DNA of 64,000 nucleotides. It comes from an uncultured Rhodospirillales bacterium (lineage in GTDB: Bacteria; Pseudomonadota; Alphaproteobacteria; Azospirillales; Azospirillaceae). The notes beneath the pieces are model-generated. The model worked only from the letters and a program-made list of their open reading frames with translations, made no database searches and had not been told where the DNA came from. Below, in pieces: positions 1-64,000 of this stretch (its first letter is position 1; every line of letters begins with the position of its first letter). The stretch covers positions 1 to 64,000 of the forward strand of contig CAIZDL010000065.1 in assembly GCA_903931735.1 (NCBI GenBank), in the 5' to 3' direction. A program made the translations under genes and the position numbers.

Positions 1-1584
1 CGCTATCGGGCGGCGCTGGCGCTCCGGCCTGCTTATCCCGATGCACTCAATAATCTTGGCAACTCGCTCTCGGTCCTTGGCGATCATTCGGCCGCGATTG
101 CCAGCTTTCGCGAGGCGTTGGCGTGCCGGCCCGGCTTTGCCGATGCCCTGATCAATTGGGGAAATGTCCTGAAGGAGCAAGGGTTGCTGGCCGATGCCCT
201 GGCCCACTATCGCCGAGCCTTGGCGAGTGACCCGAATTCGGCTGCCGCCCTGATCAATAGTGCGGGCGTGCTGCGGGACCAGGGGGTGTTAGAGGAGGCG
301 CTGCCCCTGTACCGCCGGGCGCTGGAGCTGTTGCCCGGTTGCGGCGATGCGATCAGCAATTTGTTGTTCGCGCTGAATAATTCAGGTGCGTTGACCCCCG
401 CCGCCCTGTTCGCCGAACACGCCCGGCTTGGCGCGGATCTTGAGGTGCGCGCCGTGGCCGGGCTGAAAATTTCGCCCCATGCCCCCCCCGGGGATTCGGT
501 TCGGCGGCTGAGAATCGGCTATGTTTCACCCGATTTTCGGGCTCATTCGGTCAGCCAGTTCTTTTTGCCGTTGCTGGCGGCCCACGATCCGGCGGCGGTT
601 GAAAGCTTTTGTTACGCCGATGTGTTGGTGCCCGATGCCATGACGGCGCGGTTGCGTGGCCATGCCGACCATTGGCTGAGCACGGTTGGCATGGCCGATG
701 CTGCTCTGGCGGAGCGCATTCGGGCCGATCAGATCGATATTCTGGTCGATCTCGCCGGTCACACCGCTCACAACCGGTTGGGGGTGTTTGCGCGCCGGGC
801 CGCCCCGGTTCAGGGGACGTGGCTGGGCTACCCCAACACCACCGGCTTGCCGGCGATGGATTACCGGTTGGTGGATGCCGTCACCGATCCGGAGGGGGAC
901 GCCGACGTGTTCGCCACCGAGCGTTTGATCAGACTCGAAGGTGGATTTTTGTGCTACGGCGCGCCCGAGGATGCGCCCGAGCCATCGCTGCCGCCCGGTC
1001 TTGAAACCGGCGTGGTGACATTTGGCTCGTTCAACAACCCGGCCAAGCTCTCGGAAGCCACGGTCGATGTGTGGGCGGCGATTTTGCGCCGGCTGCCAAC
1101 GGCGCGGTTGCTGCTCAAGGGCCAGGCGTTTGGGTGCGCTGAAACCTCGGCCCTCACCCGCGAGCGCTTCGCCCGGCGCGGCGTTGATGGCGGCAGGGTG
1201 GATCTGATGGCGCGAATCGCCGGGGCCACCGGCCATCTCGATGCCTATCGCCGAATCGATATCGGCCTCGATCCCATTCCCTATAATGGCACCACCACCA
1301 CCTGCGAGGCACTGTGGATGGGGGTGCCGGTGGTGACGATGCTGGGCGATCGTCATGCCGCGCGGGTTGGCGCCAGCCTGCTGGGCGGGCTGTGGCTGGG
1401 CGAGTTGGTCGGCGGGGATCGGAGCGATTATGTCGAAATCGCCGTGGCGCTGGCCGGCGACCCTGCGCGTCTCAGCCAAATGCGGGCGGGTTTGCGGGAG
1501 CGCATGAGGGGCTCTCGCCTCTGCTCCGCCCCGGCTTTTGCCCGCACCATCGAGGCCGCGTATCGGGCGTTGTGGCGGCGGTGA
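1..1584 (+). CDS. TPR / O-GlcNAc transferase-like (GT41, SPINDLY-type) glycosyltransferase, 5' end missing
   Basis: The reading frame is open from base 1, so the gene starts upstream of the window; the ORF-track start at 118 is only an internal TTG. The first ~125 visible residues are tetratricopeptide repeats (DALINWGNVLKEQG, then ALINSAGVLRDQG). They are followed by the catalytic region of family GT41: LRIGYVSPDFRAHSVSQFF, DLAGHTAHNRLGVFARRAAP, WLGYPNTTGLPAMDYRL and GLDPIPYNGTTTTCEALWMG. Such proteins transfer a sugar from a nucleotide sugar to protein Ser/Thr; many bacterial members sit near flagellar or surface-glycan genes, but the acceptor here is unknown. No membrane segment is visible. 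The family call is firm; the substrate is not. Confidence 0.88.
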   Translation, partial: RYRAALALRPAYPDALNNLGNSLSVLGDHSAAIASFREALACRPGFADALINWGNVLKEQGLLADALAHYRRALASDPNSAAALINSAGVLRDQGVLEEALPLYRRALELLPGCGDAISNLLFALNNSGALTPAALFAEHARLGADLEVRAVAGLKISPHAPPGDSVRRLRIGYVSPDFRAHSVSQFFLPLLAAHDPAAVESFCYADVLVPDAMTARLRGHADHWLSTVGMADAALAERIRADQIDILVDLAGHTAHNRLGVFARRAAPVQGTWLGYPNTTGLPAMDYRLVDAVTDPEGDADVFATERLIRLEGGFLCYGAPEDAPEPSLPPGLETGVVTFGSFNNPAKLSEATVDVWAAILRRLPTARLLLKGQAFGCAETSALTRERFARRGVDGGRVDLMARIAGATGHLDAYRRIDIGLDPIPYNGTTTTCEALWMGVPVVTMLGDRHAARVGASLLGGLWLGELVGGDRSDYVEIAVALAGDPARLSQMRAGLRERMRGSRLCSAPAFARTIEAAYRALWRR

Positions 1585-1589
1585 CTTTG

Positions 1590-1624
1590 AGCCGCCAATC
1601 CTGTTGCGGGCTGGCGGCTTTTAT
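1590..1624 (+). terminator. Rho-independent terminator after the GT41 gene
   Basis: Perfect inverted repeat AGCCGCCA / TGGCGGCT with a 14-base loop followed by TTTTAT, starting five bases after the stop codon. Confidence 0.7.
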
Positions 1625-1698
1625 GGTTTGTTCGAACCTGAAGAGGCCAGTTCTTTTGTGGCGGCGGCCTCCCGTCTGAACAACGCGAAGCTCCTGTC

Positions 1699-2238
1699 AT
1701 GCCCCGGCTGCCCTGGATCGTCCACAAAGGTATGTTTTTGGTTCTGACACTTTTGCTGGGCGCCTGTAGCCTGTTTTCTGGCAGCAGCGGCCCCTCGCAG
1801 GAAGAAGTTCAGAAGCGGGAGATGTATAAATACGGCAGCATCATGGGGGGCGAAGGTGGCTTGAGCCTTTTTTCCGGCAGTAAGCGGCCGGATGGGGATC
1901 AGGGCGGCGGCGGTGGCCTTGGCGTCAACAGCTTTTTGTGGCGCGGTTCCCTCGATACATTGTCGTTTATGCCGGTGGTCTCGGCCGATCCTTTTGGCGG
2001 CGTGATCCTTACGGATTGGTACTCGCCGCCCGAGACGCCGGACAGCCGCTATAAGGTCAACATCTACATCCTCGACAAGCAGCTTCGCGCCGATGCTCTG
2101 CGAGTCTCGGTCTTCCGGCAGACCCGCGAGGGCGGTTCCTGGCGTGATAGCAAGGTTGCCGGTGATACCGCGACTCAGTTGGAAGACACCATCCTCACCC
2201 GCGCGCGTCAATTGCGTATGGCCCAGGTCAAGAACTAG
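1699..2238 (+). CDS. DUF3576-type lipoprotein
   Basis: A 179-residue protein with a type II signal peptide: basic N-terminus, hydrophobic FLVLTLLLGAC, and a lipobox Cys at residue 23. It is therefore predicted to be a lipid-anchored envelope protein. The region after the linker (SFLWRGSLDTLSFMPVVSADPFGGVILTDWY, here split) matches my memory of DUF3576, an alphaproteobacterial family commonly directly upstream of leuS, as here. Function is unknown; a role in envelope maintenance is inferred only from the lipid anchor and from lptE lying downstream. A second in-frame ATG (1732) is possible, but it would remove the basic n-region of the signal peptide, so 1699 is preferred. Confidence 0.8.
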   Translation: MPRLPWIVHKGMFLVLTLLLGACSLFSGSSGPSQEEVQKREMYKYGSIMGGEGGLSLFSGSKRPDGDQGGGGGLGVNSFLWRGSLDTLSFMPVVSADPFGGVILTDWYSPPETPDSRYKVNIYILDKQLRADALRVSVFRQTREGGSWRDSKVAGDTATQLEDTILTRARQLRMAQVKN

Positions 2239-2354
2239 TCCCGGCGCCGCGCGCGGCGCCGAGTCGTCCCCAGGCGAGGGGCCGCGGTCTGGCCGGAAGG
2301 CGGCCGCGGCCCGTTCCGTTTTAACCGTTCAAAAATTATCAGAGTCCGACCGAC

Positions 2355-4922
2355 ATGGTTCGCTATAATTTCCGGGAAACCGAAGCCAAATGGCAGGCCG
2401 AATGGCAGCGGCGCGGTAGTTTTGTCGCGGTGGAACGCCCCGATCGGCCCAAATATTATGTGTTGGAGATGTTCCCCTATCCATCGGGGCGGCTGCATAT
2501 AGGCCATGTTCGCAATTATACGTTGGGCGACGTGGTGGCGCGGTTTAAGCGGGCCGAAGGCTTCAACGTGCTGCATCCCATGGGTTGGGATGCGTTTGGG
2601 CTTCCGGCCGAGAACGCGGCCATCGCCAATAAGGTCCACCCTGCCACCTGGACTTATGAAAATATCAAAGTAATGGGCGAACAGTTGCGAGTCATGGGGC
2701 TGGCCTATGACTGGACCCGCGAGATCGCGACGTGTGCGCCCGGCTATTATCGCCATGAACAAAAGATGTTCCTGGATTTTTTGAAGGCCGGGCTCGCCTA
2801 TCGGAAGGAAAGCTGGGTCAACTGGGACCCGGTTGAAAACACCGTGCTGGCCAACGAGCAGGTGATCGATGGGCGCGGGTGGCGCTCGGGGGCGCTGGTG
2901 GAAAAACGCCAGCTCTCCCAATGGTTTTTGCGCATCACCGAGTTTGCCGAAGACCTGCTGGAAGGGCTGGGAACGCTTGATCGCTGGCCCGATAAAGTGC
3001 GGGTGATGCAGGAAAATTGGATCGGCCGGTCCAGTGGTGCGCGCCTGACCTTTACTCTGGCCGGGTCTGGCGAGGGTATCGAGGTCTTTACGACTAGGCC
3101 CGATACTTTGTTTGGTGCGGCCTTTGTGGCGATTTCACCCAACCACCCGTTGGCAACCCGCCTTGCCGCCGAACAGCCGGCGTTGGCCGGGTTCATCGCC
3201 GAATGTAACCGGAGCGGCACCAGTGAAGCCGCGATCGAAACCGCCGAGAAGCTTGGCTTCGATACCGGGTTGAAGGTGGGGCATCCCTTTATCGAGGGGG
3301 CGACGCTGCCGGTGTATGTCGCCAACTTCGTGCTGATGGAGTATGGCACCGGGGCGATTTTCGGCTGTCCCGCCCACGATCAGCGCGATTTGGATTTTGC
3401 CCGGAAATATGGGTTGCCGGTCAAGGAAGTGGTGATTCCCGAGGGGGGGGACCCTGCGAGCTTCCGGGTTGGTGTCGAGGCTTATACCGGGCCGGGCACG
3501 CTGCATCATTCGGGCTTTTTGGATGGCATGGCCGTCGATTTGTCCAAGCAGGCGGCGGGCGAGCGGCTGGAGCAGATGGGCATCGGCAAGCGCGTCATCC
3601 AATATCGGCTGCGCGATTGGGGGGTGTCGCGGCAGCGCTATTGGGGTTGCCCGATTCCGGTGGTTCATTGTCGCGCCTGCGGCATCGTGCCGGTTCCCGA
3701 CGACCAATTGCCGGTGCGCCTGCCCGATGATGTCAGCTTCGATAAGCCGGGCAATCCGCTGGAGCATCACCCAACCTGGAAGCACATCGCCTGCCCGGCT
3801 TGCGGCCAGCCGGCGGTGCGCGAAACCGACACGTTCGATACCTTCTTCGAGTCGTCGTGGTATTTCGCCCGCTACACCTCCCCCGGCGAGACCACGCGCG
3901 CGTTCGACCCCCAGGCCGCCGATTATTGGCTGCCGGTGGACCAGTATATTGGCGGCATCGAGCACGCGGTCCTTCATCTCCTGTATTCGCGCTTTTTCAC
4001 CCTGGCGCTGAAGCGCTGCGGCTACCTTAACGTTGCCGAGCCGTTTGCCGGGTTAATGACCCAGGGCATGGTCACCCACCAAACTTATAAGGACGACACC
4101 GGCAACTGGCTCTACCCCGAAGAGGTGGAGGAGCGCGGCGCGGGTCCGGTGCGGGTTTCCGACGGGACGGCGGTGGCGGTGGGCCGGCTCGAGAAGATGA
4201 GCAAGTCCAAGAAAAATGTCGTCGGTTTGGAACGGGTGGTCGATGCTTACGGCGCCGATACCGCGCGCTTGCTGCTGATGTCCGACAGCCCGCCCGAGCG
4301 GGATCTGGAATGGACCGAGTCGGGCATCGATGGCGCGTGGCGCTTTATCAACCGGTTGTGGCGGATCGCAACCGAGCCTGCGGTGGGTCTGCCCGCTCCC
4401 GGCACGCCGATGCCGGCCTCGCTGTCGGTCAAGGCCGGGGCCGCGCGCCGGGCCACCCACAAGACCGTGGCCGCGATCACCGAGGATTTGGGCAAGTTCC
4501 ATTTCAACAAGGCGGTGGCGCGGATAAGGGAACTCTCGAACACGCTGGCCGAGCTTGGCGCGGGCGAGGGCGAAGACTGGGCGCTGCGGGAGGGGCTGGA
4601 GGCGCTGGTTGGCCTGATCAACCCAATCACGCCGCATCTGGCTGAAGAGCTGTGGCAACACCTCGGGTACGATACGCCGTTGACCGACCGGCCGTGGCCC
4701 GGTTTCGATCCGGCGCTGGTCCGCGACGATGTGGTGACGGTGGCGGTTCAGGTGAACGGCAAGCTGCGCGCGACGCTGTCTTTGGCCCGTAACCTGCCGG
4801 CGGCCGAGGCCGAGCGGGCGGCGCTGGCCGACCCCGGCGTGGTGCGGGCGCTGGAGGGCAAGGTGGTGCGCAAAGTCATCGTGGTGCCGAATCGGATCGT
4901 CAATATCGTGATCTCAGCCTGA
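2355..4922 (+). CDS. leuS: Leucyl-tRNA synthetase
   Basis: An 855-residue class I aminoacyl-tRNA synthetase that charges tRNA-Leu in the cytoplasm. The HIGH-type motif is in [13 protein letters not shown] (residues ~42-54) and the KMSKS signature is EKMSKSKKN near residue 614. Between them lies the CP1 editing domain, with the [17 protein letters not shown] stretch that clears mischarged tRNA. A Cys-rich zinc-ribbon-like segment (CRACGIV, then CPACGQ) is present in the connective region. Length matches bacterial LeuRS. It is followed 15 bases later by lptE, and the leuS-lptE-holA order is usual in alphaproteobacteria, so co-transcription is likely. Confidence 0.98.
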
Positions 4923-4937
4923 ACGGGGAGACGGCGG

Positions 4938-5471
4938 ATGCGTGGTTTAAGCGGCTGGGCGCTGGCGTCGTTGCTCTTGCTTGGGGCCTGCGGCTTTCAT
5001 CCGATGATGGGCGATAGCGGGGCCGATAGCGTTGTTGCCGGGGCGCTGGCCAAGGTCGAGGTTGCCGAAATCAAGGATCGCACCGGTCAAAAGCTGCGGA
5101 ATCTGTTGATCGACCGATTTTATCACGATCACCGGCCGACCGCGCCTGAATATCGGCTGGAAGTGGTGCTTGAAGCGGCCGAGCAGCTCGTGGCCATCGA
5201 AAAGGACGCCACCACCTCCCGCGCTCAGTGGTCGGCAACGGCGACGTATCGGCTGGTTCACATCGCGACCGGCAAGGTGGTGATCAAGGGCGTGTCGCGC
5301 TCGGTTCCCGGTTATAATGTCAATAATTACCAGTGGGCATCGTTCATATCCCAGGAAAGCGCGCTGGACCGGGGCGTTGAATTCGTGAGCGACGAGATCA
5401 AAACCAGGGTTGCGCTCTATTTCGCCCGTGACCCCGATCATCGGCTGGCTGTGCCGGCTCCGGTGCCGTGA
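4938..5471 (+). CDS. lptE: LPS-assembly lipoprotein LptE
   Basis: A 177-residue lipoprotein with signal peptide and lipobox LLLGAC (Cys 18), followed directly by GFHPMMG; the CGF-x-P start of the mature protein is characteristic of LptE/RlpB. In the family it plugs the LptD barrel in the outer membrane and helps deliver lipopolysaccharide to the surface. The start is supported by GGGGAGA upstream of the ATG. The 3' end overlaps holA by four bases (GTGA), so the two are translationally coupled. Divergence of LptE is high, so the call rests on the lipoprotein start, the length and the leuS-lptE-holA order. Confidence 0.88.
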   Translation: MRGLSGWALASLLLLGACGFHPMMGDSGADSVVAGALAKVEVAEIKDRTGQKLRNLLIDRFYHDHRPTAPEYRLEVVLEAAEQLVAIEKDATTSRAQWSATATYRLVHIATGKVVIKGVSRSVPGYNVNNYQWASFISQESALDRGVEFVSDEIKTRVALYFARDPDHRLAVPAPVP

Positions 5472-6523
5472 AGCTTCAGGGTCGGGCCATTGAGGGGTTC
5501 CTCGCCCGCCCGGACCCGAAAATCCGGGCGGTGCTGGTTTATGGCCCCGACGCCGGCTTGGTTCGGGATCGTGCCGATACCGTGAGCCGCTCGGTGGTGG
5601 CCGATCTCGACGACCCATTTCGGGTGGTGGAGTTGACCGCGAAGGCGCTGGCCGGATATCCCGCGCGGCTGGTGGATGAGGCGGCGGCGCTGTCGCTCAC
5701 GGGCGGACGGCGCCTCATTCGGCTGCGGGAGACCGAGGACGGTGTTACCGGAGCCTTTGCCGCCTTGTTTGAGGCCAGCACCGGTGGCGACAGCTTGGTG
5801 GTGGCCGAGGCTGGCGACTTGGGTGCGCGCTCGCGGTTGAGGCTGGCCTTTGAGGCTGCGACCACCGGCGCCGCGCTGCCGTGCTACATGGAAGACGAAT
5901 CCTCCTTGCGCCGGGTGCTGGTTGAGCTGGCAGCGGCGGTTGGTTTGGTGCTCGACCCCGATGCTCAGGCGTTTTTAGCCGCCAACCTCGTCGGCGACCG
6001 GATGATGGCCCGGGGCGAAATCGAGAAGTTGTCGCTCTACCTCAACTCCAGTCCGGGCCGGGGCGGCGAGCGTCGGGTTGGGCTGGAGGATGTTCAGGCG
6101 GTAATCGGCGACAGCGCCTCGCTGCTTTCCCTCGATGATCCGGCCTGGGCCGCAGCGTCGGGTGATTTCCCAGCCCTTGATTGCGCGCTCGGACGGTTGT
6201 TTGGCGAGGGCATGGCCGCCGTGGCGGTATTGCGCGCGGCCCAGCGCCATTTTCAGCGCTTGCATTGGGCGCAGGGGGAAATTGGGGCGGGTATGAGCGG
6301 CGAGGCCGCGGTAAAAGCGCTTAAACCGCCGGTTTTTTTCAAAATGCAGGCGGTTTTCGCGGCGCAGCTACGCCAGTGGCCGCCAGCGCCCTTGCGCCAA
6401 GCGCTGGAGCGGCTGGTTGAGGCCGAGGCCGAGTGCAAACGCACGGGAATGCCCGACGAAACGCTCACCGCCCGGGTGTTGTTTCAATTGGCGGCGATGG
6501 CCCGAGCCCGGCGGGCCCGGTGA
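5468..6523 (+). CDS. holA: DNA polymerase III delta subunit
   Basis: A 351-residue clamp-loader subunit. In the family it opens the beta clamp and loads it on DNA within the gamma/tau complex. The N-terminal stretch (AVLVYGPDAGLVRDRAD) matches the AAA+-like domain I of HolA, which lacks a working Walker A motif. The C-terminal helical region (AVKALKPPVFFKMQAVFAAQL) matches the family's collar domain. The GTG start overlaps the lptE stop. Other clamp-loader and clamp genes (dnaX, dnaN) lie far downstream in this window, so there is no single replication operon. Confidence 0.93.
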   Translation: MKLQGRAIEGFLARPDPKIRAVLVYGPDAGLVRDRADTVSRSVVADLDDPFRVVELTAKALAGYPARLVDEAAALSLTGGRRLIRLRETEDGVTGAFAALFEASTGGDSLVVAEAGDLGARSRLRLAFEAATTGAALPCYMEDESSLRRVLVELAAAVGLVLDPDAQAFLAANLVGDRMMARGEIEKLSLYLNSSPGRGGERRVGLEDVQAVIGDSASLLSLDDPAWAAASGDFPALDCALGRLFGEGMAAVAVLRAAQRHFQRLHWAQGEIGAGMSGEAAVKALKPPVFFKMQAVFAAQLRQWPPAPLRQALERLVEAEAECKRTGMPDETLTARVLFQLAAMARARRAR

Positions 6524-6669
6524 CGAAAATGGGGGACACGAAATGCGGAAAGGCTTTTTAATTCATCGGCAACGACTATGATGCGTATTATAGTCAGGCT
6601 CGACGCTGGGAGGTTTTGCGCTGGCCCAAATTTGGCTGGGTTGGGGTTGGGTTCAGCAACGGTCGGGGA

Positions 6670-8013
6670 GTGGCGACCATTACGTATGCCGAAAAGTTTA
6701 ATATTGATTACAAAAAGATAACGCCAGCCGAGCTAAAGGTGGTGTTGGAGAAACATGCTCGCTACGTTGGCTCGAAGCAGGGGGGGGTGCGCGCCAGCCT
6801 CAAGTTCTATGACCTTTCATTTGCCGATTTTCGCGGGGCGTGTCTCGCGGGCGCCGATTTTACCGGTAGCAAGCTCGCCGAGGCTGACTTTACCGAAGCT
6901 GATTTGCGGGGCGCGCTGTTGTTTGGCGCCGACCTGCGGGAGGCCAAGTGCGCCCGCGCCAATATGGCGAAAGCCGATTTACGCGGGGCGGCCCTGCGCG
7001 GGGCGGAAATGCCTCGGGCCAACCTCTCTGAAGCGGATTTGCGCGACGGCTATTTGATGCGGCAGAAGGATGGCGAGCTGAAAAGCACGGCCCCTGAAGA
7101 CGCGCATTCCCAGCTTTCAAGCGCGCGGCTGGCCGGGGCCAATCTCAGCAAGGCCAAGCTCGCCAACGCTTTTTTGGTTCAGACCGATCTGCGTGATACC
7201 AATCTTTCGGGCAGTATTTTTATTGGCGCCGACCTCAGCAACTCCGATTTGACCGGAGCCAATCTTGAGGGCGCCGATCTTTCCGACGCCAATCTTTCCG
7301 GCTGCAAGCTTGCCGGGGCGATTCTCAACCGGGCGTTGCTGCGGGACACCAATCTGACCGGGGCGTGCCTGGTTGGGGCGCTGCTCGATGAGGTCGATCT
7401 GTCCACCGCCAATCTCACCGGGGCCGATGTGCTCCAGCGGTTGGAGAATATCGACGAGCGGGTGAGGAAGATCCTTCAGGATCACCGGGAGTGGATTGTC
7501 AGCAACGGCCACAAGGGCGCCCGTGCCGATCTCAGCAAGCACGATTTAACCGGGGTGGACCTGAGCAAGGTTAATCTTTCGGCGGCGCTGTTCGGGTGTG
7601 CCGTGCTCAAAGACGCCAATCTTTCAGGAACGACGCTGGCGATGGCCGATCTCTCGTTCGCCGATTTGCGTCAGGCGAAATTGATCGGCGCGGATCTCCG
7701 GGGCGCCTGTTTGGAGCGCGCCACCCTCAACGAGGCCGACCTCACCAATGTCATCGCCGGGCCGATGGAGTTGCGCAACGGCCATGGCTGGCCGACCAAA
7801 TTTGGCTTCGCCCGCTTCGTTCGGGCGGTGCTGAATGGCGGGGATTTCACCAAGGCGGTGTTGGCGGGCGCTGATCTTAGCCAAGCCAATCTCAAAAACA
7901 CTCAAATGGCCGGCGCCGATTTGAAAGACGCCGTGATGACCATGGCCGATGCCCGGGGCGCGGATTTTACCGGGGCCGACGTGCGCGGCACCGTCGATTT
8001 TCGTCCCGACTGA
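6670..8013 (+). CDS. Pentapeptide-repeat protein with two repeat blocks
   Basis: About 447 residues, mostly A(D/N)LxX pentapeptide repeats that fold as a right-handed quadrilateral beta-helix. A first long block (FRGACLAGADFTGSKLAEADF onward, through ~residue 255) is separated from a second block by a helical-looking insert (LENIDERVRKILQDHREWIV). A short non-repeat N-terminus (TYAEKFNIDYKKITPAELKV) precedes the repeats. I placed the start at GTG 6670, preceded by GGGGAG, rather than the ORF-track TTG at 6616, because the latter adds 18 low-complexity residues. There are no membrane segments. Function is unknown; some members mimic DNA and protect gyrase, but nothing specific supports that here. 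A STAS-like gene follows 99 bases later. Confidence 0.85.
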   Translation: MATITYAEKFNIDYKKITPAELKVVLEKHARYVGSKQGGVRASLKFYDLSFADFRGACLAGADFTGSKLAEADFTEADLRGALLFGADLREAKCARANMAKADLRGAALRGAEMPRANLSEADLRDGYLMRQKDGELKSTAPEDAHSQLSSARLAGANLSKAKLANAFLVQTDLRDTNLSGSIFIGADLSNSDLTGANLEGADLSDANLSGCKLAGAILNRALLRDTNLTGACLVGALLDEVDLSTANLTGADVLQRLENIDERVRKILQDHREWIVSNGHKGARADLSKHDLTGVDLSKVNLSAALFGCAVLKDANLSGTTLAMADLSFADLRQAKLIGADLRGACLERATLNEADLTNVIAGPMELRNGHGWPTKFGFARFVRAVLNGGDFTKAVLAGADLSQANLKNTQMAGADLKDAVMTMADARGADFTGADVRGTVDFRPD

Positions 8014-8112
8014 CGGCGGGCCGCCAGAGCTGCGGATTAGGCTGGACGAAGCGTTTGGTCGTAAATTATAAATATGACTATAATTTCGTTTTCGTAAATT
8101 GGGAGGCTCGTG

Positions 8113-8562
8113 ATGAGCAAAGAAGTTGAAACAAAATCTGATGTCGACGGAAAGACTGTATATGAGACTAAGTTAGCGAAAGTTACCGCTAAAGCTGAGC
8201 CTTGGGGCGTGACGGTCACTTTTTTTGGCAATTTTGAGGTGGTCGCCGCAAAGACCGCCCACGATATTATCAATTGGTTTTGCGGCCTTGATCAAAAGTG
8301 GGTCGCTTTCGATTTGCGCAACACTCTTTCCATCGATGATGGGGCGCTCGGGCTGGTGATGCTTCTCAAGGGCATATCGGTGGAAAAACAGATCACGATG
8401 GCGGTGATTTGCGCCGAGAGCCGGGCCAACAAAATTACCGCCGCGTTCAAGCGCGCCAGTCTTGATGGAACCTTGAAGGTCTATCATTCGCCGCACACCT
8501 TTGCGCTGGCGGCGGCGGCTGCGATCAAGCAGGCGGCGGCTGCGGCGGCAAAGAGCGGCTGA
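8113..8562 (+). CDS. STAS / anti-sigma-factor-antagonist-like protein
   Basis: A 149-residue soluble protein. The core reads GVTVTFFGNFEVVAAKTAHDII, then VAFDLRNTLSIDDGALGLVMLL, resembling the beta-alpha layout of SpoIIAA-type STAS domains, where a phosphorylatable Ser sits after a beta strand (here in the NTLSIDDGALG segment). The C-terminus ends in an Ala-rich helix (ALAAAAAIKQAAAAAAKSG). The start is set by GGGAGG six bases before the ATG; the preceding GTG is less well spaced. It could regulate a partner-switching anti-sigma factor, but no such gene is nearby. It follows the pentapeptide-repeat gene and the two may be co-transcribed. The fold assignment is moderate only. Confidence 0.62.
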   Translation: MSKEVETKSDVDGKTVYETKLAKVTAKAEPWGVTVTFFGNFEVVAAKTAHDIINWFCGLDQKWVAFDLRNTLSIDDGALGLVMLLKGISVEKQITMAVICAESRANKITAAFKRASLDGTLKVYHSPHTFALAAAAAIKQAAAAAAKSG

Positions 8563-8573
8563 TCGGGCCGGTT

Positions 8574-10361
8574 TCACTCTTTTGCGAGCAGCCCGCGCAG
8601 GCGATCGATCAGCGAACGGAATGGGTGGGCCGGCGCGTTTTCCTCCGTCCTGATCAGCAGGCCGACTTCTGTGATCTCCAGGCCGAGCATATCGACCACG
8701 ATCAGGTCGACCGGACCGATGCGCAGCCGGTCGCCCCGGCCGGCGCTGGGGCCGATGCGCTCCTTGATCAGGCCGCCAACGGTCATACCCGGAACCGGGG
8801 TCTCGATCGGGATATCGTAGGCGCGGGCCAGACCTTCCACCGGCGTCGTCCCGCTGACGATAAAGTCTCCCTGATCGCGGTTGGCGAAGGCGGCGGGGGA
8901 TTTGTGGCGGCGGGAGAACACGCGGTCCACCGCCAGGGCTTGTTCCGGAGGCGTCAGCACCAGCACGACATCGCCGATGTGCAACCGGTCCATGTCGTGG
9001 GTCGAGATGACGGTGCCGGTCCGGATCACCGAGACCAGCCGCGCCCGCTCGGGGATTTGCAGCCGCGCGAACGGGTGATCGGCCGCCCGGCTGTGGGGCT
9101 TTACGGTATAGGCGACCAAATCCCGGTCGGTTTGCTGCACCATGTCGAATTCAAGCCGGTCGGCCGCCTCGGGCGTGGGGGCGAGGGCAACGCCGAGCCG
9201 GCGCGCCATCCAGGGGGCGGTCCAGCCCTGAAGCGACAGCGACACCAACACCACCACGAAGGCGGCGTTGAAAAAGATGTGCTGCGAGTCGATGCCCATT
9301 AACCCCGGAACCAGGGCCAAAAAAATTGGCACCGCGCCGCGCAGCCCAACCCAGGATGCAAAGAGCTGTTCGCGCCAGCTAAAATCGAAAGGCGCCAGCG
9401 CCACCACCACCGCCACCGGCCGGGCGACGAAAATCAGCACCCCCGCGATGCCCAGCGCCAGCCAGCCCTGGGCTACCAGCAAATGCGGGCTGACCAGCAG
9501 CCCCAGCAGCAAAAACATCACGATTTGGGCCAGCCACATCAGCCCATCAAAGAAGCGGCAGATCAGTGTCCGTGCCCGTACGCGCCGGTTCCCATAAACG
9601 ATGCCCGCCACGTACATGGCGAGATAGCCGCTGCCGCCCAGCAGCGCCGTGCTGCTAAAGCATAAAAGGCAAAGGGCGAGGGCCAGAATTGGATAGAGCC
9701 CGGCCGCCAGTTCCAGCCGGTTGGTCAGCACCGACAGGGCGACGCCGCCCAGCCAGCCCAAGCCTAGCCCAAGGCCCATTTGCAGGGCAAAGTCTTCCAG
9801 CACGCTCCAGCCCGGGTCGGCGTTTCCGGCCTTGATCAGGGTGACGCAGGCCATGGTGAGAAAGATGCCCATGGGATCGTTGCTGCCGGACTCGACCTCG
9901 AGGGTCGCGCGCAGCCGGTCGCGTAACGAGACGCCCTGCCGGCCGAGCATCATGAACACGGCAGGGGCATCGGTGCCGGCGACGATCGCGCCCATTAGGA
10001 AGGCTGGCAGCGGGGCGAGATGGAACAGCCAATGAGCCCCGGCGGCAACGATGGACGCCGTGATCAGCGTGCCGAGAGTGGCGAGCGACAGCGCCGGCGC
10101 CCAGGCCGAGCGGAGCGTTTGGTAAGGCGTGCGCAACCCGCCATCGAAAAGGATGATGGCCAGCGCCGCGTTTCCGATCAAAAATGACAATTCGATGTTG
10201 TTAAAAACGATGCCGCCCGGGCCTTCTTCGCCTGCAATCATGCCGAGGCCAAGGAAGGTCAGCAGCAGCGGTGCGCCGACTCGCGCCGACAAAAGCCCGG
10301 CGATGATGCTGGCGAACAACAGCAATGATCCGATCAGCAAGCCGACCAGCCCGCCGGTCAT
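8574..10361 (-). CDS. K+(Na+)/H+ antiporter, NhaP2/CvrA type
   Basis: About 595 residues. The N-terminal ~390 residues contain many hydrophobic helices typical of CPA1 cation/proton antiporters, with GLGMIAGEEGPGGIVFNN and VAGTDAPAVFMMLGRQGVSL, the latter containing the family's TDAPAV-type motif. It is followed by a TrkA-C/RCK-C-like domain (HPFARLQIPERARLVSVIRTG) and a C-terminal CorC/HlyC-like module (PGMTVGGLIKERIG). The track ORF begins 103 codons earlier, but the ATG at 10361 follows GAGGGA and starts the first membrane helix (MTGGLVGLLIGSLLLF), so I use it. Expected role: inner-membrane potassium efflux and pH or osmotic homeostasis. Transcribed divergently from the histidine kinase. 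Confidence 0.93.
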   Translation of the reverse strand: MTGGLVGLLIGSLLLFASIIAGLLSARVGAPLLLTFLGLGMIAGEEGPGGIVFNNIELSFLIGNAALAIILFDGGLRTPYQTLRSAWAPALSLATLGTLITASIVAAGAHWLFHLAPLPAFLMGAIVAGTDAPAVFMMLGRQGVSLRDRLRATLEVESGSNDPMGIFLTMACVTLIKAGNADPGWSVLEDFALQMGLGLGLGWLGGVALSVLTNRLELAAGLYPILALALCLLCFSSTALLGGSGYLAMYVAGIVYGNRRVRARTLICRFFDGLMWLAQIVMFLLLGLLVSPHLLVAQGWLALGIAGVLIFVARPVAVVVALAPFDFSWREQLFASWVGLRGAVPIFLALVPGLMGIDSQHIFFNAAFVVVLVSLSLQGWTAPWMARRLGVALAPTPEAADRLEFDMVQQTDRDLVAYTVKPHSRAADHPFARLQIPERARLVSVIRTGTVISTHDMDRLHIGDVVLVLTPPEQALAVDRVFSRRHKSPAAFANRDQGDFIVSGTTPVEGLARAYDIPIETPVPGMTVGGLIKERIGPSAGRGDRLRIGPVDLIVVDMLGLEITEVGLLIRTEENAPAHPFRSLIDRLRGLLAKE

Positions 10362-10548
10362 TTCGAGTCCCTCTTCGTTGTGGCACGAGCCGTTTTTGCG
10401 GCCGGGCGCAGTGTGGCGGTCCCCGGTCGTCGTTGGCAACCCTTTCGATACCGTACCCGAGACCTTTTGTGGCAGGCGCGTCGGGAGATGGACTTGCAGT
10501 GGAAAAACAAGGTATTGTTTCGCACTAAGGGCCGTTGGGAGGGGGCGG

Positions 10549-12117
10549 GTGGTCTTCGAAATGGCAAGGAACAACGAGGGGGTTTGGCCCGTCGTCCGGC
10601 GGGGCGGGGTTGGGTTGCGGTTGGTCGGTTCCGTGCTGTCGGTCAGTCTGTGTGTTGCCATTGCCCTCACCTCATTGCAACTCTATTGGGAATATCGGAG
10701 CGAGCTTGGCGCCATCGAGCGGTGTCTCGACGGCGCCAAGCTGCTTTTCGTCGGCGCACTTTCCGGTCCTTCTGGCGGGACGGATTTCAGCGCTGCGGCG
10801 GTGCGGCTGGGGCTTGAGGCGGTTTTGCAGCTACCCGATGTTGCGGCGGTTTCGCTGCGGCCCGAGCCGGGGGTTTTGACCCAAATCCCGCCCGGAGAGA
10901 GTTTGGCCGTGGGCCGGCATCGGGACGATGCGCCGATGGTGCGCCGATTCTCGGTGAACCAACTTGGCACCGTTACCGTGGAGGCGTCGGAGGCCGCGCT
11001 CAACGCTGCTGATCAACGTGTGTGGGGCCGGGGGGGGATTATCGCGGCTTGTCAGGTCGTTCAGACGACGTTGGTGACGCTGTTCACCCTTTTTATCGTT
11101 TATTGGCTGGTGATCCGGCATGTTGTGGCCATTGCCCGCTTTGTTGGTCGTTTCGATATTCGGGAGCCCGGTGCAACGCGGCTGGCGTTGGCGCGGGGGG
11201 ATCGGCCGTCCGGCTGCGAGGATGAGCTTGATCAGGCGGTCGGCGCCTTTAACGCGCTCCTTGGCCGGCTGGAGACGGCTTATCGCGAGCTGCATACGGT
11301 CAATATTGAGCTTGCCGCCGATAACCATGCCCGCAGGCTGGCCGAGCAGGAGATAAGCCACCTCAACGCTCAACTGGAGCATCGGGTTCGCCAGCGCACC
11401 CGTGAGCTGGAAGCGGCGAACCGAGAGTTGGCGGCTTTCGCCCATTCGGTCTCTCACGATCTCCGGGCGCCGTTGCGTCGTATCGACGGCTTTACCCGCA
11501 TCGTCGAGGAGGATTACGGGGGGCGGTTGGATAGTGCGGGGGTTGGTATTCTTGGGCGGGTGAGGGCCGCCATTCGGGATATGGGCGAAATGATCGATAG
11601 CTTTCTCAGCTTGTCGCGCTGTACCCGTCAGGAACTATTTTTCGAGTCGGTGGATATCTCAGCTATGACCGCACAGGTTGTGGCGGTGCTGCGTGAAAAG
11701 GACCCTGGGCGCGCGGTCCAAACTGTCATCCAACCAGGGCTAACTGCCCAGGGCGATCGGCGTTTGATCAAGTTAGCCCTCGAAAATTTGTTGGACAACG
11801 CCTGGAAGTACACCCGGCAGACGCCGGCCCCTTTAATCGCAATCGGTATGAGCGAGAGAAGTGGGAGTAATGGCCCCCAAGGGGTTGAGACCGAATTTTT
11901 TGTGTGCGATAATGGCGCCGGCTTCGATGTGGCTTATGCAAAGCGGCTGTTCACTCCTTTTCAGCGCTTTCATGATGCCGAAGTTTATGAAGGCTCTGGT
12001 GTTGGTCTTGCGACGGTGCAGCGAATAATCGCGCGTCATGGCGGGGGTATTCGGGCCGAGGCTGCTGTTGGAGTCGGCGCGACCTTTTATTTCACCCTCG
12101 ATTCCGGGGTTGTTTAG
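10549..12117 (+). CDS. Membrane sensor histidine kinase
   Basis: About 522 residues from a GTG start with GGGAGG six bases upstream; ATG 10561 is the alternative. There are two membrane segments (RLVGSVLSVSLCVAIALTSL and LVTLFTLFIVYWLVI) enclosing a ~110-residue periplasmic region. A cytoplasmic coiled coil (RVRQRTRELEAANRELAAF) leads into HisKA with the phosphoacceptor in SHDLRAPLRRIDGF. The HATPase_c domain follows with an N box (NLLDNAWKYTRQ), NGAGFD and GSGVGLATVQRII. No sensory ligand can be read from the periplasmic part. The stop is three bases before the next gene, a REC-PAS-GGDEF-EAL protein, which is the obvious phosphotransfer partner. Confidence 0.93.
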   Translation: MVFEMARNNEGVWPVVRRGGVGLRLVGSVLSVSLCVAIALTSLQLYWEYRSELGAIERCLDGAKLLFVGALSGPSGGTDFSAAAVRLGLEAVLQLPDVAAVSLRPEPGVLTQIPPGESLAVGRHRDDAPMVRRFSVNQLGTVTVEASEAALNAADQRVWGRGGIIAACQVVQTTLVTLFTLFIVYWLVIRHVVAIARFVGRFDIREPGATRLALARGDRPSGCEDELDQAVGAFNALLGRLETAYRELHTVNIELAADNHARRLAEQEISHLNAQLEHRVRQRTRELEAANRELAAFAHSVSHDLRAPLRRIDGFTRIVEEDYGGRLDSAGVGILGRVRAAIRDMGEMIDSFLSLSRCTRQELFFESVDISAMTAQVVAVLREKDPGRAVQTVIQPGLTAQGDRRLIKLALENLLDNAWKYTRQTPAPLIAIGMSERSGSNGPQGVETEFFVCDNGAGFDVAYAKRLFTPFQRFHDAEVYEGSGVGLATVQRIIARHGGGIRAEAAVGVGATFYFTLDSGVV

Positions 12118-12120
12118 GCT

Positions 12121-14196
12121 ATGGGCAAGCCGTTGCGTGTACTTTTGGTTGAGGATTCCGAGGACGATGCGGTGCTGCTGCTCCGCGCGCTCGCCCGCGA
12201 TGGGTATCAGCCGACCTGCACCCGTGTCGATAACGCGCCCGCGATGCGGGCGGCGTTGGCGGAGGGGGGGTGGGATATCGTTCTGAGCGATTACAACATG
12301 CCGCGCTTCAGCGCCGAGGCGGCGCTTGGCATTTTGCGTGAAACCGGGCTCGATTTGCCGTTCATCATTTTGTCCGGGGTGGTCCAGGCCGAAGATGTGG
12401 TGGCCCTGTTAAAGCGGGGCGCACACGATTTTCTCCACAAGGATTCTCTGGCGCGCCTCGTGCCGGCGGTGGAGCGGGAGTTGCGGGATTCCGAGTCTCG
12501 CCGTCAATGTGCAGCGGCCGAACAGCGGGTGAGGTTGTTGACGCTGGCGGTGGAACAGAGCCCGGTTTCGGTGGCGGTCACCGATCGCCTGGGCCGGATT
12601 TATTACACCAATCCAAAGTTTGAGGCGGTGTCGGGCTATGGGCTGGGGGAAACCAAAGGCCGGCTGTTTACCTTTCTTGCGACCGAGCCTGTCAGCGATC
12701 AAAAGTTGCGCGTCATGTGGGAGACGATCGGGGCCGGGCAGGAGTGGCGGGGCGAGTTTTGCAATCGGCGCAAGGACGGCAAAATCTTCTGGGAACATGT
12801 GACCATCGCGCCCCTCAAAGATCAGGCCGGCGTTCTCAGCCACTTTGTGGTGGTCAAGGAGGATATTACCGCCCGCCGGGATTACGAGGAGAAGCTGCTG
12901 CACCATGCCAATTACGACGAGGTGACCAATCTGCCCAACCGTGTCTTGATGCTCGACCGGTTGTATCAGAGCATTACTTTGGCGCGGCGGCAGAACCGGC
13001 AAACTGCTGTGCTTCATGTTGATCTTGACCGCTTTAAGACCGTCAACGACATTTTCGGCCATAGCGCTGGCGATGAGCTTTTGCGTGTTGCCGCCGGGCG
13101 GCTCATTGCGTGCGTTCATGAGGGCGACACCGTGGCGCGGGTGGGCAGCGACGAGTTTATGATCATCCTGCCCGGGGTGAGTTCGGGCCGCGCCGCCGAG
13201 AAAGTTGCCAACCGGGTGCTGGTGTCCTTCGATCGGCCGTTTCATATCAATGGGCAGGAGGTGTTCGTTACCGCCAGCATGGGCATTGCCCTCGCGCCCA
13301 CCGATGGCGATAACCAGCAGGTGTTGTTGCGCAACGCCGATTTGGCCATGGGGCAGGCCAAGGAGCACGGTCGCAATCAGTTTCGCTTTTTTACCGCCGG
13401 CATCAATCAGCGGGTGCATGAGCGGCTGCAAATTGAAACCGCGCTTCGGGGGGCTCTTGGCCGGGGGGAGTTGCGGCTGCATTATCAGCCGATCATCGAT
13501 TTGTGCAGCGGCAAGGTTCGGACCATCGAGGCGCTGTTGCGCTGGCAGCGCGCCGATGGCGAGTTGCTGGCGCCCGGCCAGTTCATTCCCGTGGCGGAGG
13601 ATACCGGCCTTATCGTGCCAATCGGCGAGTGGGTGCTGGCGTCGGCCTGTGCCGAGCTGCGACGGCTGGATCGCCTTGGCGGCCCGCCGTTGCGGGTGGC
13701 GGTCAATGTCTCGCCCCGTCAGATGCGCGCGGGCGATTTTGGCAGCGTCGTTGAGCGGGTGCTGGAGCAAACCGCGCTCGACCCCGCCCGTCTTGAGCTG
13801 GAGTTGACCGAAAGCGTGCTCATGGACGACACCTCGGACAGTGTGCGGACGATCCGAAAGCTCAATGGGCTGGGGGTGCGGCTGTCGATCGATGATTTCG
13901 GCACCGGCTATTCGTCGCTCAGCTACCTCCAGCGGTATCCCTTCGACACCCTCAAGATTGACCGCTCCTTCATCTCGGGGGTGGAGCGCGATGCCCATTC
14001 GACCCGGTTGGTCGAGACCATCATCGCCATGGCCCATGGCCTTGATCTCGAGGTGATCGCCGAAGGGGTGGAGACCGCCGCCCAAATGGACATGATCCGC
14101 GAACATGATTGCGACCTCGCCCAGGGCTACCACATCAGCCGCCCCGTGCCGGTCGATGCGCTGGAGGCGTTTCTTCGGACCTGGGATGGCGGATAA
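12121..14196 (+). CDS. Response regulator with PAS, GGDEF and EAL domains
   Basis: A 691-residue c-di-GMP signalling protein. REC domain at ~5-120 (LLVEDSEDDAVLLLRAL; phosphoacceptor Asp in LSDYNMPRF). PAS at ~135-255 (VSVAVTDRLGRIYYTNPKFEAVSGY). GGDEF at ~262-425, whose signature reads VARVGSDEFMIILPG, so the second Gly of GGDEF is Ser. EAL at ~435-685 with TIEALLRW, ELTESVLMDD and DDFGTGYSSLSYL, all features of active phosphodiesterases. I infer that the EAL domain is catalytic, while the cyclase is possibly impaired. Three bases downstream of the histidine kinase, so almost certainly co-transcribed. Only the HK-to-REC pairing, not the biological output, can be deduced. Confidence 0.95.
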   Translation: MGKPLRVLLVEDSEDDAVLLLRALARDGYQPTCTRVDNAPAMRAALAEGGWDIVLSDYNMPRFSAEAALGILRETGLDLPFIILSGVVQAEDVVALLKRGAHDFLHKDSLARLVPAVERELRDSESRRQCAAAEQRVRLLTLAVEQSPVSVAVTDRLGRIYYTNPKFEAVSGYGLGETKGRLFTFLATEPVSDQKLRVMWETIGAGQEWRGEFCNRRKDGKIFWEHVTIAPLKDQAGVLSHFVVVKEDITARRDYEEKLLHHANYDEVTNLPNRVLMLDRLYQSITLARRQNRQTAVLHVDLDRFKTVNDIFGHSAGDELLRVAAGRLIACVHEGDTVARVGSDEFMIILPGVSSGRAAEKVANRVLVSFDRPFHINGQEVFVTASMGIALAPTDGDNQQVLLRNADLAMGQAKEHGRNQFRFFTAGINQRVHERLQIETALRGALGRGELRLHYQPIIDLCSGKVRTIEALLRWQRADGELLAPGQFIPVAEDTGLIVPIGEWVLASACAELRRLDRLGGPPLRVAVNVSPRQMRAGDFGSVVERVLEQTALDPARLELELTESVLMDDTSDSVRTIRKLNGLGVRLSIDDFGTGYSSLSYLQRYPFDTLKIDRSFISGVERDAHSTRLVETIIAMAHGLDLEVIAEGVETAAQMDMIREHDCDLAQGYHISRPVPVDALEAFLRTWDGG

Positions 14197-14309
14197 GCTC
14201 TTTTTTGGGAGGGTGACCCGTCTTCGGCGCCGAGCAATCACCTTGTGCTGTCCTGGTGCCGCTGTGTTATAAGGACGCCGGCCCGCCCTTTTTCCTGTTT
14301 TGGTCTGCC

Positions 14310-15200
14310 ATGCCCCTTTATGTGCGTCGCTCGTTGATGATTCCGGTTGTTCGTTCGTCCCTGGTCGCCACGTTGGTGGCGGGGCCGCTGTTGGCGCTGG
14401 GGCTTTCGGCCTGTTCGTCCGATTCGAAGGACGAGCTGCCTTATGTTGAGCGGCCGGTCGAACAAATTTACGACGAAGCCGCCAAGGCGATGAACGAGAA
14501 GGATTATAAAAAGGCGGCTAAACTCTATGATGAGGTGGAGCGCCAGCACCCTTATTCGCAATGGGCGTCCCGTGCCCAAGTCATGGCGGCGTTTGCCAAT
14601 TATCAGAACTTAAAGTTCGACGATGCCATTTTGGCGCTCGATCGCTATATTCAGCTTCATCCGGGTAGCGACCAAACGGCCTATGCGTATTACCTCAAGG
14701 GCCTTTGCTATTACGAGCAGATCACCGATGTTGGTCGGGATCAAAAAATCACCAACCTCGCTCTCGAGAGCTTGAAGGAAGTGGTGCGCCGCTTTCCCGA
14801 GAGCGAATATGCCCGCGATGCCAAACTCAAGATCGATCTCACAGTTGACCATTTGGCCGGCAAGGAAATGGAGATCGGCCGCTTTTATCTGAATGAGCAA
14901 AATTACATGGCGGCGGTCGGCCGCTTCCGTAAAGTGGTCGAAGATTTTCAGACCACCAGCCATACGCCCGAGGCGCTTCATCGGTTGGTCGAGGCTTATC
15001 TTTCGGTGGGGCTGGTCAGGGAGGCCGGGCAGGCCGGGGCGGTGCTGTGGCATAATTTCCCGGGCAGCTCTTGGTACGAGGACAGCTTTGCCCTGCTGAC
15101 CAAAGCCGGCATTCAGCCGGTGCGGGTCGAAGGCGGCGATGCGGTGGCGCCGGATGGTGGGCGCTCCTGGTTTGGGCGGCTGTGGCACTCGGTATTCTGA
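14310..15200 (+). CDS. bamD: Outer-membrane assembly lipoprotein BamD
   Basis: About 296 residues. It has a lipoprotein signal peptide (GPLLALGLSAC) and then TPR-like helices: YDEAAKAMNEKDYKKAAKLY, EVERQHPYSQWASRAQ and GSDQTAYAYYLKGLCYYEQI. The YPYS/HPYSxWA and AYY-x-RG-like signatures are typical of BamD (ComL/YfiO), a periplasm-facing subunit of the BAM complex that inserts beta-barrel proteins. Start choice is weak: ATG 14310 and ATG 14337 both leave a good signal peptide, and no clear ribosome site separates them. recN follows 25 bases downstream, the usual alphaproteobacterial arrangement. Confidence 0.95.
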   Translation: MPLYVRRSLMIPVVRSSLVATLVAGPLLALGLSACSSDSKDELPYVERPVEQIYDEAAKAMNEKDYKKAAKLYDEVERQHPYSQWASRAQVMAAFANYQNLKFDDAILALDRYIQLHPGSDQTAYAYYLKGLCYYEQITDVGRDQKITNLALESLKEVVRRFPESEYARDAKLKIDLTVDHLAGKEMEIGRFYLNEQNYMAAVGRFRKVVEDFQTTSHTPEALHRLVEAYLSVGLVREAGQAGAVLWHNFPGSSWYEDSFALLTKAGIQPVRVEGGDAVAPDGGRSWFGRLWHSVF

Positions 15201-15225
15201 ACTCGTAACGGGGTGGCACCCGCTG

Positions 15226-16893
15226 ATGCTCGTGTCTCTGGTCATCCGCGATGTGGTCCTGATTGAACGGCTGGTCCTGGCGTTTCGGCCGGGGCTGGGC
15301 GTTTTGACCGGCGAGACCGGGGCGGGAAAATCGATTTTGCTCGATGCCTTGGGCTTGGCGCTGGGGGCGCGGGGCGATAGTGGCTTGGTCCGGCGCGGGG
15401 CCGAGCAGGCGGCGGTGACTGCCGAGTTTCAGGTGCCCGATAGCCATCCGGTCTTTGGCGTTTTACGCGATCAGGGGTTGGATAGTGCCGATACGCTCAC
15501 TTTGCGCCGGGTGATCAGCGTTGATGGCCGTTCACGCGCGTTTGTCAACGACCAGCCGATTGGGGTTGCGTTGTTGCGGCGGCTGGGCGAGGAGCTGGTC
15601 GAGGTTCACGGCCAGTTTGACAGTCACGGCCTGTTAGATCCGCGCACTCATGGCGGCGTGCTCGATGCCTATGCCGATCTGGAAACGATGGCGGCTCGGG
15701 TGGCGGCGGCGTGGCGGGCTTGGCGGCAGGTGGAGCAGGCGCGGGTTCAGGCCGCTGTCGATGCCGACCGCGCCCGCGCGGAGGAGGATTGGTTGCGGCA
15801 CGCGGTGGCGGAGCTGGATCAGTTGGAGCCGTGTCCGGGCGAGGAAAAGGGGCTGGCCGAGACCAGGGCCGTTCTGATGCACCGGGAAAAGTTGATGGAG
15901 GCGATCAACGCCGCCTATGCCGATTTGGGCGGCGAGCGCGGCGCCGAGCGGGCGGTGGCCGGGGCGCTCCGCCAGCTTGGGCGCGCTGCGGACAAGGCCG
16001 GCGGGCGGCTTGATCCGGTGATCGCGGCGCTCGATCGCGCTGGGGCTGAGCTGGCGGAGGGGGTGTCGCTGCTGCGTGGGGTTTCTGCCGATTTGGAAAT
16101 TGACGGCGGCACCCTCGATACCGTGGAGGAGCGGCTGTTCGCTCTGCGGGCGGCGGCGCGCAAGCATTCGGTGGATGTGGATGGTTTGGCCGGTCTGCGC
16201 ACCGATTTGGCCCGGCGCTTGGCGTTGATCGAAGACCAGGGCTCGGTGTTGTCCCGCTTGGCCCGCGAGGCCGGGGTTGCCCGCAGCGCTTATCTTGAAG
16301 CCGCCGAGGCGCTGAGCCGCCAGCGGCGGGACGCGGCGGGCCGGCTGGATGGGGCCTTGGCGCGGGAATTGCCACCCCTGAAGCTGGAGCGCGCCCGGTT
16401 CGTCACGTCGGCCGAGGCTTTGTTGGAGGGGGAGTGGGGCGCCGCCGGCATTGATCGGGTCAGCTTCAAAATCGCCACCAACCCTGGTGCGTCGCCGGGG
16501 CCGCTCAATAAGATCGCGTCTGGCGGCGAGCTTGCGCGCTTTATGCTTGCGCTCAAAGTTGTCCTTGCGCGCACCGGCAGCGTGCCAACCTTGATATTCG
16601 ACGAGGTGGACGCCGGAATCGGCGGCGCTGTGGCGGCGGCGGTGGGCGAACGGCTGGAGCGGCTGGGCTCTGAGGTTCAGGTGTTGGTGGTTACTCACAG
16701 CCCGCAGGTGGCGGCGCGCGGCGCGGGGCATTTCAAGGTTCGCAAATCCCACCAGGGCGATGTGGTGACCACCGATGTGGTGGAGCTGGATGGCGCTGCC
16801 AGGACGGAGGAGATCGCCCGGATGCTGTCGGGCGCGCACATCACCCCCGAGGCCCGGGCGGCGGCGGCGGCTCTCATGAACGGCCAAGCTTAA
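15226..16893 (+). CDS. recN: DNA repair protein RecN
   Basis: About 555 residues, an SMC-like ATPase of double-strand-break repair. The N-terminal Walker A is in GVLTGETGAGKSILLDALGL. Helical arms that can form a coiled coil occupy the middle (~150-380). The C-terminal ABC half has the signature KIASGGELARFMLALKVVL, Walker B TLIFDEVDAGIGGAVA and the switch His in VLVVTHSPQVAARG. The start ATG 15226 follows AACGGGGTGG and gives the family's usual MLVSLVIRDVVLIERL beginning; the longer track ORF runs into bamD. RecN is SOS-controlled in many bacteria, but I saw no convincing LexA box here. Confidence 0.97.
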   Translation: MLVSLVIRDVVLIERLVLAFRPGLGVLTGETGAGKSILLDALGLALGARGDSGLVRRGAEQAAVTAEFQVPDSHPVFGVLRDQGLDSADTLTLRRVISVDGRSRAFVNDQPIGVALLRRLGEELVEVHGQFDSHGLLDPRTHGGVLDAYADLETMAARVAAAWRAWRQVEQARVQAAVDADRARAEEDWLRHAVAELDQLEPCPGEEKGLAETRAVLMHREKLMEAINAAYADLGGERGAERAVAGALRQLGRAADKAGGRLDPVIAALDRAGAELAEGVSLLRGVSADLEIDGGTLDTVEERLFALRAAARKHSVDVDGLAGLRTDLARRLALIEDQGSVLSRLAREAGVARSAYLEAAEALSRQRRDAAGRLDGALARELPPLKLERARFVTSAEALLEGEWGAAGIDRVSFKIATNPGASPGPLNKIASGGELARFMLALKVVLARTGSVPTLIFDEVDAGIGGAVAAAVGERLERLGSEVQVLVVTHSPQVAARGAGHFKVRKSHQGDVVTTDVVELDGAARTEEIARMLSGAHITPEARAAAAALMNGQA

Positions 16894-16922
16894 GCCGGGG
16901 ATCTTATAAGCCGGGGATATTA
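16891..16922 (+). repeat. 16-bp tandem duplication at the recN / phosphatase junction
   Basis: TAAGCCGGGGATCTTA is followed immediately by TAAGCCGGGGATATTA, differing at one base. The first copy supplies the recN stop codon and the second places a GGGGAT-type ribosome site in front of the next ATG. Confidence 0.75.
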
Positions 16923-17734
16923 TGGGGATATCCCTCTCAACTCATGCCGGAACCAGCCCTTTGAAAGAGTTCGCAGGTCAACTCGCGGTGGTGGCCCAAT
17001 CGGCGGGCGCGGCGATCCTCGCCCTCAATGGGCGGGCGCTGGACGCCCAATTGAAGGAGCCCGGCCAGTTGGTGACGCTGGCCGACCGGCTTTCCCACGA
17101 GATTATTGGCGCCGAGCTGGGCCGCCGCTTTCCCGGTGTCCCCCAAATTTTGGAGGAGCAGGAGAACCCGGAGGCGTTGCCCGAGCGCTATCTTACCGCC
17201 GACGAGCTGGACGGCACCGCCATTTACGCCGCCGGTTTTCCCGACTGGGGGGTGACGCTGGCCCTGATTGAGGAGGGCGTGCCGGTGGCGGGGGTGATGC
17301 ACCAACCCGCCCTGGCCACCACGGTTATGGCGTGGCGCGGCGGCGGCACTTGGCTCAATGGCGAGCGGGTGTGGCTGTCGCCCGATGTGGCCTTGCCGAC
17401 CTCGATCGCGATGCTCGAAATGAACCGCTTTCTCACGATCCCCCATGCAGCATGGGTCGGCCGGGTTGCGCATCAGGCCTTGGCCGGGGTGACGCAGGCG
17501 ACGGCGGTGGGCAATACCCTATCGATGTTGCGCGGGCGGGCTTGCGTCTATCTCAATTGCCGGGGCGCCAAGGTGTGGGATTTTGCCGCAGCGGCGCTGG
17601 CCGTGGCCGAGGCGGGCGGGGTGGTGGTGGCCGAGCATGGCGGCGCCATTGATTGGCGGCGCCTGCCGGTCGGCGCTCTTTTGGCGGCAAACCGCCGGGT
17701 TGCCGACGAGGTTTTGGCCCTCGGAGGTTTTTAG
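16922..17734 (+). CDS. Inositol-monophosphatase-family phosphatase
   Basis: A 270-residue protein of the FIG/IMPase superfamily of Mg2+-dependent phosphomonoesterases. The metal/phosphate motif appears as TADELDGTAIYAAGFPDWGV, in place of the usual WxxDPxDGT. The acidic motif I is LEEQENPE. The C-terminal GAKVWDFAAAALAVAEAGG is the WDxAAx motif that holds the third metal. The Asp-Pro of motif 2 is replaced by Glu-Leu, so it is a divergent member. Substrate is not predictable: myo-inositol phosphate, PAP or a sugar bisphosphate are all possible. Start ATG 16922 is preceded by the duplicated GGGGAT sequence, 28 bases after recN. Confidence 0.8.
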   Translation: MGISLSTHAGTSPLKEFAGQLAVVAQSAGAAILALNGRALDAQLKEPGQLVTLADRLSHEIIGAELGRRFPGVPQILEEQENPEALPERYLTADELDGTAIYAAGFPDWGVTLALIEEGVPVAGVMHQPALATTVMAWRGGGTWLNGERVWLSPDVALPTSIAMLEMNRFLTIPHAAWVGRVAHQALAGVTQATAVGNTLSMLRGRACVYLNCRGAKVWDFAAAALAVAEAGGVVVAEHGGAIDWRRLPVGALLAANRRVADEVLALGGF

Positions 17735-17910
17735 CGAGCGGCCCCCTGGCGCGTCTTTCGGGCAACGGCGGCTTGCGGCAAATGGGGCAATTTTTTGTGT
17801 GCGATGCACATGGCTATTTTCAGGGTTGAGCATTTGATCCATAGTGCGCCCGGACGAGCAGCGCGGCTGGACCCTTGTAGCGAGGGACGGGCGCGAGATA
17901 CCGAAAGACG

Positions 17911-18366
17911 TTGGCCTTGGCTCAAGACGCCTCAGTTGTGATTTTGAACGGCCCTAACCTGAACATGCTTGGTGTTCGGGAACCCGCGATTTATGGCGCG
18001 CAGACTCTCGATGATCTTGAGGCGATGTGCCAGGAGCGGGCCGAATCACTGGGTTTGGTGATTGACTTTCGGCAGTCCAACAGCGAGGGTGAGCTTGTTG
18101 GCTGGATTCAGCAGGCGCGAACCGACAACGACGGCATCATCATCAATGCCGGGGCTTATACTCACACCTCAATCGCTATCCTGGACGCATTGACCCTGGC
18201 TGAATTGCCGGTGATCGAAGTGCATTTGTCCAATATATTCAGGCGCGAATCGTTCCGGCATCATTCCTATGTTTCGATGGCGGCCAAGGGTGTGATTTGC
18301 GGTCTCGGTGTCAATGGGTATTTGTTGGCGCTTGACGCCATGGCATCGATTCTCGATCGGGTTTAA
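17911..18366 (+). CDS. aroQ: 3-Dehydroquinate dehydratase, type II
   Basis: A 151-residue enzyme dehydrating 3-dehydroquinate to 3-dehydroshikimate in the shikimate pathway. The family's signature opening is present ([20 protein letters not shown]), followed by the catalytic loop and Tyr region, [19 protein letters not shown] with the active-site Asn-Ala-Gly, and [19 protein letters not shown] carrying the catalytic His. The length is normal for a dodecameric type II enzyme. The start is uncertain: TTG 17911 is used, while GTG 17938 would give a 142-residue protein. It lies just upstream of accB-accC, the standard order in alphaproteobacteria. Confidence 0.97.
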
Positions 18367-18382
18367 GCAGCAGGATTAGAGA

Positions 18383-18838
18383 ATGGCGAGTTTTGACATC
18401 GACGGCGAATTGATCCGCAAGCTCGCGGATCTTTTGCGTGAAACCGGGTTGACGGAAGTGGAGTTTGCGGAGGGGGATCGGCGCATTCGCGTCACTCGCC
18501 AGACCGCAGTTCAGACGGTGAGCGTTGCGGCGCCGGCTGCGGCTTTGGTCGCGCCCGGTCCCAATCCCGGGCGGCTGGGTGGCGGAGCGGCTGCGGTGCC
18601 GCCGGCAGGAGCGGTGATCTCGCCGATGGTCGGCACCGCCTACACCTCTCCTGAGCCCGGAGCGCCGGCTTATGCTCGCATTGGCGAACAGATCAAGGCC
18701 GGGCAGACCGTGATGATCATCGAGGCCATGAAGGTAATGAACCCGATCAAGGCTCCGAGGAGTGGCACTGTCACTCAGATTCTGGTGTCAGACGCCCAGC
18801 CGGTCGAGTTTGGCGAAATTCTCTTGATCATCGAGTAG
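18383..18838 (+). CDS. accB: Biotin carboxyl carrier protein of acetyl-CoA carboxylase
   Basis: A 151-residue protein. The N-terminal FDIDGELIRKLADLLRETGL is the BCCP dimerisation-type segment. A Pro/Ala-rich flexible linker follows, then a biotinyl domain with the biotin-attachment motif IIEAMKVMNPIKA and the thumb-bearing ISPMVGTAYTSPEPGAPAY. The biotin carried on the motif lysine shuttles CO2 from AccC to the carboxyltransferase, making malonyl-CoA for fatty-acid synthesis. It sits 16 bases after aroQ, and accC begins 24 bases after its stop. Confidence 0.97.
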   Translation: MASFDIDGELIRKLADLLRETGLTEVEFAEGDRRIRVTRQTAVQTVSVAAPAAALVAPGPNPGRLGGGAAAVPPAGAVISPMVGTAYTSPEPGAPAYARIGEQIKAGQTVMIIEAMKVMNPIKAPRSGTVTQILVSDAQPVEFGEILLIIE

Positions 18839-18862
18839 GTGGTCTTTCCGAGGGCCGGTGGC

Positions 18863-20206
18863 ATGTTTGAAAAGGTATTGATCGCGAACCGCGGTGAAAT
18901 CGCATTGCGAATTCACCGTGCGTGTCGCGAAATGGGTATTCATACCGTCGCGGTACATTCCACGGCTGACGCGGATGCCATGCATGTGCGTCTTGCCGAT
19001 GAGAGCGTCTGTATTGGCCCGCCCTCGGCCAAAGAAAGCTACCTCAATATTCCGGCGATTCTGTCGGCGGCGACGATCACCGGTGCCGATGCCATCCACC
19101 CCGGCATTGGTTTCCTTTCGGAGAATGCCCAGTTCGCCGAAATGGTTGAGGAGCACGGGTTTGCCTTCATTGGCCCCACTCCGGATCACATCCGGATCAT
19201 GGGCGATAAGGTGACCGCGAAACGAACGGTGATGGATCTCGGCTTGCCGGTGGTTCCCGGCTCCGATGGCCCGGTCGAGACCTTTGAGGAGGCCGACGCG
19301 GTTGCACGCCAGATCGGCTACCCGATTTTGGTGAAGGCGGCGGCGGGCGGCGGTGGGCGCGGCATGAAGGTCGCGCGCAATCCCGAGTCGCTGCGCGAAG
19401 CCTTCCAAATGGCCAAGAACGAGTCGCGCGCGGCTTTTGGTAACGACCAAGTTTACATGGAGCGGTATCTGGTCAAGCCGCGCCATATCGAAATACAGTT
19501 GCTCGCCGATAGCCACGGCAACGTGGTCCATTTCGGTGAGCGCGATTGTTCGGTGCAGCGCCGTCACCAAAAAGTGATCGAGGAGGCGCCGTCTCCAGGG
19601 CTTAACGCCATTCAGCGCGAGTATATCGGCGCGCTGGCGGCGCAGACCACTCGCGAGTTTGGGTATCGTGGCGTTGGCACCATGGAGTTCCTCTTTGAGG
19701 ACGGGCAGTTCTATTTCATCGAGATGAACACCCGCCTTCAGGTCGAGCACACCATTTCTGAGATGATCACCGGGATCGATCTGGTGCGGGAACAGATTCG
19801 CGTTGCTACCGGGGCGCCGCTTGGCTATGGGCAAGAGGACGTGCGGATCCAGGGCCATGCCATCGAGTGCCGGATCAACGCCGAGCATCCGGAAACTTTC
19901 GCGCCCTCTCCTGGCCGAATCGAGGGTTATCACGCTCCGGGCGGGCTTGGTGTGCGGGTCGATAGCGCGCTTTATGACGGTTATCGGGTTCCATCTCATT
20001 ACGACAGCCTCATTGCCAAGTTGGTCGTGCATGGTTCTTCGCGCAATGAGTGTTTGATGCGGTTGCGCCGGGCGCTGGAAGAATTTGTGATCGGCGGGGT
20101 GGAGACGACGATTCAACTTCATAACCGTTTGATTATTCAGCGCGATTTTATCAATGGCGACTACGATATCCACTGGTTGGAGCATTTGCTGGCCGGCAAG
20201 CGTTGA
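18863..20206 (+). CDS. accC: Biotin carboxylase subunit of acetyl-CoA carboxylase
   Basis: About 447 residues with an ATP-grasp fold. MFEKVLIANRGEIALRIHRA is the family N-terminus. The glycine-rich ATP loop is VKAAAGGGGRGMKVARN. The active-site region includes ERDCSVQRRHQKVIEEAPSP and EMNTRLQVEHTISEMITGID. It uses ATP and bicarbonate to carboxylate the biotin on AccB. The track ORF starts eight codons earlier (GTG), but the ATG at 18863 gives the canonical start and is used. Its end is followed by a short gap and a small unrelated gene. Confidence 0.98.
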   Translation: MFEKVLIANRGEIALRIHRACREMGIHTVAVHSTADADAMHVRLADESVCIGPPSAKESYLNIPAILSAATITGADAIHPGIGFLSENAQFAEMVEEHGFAFIGPTPDHIRIMGDKVTAKRTVMDLGLPVVPGSDGPVETFEEADAVARQIGYPILVKAAAGGGGRGMKVARNPESLREAFQMAKNESRAAFGNDQVYMERYLVKPRHIEIQLLADSHGNVVHFGERDCSVQRRHQKVIEEAPSPGLNAIQREYIGALAAQTTREFGYRGVGTMEFLFEDGQFYFIEMNTRLQVEHTISEMITGIDLVREQIRVATGAPLGYGQEDVRIQGHAIECRINAEHPETFAPSPGRIEGYHAPGGLGVRVDSALYDGYRVPSHYDSLIAKLVVHGSSRNECLMRLRRALEEFVIGGVETTIQLHNRLIIQRDFINGDYDIHWLEHLLAGKR

Positions 20207-20291
20207 AAGTTTTTGCAAGCTTTTGGTAACGAAACTGTGCCATAGTTGTTCCAGCACCCCAGAAGGGGGTTGCTTAGCCAGGAGAATACCG

Positions 20292-20495
20292 ATGTCTGTA
20301 CAAGCGCTCACCAGTTCCCCCGCCGCCCATTCCGCCGCTCGGCCGGTTCAGGCACCGCCGCCAGTTCAGGCGCGGGCGAAGGATAATGATGGCGACGAGG
20401 CCACCGAGTCCGCCGCTTCTAAGACCCGTGAGGCCGCTGTGGCCAGTTCACCTGTCAACGCAAACCTTGGCAACAAGGTCAATACCACCGTTTGA
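20292..20495 (+). CDS. Small Ala/Pro-rich hypothetical protein
   Basis: A 67-residue protein with a good ribosome site (AGGAGA seven bases before the ATG) and an independent terminator 19 bases after its stop, so it is very probably a real gene. The composition is low-complexity: Ala, Pro, Val and Ser in the first half, a charged patch (ARAKDNDGDEATESAASK), and a polar C-terminal NANLGNKVNTTV. There is no signal peptide, membrane helix or Cys. I do not recognise the family with certainty. The conserved-looking end suggests a small structured or exported peptide. It may be transcribed with accC or from its own promoter in the 85-base gap. Confidence 0.62.
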   Translation: MSVQALTSSPAAHSAARPVQAPPPVQARAKDNDGDEATESAASKTREAAVASSPVNANLGNKVNTTV

Positions 20496-20513
20496 AGACA
20501 TCGGTGATCGGGA

Positions 20514-20540
20514 GGGGGCGCTCTGTGGGCGCCCCCTTTT
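20514..20540 (+). terminator. Rho-independent terminator after the small gene
   Basis: Perfect inverted repeat GGGGGCGC / GCGCCCCC with a seven-base loop, followed by TTTT. Confidence 0.85.
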
Positions 20541-20684
20541 GGTGTCTGGGTCTCTCCGCCGTTCAGGGTCGCCGAAAAGTCGCATGGGGAAACGGCAATC
20601 GGATGCTCAAGAGCTTAAAAACTTGATGTATAATGCGGTTGGGCGCTCTTTGGGGCGTTTTGGGAATTGGTTGCGGGTGGAACG

Positions 20685-21191
20685 ATGGGCCGACCAGACT
20701 TGAAGGACGGGAGATTGTCCCGGCTTTATGATCTCTGGCTTGAATTGCGGGGCGACCGTTTGTTGCCCGAGCGGACGGTGTTCACGCCGGAAATCCTCAA
20801 GCCTTGGCTCGGTAACCTGCTGCTGATCGATGTCGGCGCCGATGGCCGCTACCGCTATCGCTTGTATGGCAGCAATTTCGTTTATCGTTTCGGGGTCGAG
20901 ATGACCAAACGCACGGTGGACGATCTCCCGCCCGAGCAGTCGGCCGCGATCCGGGGCGATTATGACGCCGTGGTTCGGGGGTTTAACCCGTTGTCTCGGC
21001 TTTATACCAACGATTTTGAGATCCTGGATGTCAACCGCAAGGTTGGGCTTCAGCGCATGGAGACCTGGGAGCGGTTGGTGCTCCCCCTTGCCAACAAAGG
21101 CGGCCGCACCGTTGCGATGCTGATGGTTGGCGCCTATCAACTGCCGAGCACCAGTGCCGGGGCCGGCGATGCTATGATGGGCCTCACCTAG
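20685..21191 (+). CDS. PAS_5-like domain protein
   Basis: A 168-residue protein that appears to be a single PAS_5-type domain, common in Rhodospirillales. The opening RLYDLWLELRGDRLLPERTVFTP, then ILKPWLGNLLLIDVGADGRY, then RYRLYGSNFVYRFGVEMTKR matches my memory of PF07310, whose members carry a W-x2-LRG-x2-xP motif. There is no output domain and no membrane segment, so it probably acts as a small sensor or adaptor; its ligand is unknown. Start ATG 20685 follows GGTGG. It is convergent with the large alpha-2-macroglobulin-like gene. Confidence 0.72.
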   Translation: MGRPDLKDGRLSRLYDLWLELRGDRLLPERTVFTPEILKPWLGNLLLIDVGADGRYRYRLYGSNFVYRFGVEMTKRTVDDLPPEQSAAIRGDYDAVVRGFNPLSRLYTNDFEILDVNRKVGLQRMETWERLVLPLANKGGRTVAMLMVGAYQLPSTSAGAGDAMMGLT

Positions 21192-21200
21192 TGGGCCGCA

Positions 21201-21284
21201 TACGTTAAAAAGTCCGGGTTTCCAAAGGCCCCCGGCCTTTGGTCGCCGAAGGCACTCTGAACGTATTGTAGGGGCTTTGCCCCT
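21201..21284. terminator. Nested inverted repeats between convergent genes (bidirectional terminator)
   Basis: Three palindromes occur in the 111-base gap. TACGTT / AACGTA form outer arms at 21201 and 21260. CCAAAGGCC-CCC-GGCCTTTGG is a perfect stem at 21222-21242. AGGGGC-TTT-GCCCCT is a stem at 21270-21284. Position between convergent stops fits termination in both directions; T-tracts are short. Confidence 0.5.
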
Positions 21285-21302
21285 CCACCCCGTCAACCCC
21301 GC

Positions 21303-24300
21303 TTAGTTTTTCTCGCCGCTAATTTGCAACCGCCCGGGGGCGGTGCGGGCGAAGTGTGCCGGGTCGTTTTCCTTTTCCACGGTTGCTCCGGCTTGCATAA
21401 AATCGCCCCGGGTTACGGCGCGGGCAAGATAGACCACGCGGAACCCGGGATGCCCCTCTTCGAGATCGAGGGCGGCAAGGAAGCGGTCGCGTCGATAATC
21501 GGCATAACGGGCCAAGCTAAGGGTGCCCAGCCACGATAAATTGCCAAGTTGCGGGCTGTCGGCAAAGCGCACTGTTTCAATATCGAGCCCGGCGGGAAGA
21601 AGATCGCTGATGACAATGCGCTGGTGACTGGCCTCGGTGGCGCGCCCCTCCAGAATTACCACGATCAGATCATGATGTTGAAGGGTGTCGTTTTTAAGTG
21701 GCTTGCCGTCGAGATCAAAAAGCGTCCGGCTGAGGGTGAACCCGTGCGCGGCGGCCTCCTCAGGCGCAGCGGGCAGGCCAACCACGCTGACCAGTTGGCT
21801 GATTGGCGTCGGCCCGGCATTGTGGATGCGGAGCGGGGTTGCGGGATCGAGCCGCCGGTAAAGGGGGCGCTCGCTGGTGAAGGGTTCGTCGTTGATGACG
21901 ATATGGGCCAATTCGGGCGTGGCGGTGTGGTCGCTGATCGCGCGGGCGGCCAGCGCCAGCCACGCCAACTCGTTGGCGCTGGGCCGGATCGCGAGATTTG
22001 GGGTGTACTGGGCCGCGCGCTCGGCCAGGGCATGAAGTCGTTCGTGCGGCACAACCTCGCTTTCGGCGCCAAGGGCAATGGTGGCCGCGATATCCCGCAG
22101 CGAAAATTGGCCCTTGGTGTCGGCGAGCAGGTCGGTGGTCAGGCCGTCAAACAGCTTGTGCGCTGCTTGGTCGTCGCCGACCGAGGCGAGTGCGGCGGCG
22201 ATTTCGGCGCGCGCTGGCGCCGTCGTCAACCGCGGCCCGAAGGTTTCGTGGAAATAATGAACGGCGCCAGCGTCCAGGCTTTTGGCTTTCGCCAACACAT
22301 AGGTGCCATAGGCGCGCTCCGGCAGGTCGTGATCTTCGCTCCAGCCATTATCGAGCTGGCGCTTCAGCCATTCGTGCGCGCGGGCGCTGGCGGCAGCGGA
22401 AACCTTGTATCCGGCGGCGCTGGCGCGGTCGAGACTATCGGCGACAAAGGGCGTCAGCACCGGGTCCGAGTCCTCCTTCAGCGACCAGCGGGGAAAGCCG
22501 CCGTCGCCGTGCTGCTGGCCGACCAACCGGTCGAGCCCACCCTGGATGCGGTCGTGGAGGGCCTCCTGGCTCTCGAGTGTGAGGGTGGTGACGAGGCTCC
22601 CCCCCGCAAGCAGGCGGATCACGGCCGACGCTATTTCTTCGACATTGCCGTGCAATGGCCGGTCCACCATCATCACCAGGCCGGGCAGGTCGAGCGCCGG
22701 CAGCGGCCCAACTGTGACAGCGGCGGTGGTGGCGTCGGCGCGGAGCCCCTCAAAGAGGTTTGCCGGCGGGGTCAGCGTTTCGTTTGGGGCCAGCGGGCCG
22801 GCGCTATGGCGCCAAAGCGGACGATCGGCGGAGCGCACTTTGACCGGGCGGCGCTGGATCAGGTGATAATTTTCGGGGCCGGTGATTTCCAGCAGCACGG
22901 CGGCCGGGCCGGGGTGATCGACGCTGAGTTGACGTGACACGTCGACATGCCGCCCCTTTTTGATACCAACGGCGAACCGGCCATCGGCAACGGAAACGCC
23001 GCCCTCGGTGGTCAGGGCAACCTGATATTCGCCCGGCGGGGCGGTGAGATTGGTCAGGCCGATCTCGATCATTGCCCGGTCGCCGGGGGCCAGGAACCGG
23101 GGCAGGGCGATGTCGGCCCGAACTTGGTCGTGGACCGCAAGGCTCGATTCGGCGTGCCCGATTCGGGTGCCGTTCCAGGCCAGGGCCAGCAGGCGCAACC
23201 GGCCATCAAAATTGGGAATGGCAAGCGGCACTTGGGCGGTGCCATCGGCGCCCACTTTGACCACGCCGGAAAAAAGTGTCACCACCGGGGTATCGCGTCC
23301 GGGCAAGCCGGGAACCGGGCGCAGCCGCTCTTTTTTGGCTGGGGCGCTGGCGGCGGGCGCGGCATCGGCGCGCTCCGGGTCGAGCAGCCGGCCGTACACG
23401 TCGCGGAGTTCAACGCCCAGCCGCCGCTGGCCCAGATAATAGGCCACGGGATCGGGCGCCGGTTGCTCGGTTGCTTGAAACACCGCCTCATCCACCGCGA
23501 CCAGGGTGAAATAGGTTGGGCTGCCCTCGCTCAGCGCGGCGCCGAGGGCGTCTTTGACCGCGACGGTCACGGTTGTCGGCCGCCTTGGCTCCACCATCGG
23601 GGGGGCATCGATTTTCACTTTGAGCGTGCGGGGTTGCGGGTCCACCGGCAGCCAGCCGATCCCGATCGCTCGCCGGGGCGCGGTTTTGCGCGCCGAGTCG
23701 ACGGCGGCGTATGCGGTGGCAATGATGGTCATCCCCGCCGACCAGTCGGGCGCAACCGGGATATCGAGGGTGGCGCCGTCGGCCCCGATTTGCCGGGTGA
23801 TCACTTGGCGCACCGAGCGGTCGGCGATGGCGATCACGACTTGGCTATCGTAGGGCGGGCGGATGTGAATATGCGCAACCCCGTCATCATGGCTTTGGGG
23901 CCGCATCACCGAGACCAGAACTTTGTCGGGCCGGTTGGCCGCTGCCGGCGCTGCCCACCACCCGGCCGAAAAGCGGATGCTGGAGGCGACGGCGGATTTC
24001 GGGTCAAACACTTCCAGGCGATAGCGCCCGGCGCGGAGCGGCTCCTCGATCGCGGCGGGCTTGCCAGCGCCAACGGTGAGGGTGGCCCCGGTCACGCGGT
24101 GGTCGTGGATGATCGTCTCATAGTCCCAATGGCCGTTCGCCTCAAACCACCGAAACTCGGACTCCTCCTCGAAAAGTTCGTAGGACAGGTCGGCTTTATC
24201 AATCGCGGTGCCGTCGGGGGCAAGGGCGATCACGTCGAAGGCCGCAGTGGCGCCCTCGGGCAGCACCTCGCTTTCAAAGCGCGGATGCAGGCCGATCAAA

Positions 24301-26102
24301 AAAGGCTGGTGATGGATTGGCAGCGCCAACTCCTGGCTCACCGCCCGGCCGCCGATATCGAAAATCGTGCCCCGAATCACCGCCTGGAGCGGGCGGGAGG
24401 AGTCTGGCAGCTTCAACGCGGGAAGCTCCGCCTCGGCCTTGCCGTCGCCATCGGTGGTGAAGCCGGGCAGCACGGTTTGGATTGGTGAAAATTTTTCCTG
24501 CGCCAGCCCAAAGTGGTACCCGTCGTGGGCGGCGAAGGGCGTTTCGGTGGGCAGGATGGTGAGGGAAAGTTCGCCCGGCAGATGCGCTGCGGGAGTCCAG
24601 AACTGGGTGCGGCTTTTTATGGTAAGCGGCCCGGTTGCGCCCGGCGTCAGCGCCGGTTGGCCCACCGTTAGGGCAAGGGTGAGGCGCGGCGGCAACAGCT
24701 CGTGGACCGTGAACTCGGCGCGGCCGATCGCCGGCCCTTCGGGCTCGATGTGGGCGGTGATGCTCCAGACGCCGGGAAGGGTGTTGGGCCGCAGGGGGAA
24801 GCTGGCGGTGCCGCCGCCGGCCCCGGCATCCTGCACCTCCCGGCGGTCGGCTTCAACGCCATCGGATCGCCACAGCTTGAGCAGCCAGCTCCGGCCCGGC
24901 ACCGCCCGCGCAGTGTGGTCGCGCAGCAGCGTGGTGAGCGAGACGGTTTCGCCGGGGCGGTAAATCGCGCGTTCGGTGGCGATGAAGGCGTCGAGCGGGC
25001 CGTGGGTGGTTCTGCCCCCGGCGCCCCGGCCGCTCAGGTCCACGCCCGGTGCCGCAAGATCGAGGAAGCTGAACTCGCCAATGCCGCCATAGGCAAAAAG
25101 AGCCTGGGCGGTATCGTCGCCCGCTCGCCGGGTGATGTTGGCGGCAAAGCGCAAGATACCGTCGGCGCCGGTATGGCCCTTGCCCAGCTCTTTGCCGTTC
25201 CGGGCCAGCAGATGGAGTTCGACCCCGGCCAAGGGCAGCGCGCTGGTCAGCGACCGCGCGAACACCGTCAGCCCGTCTTCGCCAAAAAAGCTGGTGAGGC
25301 CAAGATCGGATATGACAAACCATTGGCTGGCGGTGGGCGCGTTTGGCTCCGGCGCCGTCGATGCCGCGGTGGCGATGTAGACGCCGGGGGCCAGCCCGTC
25401 CAGCAGGGGCGCCAGCGGGAAAGTCGCGGTGATCGGGGTGTTGCGCTGGGCCGTGAGCGGTAACTCGCCGGTCCAAACGGCCTTGCCGCCTTTTTCGACC
25501 AGTTCGCTGATGTCCCAGTCGCTGAGAGTTTGGCCGACTCGGCCGGCATAAATTTTCTCGACCAGCGCCCGGTCGCCCATGCTCAGGACCCGCAGGCGAA
25601 CGTGATCGACGTTGATGGCGCGCACCGGCAGCCCTTCGGGTCCAACCCGGGGTAAAATGACCCCGCCGCCTCGAAAGGACAGCGCGGGCGCCCGGTTGGG
25701 GACTTCGATTGCATGGGTTTCCGCCACCGCCAGCCGATGGCCGCCGGCCCCGGGTAAGCCTTGGCCAAGGGTGATGCGGTAGGCGGCGCCGTGCGCCAGC
25801 CCTTCGACGCACAAGGCCCGGTCCCGTGCCACCACCGAAAGCGCGGGCAGCGGCGGCGCTACCTCGACAAAGGCAGCGTAGCCCTGGCCCCGCGCCTTAT
25901 CGAGCGGGCTGCCGAAGGTGAAGCAAACCTGGGGCAAATCCCGCTCGGCCGCGACCTCAACGGCGGTGACCTTGAGAGCATCGGTAACCTTGAGCAAAGC
26001 GGGAGCCTCGCCCCGCGATGGCGTGACGGTTCCGGAGCCAAGCGCGACGATGACGGCCGCGATCACCCAATGGGGACGATAACGCTTCATCAAAAACGCC
26101 AT
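21303..26102 (-). CDS. Alpha-2-macroglobulin-like protein (large, apparently without thioester)
   Basis: About 1,599 residues. ATG 26102 is followed by a basic, hydrophobic signal sequence (WVIAAVIVALGSGTVTPSRG), so it is exported. MG-domain-like beta repeats follow, with AIYRPGETVSLTTLLRDHTA (the MG2 signature region) and EFTVHELLPPRLTLALTVGQ, then a bait/A2M-type segment (VVTLFSGVVKVGADGTAQV, IPNFDGRLRLLALAWNGTRI), and a terpenoid-cyclase-like helical domain toward the C-terminus. Where thioester members have CxEQ, this one reads DRPLHGNVEEIASAV, so the thioester appears absent. The usual partner pbpC is not adjacent. Bacterial A2Ms are thought to trap proteases in the periplasm. The 64 extra N-terminal codons of the track ORF are discounted. 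Confidence 0.88.
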   Translation of the reverse strand: MAFLMKRYRPHWVIAAVIVALGSGTVTPSRGEAPALLKVTDALKVTAVEVAAERDLPQVCFTFGSPLDKARGQGYAAFVEVAPPLPALSVVARDRALCVEGLAHGAAYRITLGQGLPGAGGHRLAVAETHAIEVPNRAPALSFRGGGVILPRVGPEGLPVRAINVDHVRLRVLSMGDRALVEKIYAGRVGQTLSDWDISELVEKGGKAVWTGELPLTAQRNTPITATFPLAPLLDGLAPGVYIATAASTAPEPNAPTASQWFVISDLGLTSFFGEDGLTVFARSLTSALPLAGVELHLLARNGKELGKGHTGADGILRFAANITRRAGDDTAQALFAYGGIGEFSFLDLAAPGVDLSGRGAGGRTTHGPLDAFIATERAIYRPGETVSLTTLLRDHTARAVPGRSWLLKLWRSDGVEADRREVQDAGAGGGTASFPLRPNTLPGVWSITAHIEPEGPAIGRAEFTVHELLPPRLTLALTVGQPALTPGATGPLTIKSRTQFWTPAAHLPGELSLTILPTETPFAAHDGYHFGLAQEKFSPIQTVLPGFTTDGDGKAEAELPALKLPDSSRPLQAVIRGTIFDIGGRAVSQELALPIHHQPFLIGLHPRFESEVLPEGATAAFDVIALAPDGTAIDKADLSYELFEEESEFRWFEANGHWDYETIIHDHRVTGATLTVGAGKPAAIEEPLRAGRYRLEVFDPKSAVASSIRFSAGWWAAPAAANRPDKVLVSVMRPQSHDDGVAHIHIRPPYDSQVVIAIADRSVRQVITRQIGADGATLDIPVAPDWSAGMTIIATAYAAVDSARKTAPRRAIGIGWLPVDPQPRTLKVKIDAPPMVEPRRPTTVTVAVKDALGAALSEGSPTYFTLVAVDEAVFQATEQPAPDPVAYYLGQRRLGVELRDVYGRLLDPERADAAPAASAPAKKERLRPVPGLPGRDTPVVTLFSGVVKVGADGTAQVPLAIPNFDGRLRLLALAWNGTRIGHAESSLAVHDQVRADIALPRFLAPGDRAMIEIGLTNLTAPPGEYQVALTTEGGVSVADGRFAVGIKKGRHVDVSRQLSVDHPGPAAVLLEITGPENYHLIQRRPVKVRSADRPLWRHSAGPLAPNETLTPPANLFEGLRADATTAAVTVGPLPALDLPGLVMMVDRPLHGNVEEIASAVIRLLAGGSLVTTLTLESQEALHDRIQGGLDRLVGQQHGDGGFPRWSLKEDSDPVLTPFVADSLDRASAAGYKVSAAASARAHEWLKRQLDNGWSEDHDLPERAYGTYVLAKAKSLDAGAVHYFHETFGPRLTTAPARAEIAAALASVGDDQAAHKLFDGLTTDLLADTKGQFSLRDIAATIALGAESEVVPHERLHALAERAAQYTPNLAIRPSANELAWLALAARAISDHTATPELAHIVINDEPFTSERPLYRRLDPATPLRIHNAGPTPISQLVSVVGLPAAPEEAAAHGFTLSRTLFDLDGKPLKNDTLQHHDLIVVILEGRATEASHQRIVISDLLPAGLDIETVRFADSPQLGNLSWLGTLSLARYADYRRDRFLAALDLEEGHPGFRVVYLARAVTRGDFMQAGATVEKENDPAHFARTAPGRLQISGEKN

Positions 26103-26205
26103 GTGACGAATACGCTCCCTCGTGCCGGCGCCGGCTACGCCCACCGAATAAAACAAGCCACGCTGCCCGATAAAACCGCTGCTCGTGTCAGTTTGGTTGG
26201 GCGGC

Positions 26206-26469
26206 TTATTTTTTCCGGCGGTGGCGCCAGTTGTCGAAAGCCAAGAAGGTCTCGGGGTAGCGGCGCTTAATGCGCACGAACAGCCGCCGGGCATCCGACG
26301 AGTTGCGCAACAAAATCACCGAGCCCACCAGCACCAACGTTGTGCCCATGACCACAGGGGTAAGAGCGATCAACGCTCCCGAAATGATCAGGGCCGCGCC
26401 CAGCCCCATCCATACCAGTTGGCGGATGCGCGGTTGCGGCAGGGTGGTAATGGACGCAAGCCATTTCAT
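26206..26469 (-). CDS. Small two-helix membrane protein
   Basis: An 87-residue protein starting at ATG 26469; the track ORF adds 34 unlikely residues. Two adjacent hydrophobic helices (LVWMGLGAALIISGALIAL and TPVVMGTTLVLVGSVILLR) are followed by a very basic tail (RRLFVRIKRRYPETFLAFDN, ending RHRRKK). The layout resembles PGPGW-type putative membrane proteins, but the PGPGW motif itself is missing, so I leave it unnamed. Its stop lies 104 bases from the start of the alpha-2-macroglobulin-like gene, which is on the same strand, so the two could share a transcript. Confidence 0.6.
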   Translation of the reverse strand: MKWLASITTLPQPRIRQLVWMGLGAALIISGALIALTPVVMGTTLVLVGSVILLRNSSDARRLFVRIKRRYPETFLAFDNWRHRRKK

Positions 26470-26670
26470 GGGCGGGGTTCCCGTGTATGGAAGGGGTGGC
26501 CGGGACATGCCGGAACGTAATGAATACGGCTCCAAGGCCCCGCCCGTCAACGTTGGGTTTCGGGTCGGCACTCTTTGCGGGGCGGCAGGGAAGCGCGGGA
26601 AGCGATTGACGAAAAGCCGGCTGTGGCCAATGGTTGGGGCGAAGATCGTCCCTTATCGAGGAGCTGGGGT

Positions 26671-27324
26671 ATGAGCCAATTAAATCCGGAGCCGGAAAAT
26701 CCGGAGCCGGGCCAAGCCGAGCGGGATCGCCTTGGTGCTGCCGAGTGCGCCCTGGCGGCGGCGTTGCGCTGGCTGGGGGCTGGCCGCAGGGTGGCGGTTG
26801 GCACCGTGATGACCGCCACGGGGGAGGCCTCCCATCGCCCCGGTTGCGTGTTCGTGGTGGCTGAGGATGGCTCGTTGGCGGGGGTCGAGGCCGGGGATTT
26901 TCTGGTGGCCGAGGCGTTGCGGGCGATCGAGGATGGCGAACAGCGGATTCTCGTGCGCACGGTCGCTGCCGGGGTGGCGGGGCATCGTGGGGGCCGGGAG
27001 CCGGGCGGGCGGGTTGAAACCTACCTTGAGCCGCTTGATCCCGGCAGCGGCGGTCACCGATTGCTGGAGCGGGTGGCGAAAGCGCAGGCCGACGGCGTGT
27101 CGGTGGCGCTGGTGTCTGACCTTGTTACTGGCATGAAAACATTGGTTTATCCCGATGCGGTCCACGGTGGTTTCGGGCTCTATGGTCCGGAGCTGGACGA
27201 GGTGCGGCGCTTCCTTGCCGCAGGCCGAACCCTGGTGTTTGAGCCCTACGAGGATCTCCGGCTGTTTGTTCACTCTTTTGGGATTTTCGGGAATAACGGT
27301 GCCGGTATGACGATTGGCACTTGA
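26671..27324 (+). CDS. XdhC/CoxI-like protein
   Basis: A 217-residue protein. The start ATG 26671 is set by GAGGAG seven bases upstream. The central region resembles the N-terminal XdhC/CoxI domain: ALRWLGAGRRVAVGTVMTAT, EASHRPGCVFVVAEDGSLAG, then VAEALRAIEDGEQRILV. In that family this domain helps sulfurate and insert molybdenum cofactor. The usual GSVSGGC motif is degenerate here (AGVEAGDFL), and the C-terminal Rossmann half is not obvious. No molybdoenzyme gene is adjacent. I treat it as a divergent member of unproven function. It begins with a short repeated PEPENPEPG stretch. Confidence 0.6.
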   Translation: MSQLNPEPENPEPGQAERDRLGAAECALAAALRWLGAGRRVAVGTVMTATGEASHRPGCVFVVAEDGSLAGVEAGDFLVAEALRAIEDGEQRILVRTVAAGVAGHRGGREPGGRVETYLEPLDPGSGGHRLLERVAKAQADGVSVALVSDLVTGMKTLVYPDAVHGGFGLYGPELDEVRRFLAAGRTLVFEPYEDLRLFVHSFGIFGNNGAGMTIGT

Positions 27325-27483
27325 AACTCTCGGAAATCGGAGCCAATACTGGTGGATCAATCTGCCTGCCTTGGATTGCCGTTCCCCACCGTTATGGGTG
27401 CTGTGTTTGGTGTCGTCCCTGGAACTACAGACTGATGCGTCGGGCGAGTCCGTCCGGCGCGGCTTGCGACGTTGGAGATTGGG

Positions 27484-27693
27484 ATGCCCACTGGCACCGT
27501 GAAGTGGTTCAACAGCACCAAGGGTTATGGCTTCATTCAGCCGGACGACGGCTCAGCCGATGTGTTCGTGCACATTTCGGCGGTGGAGCGTGCCGGAATC
27601 GGTAATCTGAAGGAAGGCCAGAAGCTTTCTTTCGAACTGGTCAAGGATCCGCGCAAGGGTAAGACCTCGGCGGAAAACCTCAAGACGCTGTGA
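27484..27693 (+). CDS. Cold-shock protein, CspA family
   Basis: A 69-residue OB-fold protein with both nucleic-acid-binding motifs: RNP1 as KGYGFIQPD and RNP2 as VFVHISAVE. It is an RNA chaperone that binds single-stranded RNA or DNA. The start is ATG 27484 preceded by GGAGA. The 159-base upstream gap after the XdhC-like gene could hold a long, temperature-responsive 5' leader, as in many csp genes, but I could not fold it. It is followed by a strong terminator, so it is a monocistronic unit. Confidence 0.95.
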
Positions 27694-27720
27694 TCCGTCA
27701 CCGTTGAGATCAGGGAAAGG

Positions 27721-27750
27721 CGGGCGTCCGATGAGGGCGCCCGCTTTTTC
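27721..27750 (+). terminator. Rho-independent terminator of the cold-shock gene
   Basis: GCGGGCGTCC / GGGCGCCCGC pair fully (one G-U) across a GATGA loop, followed by TTTTT. Confidence 0.85.
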
Positions 27751-27855
27751 GTGTCTTTTTCGCGGTGTCGACCCAGCCCTGCGCTGGCGTGCAGTGTGCA
27801 GACGGCCCGGTCGGCCCGATATCTCTTTCACGTTGTCATGCTGATGGAGGACGTG

Positions 27856-27996
27856 ATGCGTTCGAAATTTTTGACCCGGCTCGACAAGATGCTGAGGCAT
27901 GGTGGAGAGACCGAAATCGCTATCGCGAGGCAGTGGAGCTTGCTGTCGAGCCCTTCGGCCGCCGCAAGTAAGGGGCCGTCGGGGGCTGCCCACTAA
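27856..27996 (+). pseudogene. Short ORF, possibly a frameshifted small gene
   Basis: ATG 27856 has a very good ribosome site (GGAGG five bases upstream) and opens MRSKFLTRLDKML. In this frame the protein then turns into Ser/Ala-rich text and ends at 27996 (46 residues). In the +2 frame the same DNA reads QDAEAWWRDRNRYREAVELA and ends in GRRK at 27971, which looks far more like real protein. Either this is a small gene with one indel or an error near 27890-27895, or the 46-residue frame is a genuine unusual peptide. I do not recognise a family. Confidence 0.35.
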
Positions 27997-28142
27997 GTCC
28001 GGTCTTGCTTGGCCGTAGCCGTTTAGGCCAGCGCCATGGCTTGCGCGCTGGCGGGGCCGCCGGGGGGCGCTGCTGTATTTGTCGCCCAGGCGATTTCCCC
28101 GTCCGTTCCAAACCCCCAGTAACCAGAGCAGCGCAAAAAAAG

Positions 28143-28164
28143 GGGGCCGGATTCTACCGGCCCC
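28143..28164. terminator. Strong hairpin flanked by A- and pyrimidine-rich runs
   Basis: Perfect stem GGGGCCGG / CCGGCCCC with a six-base loop. It is preceded by seven A residues and followed by a pyrimidine-rich tail, so it could end transcripts from either side. It would close any transcript from the short ORF at 27856. Confidence 0.6.
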
Positions 28165-28439
28165 GCCCTTTGGTTGCCTTCGTCGTTGGCGTTTGGTTCG
28201 TGCCGTTAGCCAGTGGCGGCGGCATTCGGGCGCGGCGCTCCGGCCCAGTGCCCCCGCGCAAAGTGGCCCAGTGACCACTCCACAGGGTGACCACCCCACT
28301 GGCGGCGTGGCCGGGCGGGCGCGGCGCTCGACCACGTACAGCCAAAAGCCCGGCGGCCCGTGCAGGCAACGACAGGTCCGGGCAGCGACGAGATTGAACC
28401 GGGCAGCGGCGAGATCGGATCCCGCCAGACGGGCCGCAG

Positions 28440-28652
28440 TTAGACGAACATATCCATCGCCTGGCCCCGCTGGAGCGAGCTTTGGAGTGTGTCGTTGCGC
28501 GATTGTTGATTATGCACAGCGTTTGCCGAGCCCCGGTTGATGATGCTCTCGGCTGTTTGAGAGCCCTTTTGCGCGGAAAGCTGCACCGTCTGCGCAGATA
28601 GCTTCTGGCTTTGCTGGAAGTATTGGACTGAAGCGATTCCCCCGACAGACAT
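28440..28652 (-). CDS. Small Gln/Ser-rich hypothetical protein
   Basis: A 70-residue protein. The start ATG 28652 is preceded by GGAGA at ideal spacing, which argues for a real gene; the track ORF's 24 extra residues are discounted. It opens MSVGGIASVQYFQQSQKLSA, has an amphipathic Gln/Ser-rich middle with QLSAQKGSQTAESIINRG, and ends RGQAMDMFV. There is no signal peptide, Cys or membrane helix. Its size and its MSV start resemble the small gene at 20292, though the sequences are otherwise different. I do not recognise a family. Confidence 0.6.
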   Translation of the reverse strand: MSVGGIASVQYFQQSQKLSAQTVQLSAQKGSQTAESIINRGSANAVHNQQSRNDTLQSSLQRGQAMDMFV

Positions 28653-28764
28653 GGTGTTCTCCATTGGTTTGGGTGCGGCAGGGCAAGGCACCGGCCTCAT
28701 TCTGTAAGGCCCAGCTACTACCATATAACAAACCCTAAGGGCGCGTCAAGCGCTCGAGTCGACC

Positions 28765-28817
28765 TTAGAGCGGGCAGCGTCCGGGGTGGCTTATCCCATA
28801 GCGTTGATCCGCTCTAA
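28765..28817 (-). repeat. 53-bp palindromic repeat, copy 1
   Basis: TTAGAGCGG at the left end and CCGCTCTAA at the right end are perfect inverted ends. The interior has CGGGGTGG and ATAGCGTTGAT. The whole element matches the reverse complement of the element at 31993-32045, with about nine internal differences. Confidence 0.8.
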
Positions 28818-28912
28818 AACCGGCTGGTGGGTCTGGGTGGCTCCGCACGAGCGGGCGCTGTGCGCGAAAGAGAGATGCGGAATTCGGGTCGCCTTCGCGG
28901 TTGGATTTGGGT

Positions 28913-29980
28913 ATGGTGCGATCGAGACTAAGGATCAAAGGGGTGGTGGTGGATACCCAGGTGGTGAGTGAGCGGGCGGGCAGGCTCGGGCTGGTGCCGT
29001 TGTCGGCATCCGGGCGGCCGGTTTTTGCCGCGCTTGATCTTGGCACCAACAATTGCCGCTTGCTGATTGCGCGCGCCCAAAGTGGCGGTTTCCGGGTGAT
29101 CGACGCCTTTTCCCGCATTGTCCGGCTGGGCGAGGGGCTGAGCCGCAGCGACCGGTTGTCGGAGCGCGCGGTGGAGCGGACGCTGGCGGCATTGCGGGTG
29201 TGCGGCACCAAAATCCAGCGCCGGTGCGTGACGGCGTTAAGGGCCGTTGCCACCGAGGCTTGCCGTCGCGCGATCAATTGCGATGATTTTCTGGAGCAGG
29301 CGATCCGCGAGACCGGGATTGCCCTCGAAATTATTTCCAGCACCGAAGAAGGGCGGCTGGCGCTGGCCGGCTGTTCGCCGCTGCTCGATGCGGAGGTGCC
29401 TTACGCGCTGGTGTTCGACATCGGCGGCGGGTCCACCGAGATTATGTGGCTGGAGCTAATGGGGTGGGGCCGTCCGCCCCGGCTGATCGACCAGATTTCG
29501 CTGAGACATGGCGTGGTCAGCCTCGCCGAGCAATATGGCAGCGATGAAATCGACGATCGATCTTATTCCCTGATGGTCGAGACCGTGGCGGCTTCGGTCG
29601 AACCGTTTGAGCGGCGTAATAATATCCGGGCTGCGGTGGCGCTCGGCAAGGTTCAATTGCTGGGGACTTCGGGCACAGTCACGACTCTGGCCGGGGTTAA
29701 TCTTGGCTTGGCGCGGTATGAACGCTCGATCATCGATGGCAGCCACCTTAGTGTTGCCCATGCCCGTCTGGTGACCCTTCATTTGAAGGAGATGGACTAC
29801 CACCAGCGCGCGGCTCACCCTTGCATCGGCTATGATCGCGCCGATCTGGTGATGGCCGGCTGCGCGGTGCTCGAGGCGATTTGTGACATCTGGCCGTTCG
29901 AGCGTCTGCGGATCGCCGACCGGGGCCTGCGCGAGGGCATTCTCGCCGATTTTATCGACAGCCTTAAGAGTACAGCCTGA
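28913..29980 (+). CDS. Exopolyphosphatase / guanosine pentaphosphate phosphatase, Ppx/GppA family
   Basis: About 355 residues of the ASKHA phosphatase fold. The phosphate-1 motif is AALDLGTNNCRLLIARA. The middle segment TALRAVATEACRRAINCDDF is followed by the catalytic EIISSTEEGRLALAG. The phosphate-2 motif is VFDIGGGSTEIMWLEL. Members hydrolyse polyphosphate or pppGpp. It is shorter than E. coli Ppx, matching the two-domain form common in alphaproteobacteria. The start is uncertain: ATG 28913 is used, but TTG 28901 and GTG codons near 28943 are possible. rlmE starts four bases after its stop, so the pair is co-transcribed; ppx/gppA-rlmE is a common alphaproteobacterial pair. Confidence 0.93.
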   Translation: MVRSRLRIKGVVVDTQVVSERAGRLGLVPLSASGRPVFAALDLGTNNCRLLIARAQSGGFRVIDAFSRIVRLGEGLSRSDRLSERAVERTLAALRVCGTKIQRRCVTALRAVATEACRRAINCDDFLEQAIRETGIALEIISSTEEGRLALAGCSPLLDAEVPYALVFDIGGGSTEIMWLELMGWGRPPRLIDQISLRHGVVSLAEQYGSDEIDDRSYSLMVETVAASVEPFERRNNIRAAVALGKVQLLGTSGTVTTLAGVNLGLARYERSIIDGSHLSVAHARLVTLHLKEMDYHQRAAHPCIGYDRADLVMAGCAVLEAICDIWPFERLRIADRGLREGILADFIDSLKSTA

Positions 29981-29984
29981 AATC

Positions 29985-30701
29985 ATGGCCGGAAAAAAAA
30001 CAACGCGGCCCGGGGCGGAGAGCCGTACAGCGGCGGTGCGGGTCAAGACTGCGCGCAAACGCACCATCTCCTCAACTTTGTGGCTGGAACGCCAGCTCAA
30101 CGATCCTTATGTCGCCGAGGCGGGGCGTCTTGGCTATCGGTCGCGGGCAGCCTTCAAACTGCTGCAACTCGATGAGCGGTTCGGGCTCTTGCGTCCGGGG
30201 ATGCGGCTGGTGGATCTGGGTGCGGCACCCGGCGGCTGGACCCAGGTTGCGGTCGAGCGGATTCGGCCGACGGAAACCCTGGGTCGGGTGGTCGGGCTCG
30301 ATATTCTGGAAATGGCGCCTTTGCCGGGGGCGGATTTGATGCTGGCCGATTTTCTCGACGAAACGGCGCCGGATCGTTTGCGGGCGCTGCTGGGCGGGCC
30401 GGCGGACTTGGTGCTGAGCGACATGGCCGCCCCCACCACCGGCCATGCCGGGACGGATCATCTGCGAATCACGGCGCTGGCGGAAGCGGCCTATGAGTTC
30501 ACTTATGGGGTGCTGTCGCCGGGCGGGGCCTTTGTTTGCAAATTATTTCAGGGCGGCGCCGAGCGGGAGTTGTTGCAGCGGTTGAAGCGCGATTTTGCCC
30601 AGGTTCGCCACGCCAAGCCGCCTGCGAGCCGCGCCGACAGCTCCGAGACCTATTTGGTGGCCACCGGTTTTCGGGCCGAGGGAGCAGATCATCGCGATTA
30701 G
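29985..30701 (+). CDS. rlmE: 23S rRNA (uridine-2'-O)-methyltransferase RlmE
   Basis: A 238-residue FtsJ/RrmJ-family enzyme that methylates U2552 of 23S rRNA (E. coli numbering). The SAM-binding motif I is LVDLGAAPGGWTQVA. The K-D-K-E catalytic set can be placed at RAAFKLLQ, LVLSDMAAPTTGH, FVCKLFQGG and SSETYLVATGF. A basic N-terminal extension (GKKTTRPGAESRTAAVRVKT) may bind rRNA. ATG 29985 is used; the track ORF runs back into ppx. Loss of RlmE slows 50S assembly and growth in heat. Confidence 0.97.
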   Translation: MAGKKTTRPGAESRTAAVRVKTARKRTISSTLWLERQLNDPYVAEAGRLGYRSRAAFKLLQLDERFGLLRPGMRLVDLGAAPGGWTQVAVERIRPTETLGRVVGLDILEMAPLPGADLMLADFLDETAPDRLRALLGGPADLVLSDMAAPTTGHAGTDHLRITALAEAAYEFTYGVLSPGGAFVCKLFQGGAERELLQRLKRDFAQVRHAKPPASRADSSETYLVATGFRAEGADHRD

Positions 30702-30774
30702 ATGATTTTCGCTGTAGCGTGGTTCGAAATGGTTTGCTATATAGCCGTCCGTCGCCTGTTTGGCGGCGCACTGA

Positions 30775-30849
30775 TGCGGGATAGCTCAGCGGTAGAGCAA
30801 TCGGCTGTTAACCGATCGGTCCTCGGTTCGAATCCGAGTCCCGCAGCCA
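30775..30849 (+). tRNA. tRNA-Asn (anticodon GTT)
   Basis: A full cloverleaf can be read. The acceptor stem is TGCGGGA / TCCCGCA with discriminator G and encoded CCA. The D arm is GCTC-AGCGGTA-GAGC. The anticodon arm is ATCGG-CTGTTAA-CCGAT with anticodon GTT. The T arm is CTCGG-TTCGAAT-CCGAG. Confidence 0.97.
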
Positions 30850-30879
30850 CGATGACTTAGACGAAGACTCTTCGTGAGT

Positions 30880-30903
30880 GGCCGGGTCCGAAAGGGTCCG
30901 GCC
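30880..30903 (+). terminator. Hairpin terminator after tRNA-Asn
   Basis: GGCCGGGTCC / GGGTCCGGCC forms a ten-pair stem (two G-U) around a GAAA tetraloop, followed by CTCTTG. The T-tract is poor, so termination strength is uncertain. Confidence 0.55.
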
Positions 30904-31034
30904 CTCTTGTCGTTTGGGGAGCATTTGGAGGGGCCGGGCCGGTGGGTTCGCCACGGTGGACCCGCGCGGGGGTTTGGTGTATCTTTGCGCATGGTGTCTG
31001 CTCAAGGGCACTGGTAAAAAGCGGCGTTGCGATC

Positions 31035-31967
31035 ATGGCCGATTTCGATTCCTCCGCTCCGTCTCAGGTGAGGCCGGCGGCACCGGCTTCGGGCCGGCAT
31101 CGGGCGCCGCGTCCGCAGCGCAGGCCCGTGGCGTCCGAGGGCGATGCTGGCGGTGATGATTTCGTTGTGGCGCTGACGGCGCCGCGCAAGCCCACACGGG
31201 CTGCTGCCGGAGCCACCACCAGTGTTGCCTCGGCCGACGAGGCCTTTATGCCGGTGCCGGGGCGCAAGCCGGTGGCAGCGCAATCGGCGAAAGCCAACTC
31301 GATGGAGGTTTTTACCGAGAGCGCGCGGTCGGCGGCGCGGATTGCCAATGTCAGTTTTGCCGACGTGATGGCCAAGGCCGCCCAGGAGAGCAATTTTAAC
31401 GTCGATAGCCGCACCAGCGGCAGTTCCGCTGCCGGGCCGTTTCAGTTCATCGAGCAAACCTGGCTCGACATGATCAAGCGCCACGGTTCCGCCTACGGGT
31501 TAGGCAAGGAGGCGGCGCAGATCAAGATGCACCATGGTGTGGCCTCGGTCTCCGACCCCTCCGTGCGTCAACATCTGCTCGACTTGCGCAAGGATGTTGC
31601 GTTGTCGTCGGGGATGGCGGCCCGCTATCTTGACGAGTCGGGCAAGGATCTCGCCCGCGCGCTCCATCGCAAACCGACCGAAACGGAAAGCCGGATGGCT
31701 TATTTCTTGGGTCCGGGCGGCGCGGCGAAGCTGATCAGAGCCGCCCAAAGCAATCCCGATGGGCCGTCGGACGCCGTTTTGCCCCAGGCCGCAGCGGCCA
31801 ACCGGCCGCTTTTTTACGGGGCGGCGGGCGCGCTCTCCAATCGGCAGGCGGTGACGAGGATTTCTCATTTCGTCAGCCATAGCCTCAAGGACTTCGCGGC
31901 GCTCGGCCGGGAGGAGCGCCCCGTTACCACCGACCGGGTGGTATCGCCTGATCCGAATGTCGGTTAG
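31035..31967 (+). CDS. Lytic transglycosylase SLT-like protein
   Basis: About 310 residues from ATG 31035. A low-complexity, basic N-terminus (RHRAPRPQRRPVA, alanine-rich to ~90) precedes an SLT/lysozyme-like core. The probable catalytic Glu is in VMAKAAQESNFNVDSRTSGS, followed by SSAAGPFQFIEQTWLDMIKR, the Gly-x-x-Gln-Phe element of this fold. Such enzymes cleave peptidoglycan to leave 1,6-anhydro-muramic ends. No Sec signal peptide is visible, so secretion may be by another route, for example with the flagellar rod. A small palindromic repeat follows. The enzyme call is good; the cellular role is open. Confidence 0.82.
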   Translation: MADFDSSAPSQVRPAAPASGRHRAPRPQRRPVASEGDAGGDDFVVALTAPRKPTRAAAGATTSVASADEAFMPVPGRKPVAAQSAKANSMEVFTESARSAARIANVSFADVMAKAAQESNFNVDSRTSGSSAAGPFQFIEQTWLDMIKRHGSAYGLGKEAAQIKMHHGVASVSDPSVRQHLLDLRKDVALSSGMAARYLDESGKDLARALHRKPTETESRMAYFLGPGGAAKLIRAAQSNPDGPSDAVLPQAAAANRPLFYGAAGALSNRQAVTRISHFVSHSLKDFAALGREERPVTTDRVVSPDPNVG

Positions 31968-31992
31968 AGCATCATGGGCTAACTTTTTGTTT

Positions 31993-32045
31993 TTAGAGCG
32001 GATCAACGCTACGGGGTGAGTCCACCCCGTAGCTGCCCGCTCTAA
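31993..32045 (+). repeat. 53-bp palindromic repeat, copy 2
   Basis: TTAGAGCGG ... CCGCTCTAA ends, with a perfect internal stem GCTACGGGGTG / CACCCCGTAGC. It is the same element as 28765-28817 in the opposite orientation. Preceded by TTTTTGTTTT, and lying after the transglycosylase stop, it may also act as a terminator. Confidence 0.85.
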
Positions 32046-32154
32046 CTGTTTTTGCGGAATCCTGTTTGCACTGCACCCGCCGAACCCGGTATTGTTTTCC
32101 TGGCGTGATACGCAGCCGGGGTGGGGCGGCGGCGCGAAAAAGTGGGGGCAAGGG

Positions 32155-32622
32155 ATGGCTGGACAGGTTGAAGCGCGGCTGGCGGAATTGGGGATCGAGC
32201 TGCCAAGGGCCCCCGGTGCCGCTGCGGCCTATGTGCCTTTCACGCGGGTGGGTGATTTGCTGTTCGTGGCCGGGCAACTGCCGATGTATATGGGCGAGTT
32301 GCACTTTGTCGGCAAAGTTGGGTTGGAATTCTCGATCGAGGAAGGGCAGGCGGCAGCGCGGCAGTGCGGCGTTAACCTTATTGCCCAGGTCGCCGATGCT
32401 CTCGATGGCGATCTCGACCGGTTGGTGCGCTGCGTGAAGCTGGGTGGTTTCGTTAACACCACGCCCGATTTCCGCGATCATCCCAAGGTGTTGAATGGCG
32501 CGTCGCAATTGATGATTCAGGTTTTTGGCGATATTGGCCGCCACGCCCGGTTTGCGGTCGGGGTCAACTCGTTGCCGTTTGGCGCCTGTGTTGAGATCGA
32601 CGGCATCTTTCAGGTTCGTTGA
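32155..32622 (+). CDS. RidA / YjgF-family protein
   Basis: A 155-residue protein of the RidA superfamily. Family features include the strand DLLFVAGQLPMYMGELHF, the helix AARQCGVNLIAQVADALDGD, VRCVKLGGFVNTTPDFRDHP, then VLNGASQLMIQVFGDIGRHA and a C-terminal RFAVGVNSLPFGACVEID. RidA members deaminate reactive enamines or imines; this one lacks the Arg of the canonical RidA active-site motif at the usual end (PFGACVEI instead of P-x-x-A-x-VEI/E with R), so its chemistry may differ. The start is ATG 32155. The next gene begins six bases downstream, so they are an operon. Confidence 0.85.
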   Translation: MAGQVEARLAELGIELPRAPGAAAAYVPFTRVGDLLFVAGQLPMYMGELHFVGKVGLEFSIEEGQAAARQCGVNLIAQVADALDGDLDRLVRCVKLGGFVNTTPDFRDHPKVLNGASQLMIQVFGDIGRHARFAVGVNSLPFGACVEIDGIFQVR

Positions 32623-32628
32623 CCAGTC

Positions 32629-33816
32629 ATGAGCGCGGGCGATCGGGGCACGGTGGGGGCGGGCGACATTTCCGCCGATTTGCTTTTTGGCGTCGGCCGG
32701 GTCGATGCCGCCGACTGGGATGCGTGTGCCGGCGGGGGCGACCCCTTCACCAGTCACGCCTTCTTTTTGGCGCTTGAAAATAGCGGCGCCGTTTCCGGGC
32801 GTACCGGGTGGTTGCCGTTGCATCTGGGGGTGCGGGATCGCTGTTGCCCTGCCAATCCGCGCGGGCGGCTGGCGGCGGTGGTACCGCTCTACCTTAAAAG
32901 CCACTCCTATGGCGAGTATGTGTTCGACCAGGGGTGGGCCGAGGCCTATGAGCGCGCGGGCTTGCAGTATTACCCCAAGCTTCAGATCGCGGTGCCGTTT
33001 ACCCCGGTGACCGGACGGCGGCTGTTGATCCGGCCCGATGCCGACCCGGCGGTGCTGCCGGCGCTGGTGGGAACGCTGGAGCAGGTGGCGCGCCACCAAA
33101 AGGTGTCGTCGATCCATGCCACTTTTTGCACCGAATCGGAATGGCGGGCGCTGGGGGAGACCGGGTGGTTGCAACGGTTGGGGGTGCAATATCATTGGAC
33201 CAATCGCGGCTATCACAGCTTCGACGCGTTTTTGGAAACGTTGACCGCCCGCAAGCGCAAGGCGATCCGTAAGGAGCGGGAAGCGGTGGCCGCCAGTGGC
33301 GTGCGTCTGCACACGCTGGTTGGCGCTGAGATCAAGGGCGAGCACTGGGATGCCTTTCACCGTCACTATGTCGACACCACCGACCGTAAGTGGGGTCTCG
33401 CCTATCTCAACCGGGAGTTTTTTCATTTGTTGGGCGCGGCGATGGCCGACCGGGTGATGTTGGTGATGGCCGAGCAAGACGGCCGGTGGATCGGCGGCGC
33501 GCTCAATCTGATCGGCGATGATGCGCTTTACGGGCGCAATTGGGGCGGGCCTCAGGACATTCCGTTTTTGCATTTCGAGGCGTGTTATTACCGGGCCATC
33601 GATTTTGCCATTGCCCACGGCCTGAAGCGGGTCGAGGCCGGCGCCCAGGGCGAGCACAAACTTCAGCGGGGCTACGAGCCGGTGTTCACCTATAGCGCCC
33701 ACTGGGTGCGCAAATGCGGCGTCCGTGAGGTGCTGGTCCAACATTTGGAGCAGGAGTGTGCGGCGATGGTGGCGCTGAAAGCCGAGTTGGACGCCGCTCT
33801 CCCCTATCGGGCGTAA
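32629..33816 (+). CDS. COG3146 / DUF482 acyltransferase-like protein
   Basis: A 395-residue cytoplasmic protein of the GNAT/FemAB-like group often annotated as peptidogalycan biosynthesis protein. Hallmarks are DPFTSHAFFLALENSGAV, LYLKSHSYGEYVFDQGWAEA, GLQYYPKLQIAVPFTPVTGR, FLETLTARKRKAIRKEREAV, LYGRNWGGPQDIPFLHFEAC, and EAGAQGEHKLQRGYEPVFTY toward the end. Biochemical function has not been established to my knowledge. It is probably co-transcribed with the RidA gene. The layout fits the family along its whole length. Confidence 0.88.
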   Translation: MSAGDRGTVGAGDISADLLFGVGRVDAADWDACAGGGDPFTSHAFFLALENSGAVSGRTGWLPLHLGVRDRCCPANPRGRLAAVVPLYLKSHSYGEYVFDQGWAEAYERAGLQYYPKLQIAVPFTPVTGRRLLIRPDADPAVLPALVGTLEQVARHQKVSSIHATFCTESEWRALGETGWLQRLGVQYHWTNRGYHSFDAFLETLTARKRKAIRKEREAVAASGVRLHTLVGAEIKGEHWDAFHRHYVDTTDRKWGLAYLNREFFHLLGAAMADRVMLVMAEQDGRWIGGALNLIGDDALYGRNWGGPQDIPFLHFEACYYRAIDFAIAHGLKRVEAGAQGEHKLQRGYEPVFTYSAHWVRKCGVREVLVQHLEQECAAMVALKAELDAALPYRA

Positions 33817-33826
33817 CGGTCCATTG

Positions 33827-34081
33827 CTAATCCTCGGGCAGCCGCCGTTTGGTGTTGCCATCCCGCGATTCGACGGCAATGGCGATCAAGGCCACCACCC
33901 CTCCCCAGAGCACGAAGATGTAAACGAACAACACCGGCCAGCCCATCAAAGTCACCGGTTGTCCAAATACCCGGAGCAGGGGCGGCGTGAAGGCAACGAC
34001 GGCAAATAAAAACAGCGCGATCAACCGGTCATTGCGGTAGGCGACCGGCGGCACCACATTGTCGGGGGTCGAGGAGGTCAT
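33827..34081 (-). CDS. Small two-helix membrane protein in the sensor-exonuclease operon
   Basis: An 84-residue protein with two hydrophobic helices: LIALFLFAVVAFTPPLL and VLFVYIFVLWGGVVALIAIAV, separated by RVFGQPVTLMGWP. The shape resembles small DUF3311-like membrane subunits that sit beside sodium:solute symporters, but no transporter follows here. The start overlaps the stop of the upstream sensor-exonuclease gene by four bases (ATGA), so they are translationally coupled. No function is assigned. Confidence 0.72.
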   Translation of the reverse strand: MTSSTPDNVVPPVAYRNDRLIALFLFAVVAFTPPLLRVFGQPVTLMGWPVLFVYIFVLWGGVVALIAIAVESRDGNTKRRLPED

Positions 34082-36312
34082 GGCGAGCGCTCTGTGGTTT
34101 GGGTGCCGATAAACGTATTGACGGCGCGCAGGAGGTCCCCAAGGGTGACGATATCCCGGTGGCGCAGCAGATCGATTTGAGCCAGCAGGACCGCCGCGGT
34201 GATCAGGCTGTCGCCAAGCGCGGTGTGGCGGTCGATGGCTGAAATGCCAAGCTGGCTGGCGAGGCCGTCGAGAGAGTGATCGGCCTCCCGTCCTTGAAGC
34301 ATCATCGAGATCAGCGAGGTATCGATCACCGGGTTTGGCAGTCCCCCGCCATCGGCCGCGCCCGCGCGCAGCAAGGGCAGATCAAGGGCCGCATGGTGGC
34401 TGACCAGCACAGCGCCGCCAGCAAAGCCTTTGAACGTGGGCAGCACGGCATCGATTCCCGGTTGGTCGCTCACCTGTTGATCGGAAATGCCGTGCCGGGC
34501 GGTGGCCTCTGGCGGAATCGGGCGGTCGGGATTGACCAGCGTTTGGAAGGGCTCGCCAATCAATATCCGCCGGTTTGCGATCCGAACGGCAGCGATGGCG
34601 ATGATTTTGTCGGGGTTGGCCGGGGCGGGGTTGCACGGGGCCGTGTTGGCGGGATCGGGGCCGGTGGTTTCGGTATCAAACACCACGTAGGTCAGGGTGC
34701 CGAGGGGTGTCGACAGGCCCGGTGTGTCGTCAAGCTCGGATTTCAGCACCGTAAAGTCGATGGCCTCAACCGGAATGGCGCGGCGCGGCGCAGTCTTGAC
34801 GGTGGGCGCGAGGTTGCCGAGCGCGGGGGGCAGCGGCAGGCGCAGGCGGGCGCGACCATCCGGCCGGCTTTCGCTCCAAAAGTCGCTGCGATGGTGGCGC
34901 AGGACATCGCCAACCGTAAGGCCGCCCAGGGTGGCAGGCAGGGGATCGGCCTTCCAGTGCTCGATGATGCTCCCCGGGATTGCGGCGCCGGTCCAGATCA
35001 GATCGAGGTAGATCCAGCGGGCGGCGGGCTCGGCGGAAAGGTCAAACTCGGTGGCGCCGTTGGTCTTGGTAATCCGTTCGATAAGGTGATCGATCAAGAC
35101 CGCAAGGCTAAAGCTATCCCCATGGAGCCGGCAGGGAATGCCGGTTGGAGTGAGGGTAACACCGCGATGGACAGAGACCCGGTGGCAGACCAATTCGATC
35201 AAGGTTAGTGAACGCAAATCGTTCATCGGCCAGCTACCAGTGATGGTGGCCCGGTATTGCTCGCCAATTTGTTCCAGATGGCGGGTAAGTGTCGCGCATT
35301 CGGTGCGCATGGCCTCTTCGAAGGCGCGCAGTTGGCCGATTTCGAGGTCTGGGCAGGTGTCGAGGGTTTCCATCACCGCGCGCAAGTTTCCGAGCGGGGT
35401 GCGCAAGTCTTCGGTGGTGGCGCGCAGCAGCGCGTCGCGGCGGCCAAGGGCGGCCAACTCGCGGGTCGCGTCGGTGAAGGTCAGCACGTAGCCGGTGACG
35501 GTGCAATTGTTGATCACCGGACCGGCGCCTTTGATAACGCCATCGTGGAAGACCAAGCTCATCCGGCCGTCGAGCATAATGCGCCCGTCGGGGGTGCCGC
35601 CGATGAACCGGCCGGCATCGCTGTCGGCATATCCGGCTTGGATGCCGGCCTGGCGAATCAGCCGCTCCAGGGTGTGGCGAACCGGGTCCACCAGCATCAC
35701 CGAAATGAGCGCTGTGCCGGGCCGAAGCTCGGGTGTGCCGCCAGCGTGCTTGGGTTGGAGCAGCTCATAGGCGGCCCGGTTGTGCAACGTTACGTGGTGA
35801 CGGATGGTGCAGACCAGCACCCCCTCGTGGAGGTCTTGGAGGATTGCGGAAAGCCGGGTGCTGGTCTCGGCACTTTCTGCCTCGGCCTTGGCGCGCGCGT
35901 GTTCGATATCGCGGCGCGCGGTATCCAACTGCTCGGCCAGGGCGTTGACCGCCTCGGGCAGGGGCGATATGTCCGGGTAGTCGTCGGCGTCGATCCTGAG
36001 GATCGCCGGGCCATGACCTGTCAGGTGGTGGGTTTCGCTGGCGAGGCGCTCGATCGGCCGCAACAGGCAGCGATTGACCGAAAACCACAGCCAAGCAACG
36101 GTGCCGATCACCAATCCCGCCAGCAGTGCCCCTTCATGTTGGGCCTGGGGGGCGTTTTCGCCGCTGACCAGCGTGGGGATTAGCGCCGCCGCGACCGAGG
36201 CGGTAACGCCGGTCACCAGGAACAGCAACGCAATGACGCGCCAATTTGTTTGCTCGGGCTCGCCTGTGAGCGGAGCTTCTTCAGGCAGGTCTAATTTGGG
36301 GGGGGCGTGCAT
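34078..36312 (-). CDS. Membrane sensor (HAMP/PAS/degenerate kinase core) fused to a DEDDh exonuclease
   Basis: A 744-residue protein. Two N-terminal membrane helices (VIALLFLVTGVTASVAAALI; LLAGLVIGTVAWLWFSV) lead into a HAMP-like region and coiled coil (AVNALAEQLDTARRDIEHAR). A PAS domain follows (LSAILQDLHEGVLVCTIRHH). Next is a histidine-kinase-like helical pair, RATTEDLRTPLGNLRAVMET, in which the usual phosphoacceptor His before -[DE]-x-x-P is Thr, so it is likely catalytically dead. The C-terminal ~200 residues are a DnaQ-type 3'-5' exonuclease: YVVFDTETTGPDP (Exo I), LVSHHAALDLPLL (Exo II) and DRHTALGDSLITAAVLL (Exo III, with H and D). Upstream is a response-regulator gene, downstream a small membrane protein. 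Confidence 0.88.
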   Translation of the reverse strand: MHAPPKLDLPEEAPLTGEPEQTNWRVIALLFLVTGVTASVAAALIPTLVSGENAPQAQHEGALLAGLVIGTVAWLWFSVNRCLLRPIERLASETHHLTGHGPAILRIDADDYPDISPLPEAVNALAEQLDTARRDIEHARAKAEAESAETSTRLSAILQDLHEGVLVCTIRHHVTLHNRAAYELLQPKHAGGTPELRPGTALISVMLVDPVRHTLERLIRQAGIQAGYADSDAGRFIGGTPDGRIMLDGRMSLVFHDGVIKGAGPVINNCTVTGYVLTFTDATRELAALGRRDALLRATTEDLRTPLGNLRAVMETLDTCPDLEIGQLRAFEEAMRTECATLTRHLEQIGEQYRATITGSWPMNDLRSLTLIELVCHRVSVHRGVTLTPTGIPCRLHGDSFSLAVLIDHLIERITKTNGATEFDLSAEPAARWIYLDLIWTGAAIPGSIIEHWKADPLPATLGGLTVGDVLRHHRSDFWSESRPDGRARLRLPLPPALGNLAPTVKTAPRRAIPVEAIDFTVLKSELDDTPGLSTPLGTLTYVVFDTETTGPDPANTAPCNPAPANPDKIIAIAAVRIANRRILIGEPFQTLVNPDRPIPPEATARHGISDQQVSDQPGIDAVLPTFKGFAGGAVLVSHHAALDLPLLRAGAADGGGLPNPVIDTSLISMMLQGREADHSLDGLASQLGISAIDRHTALGDSLITAAVLLAQIDLLRHRDIVTLGDLLRAVNTFIGTQTTERSP

Positions 36313-36359
36313 ACCGCAGCTTACTCCGGCGGCCGATGCCTCGTTTTTGGGGCTGGTGC

Positions 36360-36740
36360 CTAGGCCGGCTCTTCGACTGTGAGGTATTTGCGGACGGTGC
36401 TGACCAGATCTCGTGTGGAAAATGGCTTGGTAATATAATCGGTAGCCCCGAGCGCCATGCCTTTTTCCCGTTCAACGTCGCGACTCTTGGCGGTCAGCAT
36501 AATGATCGGCAGGTCTTTGTAGGCGGGATTGGCCCGGATCGTTTGGCAGACATCGAATCCGTCTCGTTTGGGCATCATCGCATCGAGCAAAATCAGACTC
36601 GGAGTCGATTCTTCTAGTGCAAAAATAGCTTCCTCACCGTCGCGCGCAACACGAACCACAAATCCGGCTTTTTGCAGAAGTACCTGCAACGACAATAAAA
36701 TGCTGGGCTCGTCGTCAGCAACCAAAATAGTGGGTTTCAT
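36360..36740 (-). CDS. Single-domain CheY-like response regulator
   Basis: A 126-residue receiver domain with no output domain. The acidic pocket is TILVADDEPSILLSLQ, the phosphoacceptor Asp is in LILLDAMMPKRDGFDV, the conserved Thr/Ser is in IIMLTAKSRD, and the Lys is in TDYITKPFSTRDLV. It is 47 bases upstream of the sensor-exonuclease gene on the same strand, so they probably share a transcript, and it could interact with that protein's degenerate kinase core. It is divergent from mamX, with 309 bases between start codons. Confidence 0.92.
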   Translation of the reverse strand: MKPTILVADDEPSILLSLQVLLQKAGFVVRVARDGEEAIFALEESTPSLILLDAMMPKRDGFDVCQTIRANPAYKDLPIIMLTAKSRDVEREKGMALGATDYITKPFSTRDLVSTVRKYLTVEEPA

Positions 36741-37049
36741 GGCGTGTTTCCCCTAGGAATCTCTTTTTTAACCGGTCCTTCAACCGACCAGCTTGATTTT
36801 TAAGGTTATATGCCGAAGCGTTCGGCAACCTGTGAGTGACAGGTTGGCCTTCGCCCACACATTGCCAAGGTATGTCTAGCAACTTTACAAAATAATGGCA
36901 ACCTTGCCGGCCCGTCGTTTTGCGGTATGGTGCTAACTCGTTTTGCTGGCGTTGATTTTCCGCGCCGCTGGACAGAACCGGGTCGGCTGGTCTATACGGC
37001 TGGGGTGCGCGGGTGGGCGGCGAATCGGCAAAACTTTATTGGCGTTGGC
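36741..37049. promoter_or_regulatory. Divergent intergenic region upstream of mamX
   Basis: 309 bases, visibly more AT-rich than most of the window. Two adjacent perfect palindromes are present: GCCGAA-GCG-TTCGGC (36812-36826) and AACCTGT-GAGTG-ACAGGTT (36827-36845). They could be operators or an attenuator-like hairpin pair. An open frame continues 41 codons upstream of the chosen mamX ATG, but it lacks a ribosome site and family similarity. No consensus promoter could be assigned with confidence. Confidence 0.45.
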
Positions 37050-37868
37050 ATGAAAATCAAGCTTCCCGAGCGGCAGGACTTGGCAGCCTGGATCATGGCG
37101 CTGGGTGTCGTCTTTGGTATGGCGATGTTTTTGACTGCGGTGTTCAACGGCAATCCGTGGAATGATCACACCTATGCCAAGGCGTCTCCGATTATCGCCG
37201 GGATGCCCGGGCCGCATCGCGATGGCCGCGAAAAGATGATTTGTTCGAGTTGCCATATTGTGGTTCCGGCCAAGCAGGTTGCGGGACCGGCGACGTGGCG
37301 TTTGCCCATTGTTCAGGGCACCAAGGCCCCGCATGTCGATGGCCGGGAGAAGGTGGCCTGTGCCACCTGCCACACTATTTTGGTGAAAGACACGGCGGCT
37401 GCCGCAACCGGCGCGCGTCTTCAGCCCACTCAAAAGGTGGGGGCTGCGTCGCCGAAGGTGGTAACCGTTGCGCTTCCCGTCGATCCCGTTGGGGCGCCGC
37501 CCGAACAGATTCTCTCTCCTGAGGCTCATGAGTGGTTTGTTGCTTATAGATTTCAGGGCAATGTTAAGCGCGTCTCGGGGACCGGCAGTCAAACTGTTTG
37601 GGGCGATGTGTATATTCTGGTCGATGATGGCATCAATGACCCGAGTTGGATCGATTTGGCGCCGCGTTTATTTTTACAATCTGGCGGCTGTTACGTTCGG
37701 CCCGGCATGTTTGTTAAAGGCACAGCCTATCGGGACCCAAATGGCGGGCCCGGCAGTCTTGGCTATGCAAAAAGTATTATGGTAAACGGCGAGTTGTGCG
37801 CTTTGCGTGACTCTCACCTTAACGGTTTGTGGGAAGACGCAGGGGGAGCCGATGTCGAAGAACCTTGA
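37050..37868 (+). CDS. mamX: MamX-like magnetochrome protein (two c-type haem sites)
   Basis: About 272 residues, close to the length I recall for magnetospirillum MamX. One N-terminal membrane helix (LAAWIMALGVVFGMAMFLTAV) anchors the protein. Two tandem magnetochrome motifs follow: PIIAGMPGPHRDGREKM then CSSCH (residues 65-69), and PIVQGTKAPHVDGREKV then CATCH (104-108). The remaining ~160 residues form a non-haem C-terminal domain (EAHEWFVAYRFQGNVKRVSG, FVKGTAYRDPNGGPGSLGYA). Magnetochrome domains are known from magnetosome proteins MamE, MamP, MamT and MamX, where they are thought to set the Fe(II)/Fe(III) balance for magnetite. mamZ overlaps its 3' end by 17 bases. The start is chosen to give the short basic N-terminus; its ribosome site is weak. 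Confidence 0.88.
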   Translation: MKIKLPERQDLAAWIMALGVVFGMAMFLTAVFNGNPWNDHTYAKASPIIAGMPGPHRDGREKMICSSCHIVVPAKQVAGPATWRLPIVQGTKAPHVDGREKVACATCHTILVKDTAAAATGARLQPTQKVGAASPKVVTVALPVDPVGAPPEQILSPEAHEWFVAYRFQGNVKRVSGTGSQTVWGDVYILVDDGINDPSWIDLAPRLFLQSGGCYVRPGMFVKGTAYRDPNGGPGSLGYAKSIMVNGELCALRDSHLNGLWEDAGGADVEEP

Positions 37869-39894
37869 GACAAAGGGGGAGGTTCCCCCCCGCGCTTTTG
37901 GCCGGTTGCAGTGGAATACGGTCTACTTTTTATCGTGCGCCAGTGCGTTGGTTGCTGCGATTACGATCGGTATTCAGCCATTGTTGCTGGATACGGTGTT
38001 TTGGATCGCTTTTGAAAAAGAGGGGGCGATCAACGCCGACATACAAGTATTCGCTGAAATCGTCTCGATACTTGGGGTCGGCTGGTTTGGGTTAATGTCG
38101 GATCGGATCGGGCGGCGTCCCATAATATTGGGTGGGTTTCTGGCAATATGCGCCGGGACGGTCTTATCGCTTTTCAGTCTAAAAATCGGGTTGACGGTCG
38201 GCACCGGGGCGCTCGCGCTGCTTTATGTCACCCGCGCGCTGATATCGGGCGGCGCTGACGCGGTTCAGCTTGAACTATCAACTTTGGCCGGCGATGTTTC
38301 GGAATTTCACAATAGGCCGAGGTTGCTGACCGACGTGATCTTCATGATGGTGTTCGGGGGAACGGTCCTTACCGCAATCATTATGCAAGTGGCCGAGCAA
38401 AAGGGCGGCATCGCCGTTATTGTGGCCTTCCCGCTGTTGGTCGGGGTCTGCGGCTATGTCATGTCCCGAAATAATTTATTTGATGTTCTGGACAAAAACT
38501 TGAGTGGTGGGAGTCCGTTGCGGCATGTTTTTCACTTTGTAAGTAAAGACCCGCGGATGCAGCTCGCCTTCGTCGCGACATTTTACACCCGCGCCGACGT
38601 GATTATTATTAGTTTGTTTTATACCCTCTGGTGCATTTCGGTCTCCGATATCGTTGGTGTGACACGGTTATATGCGGCCACTCACGCCGCCGTGATGATC
38701 GGGATGTTGGGCGCGAGCGTTTTGGCCTCGATCCCGATGTGGAAGTTGGTGATCGAGCGTCAAAGCCGGATTTCGGCAATCGGGGCCAGCTTATCGATCG
38801 CCGGCATCGGGTATCTTCTGTTCGGCTCATTTTCGAACCCGTTCAATTGGTTTTTGGTTTTGCCGATGATCTTGATTGGCATCGGTCATGCCGGCTGCAC
38901 CGTGACGTTGCAAGTGTTGACAGTCGATATGGCGCCAAAGCGGATGCTTGGGGCCGTGCTGGGCATGGCTTATTTAACCGGCGGTGCCGGAATCATTATG
39001 TTGACGCAAAGCAGCGGTTACTATTTTGACGCAGTTGGTCCGCGTGCTCCCTTTATGCTGATGGGAACAGCCAAATTATTGGTAACACTCTTCGCGAGCT
39101 GGTTGATTTTGAACGGGATCGATGAAACCAATGAACATTGCATGAAAGGGAACCGAAAGGTCGACTGGAAACCGTTGGTCTTTCTGACCGCCTCCTTGCC
39201 ATTTGTTTGGTTATTGGGGCGGTTTCTGGTTGGTGGCTATATGATCGGGCCGTCTCTCACCGAAACTCCGGTTGGTTTCATAAATCGTTATCTCGGTGAC
39301 TGGGCATTCACTTTCTTGATTATTTCGCTGGCTATGCGCCCGGTCCAAGAAATAACCCGGATCAGCGTGCTCGCCCGATACCGGAGGATGATTGGCCTTT
39401 ATGCGTTTTTCTATGCGGTGCTCCATGTTATTGCCTTCGTGGCGCTGGAGTGGGCATTTAACCTTGATGACATGATACTGGATATCTATAAGCGCCCCTT
39501 TATTATTCTGGGCTTGATTTCGTTTATGTTGTTGGTGCCTCTGGCTGTAACGTCGACCAATGCTCAAATCAAGCGGATTGGCGGCAAGCGTTGGAAGCAA
39601 TTGCATCGATCTGTGTATGCGATTAACATTATGATTGCGTTGCACTTTATTTTTGCTGCCAACCACGAGAATGGCGAACCCTACGTTTACGCCGGAATTG
39701 TTTTGATCCTGATTTTGTATAGGACCAAGTTTTCTGAGAAACTGCCCTGGGCAACCGCCATCGTGGCCCTTCTGAAGGCGGCGAAAGAGGGGCTGGGATC
39801 TCGGAAATGCGGCGAGTGCCCCGCCAATCTTGGCGATATGTCGGAAGCAAAGAGCTGTGCCGGACCCTGCACCAAGATCTCGATCCCTCGCTGA
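37852..39894 (+). CDS. mamZ: MamZ-like MFS transporter fused to ferric-reductase (YedZ/MsrQ-like) domain
   Basis: About 680 residues from ATG 37852, which has GGGGGAG at ideal spacing and overlaps mamX. The N-terminal ~420 residues form an MFS transporter, with the loop motif GLMSDRIGRRPIILGG and the helix-rich core (ALLYVTRALISGGADAVQLE). The C-terminal ~230 residues form a ferric-reductase-like/YedZ-type haem membrane domain: RYLGDWAFTFLIISLAMRPV, RRMIGLYAFFYAVLHVIAFV, DIYKRPFIILGLISFMLLVP and RWKQLHRSVYAINIMIALHF, with histidines placed as in MsrQ. This fusion is the described architecture of MamZ, which works with MamX and MamH in redox control of magnetite formation in Magnetospirillum gryphiswaldense. 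The C-terminus ends in an unusual Cys cluster (RKCGECPANLGDMSEAKSC). Confidence 0.9.
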   Translation: MSKNLETKGEVPPRAFGRLQWNTVYFLSCASALVAAITIGIQPLLLDTVFWIAFEKEGAINADIQVFAEIVSILGVGWFGLMSDRIGRRPIILGGFLAICAGTVLSLFSLKIGLTVGTGALALLYVTRALISGGADAVQLELSTLAGDVSEFHNRPRLLTDVIFMMVFGGTVLTAIIMQVAEQKGGIAVIVAFPLLVGVCGYVMSRNNLFDVLDKNLSGGSPLRHVFHFVSKDPRMQLAFVATFYTRADVIIISLFYTLWCISVSDIVGVTRLYAATHAAVMIGMLGASVLASIPMWKLVIERQSRISAIGASLSIAGIGYLLFGSFSNPFNWFLVLPMILIGIGHAGCTVTLQVLTVDMAPKRMLGAVLGMAYLTGGAGIIMLTQSSGYYFDAVGPRAPFMLMGTAKLLVTLFASWLILNGIDETNEHCMKGNRKVDWKPLVFLTASLPFVWLLGRFLVGGYMIGPSLTETPVGFINRYLGDWAFTFLIISLAMRPVQEITRISVLARYRRMIGLYAFFYAVLHVIAFVALEWAFNLDDMILDIYKRPFIILGLISFMLLVPLAVTSTNAQIKRIGGKRWKQLHRSVYAINIMIALHFIFAANHENGEPYVYAGIVLILILYRTKFSEKLPWATAIVALLKAAKEGLGSRKCGECPANLGDMSEAKSCAGPCTKISIPR

Positions 39895-39915
39895 CCTGCT
39901 CCTCGGTTCTCGCTC

Positions 39916-39972
39916 GGGTTCCGACTCCGACGGACCGTTCCGTCCGGTCGGAGTCGGAACCCTAGCTTTTTC
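39916..39972 (+). terminator. Very strong terminator after mamZ
   Basis: Perfect 16-bp stem GGGTTCCGACTCCGAC / GTCGGAGTCGGAACCC (39916-39931 and 39947-39962), with further pairing inside the loop, followed by TAGCTTTTTCT. It ends the mamXZ transcript. Confidence 0.9.
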
Positions 39973-40403
39973 TAAATGTTGTGTTGTTCCCGAGACACGA
40001 TCATTGGGAATGAAGCGCCTCGGTCACAACACGAGGAGAAGATGCCGAGGGGCATGTGGGAGTGATGCTCCGGTTGGCTCGATAAGAGATATTCGCTCGT
40101 GAATAACCGGCATCAAACGGGGGCACAACACAGTGCCCAGCCAAATCCGCACCGCTCATCGAGGCGCGCGACCATTTGATTGCGCAAATTGTAGCGGAAA
40201 ACGGGGTATCTTGCCCCAAATGCGACCTCTGCCGCGAAGGAGGGCCGCTGACCTAAAGACGAACCGTGGGGCACGCGCGGGCGCCTCGCCACCCAAACAA
40301 TGGCAGCCTAGCTGCCCCGCGCCGCCTCGCCACAAATGGTTCTACCAAACACGAACGGAACCCGACCCCCAAACCCTGTAAGGAGTTCGGGGCAGTATTT
40401 ACG
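39973..40403. other. Non-coding stretch between mamXZ and the ATP synthase operon
   Basis: About 430 bases without a supported gene. The track ORFs here lack ribosome sites and family motifs. CCCGACCCCC / GGAGTTCGGG (40361-40391) can form a hairpin just past the atpC stop and may be its weak terminator. No transposase remnant, tRNA or flanking direct repeat was found. Confidence 0.5.
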
Positions 40404-40823
40404 TCAATGCCCAGAATTATCGTCCAGGATTGCGATCAGTTTTGCCTGGGCTATTCCCAGATTGGTCAGAGCTTTGACCCGCTCTTCGTCTGTTTTCGCG
40501 TCCTCGACATCTTCACCGAAGTTCTTGATGTCTTGCTCCACCTTGGCCCTGTCAAGATTGGCCACCTTCAGCGCCCCCTCGACCAACACCGTGACGCGCT
40601 CCTCGGTCACCTCGGCAAAGCCGCCGGTGACGAATATTCTATCGGTAACCCGGTTATCCTCATAGGTCACAATCGCCCCGGGGCGAACGGTCGTGATCAT
40701 CGGGACGTGCCCGGCAAGCACACCATAATGCCCCTCGCCGCCAGGGATCACGACCATATCTACCGGTTGTGAGATCAGCAGTTCTTCGGGCGACACCAGC
40801 TCGAATTCAACCTTTTCCGCCAT
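40404..40823 (-). CDS. atpC: ATP synthase F1 epsilon subunit
   Basis: A 139-residue protein. Its N-terminal beta-sandwich carries the family's KVEFELVSPEELLISQPVDM and VVIPGGEGHYGVLAGHVPMI. The C-terminal helical hairpin region contains RVKALTNLGIAQAKLIAIL. It couples the c-ring to the catalytic head as part of the central stalk and can inhibit ATP hydrolysis. The start is taken at the ATG giving MAEKVEFELV. Last gene of the minus-strand atpHAGDC operon. Confidence 0.96.
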   Translation of the reverse strand: MAEKVEFELVSPEELLISQPVDMVVIPGGEGHYGVLAGHVPMITTVRPGAIVTYEDNRVTDRIFVTGGFAEVTEERVTVLVEGALKVANLDRAKVEQDIKNFGEDVEDAKTDEERVKALTNLGIAQAKLIAILDDNSGH

Positions 40824-40837
40824 GGTCCTAATCCTCA

Positions 40838-40863
40838 CCCCTCCCCCAAAACATGGGAGAGGG
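40838..40863 (-). repeat. Hairpin in the atpD-atpC gap
   Basis: CCCTCCCCC / GGGAGAGGG pair across an AAAACAT loop. This C-rich palindrome looks like a dispersed intergenic element found widely in alphaproteobacterial genomes, and may set relative expression or mRNA stability of atpC. Confidence 0.5.
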
Positions 40864-40907
40864 AATATTCAGCAGGCAACGTCTGATTCAGGCTCAAAAA
40901 TCGCCAA

Positions 40908-43302
<2,395 letters not shown>

Positions 43303-43357
43303 ATAAGGCCTTCATTTCACAGGGTTGGCACATCGCTGTCCGAATCCTGATGTCTGC

Positions 43358-44887
43358 TTACACAAACACCTTGGCGAACCCGCCGACGAATGCCTTCAGC
43401 CGCTCTTCGGTGGCCGGTGACAACGCCTTCTCATCACGAATGCTGGTGAGGATGTCAGCGCCCTTCAACCGGATCTCTTCCAGCAGCTTCTTTTCAAAGC
43501 GGTTGATGTCTTCAACCTTGATGCGGTCGAGGAAGCCGCGCACGCCCGCGAAAATCGACACGACCTGCTCTTCAACCGGCAGCGGGCAGAATTGCCCCTG
43601 CTTGAGAAGCTCGGTCAGCCGAACACCGCGCGCCAGCAGGCGTTGGGTGGCCGGGTCGAGGTCCGACGCGAACTGGGCGAAGGCCGCCATTTCGCGGTAT
43701 TGGGCCAGTTCCAGCTTAATCGAGCCCGCGACCTGCTTCATCGCCTTGATCTGCGCCGACGATCCAACGCGGCTGACCGAAAGGCCGACGTTGATGGCGG
43801 GGCGGATGCCGCGATAAAAGAGGGTGGTCTCAAGGAAGATCTGACCGTCGGTAATCGAGATCACGATGGACGGGATGTAAGCGGACACGTCGCCGGCCTG
43901 GGTTTCGATCACCGGCAGCGCGGTCAACGAGCCATTGCCTGCCGCATCGCCCATCTTCGCCGCCCGTTCAAGCAAACGGGAGTGGAGATAGAACACGTCG
44001 CCAGGATAAGCTTCGCGGCCTGGCGGGCGACGCAGCAAGAGCGACATTTGGCGGTAGGAAACGGCCTGCTTCGACAAATCGTCATACACGATCACGGCGT
44101 GCATACCGTTGTCGCGGAAGAACTCGCCCATGGTGCAGCCGGTGTAGGGCGCCAAGAACTGCAACGGCGCCGGCTCGGATGCGGTGGCGGCAACGATGAT
44201 GCTGTATTTAAGGCAGCCGGCATCTTCCAGGGTCTTGACGATCTGGGCGACGGTCGAACGCTTTTGACCGACCGCAACATAGATGCAATAGAGCTTCTTG
44301 CTCTCGTCGGTCCCCTCGTTGACCCCCTTCTGATTGATGAAGGTGTCCAACGCCACTGCGGTCTTGCCGGTCTGACGATCGCCGATGATCAGCTCGCGCT
44401 GGCCGCGCCCGATCGGCACCAGGGCGTCGATCGCCTTGAGGCCGGTCTGCATCGGCTCGTGCACCGACTTGCGTGGAATAATGCCCGGGGCCTTGACGTC
44501 GACGCGCATCCGCTTGACGTCGACCAACGGCCCCTTGCCGTCGATAGGATTGCCAAGAGCGTCGACCACACGGCCGAGCAGGCCCTTGCCGACCGGCACT
44601 TCCACGATGGCGCCGGTCCGCTTAACGGTGTCGCCTTCCTTAATCCCGCGGTCGTCGCCGAAAATGACGCAACCAACGTTATCGGTCTCGAGGTTGAGCG
44701 CCATCCCCTTGATGCCGCCCGGGAACTCGACCATTTCGCCGGCCTGCACATTATCGAGGCCGTAGACGCGCGCGACGCCGTCACCGACGGCCAGCACCTG
44801 GCCAACCTCGGCGACATCCGCCTCGGTCCCGAAATTCGCGATCTGTTGCTTGAGGATCGCGGAGACTTCCGCGGCGCTGATATCCAT
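43358..44887 (-). CDS. atpA: ATP synthase F1 alpha subunit
   Basis: A 509-residue non-catalytic nucleotide-binding subunit. The P-loop is [20 protein letters not shown], and [40 protein letters not shown] and [20 protein letters not shown] are conserved family segments. The arginine finger is in the [19 protein letters not shown] region. Its ATG overlaps the atpH stop by one base (TAATG), indicating translational coupling. Confidence 0.99.
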
Positions 44888-45456
44888 TAGAGGTGCCCCC
44901 CTGGAGCTTTCATAGCGAGTTGCAATTTATCGATCTTAGTCCTGAGGGAATTGTCGATCAGGCGCGAGCCGACCTTGACAATAATCCCGCCGAGCAAACT
45001 GCCATCGACATTCACCGAGATGGCGACTTTATCCCCCAGAGCTTGCTGGACCGCGACGTTCATCGTCTTGGTCTGGGCCTCTGTCAAAGGCTGAGCCACC
45101 GTGATTTCCGCGCTGAGCTTCCCTTGCCTGCGGTCAAGATCGGACAAAAATGCCTCGATCATGCCACCTAAGGCAAACAGCCGCCGCTTCTTGGCGACCA
45201 AGGCTATAAACTGCTGCGTCAGCTCGGAAACCCCGGCCTTTTGCAACAGCGCTGATAGCGCTTGGGTTTGCTGCTCCCGGGTCAAAACCGGGCTGCGGAG
45301 GAAACGGCGCAAATCTGGTGATTGAGCGAGCAGATCCTTCAGGCGGCTCAGGTCACTCGCTACTAGTTCCAGACTATCGCGCTCGGTCGCGAGATCGAAC
45401 AGTGCGGTCGCATATCGTACCGCAAGTCCGGATGCTGCTGTTCCGTCGGATGCCAC
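44887..45456 (-). CDS. atpH: ATP synthase F1 delta subunit
   Basis: A 189-residue peripheral-stalk subunit that ties F1 to the b subunits (OSCP-like). The N-terminal helical domain has [20 protein letters not shown] and the C-terminal domain has [20 protein letters not shown] followed by LRTKIDKLQ, the family signature. It is the first gene of the F1 operon. The F0 genes (a, b, c) are not in this window, so they must be encoded elsewhere, as is usual in alphaproteobacteria. Confidence 0.97.
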
Positions 45457-45744
45457 TTGGTTCCTCGACTGGGTCCGTAGACGCTGGTTATTTGTTCGGG
45501 CCTTACTATGGAGGCGACCCTTTGGATCGGGTCACTCCTGCGTTTGCCGAGCGGTCAGATATCACAGTGCCGTGGGGTGTGCAACCCAGTCTGGACATCC
45601 TTGGCCGGCGATTCTGGCCTTTCGTTCCTGGTCAGCAATTTAGCAGACGCTTCTGTAACCGTCATTAAGGGTGCGTACTCGGTAGTTCTGCGTACAGAAG
45701 GCTCGTTCGCTCCCTTGCGGCTTCGCTTGTCTGGCCAAATTCCG
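45457..45744. other. Upstream region of the atp operon
   Basis: About 290 bases with no supported gene; the ATP synthase promoter should lie here but I could not assign a convincing sigma-70 consensus. A 7-base direct repeat (TGCGTAC) occurs twice near 45670-45695. Confidence 0.4.
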
Positions 45745-45805
45745 ATAAAAACCGGCCCGAGTCGAAGCCCAAACCATTCCCTTGGGGCTCGGACTCGGGT
45801 TCCGG
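45745..45805 (-). terminator. Terminator of the adenosine kinase gene
   Basis: Read on the minus strand: CCGGAACCCGAGTCCGAGCCC, a 14-base loop, then GGGCTTCGACTCGGGCCGG and TTTTTAT. The stem is long with small bulges, immediately past the adenosine kinase stop. Confidence 0.8.
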
Positions 45806-45814
45806 TCGTAGGGC

Positions 45815-46807
45815 TTAGCCCAGTTTTGGCCCGAGCAACCCCGCAAGGGCGACCTCGGGACGGGCGCCGACATGGCTGATAACCTCGGCCGCGGCAATGG
45901 CTCCGATGCGCGCGCTGTCTTCCAGCGACCGGCCGTTGGTGTACCAGTAAAGGAAGCCCGCGGCAAACAGATCGCCGGCGCCGGTGGTATCCACAACTTT
46001 GGCCACCGATGCTGCCGGAACGGTGATCACGCCATCGCGGCCGACCACGGTGGCCCCTGCGGCCCCTCTGGTCAACACCGTCAGCGTGCCGGTGGCGCGC
46101 ACCGCTTTCACCGCGTCTTCGAAGCTTGCGGCTTCAAACAGCGCGAGAATTTCGGCTTCGTTGGCAAACAGAATATCGATGTGGCTGGTTACCAGATCGA
46201 GGAATTCCTTGCGATAGCGGTTAACGCAAAAGGCGTCGGAAAGGCTGAGCGACACTTGGCGACCCGCTCGATGCGCCGCCGCCGCCGCCTTTAAAAAGGC
46301 CTCTTTGGCGCGCGGCGGGTCCCACAAATAGCCTTCGAGGTAGGTGATCTTGGCGGCGGCGATTTCCGATTCGTCGACATCTTCCGGGCCGAGATCGACG
46401 CAGGCGCCGAGAAACGTGTTCATCGATCGTTGCGCGTCGGGAGAGACCAGAATCAGGCAGCGCGCGGTGGGGGCGCCGCTGGTGGCCGGGTTGGTGGTAA
46501 ACCGCACGCCCGATGCGCGAATATCCCGGGCAAACACCGCGCCAAGTTGATCGTCGCGGACCTTGCCGATATAGGCGGCCCGGCCCCCGAGCGAGGCGAT
46601 GCCGGCCATGGTATTGGCGGCGGACCCGCCCGAAACTTCTCGTCCCGCCCCCATAAGGGCATAAAGCGTTTCGGCTCTTGCGGTATCGATCAGCGTCATG
46701 CCGCCCTTTTCGATCCCGTTGGTCGCCAGAAAAGCATCGTCGGCGTGGCTCAGCACGTCCACGATGGCGTTACCGATGCCGATCACATCAAAATCAGCCC
46801 GCGTCAT
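45815..46807 (-). CDS. PfkB-family adenosine kinase-like sugar kinase
   Basis: A 330-residue ribokinase-fold enzyme. N-terminal DFDVIGIGNAIVDVLSHADD and GGSAANTMAGIASLGGRAAY are the substrate-binding signatures of adenosine-kinase-like alphaproteobacterial members. The C-terminal PfkB motif DTTGAGDLFAAGFLYWYTNG supplies the catalytic Asp and anion hole. It is expected to phosphorylate adenosine (or a related nucleoside) for purine salvage. The start is ATG 46807, not the track's 47038, because the upstream part lacks family similarity and overlaps the divergent gene's promoter region. Confidence 0.9.
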   Translation of the reverse strand: MTRADFDVIGIGNAIVDVLSHADDAFLATNGIEKGGMTLIDTARAETLYALMGAGREVSGGSAANTMAGIASLGGRAAYIGKVRDDQLGAVFARDIRASGVRFTTNPATSGAPTARCLILVSPDAQRSMNTFLGACVDLGPEDVDESEIAAAKITYLEGYLWDPPRAKEAFLKAAAAAHRAGRQVSLSLSDAFCVNRYRKEFLDLVTSHIDILFANEAEILALFEAASFEDAVKAVRATGTLTVLTRGAAGATVVGRDGVITVPAASVAKVVDTTGAGDLFAAGFLYWYTNGRSLEDSARIGAIAAAEVISHVGARPEVALAGLLGPKLG

Positions 46808-46906
46808 TCTCTCGTCGTTCCTCTCGTTTTTGGGAAATCGAGGTTCCATCCAGGGGTGTCTGCCCTCAGTATAGCCGGAAATATCCCTCGCGCTACGGAA
46901 ACACCG

Positions 46907-47593
46907 ATGCCAACCGCCCTCTTTCGCGCCATCTTGCAACTGACCTCGCCCGAAGTCCGCCAGATCGTGGTGATCAGCATCCTCACCACCATCACCGCTT
47001 TCGTCAGCCTTGCCGCCAGTGTTACGGCGGTGCTGCATTTTGTCCCGCTCACCGGCATTGGTTGGCTCGATTGGACCTTGGATTTACTGGGCGGCGGCGG
47101 CACGCTGGGCTTGGCCTATTTGTTGTTCCCCGCGATTGTGCCCGCCGTTTCCAGCCTTTTTCTCGATGATGTGGTGGAGGCGGTGGAACGGCGCCACTAC
47201 CCCGAGCAAGCCTCGATCAAAGCCCAGCCGTTTGGCGAAATGGTTCTGGGCGCGGTCGGCTTTCTCATGATTTCGGCGACGCTCAATCTTTTGGTATTGC
47301 CGCTTTATTTGCTTCCGGGGGCCAATCTCGCGCTGTTTCTGGCTCTCAATGGCTATCTGCTCGGTCGGGTCTATTTTGAGCAGGTCGCCGGCCGCCATTT
47401 GGGACGCCCGGCGTTGCTCGCCTTGCGCCGAAGACATCGGTTGCGTCTGTTCCTGGCCGGGGTGGTGATTTGCGGTCTTGCTGCAATCCCGGTGGTGAAT
47501 TTGATGGTTCCGGTGATCGCCACCGCCTTTATGGTCCATATCTTTCACCAACAGCCGGTGTTGGGGCCTGTGATGGGGGATCCCGCCGATTAG
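46907..47593 (+). CDS. EI24 / CysZ-like membrane protein
   Basis: A 228-residue integral membrane protein. The sequence has four or more long hydrophobic segments: LTTITAFVSLAASVTAVLHF, GTLGLAYLLFPAIVPAVSSL, LGAVGFLMISATLNLLVLPL and GVVICGLAAIPVVNLMVPVI. The cytosolic loop ALNGYLLGRVYFEQVAGRHL matches the EI24/CysZ family (PF07264). CysZ members transport sulfate in gammaproteobacteria, but alphaproteobacterial EI24-like proteins have no assigned substrate. Start ATG 46907 gives the natural N-terminus; it is divergent from adenosine kinase. Confidence 0.82.
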   Translation: MPTALFRAILQLTSPEVRQIVVISILTTITAFVSLAASVTAVLHFVPLTGIGWLDWTLDLLGGGGTLGLAYLLFPAIVPAVSSLFLDDVVEAVERRHYPEQASIKAQPFGEMVLGAVGFLMISATLNLLVLPLYLLPGANLALFLALNGYLLGRVYFEQVAGRHLGRPALLALRRRHRLRLFLAGVVICGLAAIPVVNLMVPVIATAFMVHIFHQQPVLGPVMGDPAD

Positions 47594-47715
47594 CGAAAAA
47601 AGGGCCGGGAGGCCCGAGACGACAGGGGACTTGCCGCCGGGGCCATGGCCGTGATAACGCCTCAAGCGGTTACCAAGATCCATCGATAGTGCAGACTTAT
47701 CGGGAGCCATCCGAG

Positions 47716-48282
47716 ATGAACACCACGCCCAAGCCATCGTCCGTTTCCGGTTCCGGGGTATCGGGCGCGGGCGCGCATCGTCGCACCGTCGATGTTCCGG
47801 TTCCGGCGCCGCGCCGGCCCGGTGTGGGCGAGTTGCTTGGTGGCGCCGCCGATGCGCGCAAAATGTTCGTCGGGCGGGAGATCCAGATTGCCGGCGACAT
47901 TACCTGCTGCGACCAATTGCTGCTCGAAGGCACGGCCGAGGTTAAGCTGCGGGAAAGCCGCCATCTGGAAGTTACCGAGTCGGGCGTCTTCAAGGGGCTG
48001 GCCGAGGTGGACGACGCCGATATCGCCGGTCGCTTCGAGGGGGAGCTTATCGTGCATGGCCGCTTGCGGGTCCGGGGCACCGGGTCGATTGAGGGCCGGA
48101 TTCAGTATGGCGAGCTGGAGGTCGAGTCCGGCGGTCGGATGGTTGGCGATATTCAGGTGTCTTCGGTGGCACGGGTCAGCGCTGCGCTGGAGCCGTCGCG
48201 CCTTTCGGGCTTCCCTTCGGTGCCGCCGGCCAGCGCCGCCAGCCGAGCCGCCAGCCAGGACAGCGCCGCCCCCGCGCTTTAG
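47716..48282 (+). CDS. Bactofilin
   Basis: A 188-residue cytoskeletal protein of the bactofilin family (DUF583). A disordered Pro-rich N-terminus (RTVDVPVPAPRRPGVGELL) precedes a beta-helical polymerising core: KMFVGREIQIAGDITCCDQL, LLEGTAEVKLRESRHLEVTE, and GRLRVRGTGSIEGRIQYGEL with the repeated small-residue/beta pattern. The C-terminal tail is Ala/Ser-rich. Bactofilins assemble into membrane-associated filaments used in cell-shape or stalk and flagellar roles. Start ATG 47716 has GGGAG upstream. Confidence 0.93.
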   Translation: MNTTPKPSSVSGSGVSGAGAHRRTVDVPVPAPRRPGVGELLGGAADARKMFVGREIQIAGDITCCDQLLLEGTAEVKLRESRHLEVTESGVFKGLAEVDDADIAGRFEGELIVHGRLRVRGTGSIEGRIQYGELEVESGGRMVGDIQVSSVARVSAALEPSRLSGFPSVPPASAASRAASQDSAAPAL

Positions 48283-48309
48283 CGCTCAGCCGGAACCGGC
48301 TCTTAGCGC

Positions 48310-49509
48310 TCAGCCGTTGTTTGGATTGCCAGCGCTTTGATCGGGTGACGAGGATGCCGGAACCGGCTCTTCGTGCTCAAAGCCGCGCGCCCGGACCACC
48401 GCGCTCAGGGGGGCCAGCACGAAGCCTTTGGCCGCGAGGGTCGCCAGCCAGGGTGTCACCACCTCCAGTGTTAGCCCGTGAGGATGGCCGATGGCCACGG
48501 CGGCCCCGGTGCGGCGGGCGAACTCTTCAAGCCGGGTGAGGCTGGCGCGGATGGCGGCGGCGCTCAACTCGTCGTCGAGGAAAACATTGCGCACAGTATG
48601 GGGGAGGTGTTGCCGCGCCGCCACCTCGGCCGCCACCGAACTTCCGGCAGTCACCGAGTCGAGAAACAGCAGGCCGCGCTGCTTCAACTCCGCCAATACC
48701 GGCGCCATCAGCGTGCGACTGGAGGTAAAGCGGCTGCCCATATGGTTGTTGACCCCGACATAGCCTTGAAACGCGGCGAGCCCGTGATCGAGCCTTTTCA
48801 AAATTTCTTCGGGCGACAGGCGGCAGAGCAGCGCGCCGGGGCCGGGATCGAGGCCGGCGGCCAGCGGTTCCATGGGCATGTGCAGCAAAAGTTCATGCCC
48901 GCTGGCGTGGGCGGCCCCGGTTTGGCGGGCGAGGTCGTGGGCATAAGGCAGAAACGACAGCGTGAGCGGTCCCGGAAGCCGGATCACTTGCGCGGTGTGA
49001 ACCCGGTCGAGCCCCAGATCGTCGAACACCAGAGCGATCATCGGTTTGCGGGCCGGCAGGGTGAACGCCACGGCGTTGCGCCGCCATAGCGGCTGAGGTG
49101 ACGCCACCGGCGGCGGGGGATGTGCCGCCAAAGCACCATTCGCCCCGGTGGTTGCGACCAGAGCGGGGGCAGGAGGCGGGGCAGGGGGCGCCGTGACAAG
49201 CTGGGGTGGCGGCGATGGCGGTGGCGCGTCCGGTGGCACAGGCTCTGCCCGCAGGGTCTCGCGGGCCGGCGGGGTTTCGTGAGCAGGCGGTGCTTCGTGG
49301 GCCGGTGGTGTCTCGCGGGCCAGTGGGGCTTCGCGGGCGGGCGGGCTCGGGTTTGGGGGCTCTTCCCCCCCGGCGGAGTGGGGCGCGGTGATCGCCGGCG
49401 AAATCGGCGCGGGGGGGTGTCCGGCGCCCAATTCCAGCAAAAAACCGACCGCGATGCCGCCGACGACCATCAAAATCGCGCCGGGCAGGGTGCGTCCCAG
49501 CCCTTCCAT
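48310..49509 (-). CDS. Divergent polysaccharide deacetylase (DUF610 / YibQ family)
   Basis: A 399-residue protein with one N-terminal membrane/signal helix (AILMVVGGIAVGFLLELGAG), a ~120-residue Pro-rich linker containing repeated PPAHEAPPAHETPPARET, and a C-terminal deacetylase-like domain (RKPMIALVFDDLGLDRVHTA, GHELLLHMPMEPLAAG, GAAVAIGHPHGLTLEVV). DUF610 members are periplasmic NodB-fold relatives whose substrate is not known to me. The start lies one base from the copper-ATPase stop, so it is in the pheA-copA operon. The Pro-rich repeat resembles a cell-wall-spanning spacer. Confidence 0.88.
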   Translation of the reverse strand: MEGLGRTLPGAILMVVGGIAVGFLLELGAGHPPAPISPAITAPHSAGGEEPPNPSPPAREAPLARETPPAHEAPPAHETPPARETLRAEPVPPDAPPPSPPPQLVTAPPAPPPAPALVATTGANGALAAHPPPPVASPQPLWRRNAVAFTLPARKPMIALVFDDLGLDRVHTAQVIRLPGPLTLSFLPYAHDLARQTGAAHASGHELLLHMPMEPLAAGLDPGPGALLCRLSPEEILKRLDHGLAAFQGYVGVNNHMGSRFTSSRTLMAPVLAELKQRGLLFLDSVTAGSSVAAEVAARQHLPHTVRNVFLDDELSAAAIRASLTRLEEFARRTGAAVAIGHPHGLTLEVVTPWLATLAAKGFVLAPLSAVVRARGFEHEEPVPASSSPDQSAGNPNNG

Positions 49510-49510
49510 T

Positions 49511-51679
49511 TCAGACCGGTCCGCCGGGTGGCCGCCACCGTTGCAGCGATAAGGCGTTGCCGACCACGATCAGGCTGCTGAGGGTCATCGCCGCCGCTGC
49601 CGGCACCGGCCCGAACTGGCCGAGCGCCGCCGCCGGCAGTGCCACGAGGTTGAAGCCGAAGGCCCAGGCAAGGTTTTGCACGATTTTGCGCCGGGTGGCC
49701 CGGGCCAGATGAACCAATGAGGCGACCAACTCCGGCTCGGCGCGCATCAGGCTGGCACCGGCCGCCTGAATGGCAACGTCGGTGCCGCCGCCCATGGCGA
49801 TCCCGAGATTGGCTTGGGCAAGGGCGGGGCCGTCGTTCACGCCGTCGCCAACCATCGCCACCCGTTCGCGGGCGGCTTGCAGACGCTCGATCTCGGCGAT
49901 TTTGTCCTCGGGATGGACGCCGGCCAGAATTTGGTCGGGGGCGAGGCCAAGCCGGGCTCCGGTGGCGGCGGCGGCGGCGGGCGCGTCGCCGGTGACCATT
50001 AACAGCTTGAGGCCGGCTTGCCGGAGCGCGGTCAACGCCCGCCTCGCCCCTGGCCGCAGCCGGTCGGAACAGGCGATCAGCCCCAGCGCTTGTGTGGGGC
50101 TGCCCCGGTCGCCAACCCAGATCACCGCTTTGCCATCGGCCTCCAGGCTCGCCGCGCGTGCCCCCAGCGTGCCGGCGTTAATCCCGGCCTCATCGAGCAA
50201 CGCCCGGTTGCCGAGTAAAATCTCCCGTCGTCCGACCCACCCGACCACGCCTCGGCCGGGAACGGCGCGAAACCCGGCGACTTCGGACGCGGTAAGCCCT
50301 TTTGCGGCGGCGACCTCGATCACCGCGCGGGCGATTGGATGGTTGCTGCCGGCCTGAACCCCGGCGGCCAGGGCGAGCAGCGCATCGGCATCGCCATCGG
50401 CCGCTTCAATATTGGTGATATCCGGCCGTTCTTCGGTCAGCGTTCCGGTTTTATCGAAGACCACGAGGGTCAGGGCGTGGGCCGCCTCCAGCGCCTCGGC
50501 GTCGCGAATGAGAATGCCCTGGCGCGCCGCCACCCCCAGCGCCACCGCGATCACCGCCGGCGTGGCAAGGCCGAGCGCGCAGGGGCAGGCCACGACCAGC
50601 ACCACCACCGCCGGCAAAATAGATGCCGCGAGATCGCCGGTGGTCAGCCACCAGCCGGCCAGCGTCGCCGCCGCAACCCCGGCGACGAAAAAGGCGAAAT
50701 AGCCCGAAACCTGATCGGCCAGCCGTTGTACCCGAGGTTTGGTTGCCTGGGCATGACCGATCAGCGCAATCATCCGGCCCAGCACCGCCCCGGCGCCGAC
50801 GGCCCCGGTTTGCACGGTTAGGAGGCCATCGAGGTTGAAGGTGCCGCCGGTCACGGTGCTGCCGGGGCCACGGTCGCGCGGCATGGCTTCGCCGGTTACC
50901 ACGGCCTCATCCACCGAAGCGCGGCCGTCGAGCACCACGCCATCGACGGGAATCCGCTCGCCCGGCCGTACCCGCACCACATCGCCCGGTCGCACGCGGT
51001 GAATCGGCACGCTTTCCTCGCCGCCATCGGCCCCAACCCGCACCGCGACCGCTGGCCGGATCGCCAGCAACGCCTCGATTGCCCGGTTGGTCGCCCGGCG
51101 CGCCCGCGCTTCGAGCCACTTTCCCGCAATCACCAGGGTGATCACCAGCGCCGACGCTTCAAACTGCGGATGGAGCCCCGCCAGCACTTGCCAGACCGCC
51201 AAGCCATAAGCGGCGCTGGTGCCGAGGGCGACCAGCACATCCATATTGGCGCTGCCGCCTTTCAGCGAATGCCAAGCGCCGCGATAAAACCGCGCTCCCG
51301 CCCAAAACTGAACCGGAGTCGCCAGCGCCCATTGCAGCCACCCCGGGATATGGCCCAGCATCCCGGCCAGCAACGGCAGGCTGAGCGCGGCCGAAATGGC
51401 AAGGGTGATCAGGGTGCGTTTGGCCTCGGCGCCCGCCTCGTCGGTCGCCCTGTCGGAGATCGGCCGGGCGCCAAACCCGGCGCCTTCGATGGCGTCGATC
51501 AAATCGGCTTCGGCGATCACACCGGCATCGAAGGAGACCTCGGCCAGTTCGGCCGGCAGGCTCACTTGTGCCGAGACCACGCCGGGTTGGCGCGCCAACA
51601 CTTTTTCGAGCCGCGAAACGCAACCGGCGCAGGTCATGCCGGAAACGGTGAAGGTGGCGGTATCAGTCACGGGCGACAT
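49511..51679 (-). CDS. copA: Heavy-metal (Cu+) translocating P-type ATPase
   Basis: About 722 residues. One N-terminal heavy-metal domain carries FTVSGMTCAGCVSRLEKVLA (CxxC site). P1B features follow: VVACPCALGLATPAVIAVAL (CPC in the membrane channel), VVFDKTGTLTEERPD (phosphorylation Asp) and MVGDGVNDGPALAQANLGIA. The CPC motif and single HMA domain indicate Cu+ efflux or delivery, for example to cytochrome oxidase. The start is uncertain (ATG 51691, ATG 51679, GTG 51670); all lie inside or near the pheA end, so the genes overlap. The gene symbol is by family, not by a tested substrate. Confidence 0.9.
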   Translation of the reverse strand: MSPVTDTATFTVSGMTCAGCVSRLEKVLARQPGVVSAQVSLPAELAEVSFDAGVIAEADLIDAIEGAGFGARPISDRATDEAGAEAKRTLITLAISAALSLPLLAGMLGHIPGWLQWALATPVQFWAGARFYRGAWHSLKGGSANMDVLVALGTSAAYGLAVWQVLAGLHPQFEASALVITLVIAGKWLEARARRATNRAIEALLAIRPAVAVRVGADGGEESVPIHRVRPGDVVRVRPGERIPVDGVVLDGRASVDEAVVTGEAMPRDRGPGSTVTGGTFNLDGLLTVQTGAVGAGAVLGRMIALIGHAQATKPRVQRLADQVSGYFAFFVAGVAAATLAGWWLTTGDLAASILPAVVVLVVACPCALGLATPAVIAVALGVAARQGILIRDAEALEAAHALTLVVFDKTGTLTEERPDITNIEAADGDADALLALAAGVQAGSNHPIARAVIEVAAAKGLTASEVAGFRAVPGRGVVGWVGRREILLGNRALLDEAGINAGTLGARAASLEADGKAVIWVGDRGSPTQALGLIACSDRLRPGARRALTALRQAGLKLLMVTGDAPAAAAATGARLGLAPDQILAGVHPEDKIAEIERLQAARERVAMVGDGVNDGPALAQANLGIAMGGGTDVAIQAAGASLMRAEPELVASLVHLARATRRKIVQNLAWAFGFNLVALPAAALGQFGPVPAAAAMTLSSLIVVGNALSLQRWRPPGGPV

Positions 51680-52631
51680 AGCGGGGGTCAATCTGGCTGG
51701 GGTTCCGGCGGAACGGATCGGAGGGGTAAACGCCGAGGATTTTTACCATGGCCGTGCGCAGGGCGGCCGGGTTGAGACCCTCGTTGCAGCCGGCGAAAAA
51801 CGCGGCGTCTTCAGGGGTGTCGCAGCGCTCGACAAAGAAGCGCAACTCTTCGAGGGCGTGGCGCATTCCGGTATCGTCGGGGTGGCCGTCGACATCGGCA
51901 AAGAACTGCGCCGCCGAAAAGCGGCCCCCAACCAGATAGCTTTCCAGCTTGGTGATATTGACGCCGTTGGTGGCAAAGCCGCCAAGCGCTTTGAACAACG
52001 CCGCCGGCACGCTGCGCACCCGAAACACCAGCGAGGTAATCAGCGGGGTGCCGTCGTTGATCACCGAGTCGGGCTGTTTGGCCATGATCAAAAAGCGGGT
52101 GGTATTGTGTTCGTGGTCTTCGATGCCGGCCAGGACGGTATCGAGCCGGTATGTTTTCGCCGCCAGTTCAGACGCGATGGCGCCAACGGTTTTGTCGCCC
52201 AGCATCGCGATTTCGGCGGCGGCTCCCGCCGTGTCGGCATGATTGATCGGCTTGATGCCGAGCTTGCGCAAGGTTTCCCGGCACTGGGAGAGGGCTTGGA
52301 TATGACTGCGCACGGTGCGCAACTCTTCAAGTTTTGTGCCCGGCAGCGCCAGCAGGTGGTGATTTATCCGTTGAAAATGCTCGCCCGCGATGACCAGACC
52401 GCCATCGGGCAGCAAATGGTGAATGTCGGCGACCCGCCCCGCTACCGAATTTTCAACGGGAATCATCGCGTATCGGGCGGCGCCATCGTGGACCGCCGCG
52501 AAAGCATCCTCAAAGGTGGCGCAAGGCAGAGTCACAGGCGCGGAACAGACGCCGTGGCAAGCAAGATCGGAATAGGCGCCGGGCGACCCCTGAAAGGCGA
52601 ACACCGTACCGGCGGAATATGAAAACACCAT
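51663..52631 (-). CDS. pheA: Prephenate dehydratase
   Basis: A 322-residue monofunctional enzyme making phenylpyruvate for phenylalanine. The catalytic domain has VFAFQGSPGAYSDLACHG and AMIPVENSVAGRVADIHHLL and the Thr-Arg-Phe motif in EHNTTRFLIMAKQ. A C-terminal ACT domain (TSLVFRVRSVPAALFKALGG, GVNITKLESYLVGGRF) senses phenylalanine for feedback control. No chorismate-mutase domain is present. Start ATG 52631 is used; the 48 additional track residues come from the hairpin-repeat region and are not coding. Confidence 0.97.
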   Translation of the reverse strand: MVFSYSAGTVFAFQGSPGAYSDLACHGVCSAPVTLPCATFEDAFAAVHDGAARYAMIPVENSVAGRVADIHHLLPDGGLVIAGEHFQRINHHLLALPGTKLEELRTVRSHIQALSQCRETLRKLGIKPINHADTAGAAAEIAMLGDKTVGAIASELAAKTYRLDTVLAGIEDHEHNTTRFLIMAKQPDSVINDGTPLITSLVFRVRSVPAALFKALGGFATNGVNITKLESYLVGGRFSAAQFFADVDGHPDDTGMRHALEELRFFVERCDTPEDAAFFAGCNEGLNPAALRTAMVKILGVYPSDPFRRNPSQIDPRYVARD

Positions 52632-52721
52632 GAGGCAAGTCCGAACACTGAAGCGATGCAGTGCGCCGAGTATCAGGGCCTCTCCTTGCCGCGTCAACCA
52701 CGGTGGGCGTTCAGGTCGCTT

Positions 52722-52792
52722 ATGCGGGAAATCCCGCCAGGCCGCGCATGCGGGAAATCCCGCCAGACCGCGCATGCGGGAAAAGCCGCAGG
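52722..52792 (+). repeat. 26-bp tandem repeat containing a hairpin
   Basis: ATGCGGGAAATCCCGCCAGG-type units begin at 52722 and 52748, with a third, partial and diverged unit at 52774. Each full unit carries the perfect palindrome GCGGGA-AA-TCCCGC. It lies between divergent pheA and the SRP RNA gene. Confidence 0.85.
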
Positions 52793-52837
52793 TGAGGTCG
52801 CAAGGCCCTTGCCGGCCCCCCCACTCATGCTGCTATA

Positions 52838-52943
52838 AGGCGGCGGGAGGTTGGCAGCGGACGGGTCCCTCGCCAACCCGGTCAGGTCCGGAAGGAAGCA
52901 GCCGTAACGAGTTCCGGCTCGGGTCGCCGGTCAGCCTCCCACC
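52838..52943 (+). ncRNA. ffs: Bacterial signal recognition particle RNA (4.5S-type)
   Basis: The conserved apical domain is unmistakable: GGTCAGGTCCGGAAGGAAGC followed by AGCCGTAACGAG. Outer pairing GGGAGG (52845) with CCTCCC (52935) closes a roughly 100-nt hairpin. The RNA binds Ffh to target membrane proteins. Ends are approximate. Its position directly upstream of dnaX is the usual alphaproteobacterial arrangement. Confidence 0.95.
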
Positions 52944-52987
52944 CTTATCGGCCCGCTCCGACCAACAACGGCCGCCGGAAGCCGCGC

Positions 52988-54784
52988 GTGAACACTCCGC
53001 CCATTGCCTACCGTGTCCTGGCCCGTAAATATCGCCCGACCACGTTCTCTGAACTGATCGGCCAGGAGTCGCTTGTCCGCACGCTGACCAACGCCATGTC
53101 TTCGGGGCGCATCGCCCAGGCGTTCATGCTGACCGGAGTGCGCGGGGTGGGCAAAACCACCACCGCCCGAATCATCGCCCGCGCCCTCAATTGCATCGGT
53201 CCCGATGGCACCGGCGGGCCGACCATTTCGCCGTGTGGTGTTTGCGAGCCGTGCCTTGCCATTATTCAAGACCGGCATGTGGATGTGCTGGAGATGGATG
53301 CCGCCTCCCACACCGGGGTGGATGATATTCGCGAGATTATTTCCGGGGTGCGCTACAGCCCGGTTTCGGCGCGTTACAAGCTCTATATTATCGACGAAGT
53401 GCATATGCTCTCCAAAAACGCCTTCAACGCTCTGTTGAAGACGCTGGAGGAACCGCCCAGCCACGTTAAGTTCGTGTTCGCCACCACCGAGATTCGGAAG
53501 GTGCCGGTGACGGTGCTGTCGCGCTGTCAGCGCTTTGATCTGCGCCGGGTGACGACTTCCGAGTTGATTGGGCATTACACCAAGGTGGCGGGCAAGGAAG
53601 GGGTGGGCGTTGAGCCCGATGCGGTGGCCCTGATCGCCCGCGCCGCCGATGGCTCGGTGCGCGACGGCCTTAGCCTGCTGGATCAGGCGATTGCTTTGGG
53701 CGGGGCCACCGTGACCGCGGACCAAGTGCGCGACATGCTGGGGCTGGCCGACCGCGCCGCGATCATCGATTTGTTCGAGGCGGCGCTCACCGGCAAACCC
53801 GCCCGCGCGCTCGAAATTTTCGCCGATCTGCACCGGGCCGGGGCCGACCCGCTGGTGGTGCTGCGCGACTTGCTCGATCTTACCCACTTTCTTACCCGCG
53901 CCAAGGTGGTGCCGGACATATTGAAGGACCCGAGCACGCCTGAAGCCGAGCGTTCGCGCGGGGGGGCTATCGCGGCTGGGCTCGGCGTGCCGCTGTTGAC
54001 TCGCGCTTGGCAGCTTTTGCTCAAGGGTGTGAACGAGGCGATGGCGGCCCCGGTGCCCCAACAGGCGGTAGAGATGGTGATCATTCGCCTCGCTTACGCT
54101 GCGGACCTGCCGACTCCTGCCGACCTCATTCGCCAACTCGGTGGCCGGGCAGCATCCGGCGCCGCGCCCGCGTCGCCCGCGCCGTCCTCTGGGGGTGGTG
54201 GGGGCGGCGGTCCGGGGGGGCAGGGGGCGGCGGTTTTGGCGCGTGGTACAGCGCCGGTGGCGAGCGCGAGCGCCGCCTTGCGCGCGCCCCTGCCGCTTGC
54301 CATCGCCCGGCCCGAGCCGGCGGCGAGCCCGGTCGACGCGGGGCCAATGCGCGAGTTTCGGGCGCTGGTCCAATTGTTTTCCGAGCATCACGAGGGTGTG
54401 CTGTTCGCCCACCTTCAGGGTAGCGTCCATTTGGTGCGGATTGAGCCGGGGCTGCTGGAAATCCAGCCGAAATCTACGGCGCCGCGCGATCTGGTCAACC
54501 GTATCGGGCCGTTGCTCAGCGAATGGACCGGGCGGCGCTGGACGGTGGTGGCCACGTTCGACAGCCCGGGGCACCCCACGCTTCAGGACCAGGACGAAGA
54601 GATCAAGGCCCGCGTTCGCCGGGAAGCCGAGGCGCATCCGTTGGTAAAGGCGGTGTTGGCCACATTTCCGGGCGCTCGGATCAAAGAGGTTCGGAACACG
54701 ACGCCGGCGGTGGCGCCAAGCTGCTCGGCCCTCGCCGACCAGTCGACAGAGACTTATGACGAAGAAGGAAATCTCGATCTATGA
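52988..54784 (+). CDS. dnaX: DNA polymerase III gamma/tau subunit
   Basis: A 598-residue clamp-loader ATPase. RVLARKYRPTTFSELIGQES opens domain I; Walker A is FMLTGVRGVGKTTTARIIAR; a zinc-binding Cys set includes CGVCEPC; Walker B/DExH-like LYIIDEVHMLSKNAFNALLK; and the SRC sensor is TVLSRCQRFDLRRV. A Gly/Pro linker rich in Gly (~400) precedes the tau C-terminus, which binds DnaB and polymerase alpha. The start is GTG 52988, 45 bases after the SRP RNA. A G7 run (near 54214) could permit slippage to a short gamma form, but I have no evidence. ebfC overlaps by four bases. Confidence 0.97.
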   Translation: MNTPPIAYRVLARKYRPTTFSELIGQESLVRTLTNAMSSGRIAQAFMLTGVRGVGKTTTARIIARALNCIGPDGTGGPTISPCGVCEPCLAIIQDRHVDVLEMDAASHTGVDDIREIISGVRYSPVSARYKLYIIDEVHMLSKNAFNALLKTLEEPPSHVKFVFATTEIRKVPVTVLSRCQRFDLRRVTTSELIGHYTKVAGKEGVGVEPDAVALIARAADGSVRDGLSLLDQAIALGGATVTADQVRDMLGLADRAAIIDLFEAALTGKPARALEIFADLHRAGADPLVVLRDLLDLTHFLTRAKVVPDILKDPSTPEAERSRGGAIAAGLGVPLLTRAWQLLLKGVNEAMAAPVPQQAVEMVIIRLAYAADLPTPADLIRQLGGRAASGAAPASPAPSSGGGGGGGPGGQGAAVLARGTAPVASASAALRAPLPLAIARPEPAASPVDAGPMREFRALVQLFSEHHEGVLFAHLQGSVHLVRIEPGLLEIQPKSTAPRDLVNRIGPLLSEWTGRRWTVVATFDSPGHPTLQDQDEEIKARVRREAEAHPLVKAVLATFPGARIKEVRNTTPAVAPSCSALADQSTETYDEEGNLDL

Positions 54785-55104
54785 AAAATCTCGGCAACAT
54801 GCTGAAACAAGCCCAGCAGATGCAAAGCAAAATGGCCGAAATGCAGGGCCGCCTGGGTGAGATCGAGCTAACCGGGCAATCGGGCGCCGGTATGGTTGAG
54901 GTTACCATCAACGGCAGCGGCCAGATGCGGCGGGTTAAATTGTCGAAGGACGTGGTCGACCCCAACGATGTCGAGGTCCTCGAAGACTTGATCGTCGCCG
55001 CCTTCAACGACGCCAAAACCAAAATTGAGGCGGTGGTGGCCGAGGAAACCCAAAAAGTGATGGGCGGAATCAAGCTGCCGCCGGGCATTAAGCTGCCATT
55101 CTGA
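54781..55104 (+). CDS. ebfC: Nucleoid-associated protein, YbaB/EbfC family
   Basis: A 107-residue DNA-binding protein. MKNLGNMLKQAQQMQSKMAE is a heptad-like helix that forms the dimer's tweezers. The core has TGQSGAGMVEVTINGSGQMR and the C-terminal helix KIEAVVAEETQKVMGGIKLP. It overlaps the dnaX stop (ATGA). In most alphaproteobacteria recR follows ybaB; here it does not, and dnaN is next after a 112-base gap. Confidence 0.95.
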   Translation: MKNLGNMLKQAQQMQSKMAEMQGRLGEIELTGQSGAGMVEVTINGSGQMRRVKLSKDVVDPNDVEVLEDLIVAAFNDAKTKIEAVVAEETQKVMGGIKLPPGIKLPF

Positions 55105-55155
55105 AAACGCGATCTGGCCAACACGAGGGTGCGGCATCGTCGCCTCGTAAAATCG

Positions 55156-55184
55156 CTGCGGTAGCGGCGGGAGCGTGGTATAGT
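55156..55184 (+). promoter_or_regulatory. Possible sigma-70 promoter for dnaN
   Basis: TATAGT (55179-55184), a close match to the -10 consensus, with CTGCGG 17 bases upstream as a weak -35. It lies 33 bases before the dnaN ATG. Confidence 0.35.
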
Positions 55185-55216
55185 ACGCGCCCGTTCCGCG
55201 CCCGCAGAAGATTATC

Positions 55217-56350
55217 ATGAACATCACCATTGAACGCGCAGCCCTCCTCCGCTCCCTTGGACATGTCCAGAGCATCGTCGAGCGACGGGGCACCATCCCG
55301 GTGTTATCCAACGTTTTATTGAAGGCGAAGGGGTCGGAGCTGTCTCTGGCTGCGACCGACCGGGACATGGAGATTGTGGAAGATGTGCCGGCGGTCGTGA
55401 CCCGGCCGGGGGCGACCACCGCACCCGCCCATACCCTTTATGAGATCGTCCGCAAGTTACCCGATGGCGCTCAGATCGAGTTGGACTGTAATAACGGCTC
55501 ATCGACGTTGACATTGCGCTCGGGGCGGTCGCAGTTTAAACTCGGCTGTCTGTCTCCCGACGAATTTCCGCAGCTTAGCGGTGCCGGCTTTCCTCATAAG
55601 TTCGATCTGCCGGCGGCAGCGCTTCGGGCGTTGATTGATCAGACCCGATTCGCCATTTCGACCGAGGAGACCCGGTACTACCTCAACGGAATTTATATTC
55701 ACGCCGGCCGGGGCTCGATTGGCGGCGGGCCAGAGGTGGGGGTGCTGCGCGCCGTCGCCACCGACGGCCATCGCCTAGCCCGAATCGAGGTCGCGCTGCC
55801 CGAGGGGGCGGTGGCCATGCCGGCCGTGATCATTCCGCGCAAGGCCGTGGCCGAGGTGCGCAAGCTGATCGATGAGGCGGCGGCGAATATCGAAGTTTCG
55901 CTTTCGGAAACCAAGATCCGCGTCGCTTTCGACTCGATCGCCGTTACCTCGAAGCTGATCGACGGCACCTTCCCCGATTATGAGCGGGTGATCCCGGTGG
56001 GCAATGAGCTGGTGATGGAAGCGCAGCCCAAGCCCTTTGCCGCTGCGGTGGATCGGGTTGCCACCATTTCCAACGAGAAAAGCCGGGGGGTGAAGCTCGT
56101 TCTTCACCGCGACACGCTGACGCTATCGGTCACCAGCCCCGACGCCGCCAGCGCTACCGAAGAGATTGAGGTCAAATACAGTGGCCCGCCGCTGGAAATC
56201 GGCTTCAACTCCCGTTATTTGCTCGATATCCTTCAGCAAATCGAGGGCGATGTCGTGCGCGTCAACCTCGCCGAAACCGGCGCCCCCGCCATCATCCGCG
56301 ATATCGCCGGCAGCGGCGCGCTGTTTGTGTTGATGCCGATGCGGGTGTGA
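55217..56350 (+). CDS. dnaN: DNA polymerase III beta subunit (sliding clamp)
   Basis: A 377-residue clamp of three repeated domains. MNITIERAALLRSLGHVQSI opens domain 1; ATDRDMEIVEDVPAVV, CLSPDEFPQLSGAGF, AVATDGHRLARIEVALPEGA and LIDGTFPDYERVIPVGNELV are conserved clamp segments; the C-terminus ends PMRV as in E. coli-type clamps, where PMRL forms part of the protein-binding cleft. It encircles DNA and tethers polymerase. Its own promoter is possible (see 55156). Downstream, the usual recF is displaced by two other genes. Confidence 0.98.
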   Translation: MNITIERAALLRSLGHVQSIVERRGTIPVLSNVLLKAKGSELSLAATDRDMEIVEDVPAVVTRPGATTAPAHTLYEIVRKLPDGAQIELDCNNGSSTLTLRSGRSQFKLGCLSPDEFPQLSGAGFPHKFDLPAAALRALIDQTRFAISTEETRYYLNGIYIHAGRGSIGGGPEVGVLRAVATDGHRLARIEVALPEGAVAMPAVIIPRKAVAEVRKLIDEAAANIEVSLSETKIRVAFDSIAVTSKLIDGTFPDYERVIPVGNELVMEAQPKPFAAAVDRVATISNEKSRGVKLVLHRDTLTLSVTSPDAASATEEIEVKYSGPPLEIGFNSRYLLDILQQIEGDVVRVNLAETGAPAIIRDIAGSGALFVLMPMRV

Positions 56351-56442
56351 TGGGCGTTTGTTGTCATAGAGTATATTTTGTGTTGACGTTTGGGGGCGCG
56401 CGGGTGCAGACTAGCGACTGAGCTTATCTGTGGGAGGCAGAA

Positions 56443-57054
56443 ATGTTTGGTACCGAGGTGGTTTGTCCCGTTACGGTGAAAAATAACGAGATTGGTTGGC
56501 TGGAGCCAATAATGTTACAATGGGCCGTTTATATTAAAGAATATTGCAGAGCCATAGAGGGCGATGTGCCCTATGATTATACAGAGCGGGCTCTCGTAGG
56601 CATTCTTTCGGCGGCGGCCTGGGTCAAAGGTCACGCGTCTATTGAAGAATATCAGGTGATGAAGGAGGGGAACGTCGGACGAGCAGATTTATTTATTATG
56701 TCGATAGGAAACATGTCCAGTGTTTCCGTGGAAGCAAAAAAAGGGAGAATTCAGGCCTGGAAAGATGGATGTTCAATTGATGAAAGTCTTGATCGCGCTA
56801 ATGAAGATGCGCAAAAAGTAGATGACGGTGACGTATCGGTTGGGGCGGCATTTTACCTCGTTTCTTGCGATAAAGATGGCTATGATCTTAAGATCATACT
56901 GGCAAAACTAAAGGCAATGACCCCAGGCGTTCATTTATTGGCTTGGTGCTTTCCGAAGGAAAGAAGGAGATTCTCTCGGGAGGAAACGCCAGATGACTTT
57001 CTACCTGGTGTAGTTCTTGCGGTCAGGGTCGCTAAACAGCTGAAGCGTTCTTAA
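56443..57054 (+). CDS. Hypothetical protein with PD-(D/E)xK nuclease-like motif, inserted between dnaN and recF
   Basis: A 203-residue protein in clearly more AT-rich DNA than its neighbours, with AT-ending codons. It lacks a signal peptide or membrane helix. The central segment MKEGNVGRADLFIMSIGNMS then SVSVEAKKGRIQAW has the spacing D...ExK of PD-(D/E)xK nucleases: Asp in GRADLF and Glu-x-Lys in EAKKGR. The N-terminus (TERALVGILSAAAWVKGHAS) is helical. ATG 56443 is preceded by GGGAGG. I do not recognise a family. The composition and the position in a normally conserved replication cluster suggest horizontal gain. Confidence 0.6.
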   Translation: MFGTEVVCPVTVKNNEIGWLEPIMLQWAVYIKEYCRAIEGDVPYDYTERALVGILSAAAWVKGHASIEEYQVMKEGNVGRADLFIMSIGNMSSVSVEAKKGRIQAWKDGCSIDESLDRANEDAQKVDDGDVSVGAAFYLVSCDKDGYDLKIILAKLKAMTPGVHLLAWCFPKERRRFSREETPDDFLPGVVLAVRVAKQLKRS

Positions 57055-57112
57055 TTCGGCGCGGGTGTGATGGTTGGGGATGTGGGCGTCTTAGTGCACC
57101 GCCCCGCGCGGT

Positions 57113-58120
57113 TCAGCGCACCGCCAGGGCGCCGAGGCAGAACACGCCGTAGAGCCAGCCGACTTGCGACAGCGCCATGCCGCCGACCGCACCCCGGCGG
57201 AAGGCTTGAAACAAAAAGCAAATCGAGAGGCTGGTCACTGCCGCCGCCACCAGCAAGGGCGCATCCAAAAGCCAGGGGGTGAAGAACAGGCCAAACGCGG
57301 TGGGGATGGTGGCCTGGATCATCATGGCGCCGCTGATATTGGCCAGGGCCAGACGCTCTTTGCCTTGGCGCACCCAAATCAGCGCGTTCATGGTCTCGGG
57401 GAGTTCGGTCGCGATCGGGCTGAGCAGCAACGCCGTGAGTTGCGGGCTGATCCCCAGCCAGGGGCCAACGGCCTCCAATTGGCCGACAAACAGCCGGGAT
57501 GCGAGGAAAATCACCACCGTCGCGGCAATGGTCTGAAGCAAAATCCAGCCGATGTGCGGGGCCTCGTCGTGAGGGCGGATATTGAGCGGCTCAAGCGCGC
57601 CTTCATCGGCGCCTTCGTCGTTCCCGCCTCTCATTTCGGTCCAGAAATAGCCGGCGTAAGCGGCCAAAAAGACCCAGCCCAACCAGGGCTTGATGGAAAA
57701 AGCGACCACGCCAAGGGTGATTTTGAACACAAAAATGCCCATGAACCAAGCCTGATCGCGGCTTAGCCGGGTGCCGTCGACCTCGACCAGCGCGCCCGGT
57801 GCCCGGCCCAGCCGTTGCCCATAAACCAGCAGCGAAACCCCAACGATGGCATAAGCCACCGTGCTGAGCGCCAGCGGGCCGCCCAACGCTGCGCCGATGC
57901 CGATTTGCTTTTGGGCGTCGTGGTCGCTGAAGGCGGTGGCAACCAGCGTTACCACGCTTTCCGGCAGGGCGGTGCCGAACGCCGCGAGAATGGTGCCGGT
58001 GGCGGTTTGGCTGATATCCAGCCGCCGCCCGAGCCACTCGACGCCGTTCACAAACATCTCGCACGAGAGATAAATCACGCCCGCCGAGGCGAGAAGCAAC
58101 AAAAACGCCACGACCATCAA
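57113..58120 (-). CDS. Sodium:calcium antiporter-like membrane protein (CaCA family)
   Basis: A 335-residue protein with two homologous halves of about five membrane helices each. The alpha-repeat signatures are ATGTILAAFGTALPESVVTL and LTALLLSPIATELPETMNAL (both contain the P-E pair that binds cation). It would exchange Na+ or H+ for Ca2+ or K+; the ion is not predictable. A charged loop (EMRGGNDEGADEGALE) joins the halves. Transcribed opposite to recF, it also separates dnaN from recF. ATG 58120 or 58117 may start it. Confidence 0.9.
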   Translation of the reverse strand: MMVVAFLLLLASAGVIYLSCEMFVNGVEWLGRRLDISQTATGTILAAFGTALPESVVTLVATAFSDHDAQKQIGIGAALGGPLALSTVAYAIVGVSLLVYGQRLGRAPGALVEVDGTRLSRDQAWFMGIFVFKITLGVVAFSIKPWLGWVFLAAYAGYFWTEMRGGNDEGADEGALEPLNIRPHDEAPHIGWILLQTIAATVVIFLASRLFVGQLEAVGPWLGISPQLTALLLSPIATELPETMNALIWVRQGKERLALANISGAMMIQATIPTAFGLFFTPWLLDAPLLVAAAVTSLSICFLFQAFRRGAVGGMALSQVGWLYGVFCLGALAVR

Positions 58121-58253
58121 GGCACCCGGAAAATCAAAGGAAAGCGGCGCGACGCTACGCCGGCCCTTTGCGAAAAATCAAGGGGATACCGAGGCGGTCC
58201 GGCATGATACAGTGGGTATCGTCGTTGCCAACACCGCTTTGGTCGTCATCATC

Positions 58254-61939
<3,686 letters not shown>

Positions 61940-62037
61940 TCGGGTGCGGTTTAGCCGGGCGGCTTAGCGACAAAACGCCAAGCATCAACCCGGCGGCCCG
62001 CAATGCGTGTGCCGCCCGGTCGCCAGCGCGGGGCCGA

Positions 62038-62364
62038 TCAGGAAATTTTGGTTGGCTTGCCGCGGGGCGGGAAGCGGGTGGAAACCGAGTGCGTGCCGCG
62101 TGTATAGCTCGGGCCGCCTTCGCCCAGAGAATCGTCGACATTGGCGCGGGCTTGGGCTTCCCGCTTTTTGCTGGCCTCAGCCTCGGCGATGGTCGATTCC
62201 AGCTCGCGGATACGGTCCTTAAGGGTGATAACCACCGGACCGGAAGGCTTGCGTGCGGTGAACTGTTCGAGGTCGTGCTTCAACCTGGCCAGTTGGTTCT
62301 TCATGCCCGCGACGTTGGGCTTGGTTCGGCCGACGTTGTAGGCTCTTTCCTCGTATTTACTCAC
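62038..62364 (-). CDS. Small coiled-coil hypothetical protein
   Basis: A 108-residue protein. Residues ~18-72 are strongly helical and charged (MKNQLARLKHDLEQFTARKP, then ITLKDRIRELESTIAEAEAS), typical of a coiled coil. The C-terminus is Gly/Ser/Pro-rich and likely unstructured (GEGGPSYTRGTHSVSTRFPP). Start ATG 62364 follows GGAGAT. No family is recognised. It is convergent with gyrB and 46 bases downstream of the hydrolase stop, so possibly in the same operon as that gene. Confidence 0.72.
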   Translation of the reverse strand: MSKYEERAYNVGRTKPNVAGMKNQLARLKHDLEQFTARKPSGPVVITLKDRIRELESTIAEAEASKKREAQARANVDDSLGEGGPSYTRGTHSVSTRFPPRGKPTKIS

Positions 62365-62410
62365 GGCATATCTCCTTTAACTGTCGCGCGACGTACACGG
62401 TGCGCTGAAA

Positions 62411-63277
62411 TCAAACTTTGTCAAGTCGCCGATCACGGTCCCCGGCAATAAAGTCTCGCAGCAAAGCAAGAAAGCGCTCTCTATCGGCTAGATGAGGCGA
62501 GTGGTCAGCGTCATCGAACATGTGAAGAGAGGCCCCAGGAATCCGCGACGCGACGTAACGCGCGGTCTCGTACCCATAATAGTTGCTAGCGCCGCCATAT
62601 ACCAGCATCACCGGCACCGCTAATGCGGGTAGCAGCGGCCGATAATCGGCGGCGGTCAGACTGCGCCAGCATTCGATATGGGGAGCGGGGTCGCGTCCGC
62701 GCAGCATTTCCCGAAGGCGCTGAATGCCCCGGCTGTTAACTTGGTAATGATGGCGGGCGGCGCTATTATGGCCCTCGGAGATCAGCCGCAGCACGGATTC
62801 CGCGAAATCGACCTTCATACTTTCAACGAATGAAAGATCCCGCTCGCGGGTCCAATCACCATAGATACCGAGCTTCCAATCGGCATCGGTGACCAAGCAT
62901 GGTGTTTGGTCGATGATGCACAACCGTCCAGCCATGTCGAGGCCATGGTCGGCGGCCAATTGCAAGAGCACCATCGCTCCCATGGAGTGACCGACCAGCG
63001 TGGGCCGCTTCAGGTTAAATTTGGTAATGATCGCCGCAAGATCGCGGGCCATGCGCGCAACCACCGGGGCATCGCAGCCCCCGCCGGCCCGGGGCCGGGG
63101 CGCGCCATGCCCGCGCGCGGTCCAAGCATAAACGGTGTGGCTCGGGACCAGATCATCGATCAGCCGTTGCCAGTTGCTGTAATCCGCAGCCCAGCCATGC
63201 AAAAGCACGACCGGCGGGCCGTGACCGCGCACCAACACCTCAAGCACTTCACCGTCGTCAAGAGTTACCCGTTTCAT
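62411..63277 (-). CDS. Alpha/beta hydrolase
   Basis: A 288-residue alpha/beta-hydrolase-fold enzyme. The oxyanion-hole segment is VVLLHGWAADYSNWQRLI; the nucleophile elbow is TLVGHSMGAMVLLQLAADHG (Gly-His-Ser-Met-Gly, Ser nucleophile); and the catalytic His is probably in FDDADHSPHLADRERFL. The substrate cannot be deduced. Its start overlaps the stop of the upstream hydantoinase B gene by four bases (ATGA), so the pair is one transcript and may serve one catabolic route. Confidence 0.9.
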   Translation of the reverse strand: MKRVTLDDGEVLEVLVRGHGPPVVLLHGWAADYSNWQRLIDDLVPSHTVYAWTARGHGAPRPRAGGGCDAPVVARMARDLAAIITKFNLKRPTLVGHSMGAMVLLQLAADHGLDMAGRLCIIDQTPCLVTDADWKLGIYGDWTRERDLSFVESMKVDFAESVLRLISEGHNSAARHHYQVNSRGIQRLREMLRGRDPAPHIECWRSLTAADYRPLLPALAVPVMLVYGGASNYYGYETARYVASRIPGASLHMFDDADHSPHLADRERFLALLRDFIAGDRDRRLDKV

Positions 63278-64000
63278 CGGTTCTCACTCTCACTCTCATT
63301 CCCGATGCTGGGGGGTGTTGGCGTTGGTCGTGGCGTTGGCGCCTTCACCGCCGCCTTCACAACATCTTCGGCCCGGAACGCGGACCAGAGATCCGGCTCT
63401 TCGAAGGTCGCGCTGGGCGGCGGTCCGGGCGGCTCCCCCTCGGGCGGGCCGTAGCCACCACCACCGGGGGTTTTAATGACAAAAACATCGCCCGTCGACA
63501 CCTCGGTGCTATCGGTGGAGCGCAGCCAAGAGCGACCACCGCCGGCCCGCCAAATCCAAGCCACGCCCGGCTTGCCGGGGTAGCCGCCATTGAGCCCGAA
63601 CGGCGGCACCCGATGACGGTTAGCCAGCAGCGCGAGGCTCATCGGCTCCAAAAAGCGTAGCCGCCGCACCGTGCCGTCGCCGCCATGAAAGCGCCCCAGC
63701 CCGCCCGATCCGTTGCGGATTCGGAAGGCTTCCACCAGGACCGGATAGCGCCATTCCAGCACCTCGGGGTCGGTCAGGCGCGAGTTGGTCATGTGGGTAT
63801 GAACAGCACTGGTGCCGTCGAAGGTATAGCCGGCCCCCGAGCCACCGCACACTGTTTCATAGTATTGGAAGCGCTCATTGCCGAAGGTGACGTTGTTCAT
63901 GGTGCCCTGAGCCGAGGCCAGCGCCCCCAGCGCGCCATAAAGGCAATCGGTGATGCACTGGGAGGTCTCGACATTGCCCGCCACCACCGCCGCCGGATAC
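63274..64000 (-). CDS. Hydantoinase B / oxoprolinase family, C-terminal part
   Basis: The frame is open to the window's end; 242 codons of the C-terminus are visible, so the gene continues beyond base 64000. YPAAVVAGNVETSQ (first residues), FGNERFQYYETVCGGSGAGY, FDGTSAVHTHMTNSRLTDPE, YPVLVEAFRIRNGSGGLGRF and KTPGGGGYGPP are diagnostic of HyuB/5-oxoprolinase beta domains. Members hydrolyse 5-oxoproline or hydantoins with ATP and usually follow hyuA. The C-terminal ~40 residues are a Pro-rich tail. Confidence 0.93.
   Translation of the reverse strand, partial: YPAAVVAGNVETSQCITDCLYGALGALASAQGTMNNVTFGNERFQYYETVCGGSGAGYTFDGTSAVHTHMTNSRLTDPEVLEWRYPVLVEAFRIRNGSGGLGRFHGGDGTVRRLRFLEPMSLALLANRHRVPPFGLNGGYPGKPGVAWIWRAGGGRSWLRSTDSTEVSTGDVFVIKTPGGGGYGPPEGEPPGPPPSATFEEPDLWSAFRAEDVVKAAVKAPTPRPTPTPPSIGNESESENR

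Follow-up and report, generated by a model that had tools for sequence, protein, structure and literature searches.

A lone gene inserted behind dnaN encodes a putative PD-(D/E)xK-fold nuclease from a mobile, undescribed family and is a candidate single-gene defence

The window analysed here, a stretch of 64,000 nucleotides from an uncultured Rhodospirillales bacterium, carries directly behind dnaN a gene (positions 56443–57054, plus strand) that is shown by the comparisons described below to be foreign, intact and part of a mobile, solitary family with conserved residues. The encoded protein of 203 amino acids is best explained, with a probability of about two in three, as a small single-domain, metal-dependent PD-(D/E)xK nuclease of an unclassified, horizontally moving family in which one gene would suffice for defence against phages or other DNA from outside. 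Relatives of the gene move as single genes and occur in prophages, integrons and defence islands, which makes a one-gene anti-phage nuclease the most likely function.

The open reading frame of 203 codons is intact, starts with ATG and is preceded at a distance of 5 nt by a Shine-Dalgarno sequence GGAGG (56433–56437, plus strand). Its GC content is 46.1%, lower than in any other 612-base stretch sampled over the 64-kb window (mean 62.4%, sd 4.6). GC3 is 0.431, as compared to 0.743–0.798 in dnaN, recF, gyrB, dnaX and the neighbouring antiporter gene. The earlier note on this DNA, made from the sequence alone, had described an AT-rich gene with a good ribosome site behind dnaN and an Asp...Glu-x-Lys signature in its product. 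Both descriptions hold; the signature corresponds to Asp82 (D82; 56686–56688) and to the E97-A-K99 motif (E97, 56731–56733; K99, 56737–56739), which are conserved along with E48 (56584–56586) and R80. A strong local GC skew of about +0.25 is found at 56250–56999, a segment that overlaps the inserted gene, and elsewhere in the inspected part the skew stays mostly within 0.1.

In agreement with the earlier note's remark that this locus is normally tight, dnaN and recF are adjacent in two congeners (G001 and G004) and tightly spaced in several other members of the bacterial family. The gene does lie between dnaN (DNA polymerase III beta clamp with Pfam DNA_pol3_beta domains; 55217–56350, plus strand) and recF (58212–59372, plus strand), but it is not alone there, since an antiporter gene of the Na+/Ca2+ exchanger family (57113–58120, minus strand), missed by the earlier note, also intervenes. 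An 89% identical copy of the latter stands beside recF in the closest congener (G002), whose dnaN is 83% identical to that of the window. Antiporter, recF and gyrB are collinear between G002 and the window from 57114 onward, and the dnaN side of G002, located on a separate contig, is collinear with the window up to 56353. Judged from this gene order, the antiporter is native to the sub-lineage of the window genome and does not belong to the insert. A joint insertion of antiporter and nuclease gene was rejected on the same ground, its position beside recF in G002. Directly after dnaN, G002 carries a ParE-like toxin gene (Pfam ParE_like match; L026, 1554–2089), preceded by a short open reading frame that is probably its antitoxin. 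The presence of different small inserts in the window and in G002 suggests that the dnaN 3' end has received varied cargo in these two genomes.

The gene is bracketed by an exact 13-bp direct repeat, GCGGGTGTGATGG. Its left copy (56341–56353) includes the final codons and the stop codon of dnaN, and its right copy (57061–57073) starts six bases past the stop codon of the gene. The 3.48-Mb genome holds three copies of this 13-mer, two of them being the flanking ones. Homology to G002 ends at 56353, the last base of the left repeat, and resumes at 57114. As the right copy runs on as GGTTG, like the sequence that follows dnaN in G002, it can be regarded as the native continuation, with the insert situated between the two copies. 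The simplest reading of the repeat would be an insertion at the dnaN stop codon in which the dnaN 3' end was duplicated. The inserted unit deduced from the repeats, the homology break and the composition is AT-rich and would span 56354–57073 (plus strand), which amounts to 720 bp counting one repeat copy. No terminal inverted repeats were found at its ends and no transposase within it, the gene being its single open reading frame; the unit lacks these marks of an insertion sequence or transposon. Integron cassettes are able to enter genomes at attG sites (PMC12901181), and the window copy might accordingly have come from an integron. This origin was rejected, as neither an attC site nor a cassette array was found: inspection by eye revealed no attC-like element downstream of the gene, where just 6 bases separate the stop codon from the repeat, and single-strand folding detected no unusual fold there; across putative attC sites, the z-values of such folding spread from 0.06 to −2.65. 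No defence gene, prophage or integron was recognised beside the gene at this locus; apart from the insertion itself, the context in the window adds nothing to the case for defence.

Models from Pfam, NCBIfam, PADLOC and PHROGs gave no match to the protein, even with permissive thresholds, which bears out the earlier description of an unrecognised family, and a literature search found no paper naming it. Since curated models cover described subfamilies only, the missing match bars assignment to a known subfamily and leaves the fold unaffected. In all, 21 relatives were assembled from whole genomes, plasmids, genome contigs (searched with a profile from a three-row alignment) and viral contigs. 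The family is undescribed, although the kind of protein is well known. It was found in 9 of 399 genomes of the phylum and in 4 of 82 of the bacterial family, both counts including the source genome itself, and in each carrying genome among those searched it is present in one copy. The check on sister strains that the earlier note had proposed finds the gene missing from the four congeners compared and from almost the whole family, so that the conservation in all relatives named there as a refutation is not observed. In the tree, the three other members from the same bacterial family group with G738 in a clade with 99/99 support and the window copy falls outside, so that the natural reading would be an acquisition independent of the same-family members, to be taken with caution because the window row forms a long branch.

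In the alignment of 22 rows, E48, A58, R80 and D82 are invariant, and E69, G79, E97, K99, P171, P188 and G189 are conserved in at least 90%. One relative (L047, 7951–8604) retains an intact frame but has lost the ExK motif, which reads QAT, and is probably catalytically dead. Two close orthologues (L056 and L057) display a dN/dS of 0.036, indicating strongly purifying selection, and a value of about 0.09 was obtained between the Vibrio and Thioploca members, with synonymous sites near saturation. Given the 21 homologous proteins and the purifying selection between L056 and L057, the frame at 56443–57054 can be taken to be more than a chance open reading frame. The two Thioploca copies (L058, 7793–8853; L059, 7792–8848) differ from the other pairs, for which dN/dS is 0.04–0.09: they share 94% of their coding nucleotides and 88% of their amino acids and give a dN/dS of 0.62, possibly a sign of diversifying or relaxed selection.

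The fold was predicted with AlphaFold (AF2). An earlier model based on six sequences reached a pLDDT of 62.6, with 42–46 for the other four models; its fold matches were meaningless and it was replaced by a model built from a nine-sequence alignment. The latter shows a pLDDT of 81.5 and a pTM of 0.82, all five models ranging from 74 to 82. It consists of a helix (residues 48–61, with E48), three strands (64–74; 77–87, with D82; 92–104, with E97 and K99), a further helix (115–123) and a final strand (131–142), and this helix-strand-strand-strand-helix-strand succession is the core order of PD-(D/E)xK enzymes. D82, found in all 22 rows, and E97 and K99, found in at least 90% with L047 as the exception, are positioned on adjacent strands. 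A Foldseek search of the PDB returned mostly PD-(D/E)xK enzymes, each individually weak and with unrelated folds also among the matches. The superfamily members among these matches include Cas4 SSO0001, Bax1, AF1548 (probability 0.98), EcoRV and HindIII, and further R2 endonuclease domains, DrdV, MGME1, SfiI and BglI. No PDB match reached an E-value of 0.001 or below (best E 3e-3 to 0.4), and TM-scores were low, at most 0.38 when normalised to the query. Among the top ten matches to viral models are a PD-(D/E)XK nuclease (probability 0.98) and an Mrr-domain protein (probability 0.99). The structure prediction asked for by the earlier note thus agrees with the nuclease resemblance that it had noticed, in core order and in the superfamily bias of the matches, with none at E 0.001. 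Together with the invariant residues, the match pattern makes a PD-(D/E)xK nuclease fold well supported for the modelled protein.

Comparison with characterised members of the superfamily (EcoRV/HindIII, Cas4, AF1548, MGME1) shows that the window protein shares the predicted core order and the E-D-ExK residues. In contrast to these, it has no curated HMM match, its identity to the structural matches is about 7–21%, and the GRxDL motif as well as the C-terminal W/Y-x-F-P ... PG motifs are specific to its own family. The only sequence likeness, weak, far below thresholds and conferring no membership, was seen to PDDEXK_9 (PF08011; two members, best E 0.1) and, with the family profile, to SfsA (PDB 4dap, E 0.41), which belongs to the PD-(D/E)xK superfamily as well.

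The fold could also fit a nuclease of DNA repair or recombination, a housekeeping enzyme of the Holliday-junction-resolvase or Mrr/RecB-like type that is only incidentally mobile. The matches include the repair-type nucleases Cas4, MGME1 and Bax1, and we take the E...D...ExK layout to resemble that of archaeal Holliday junction resolvases. However, a housekeeping role sits badly with a gene that is rare and patchy even among congeners, that turns up as prophage cargo and within a cassette array, and whose relatives lie near restriction and other defence genes; this explanation is considered unlikely.

That the family is horizontally mobile is well supported by its patchy occurrence and its carriage by prophages and an integron cassette array. 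Viral contigs yielded no relatives when scanned with the first alignment or with any of four subfamily alignments; with prophage-type alignments, three independent prophages carrying the gene were recovered (the near-identical L069/L070, L071 and L074). Phage records gave no match with either query. All three prophage members are situated at the portal gene (phrog_68, E 1e-155 to 1e-117), next to the terminase and in a P2-like late-gene layout, with two phage genes separating portal and family member in L071. In P2-like prophages of E. coli, the cos-proximal interval from gpA to the portal gene gpQ, home of old and tin, is an antiviral hotspot (Rousset et al., PMC9122126). The portal side of this interval is present in the three prophages and the gpA side was not seen; at that position L069 has an integrase and L074 apparently ends at a host gene. 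Unlike these members at the gpQ-type portal gene, the window copy is chromosomal.

Plasmid searches yielded a single carrier, a Vibrio plasmid, on which the gene lies within an array of small genes in one direction with repeated cassette-end (attC-like) sequences. Upstream of the family member, this array contains a TIR-domain gene (L005, 1441–2178), possibly a defence cassette. Integrons are well known to harbour anti-phage genes (PMC12409362), and the Vibrio copy conforms to this setting, whereas no attC site or array is recognisable at the window copy. The two Thioploca copies, 88% identical, have different neighbours and are each surrounded by dispersed repeats; elsewhere, both genomes encode an integron integrase (TIGR02249, 436 and 308 bits). 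These copies are probably members of cassette arrays, too.

Defence genes are located near 6 of the 16 chromosomal loci, a set that includes both Thioploca copies, and the other ten have no recognised defence neighbour. The six loci contain, respectively, an Hhe/PDC-S37 helicase on a tRNA-Pro-linked integrase island, Avs3a, an MkoC-like helicase, PtuA with PtuB (Septu), a C5 methylase with TdeIII, and HsdR with a piece of HsdS. At one Thioploca locus (L059), the adjoining TdeIII-type restriction enzyme (8913–9413) comprises 167 amino acids as compared to a model of 242 positions and is probably truncated; the C5 methyltransferase gene follows it. When all genes up to about 6 kb away were scanned, a few proteins being omitted from each set, 88 PADLOC models matched near the 16 chromosomal homologues and 3 in control regions placed arbitrarily in the same genome set. 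This contrast supports an association with defence but provides no clean statistic, since one protein can match dozens of models, some of them generic (helicases, regulators), and the numbers overstate independence. Apart from generic enzymes, no neighbour family recurs across the loci, and it is thus most likely that the family member works as a single gene without partner.

A lone nuclease gene without methylase must somehow spare its host, and it could do so as a toxin triggered by infection, that is, a DNase or RNase of abortive defence instead of a restriction enzyme that attacks phage DNA. The toxin-antitoxin-like pair behind dnaN in the closest congener would fit such a role, yet the family shows no conserved antitoxin or sensor partner, and 203 residues offer no sensory domain, which renders a toxin quite improbable. 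Even less is to be said for a selfish, free-standing homing-type endonuclease that promotes its own spread into empty sites. PD-(D/E)xK homing enzymes exist, and a lone nuclease gene, unrelated intergenic sites and a bracketing repeat would all suit one. However, homing endonuclease genes are expected at a recurrent homologous target, whereas the chromosomal relatives sit between unrelated genes without any such target; every searched genome holds a single copy; and homing copies flanking DNA and alone would not create a 13-bp direct duplication, so that homing appears very unlikely. That the gene is a non-functional passenger left behind by a mobile element, as its foreign composition, its restriction to a single strain and the lost ExK motif of L047 might suggest, is scarcely credible for a copy in which frame and ribosome site are intact and no conserved residue is lost, and whose relatives, the Thioploca pair excepted, show dN/dS values of 0.036–0.09.

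The window protein, interpreted as a one-gene defence nuclease, would fold as a PD-(D/E)xK core whose metal-binding and catalytic site, as prediction and conservation suggest, is made up of E48 (first core helix), D82 (second strand) and E97-x-K99 (third strand). The family is carried by prophages and in the integron array, and the window copy was inserted at the dnaN stop codon with the 13-bp repeat bracketing it. The gene would be an accessory that genomes acquire sporadically, and in its place behind dnaN it would be expressed with the help of its own ribosome site. The nuclease would cut invading nucleic acid, of phages or of other origin, and would tell self from non-self without a methylase, for example by a modification of the DNA, a structure out of the ordinary or a state set off by infection. 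Recognition of this kind is likelier than plain type II cutting, since an enzyme without methylase must spare the host. Small type II restriction enzymes are similar in size and fold, and the neighbourhood of one relative includes a type II methyltransferase. This methyltransferase, however, has its own TdeIII restriction enzyme, no methyltransferase partner is conserved, and none adjoins the gene in the window; with no methylase partner beside the window gene and none recurring at the loci of the relatives, the protein was not assigned to the type II restriction enzymes.

The earlier note had suggested a defence gene or a degenerate restriction factor. The latter is unsupported, for the catalytic residues are intact, relatives are under purifying selection and no methylase partner is conserved. 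The former, although not proven, is the best reading of the prophage portal site, the integron array and the defence neighbourhoods. In the DefensePredictor study, 24 assayed units with remote homology to known defence proteins but low scores, including six PD-(D/E)XK nucleases, yielded one defender (PMC13092281). In view of this ratio, the fold alone would not justify a claim of defence, which we infer from the genomic context of the relatives. The broadest form of the proposal is evenly balanced between true and false: an undescribed, widespread single-gene anti-phage family of PD-(D/E)xK nucleases of about 200 residues, which restrict phages without methylase or partner and move as a lone gene, found on P2-like prophages, among integron cassettes and at chromosomal sites, the window copy having arrived by a route that left a 13-bp target duplication without transposon ends.

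Behind dnaN, one gene has been acquired cleanly, together with an apparent 13-bp duplication. If the defence reading is true, it adds to the single-gene nucleolytic defences an unclassified family that is not seen by Pfam, NCBIfam, PADLOC or PHROGs, and raises the question of how a nuclease of 200 residues without methylase or partner spares its host. Moreover, one and the same gene, found on its own among prophage cargo, in cassette arrays and in intergenic sites between housekeeping genes, would then exemplify defence genes that travel outside defence islands.
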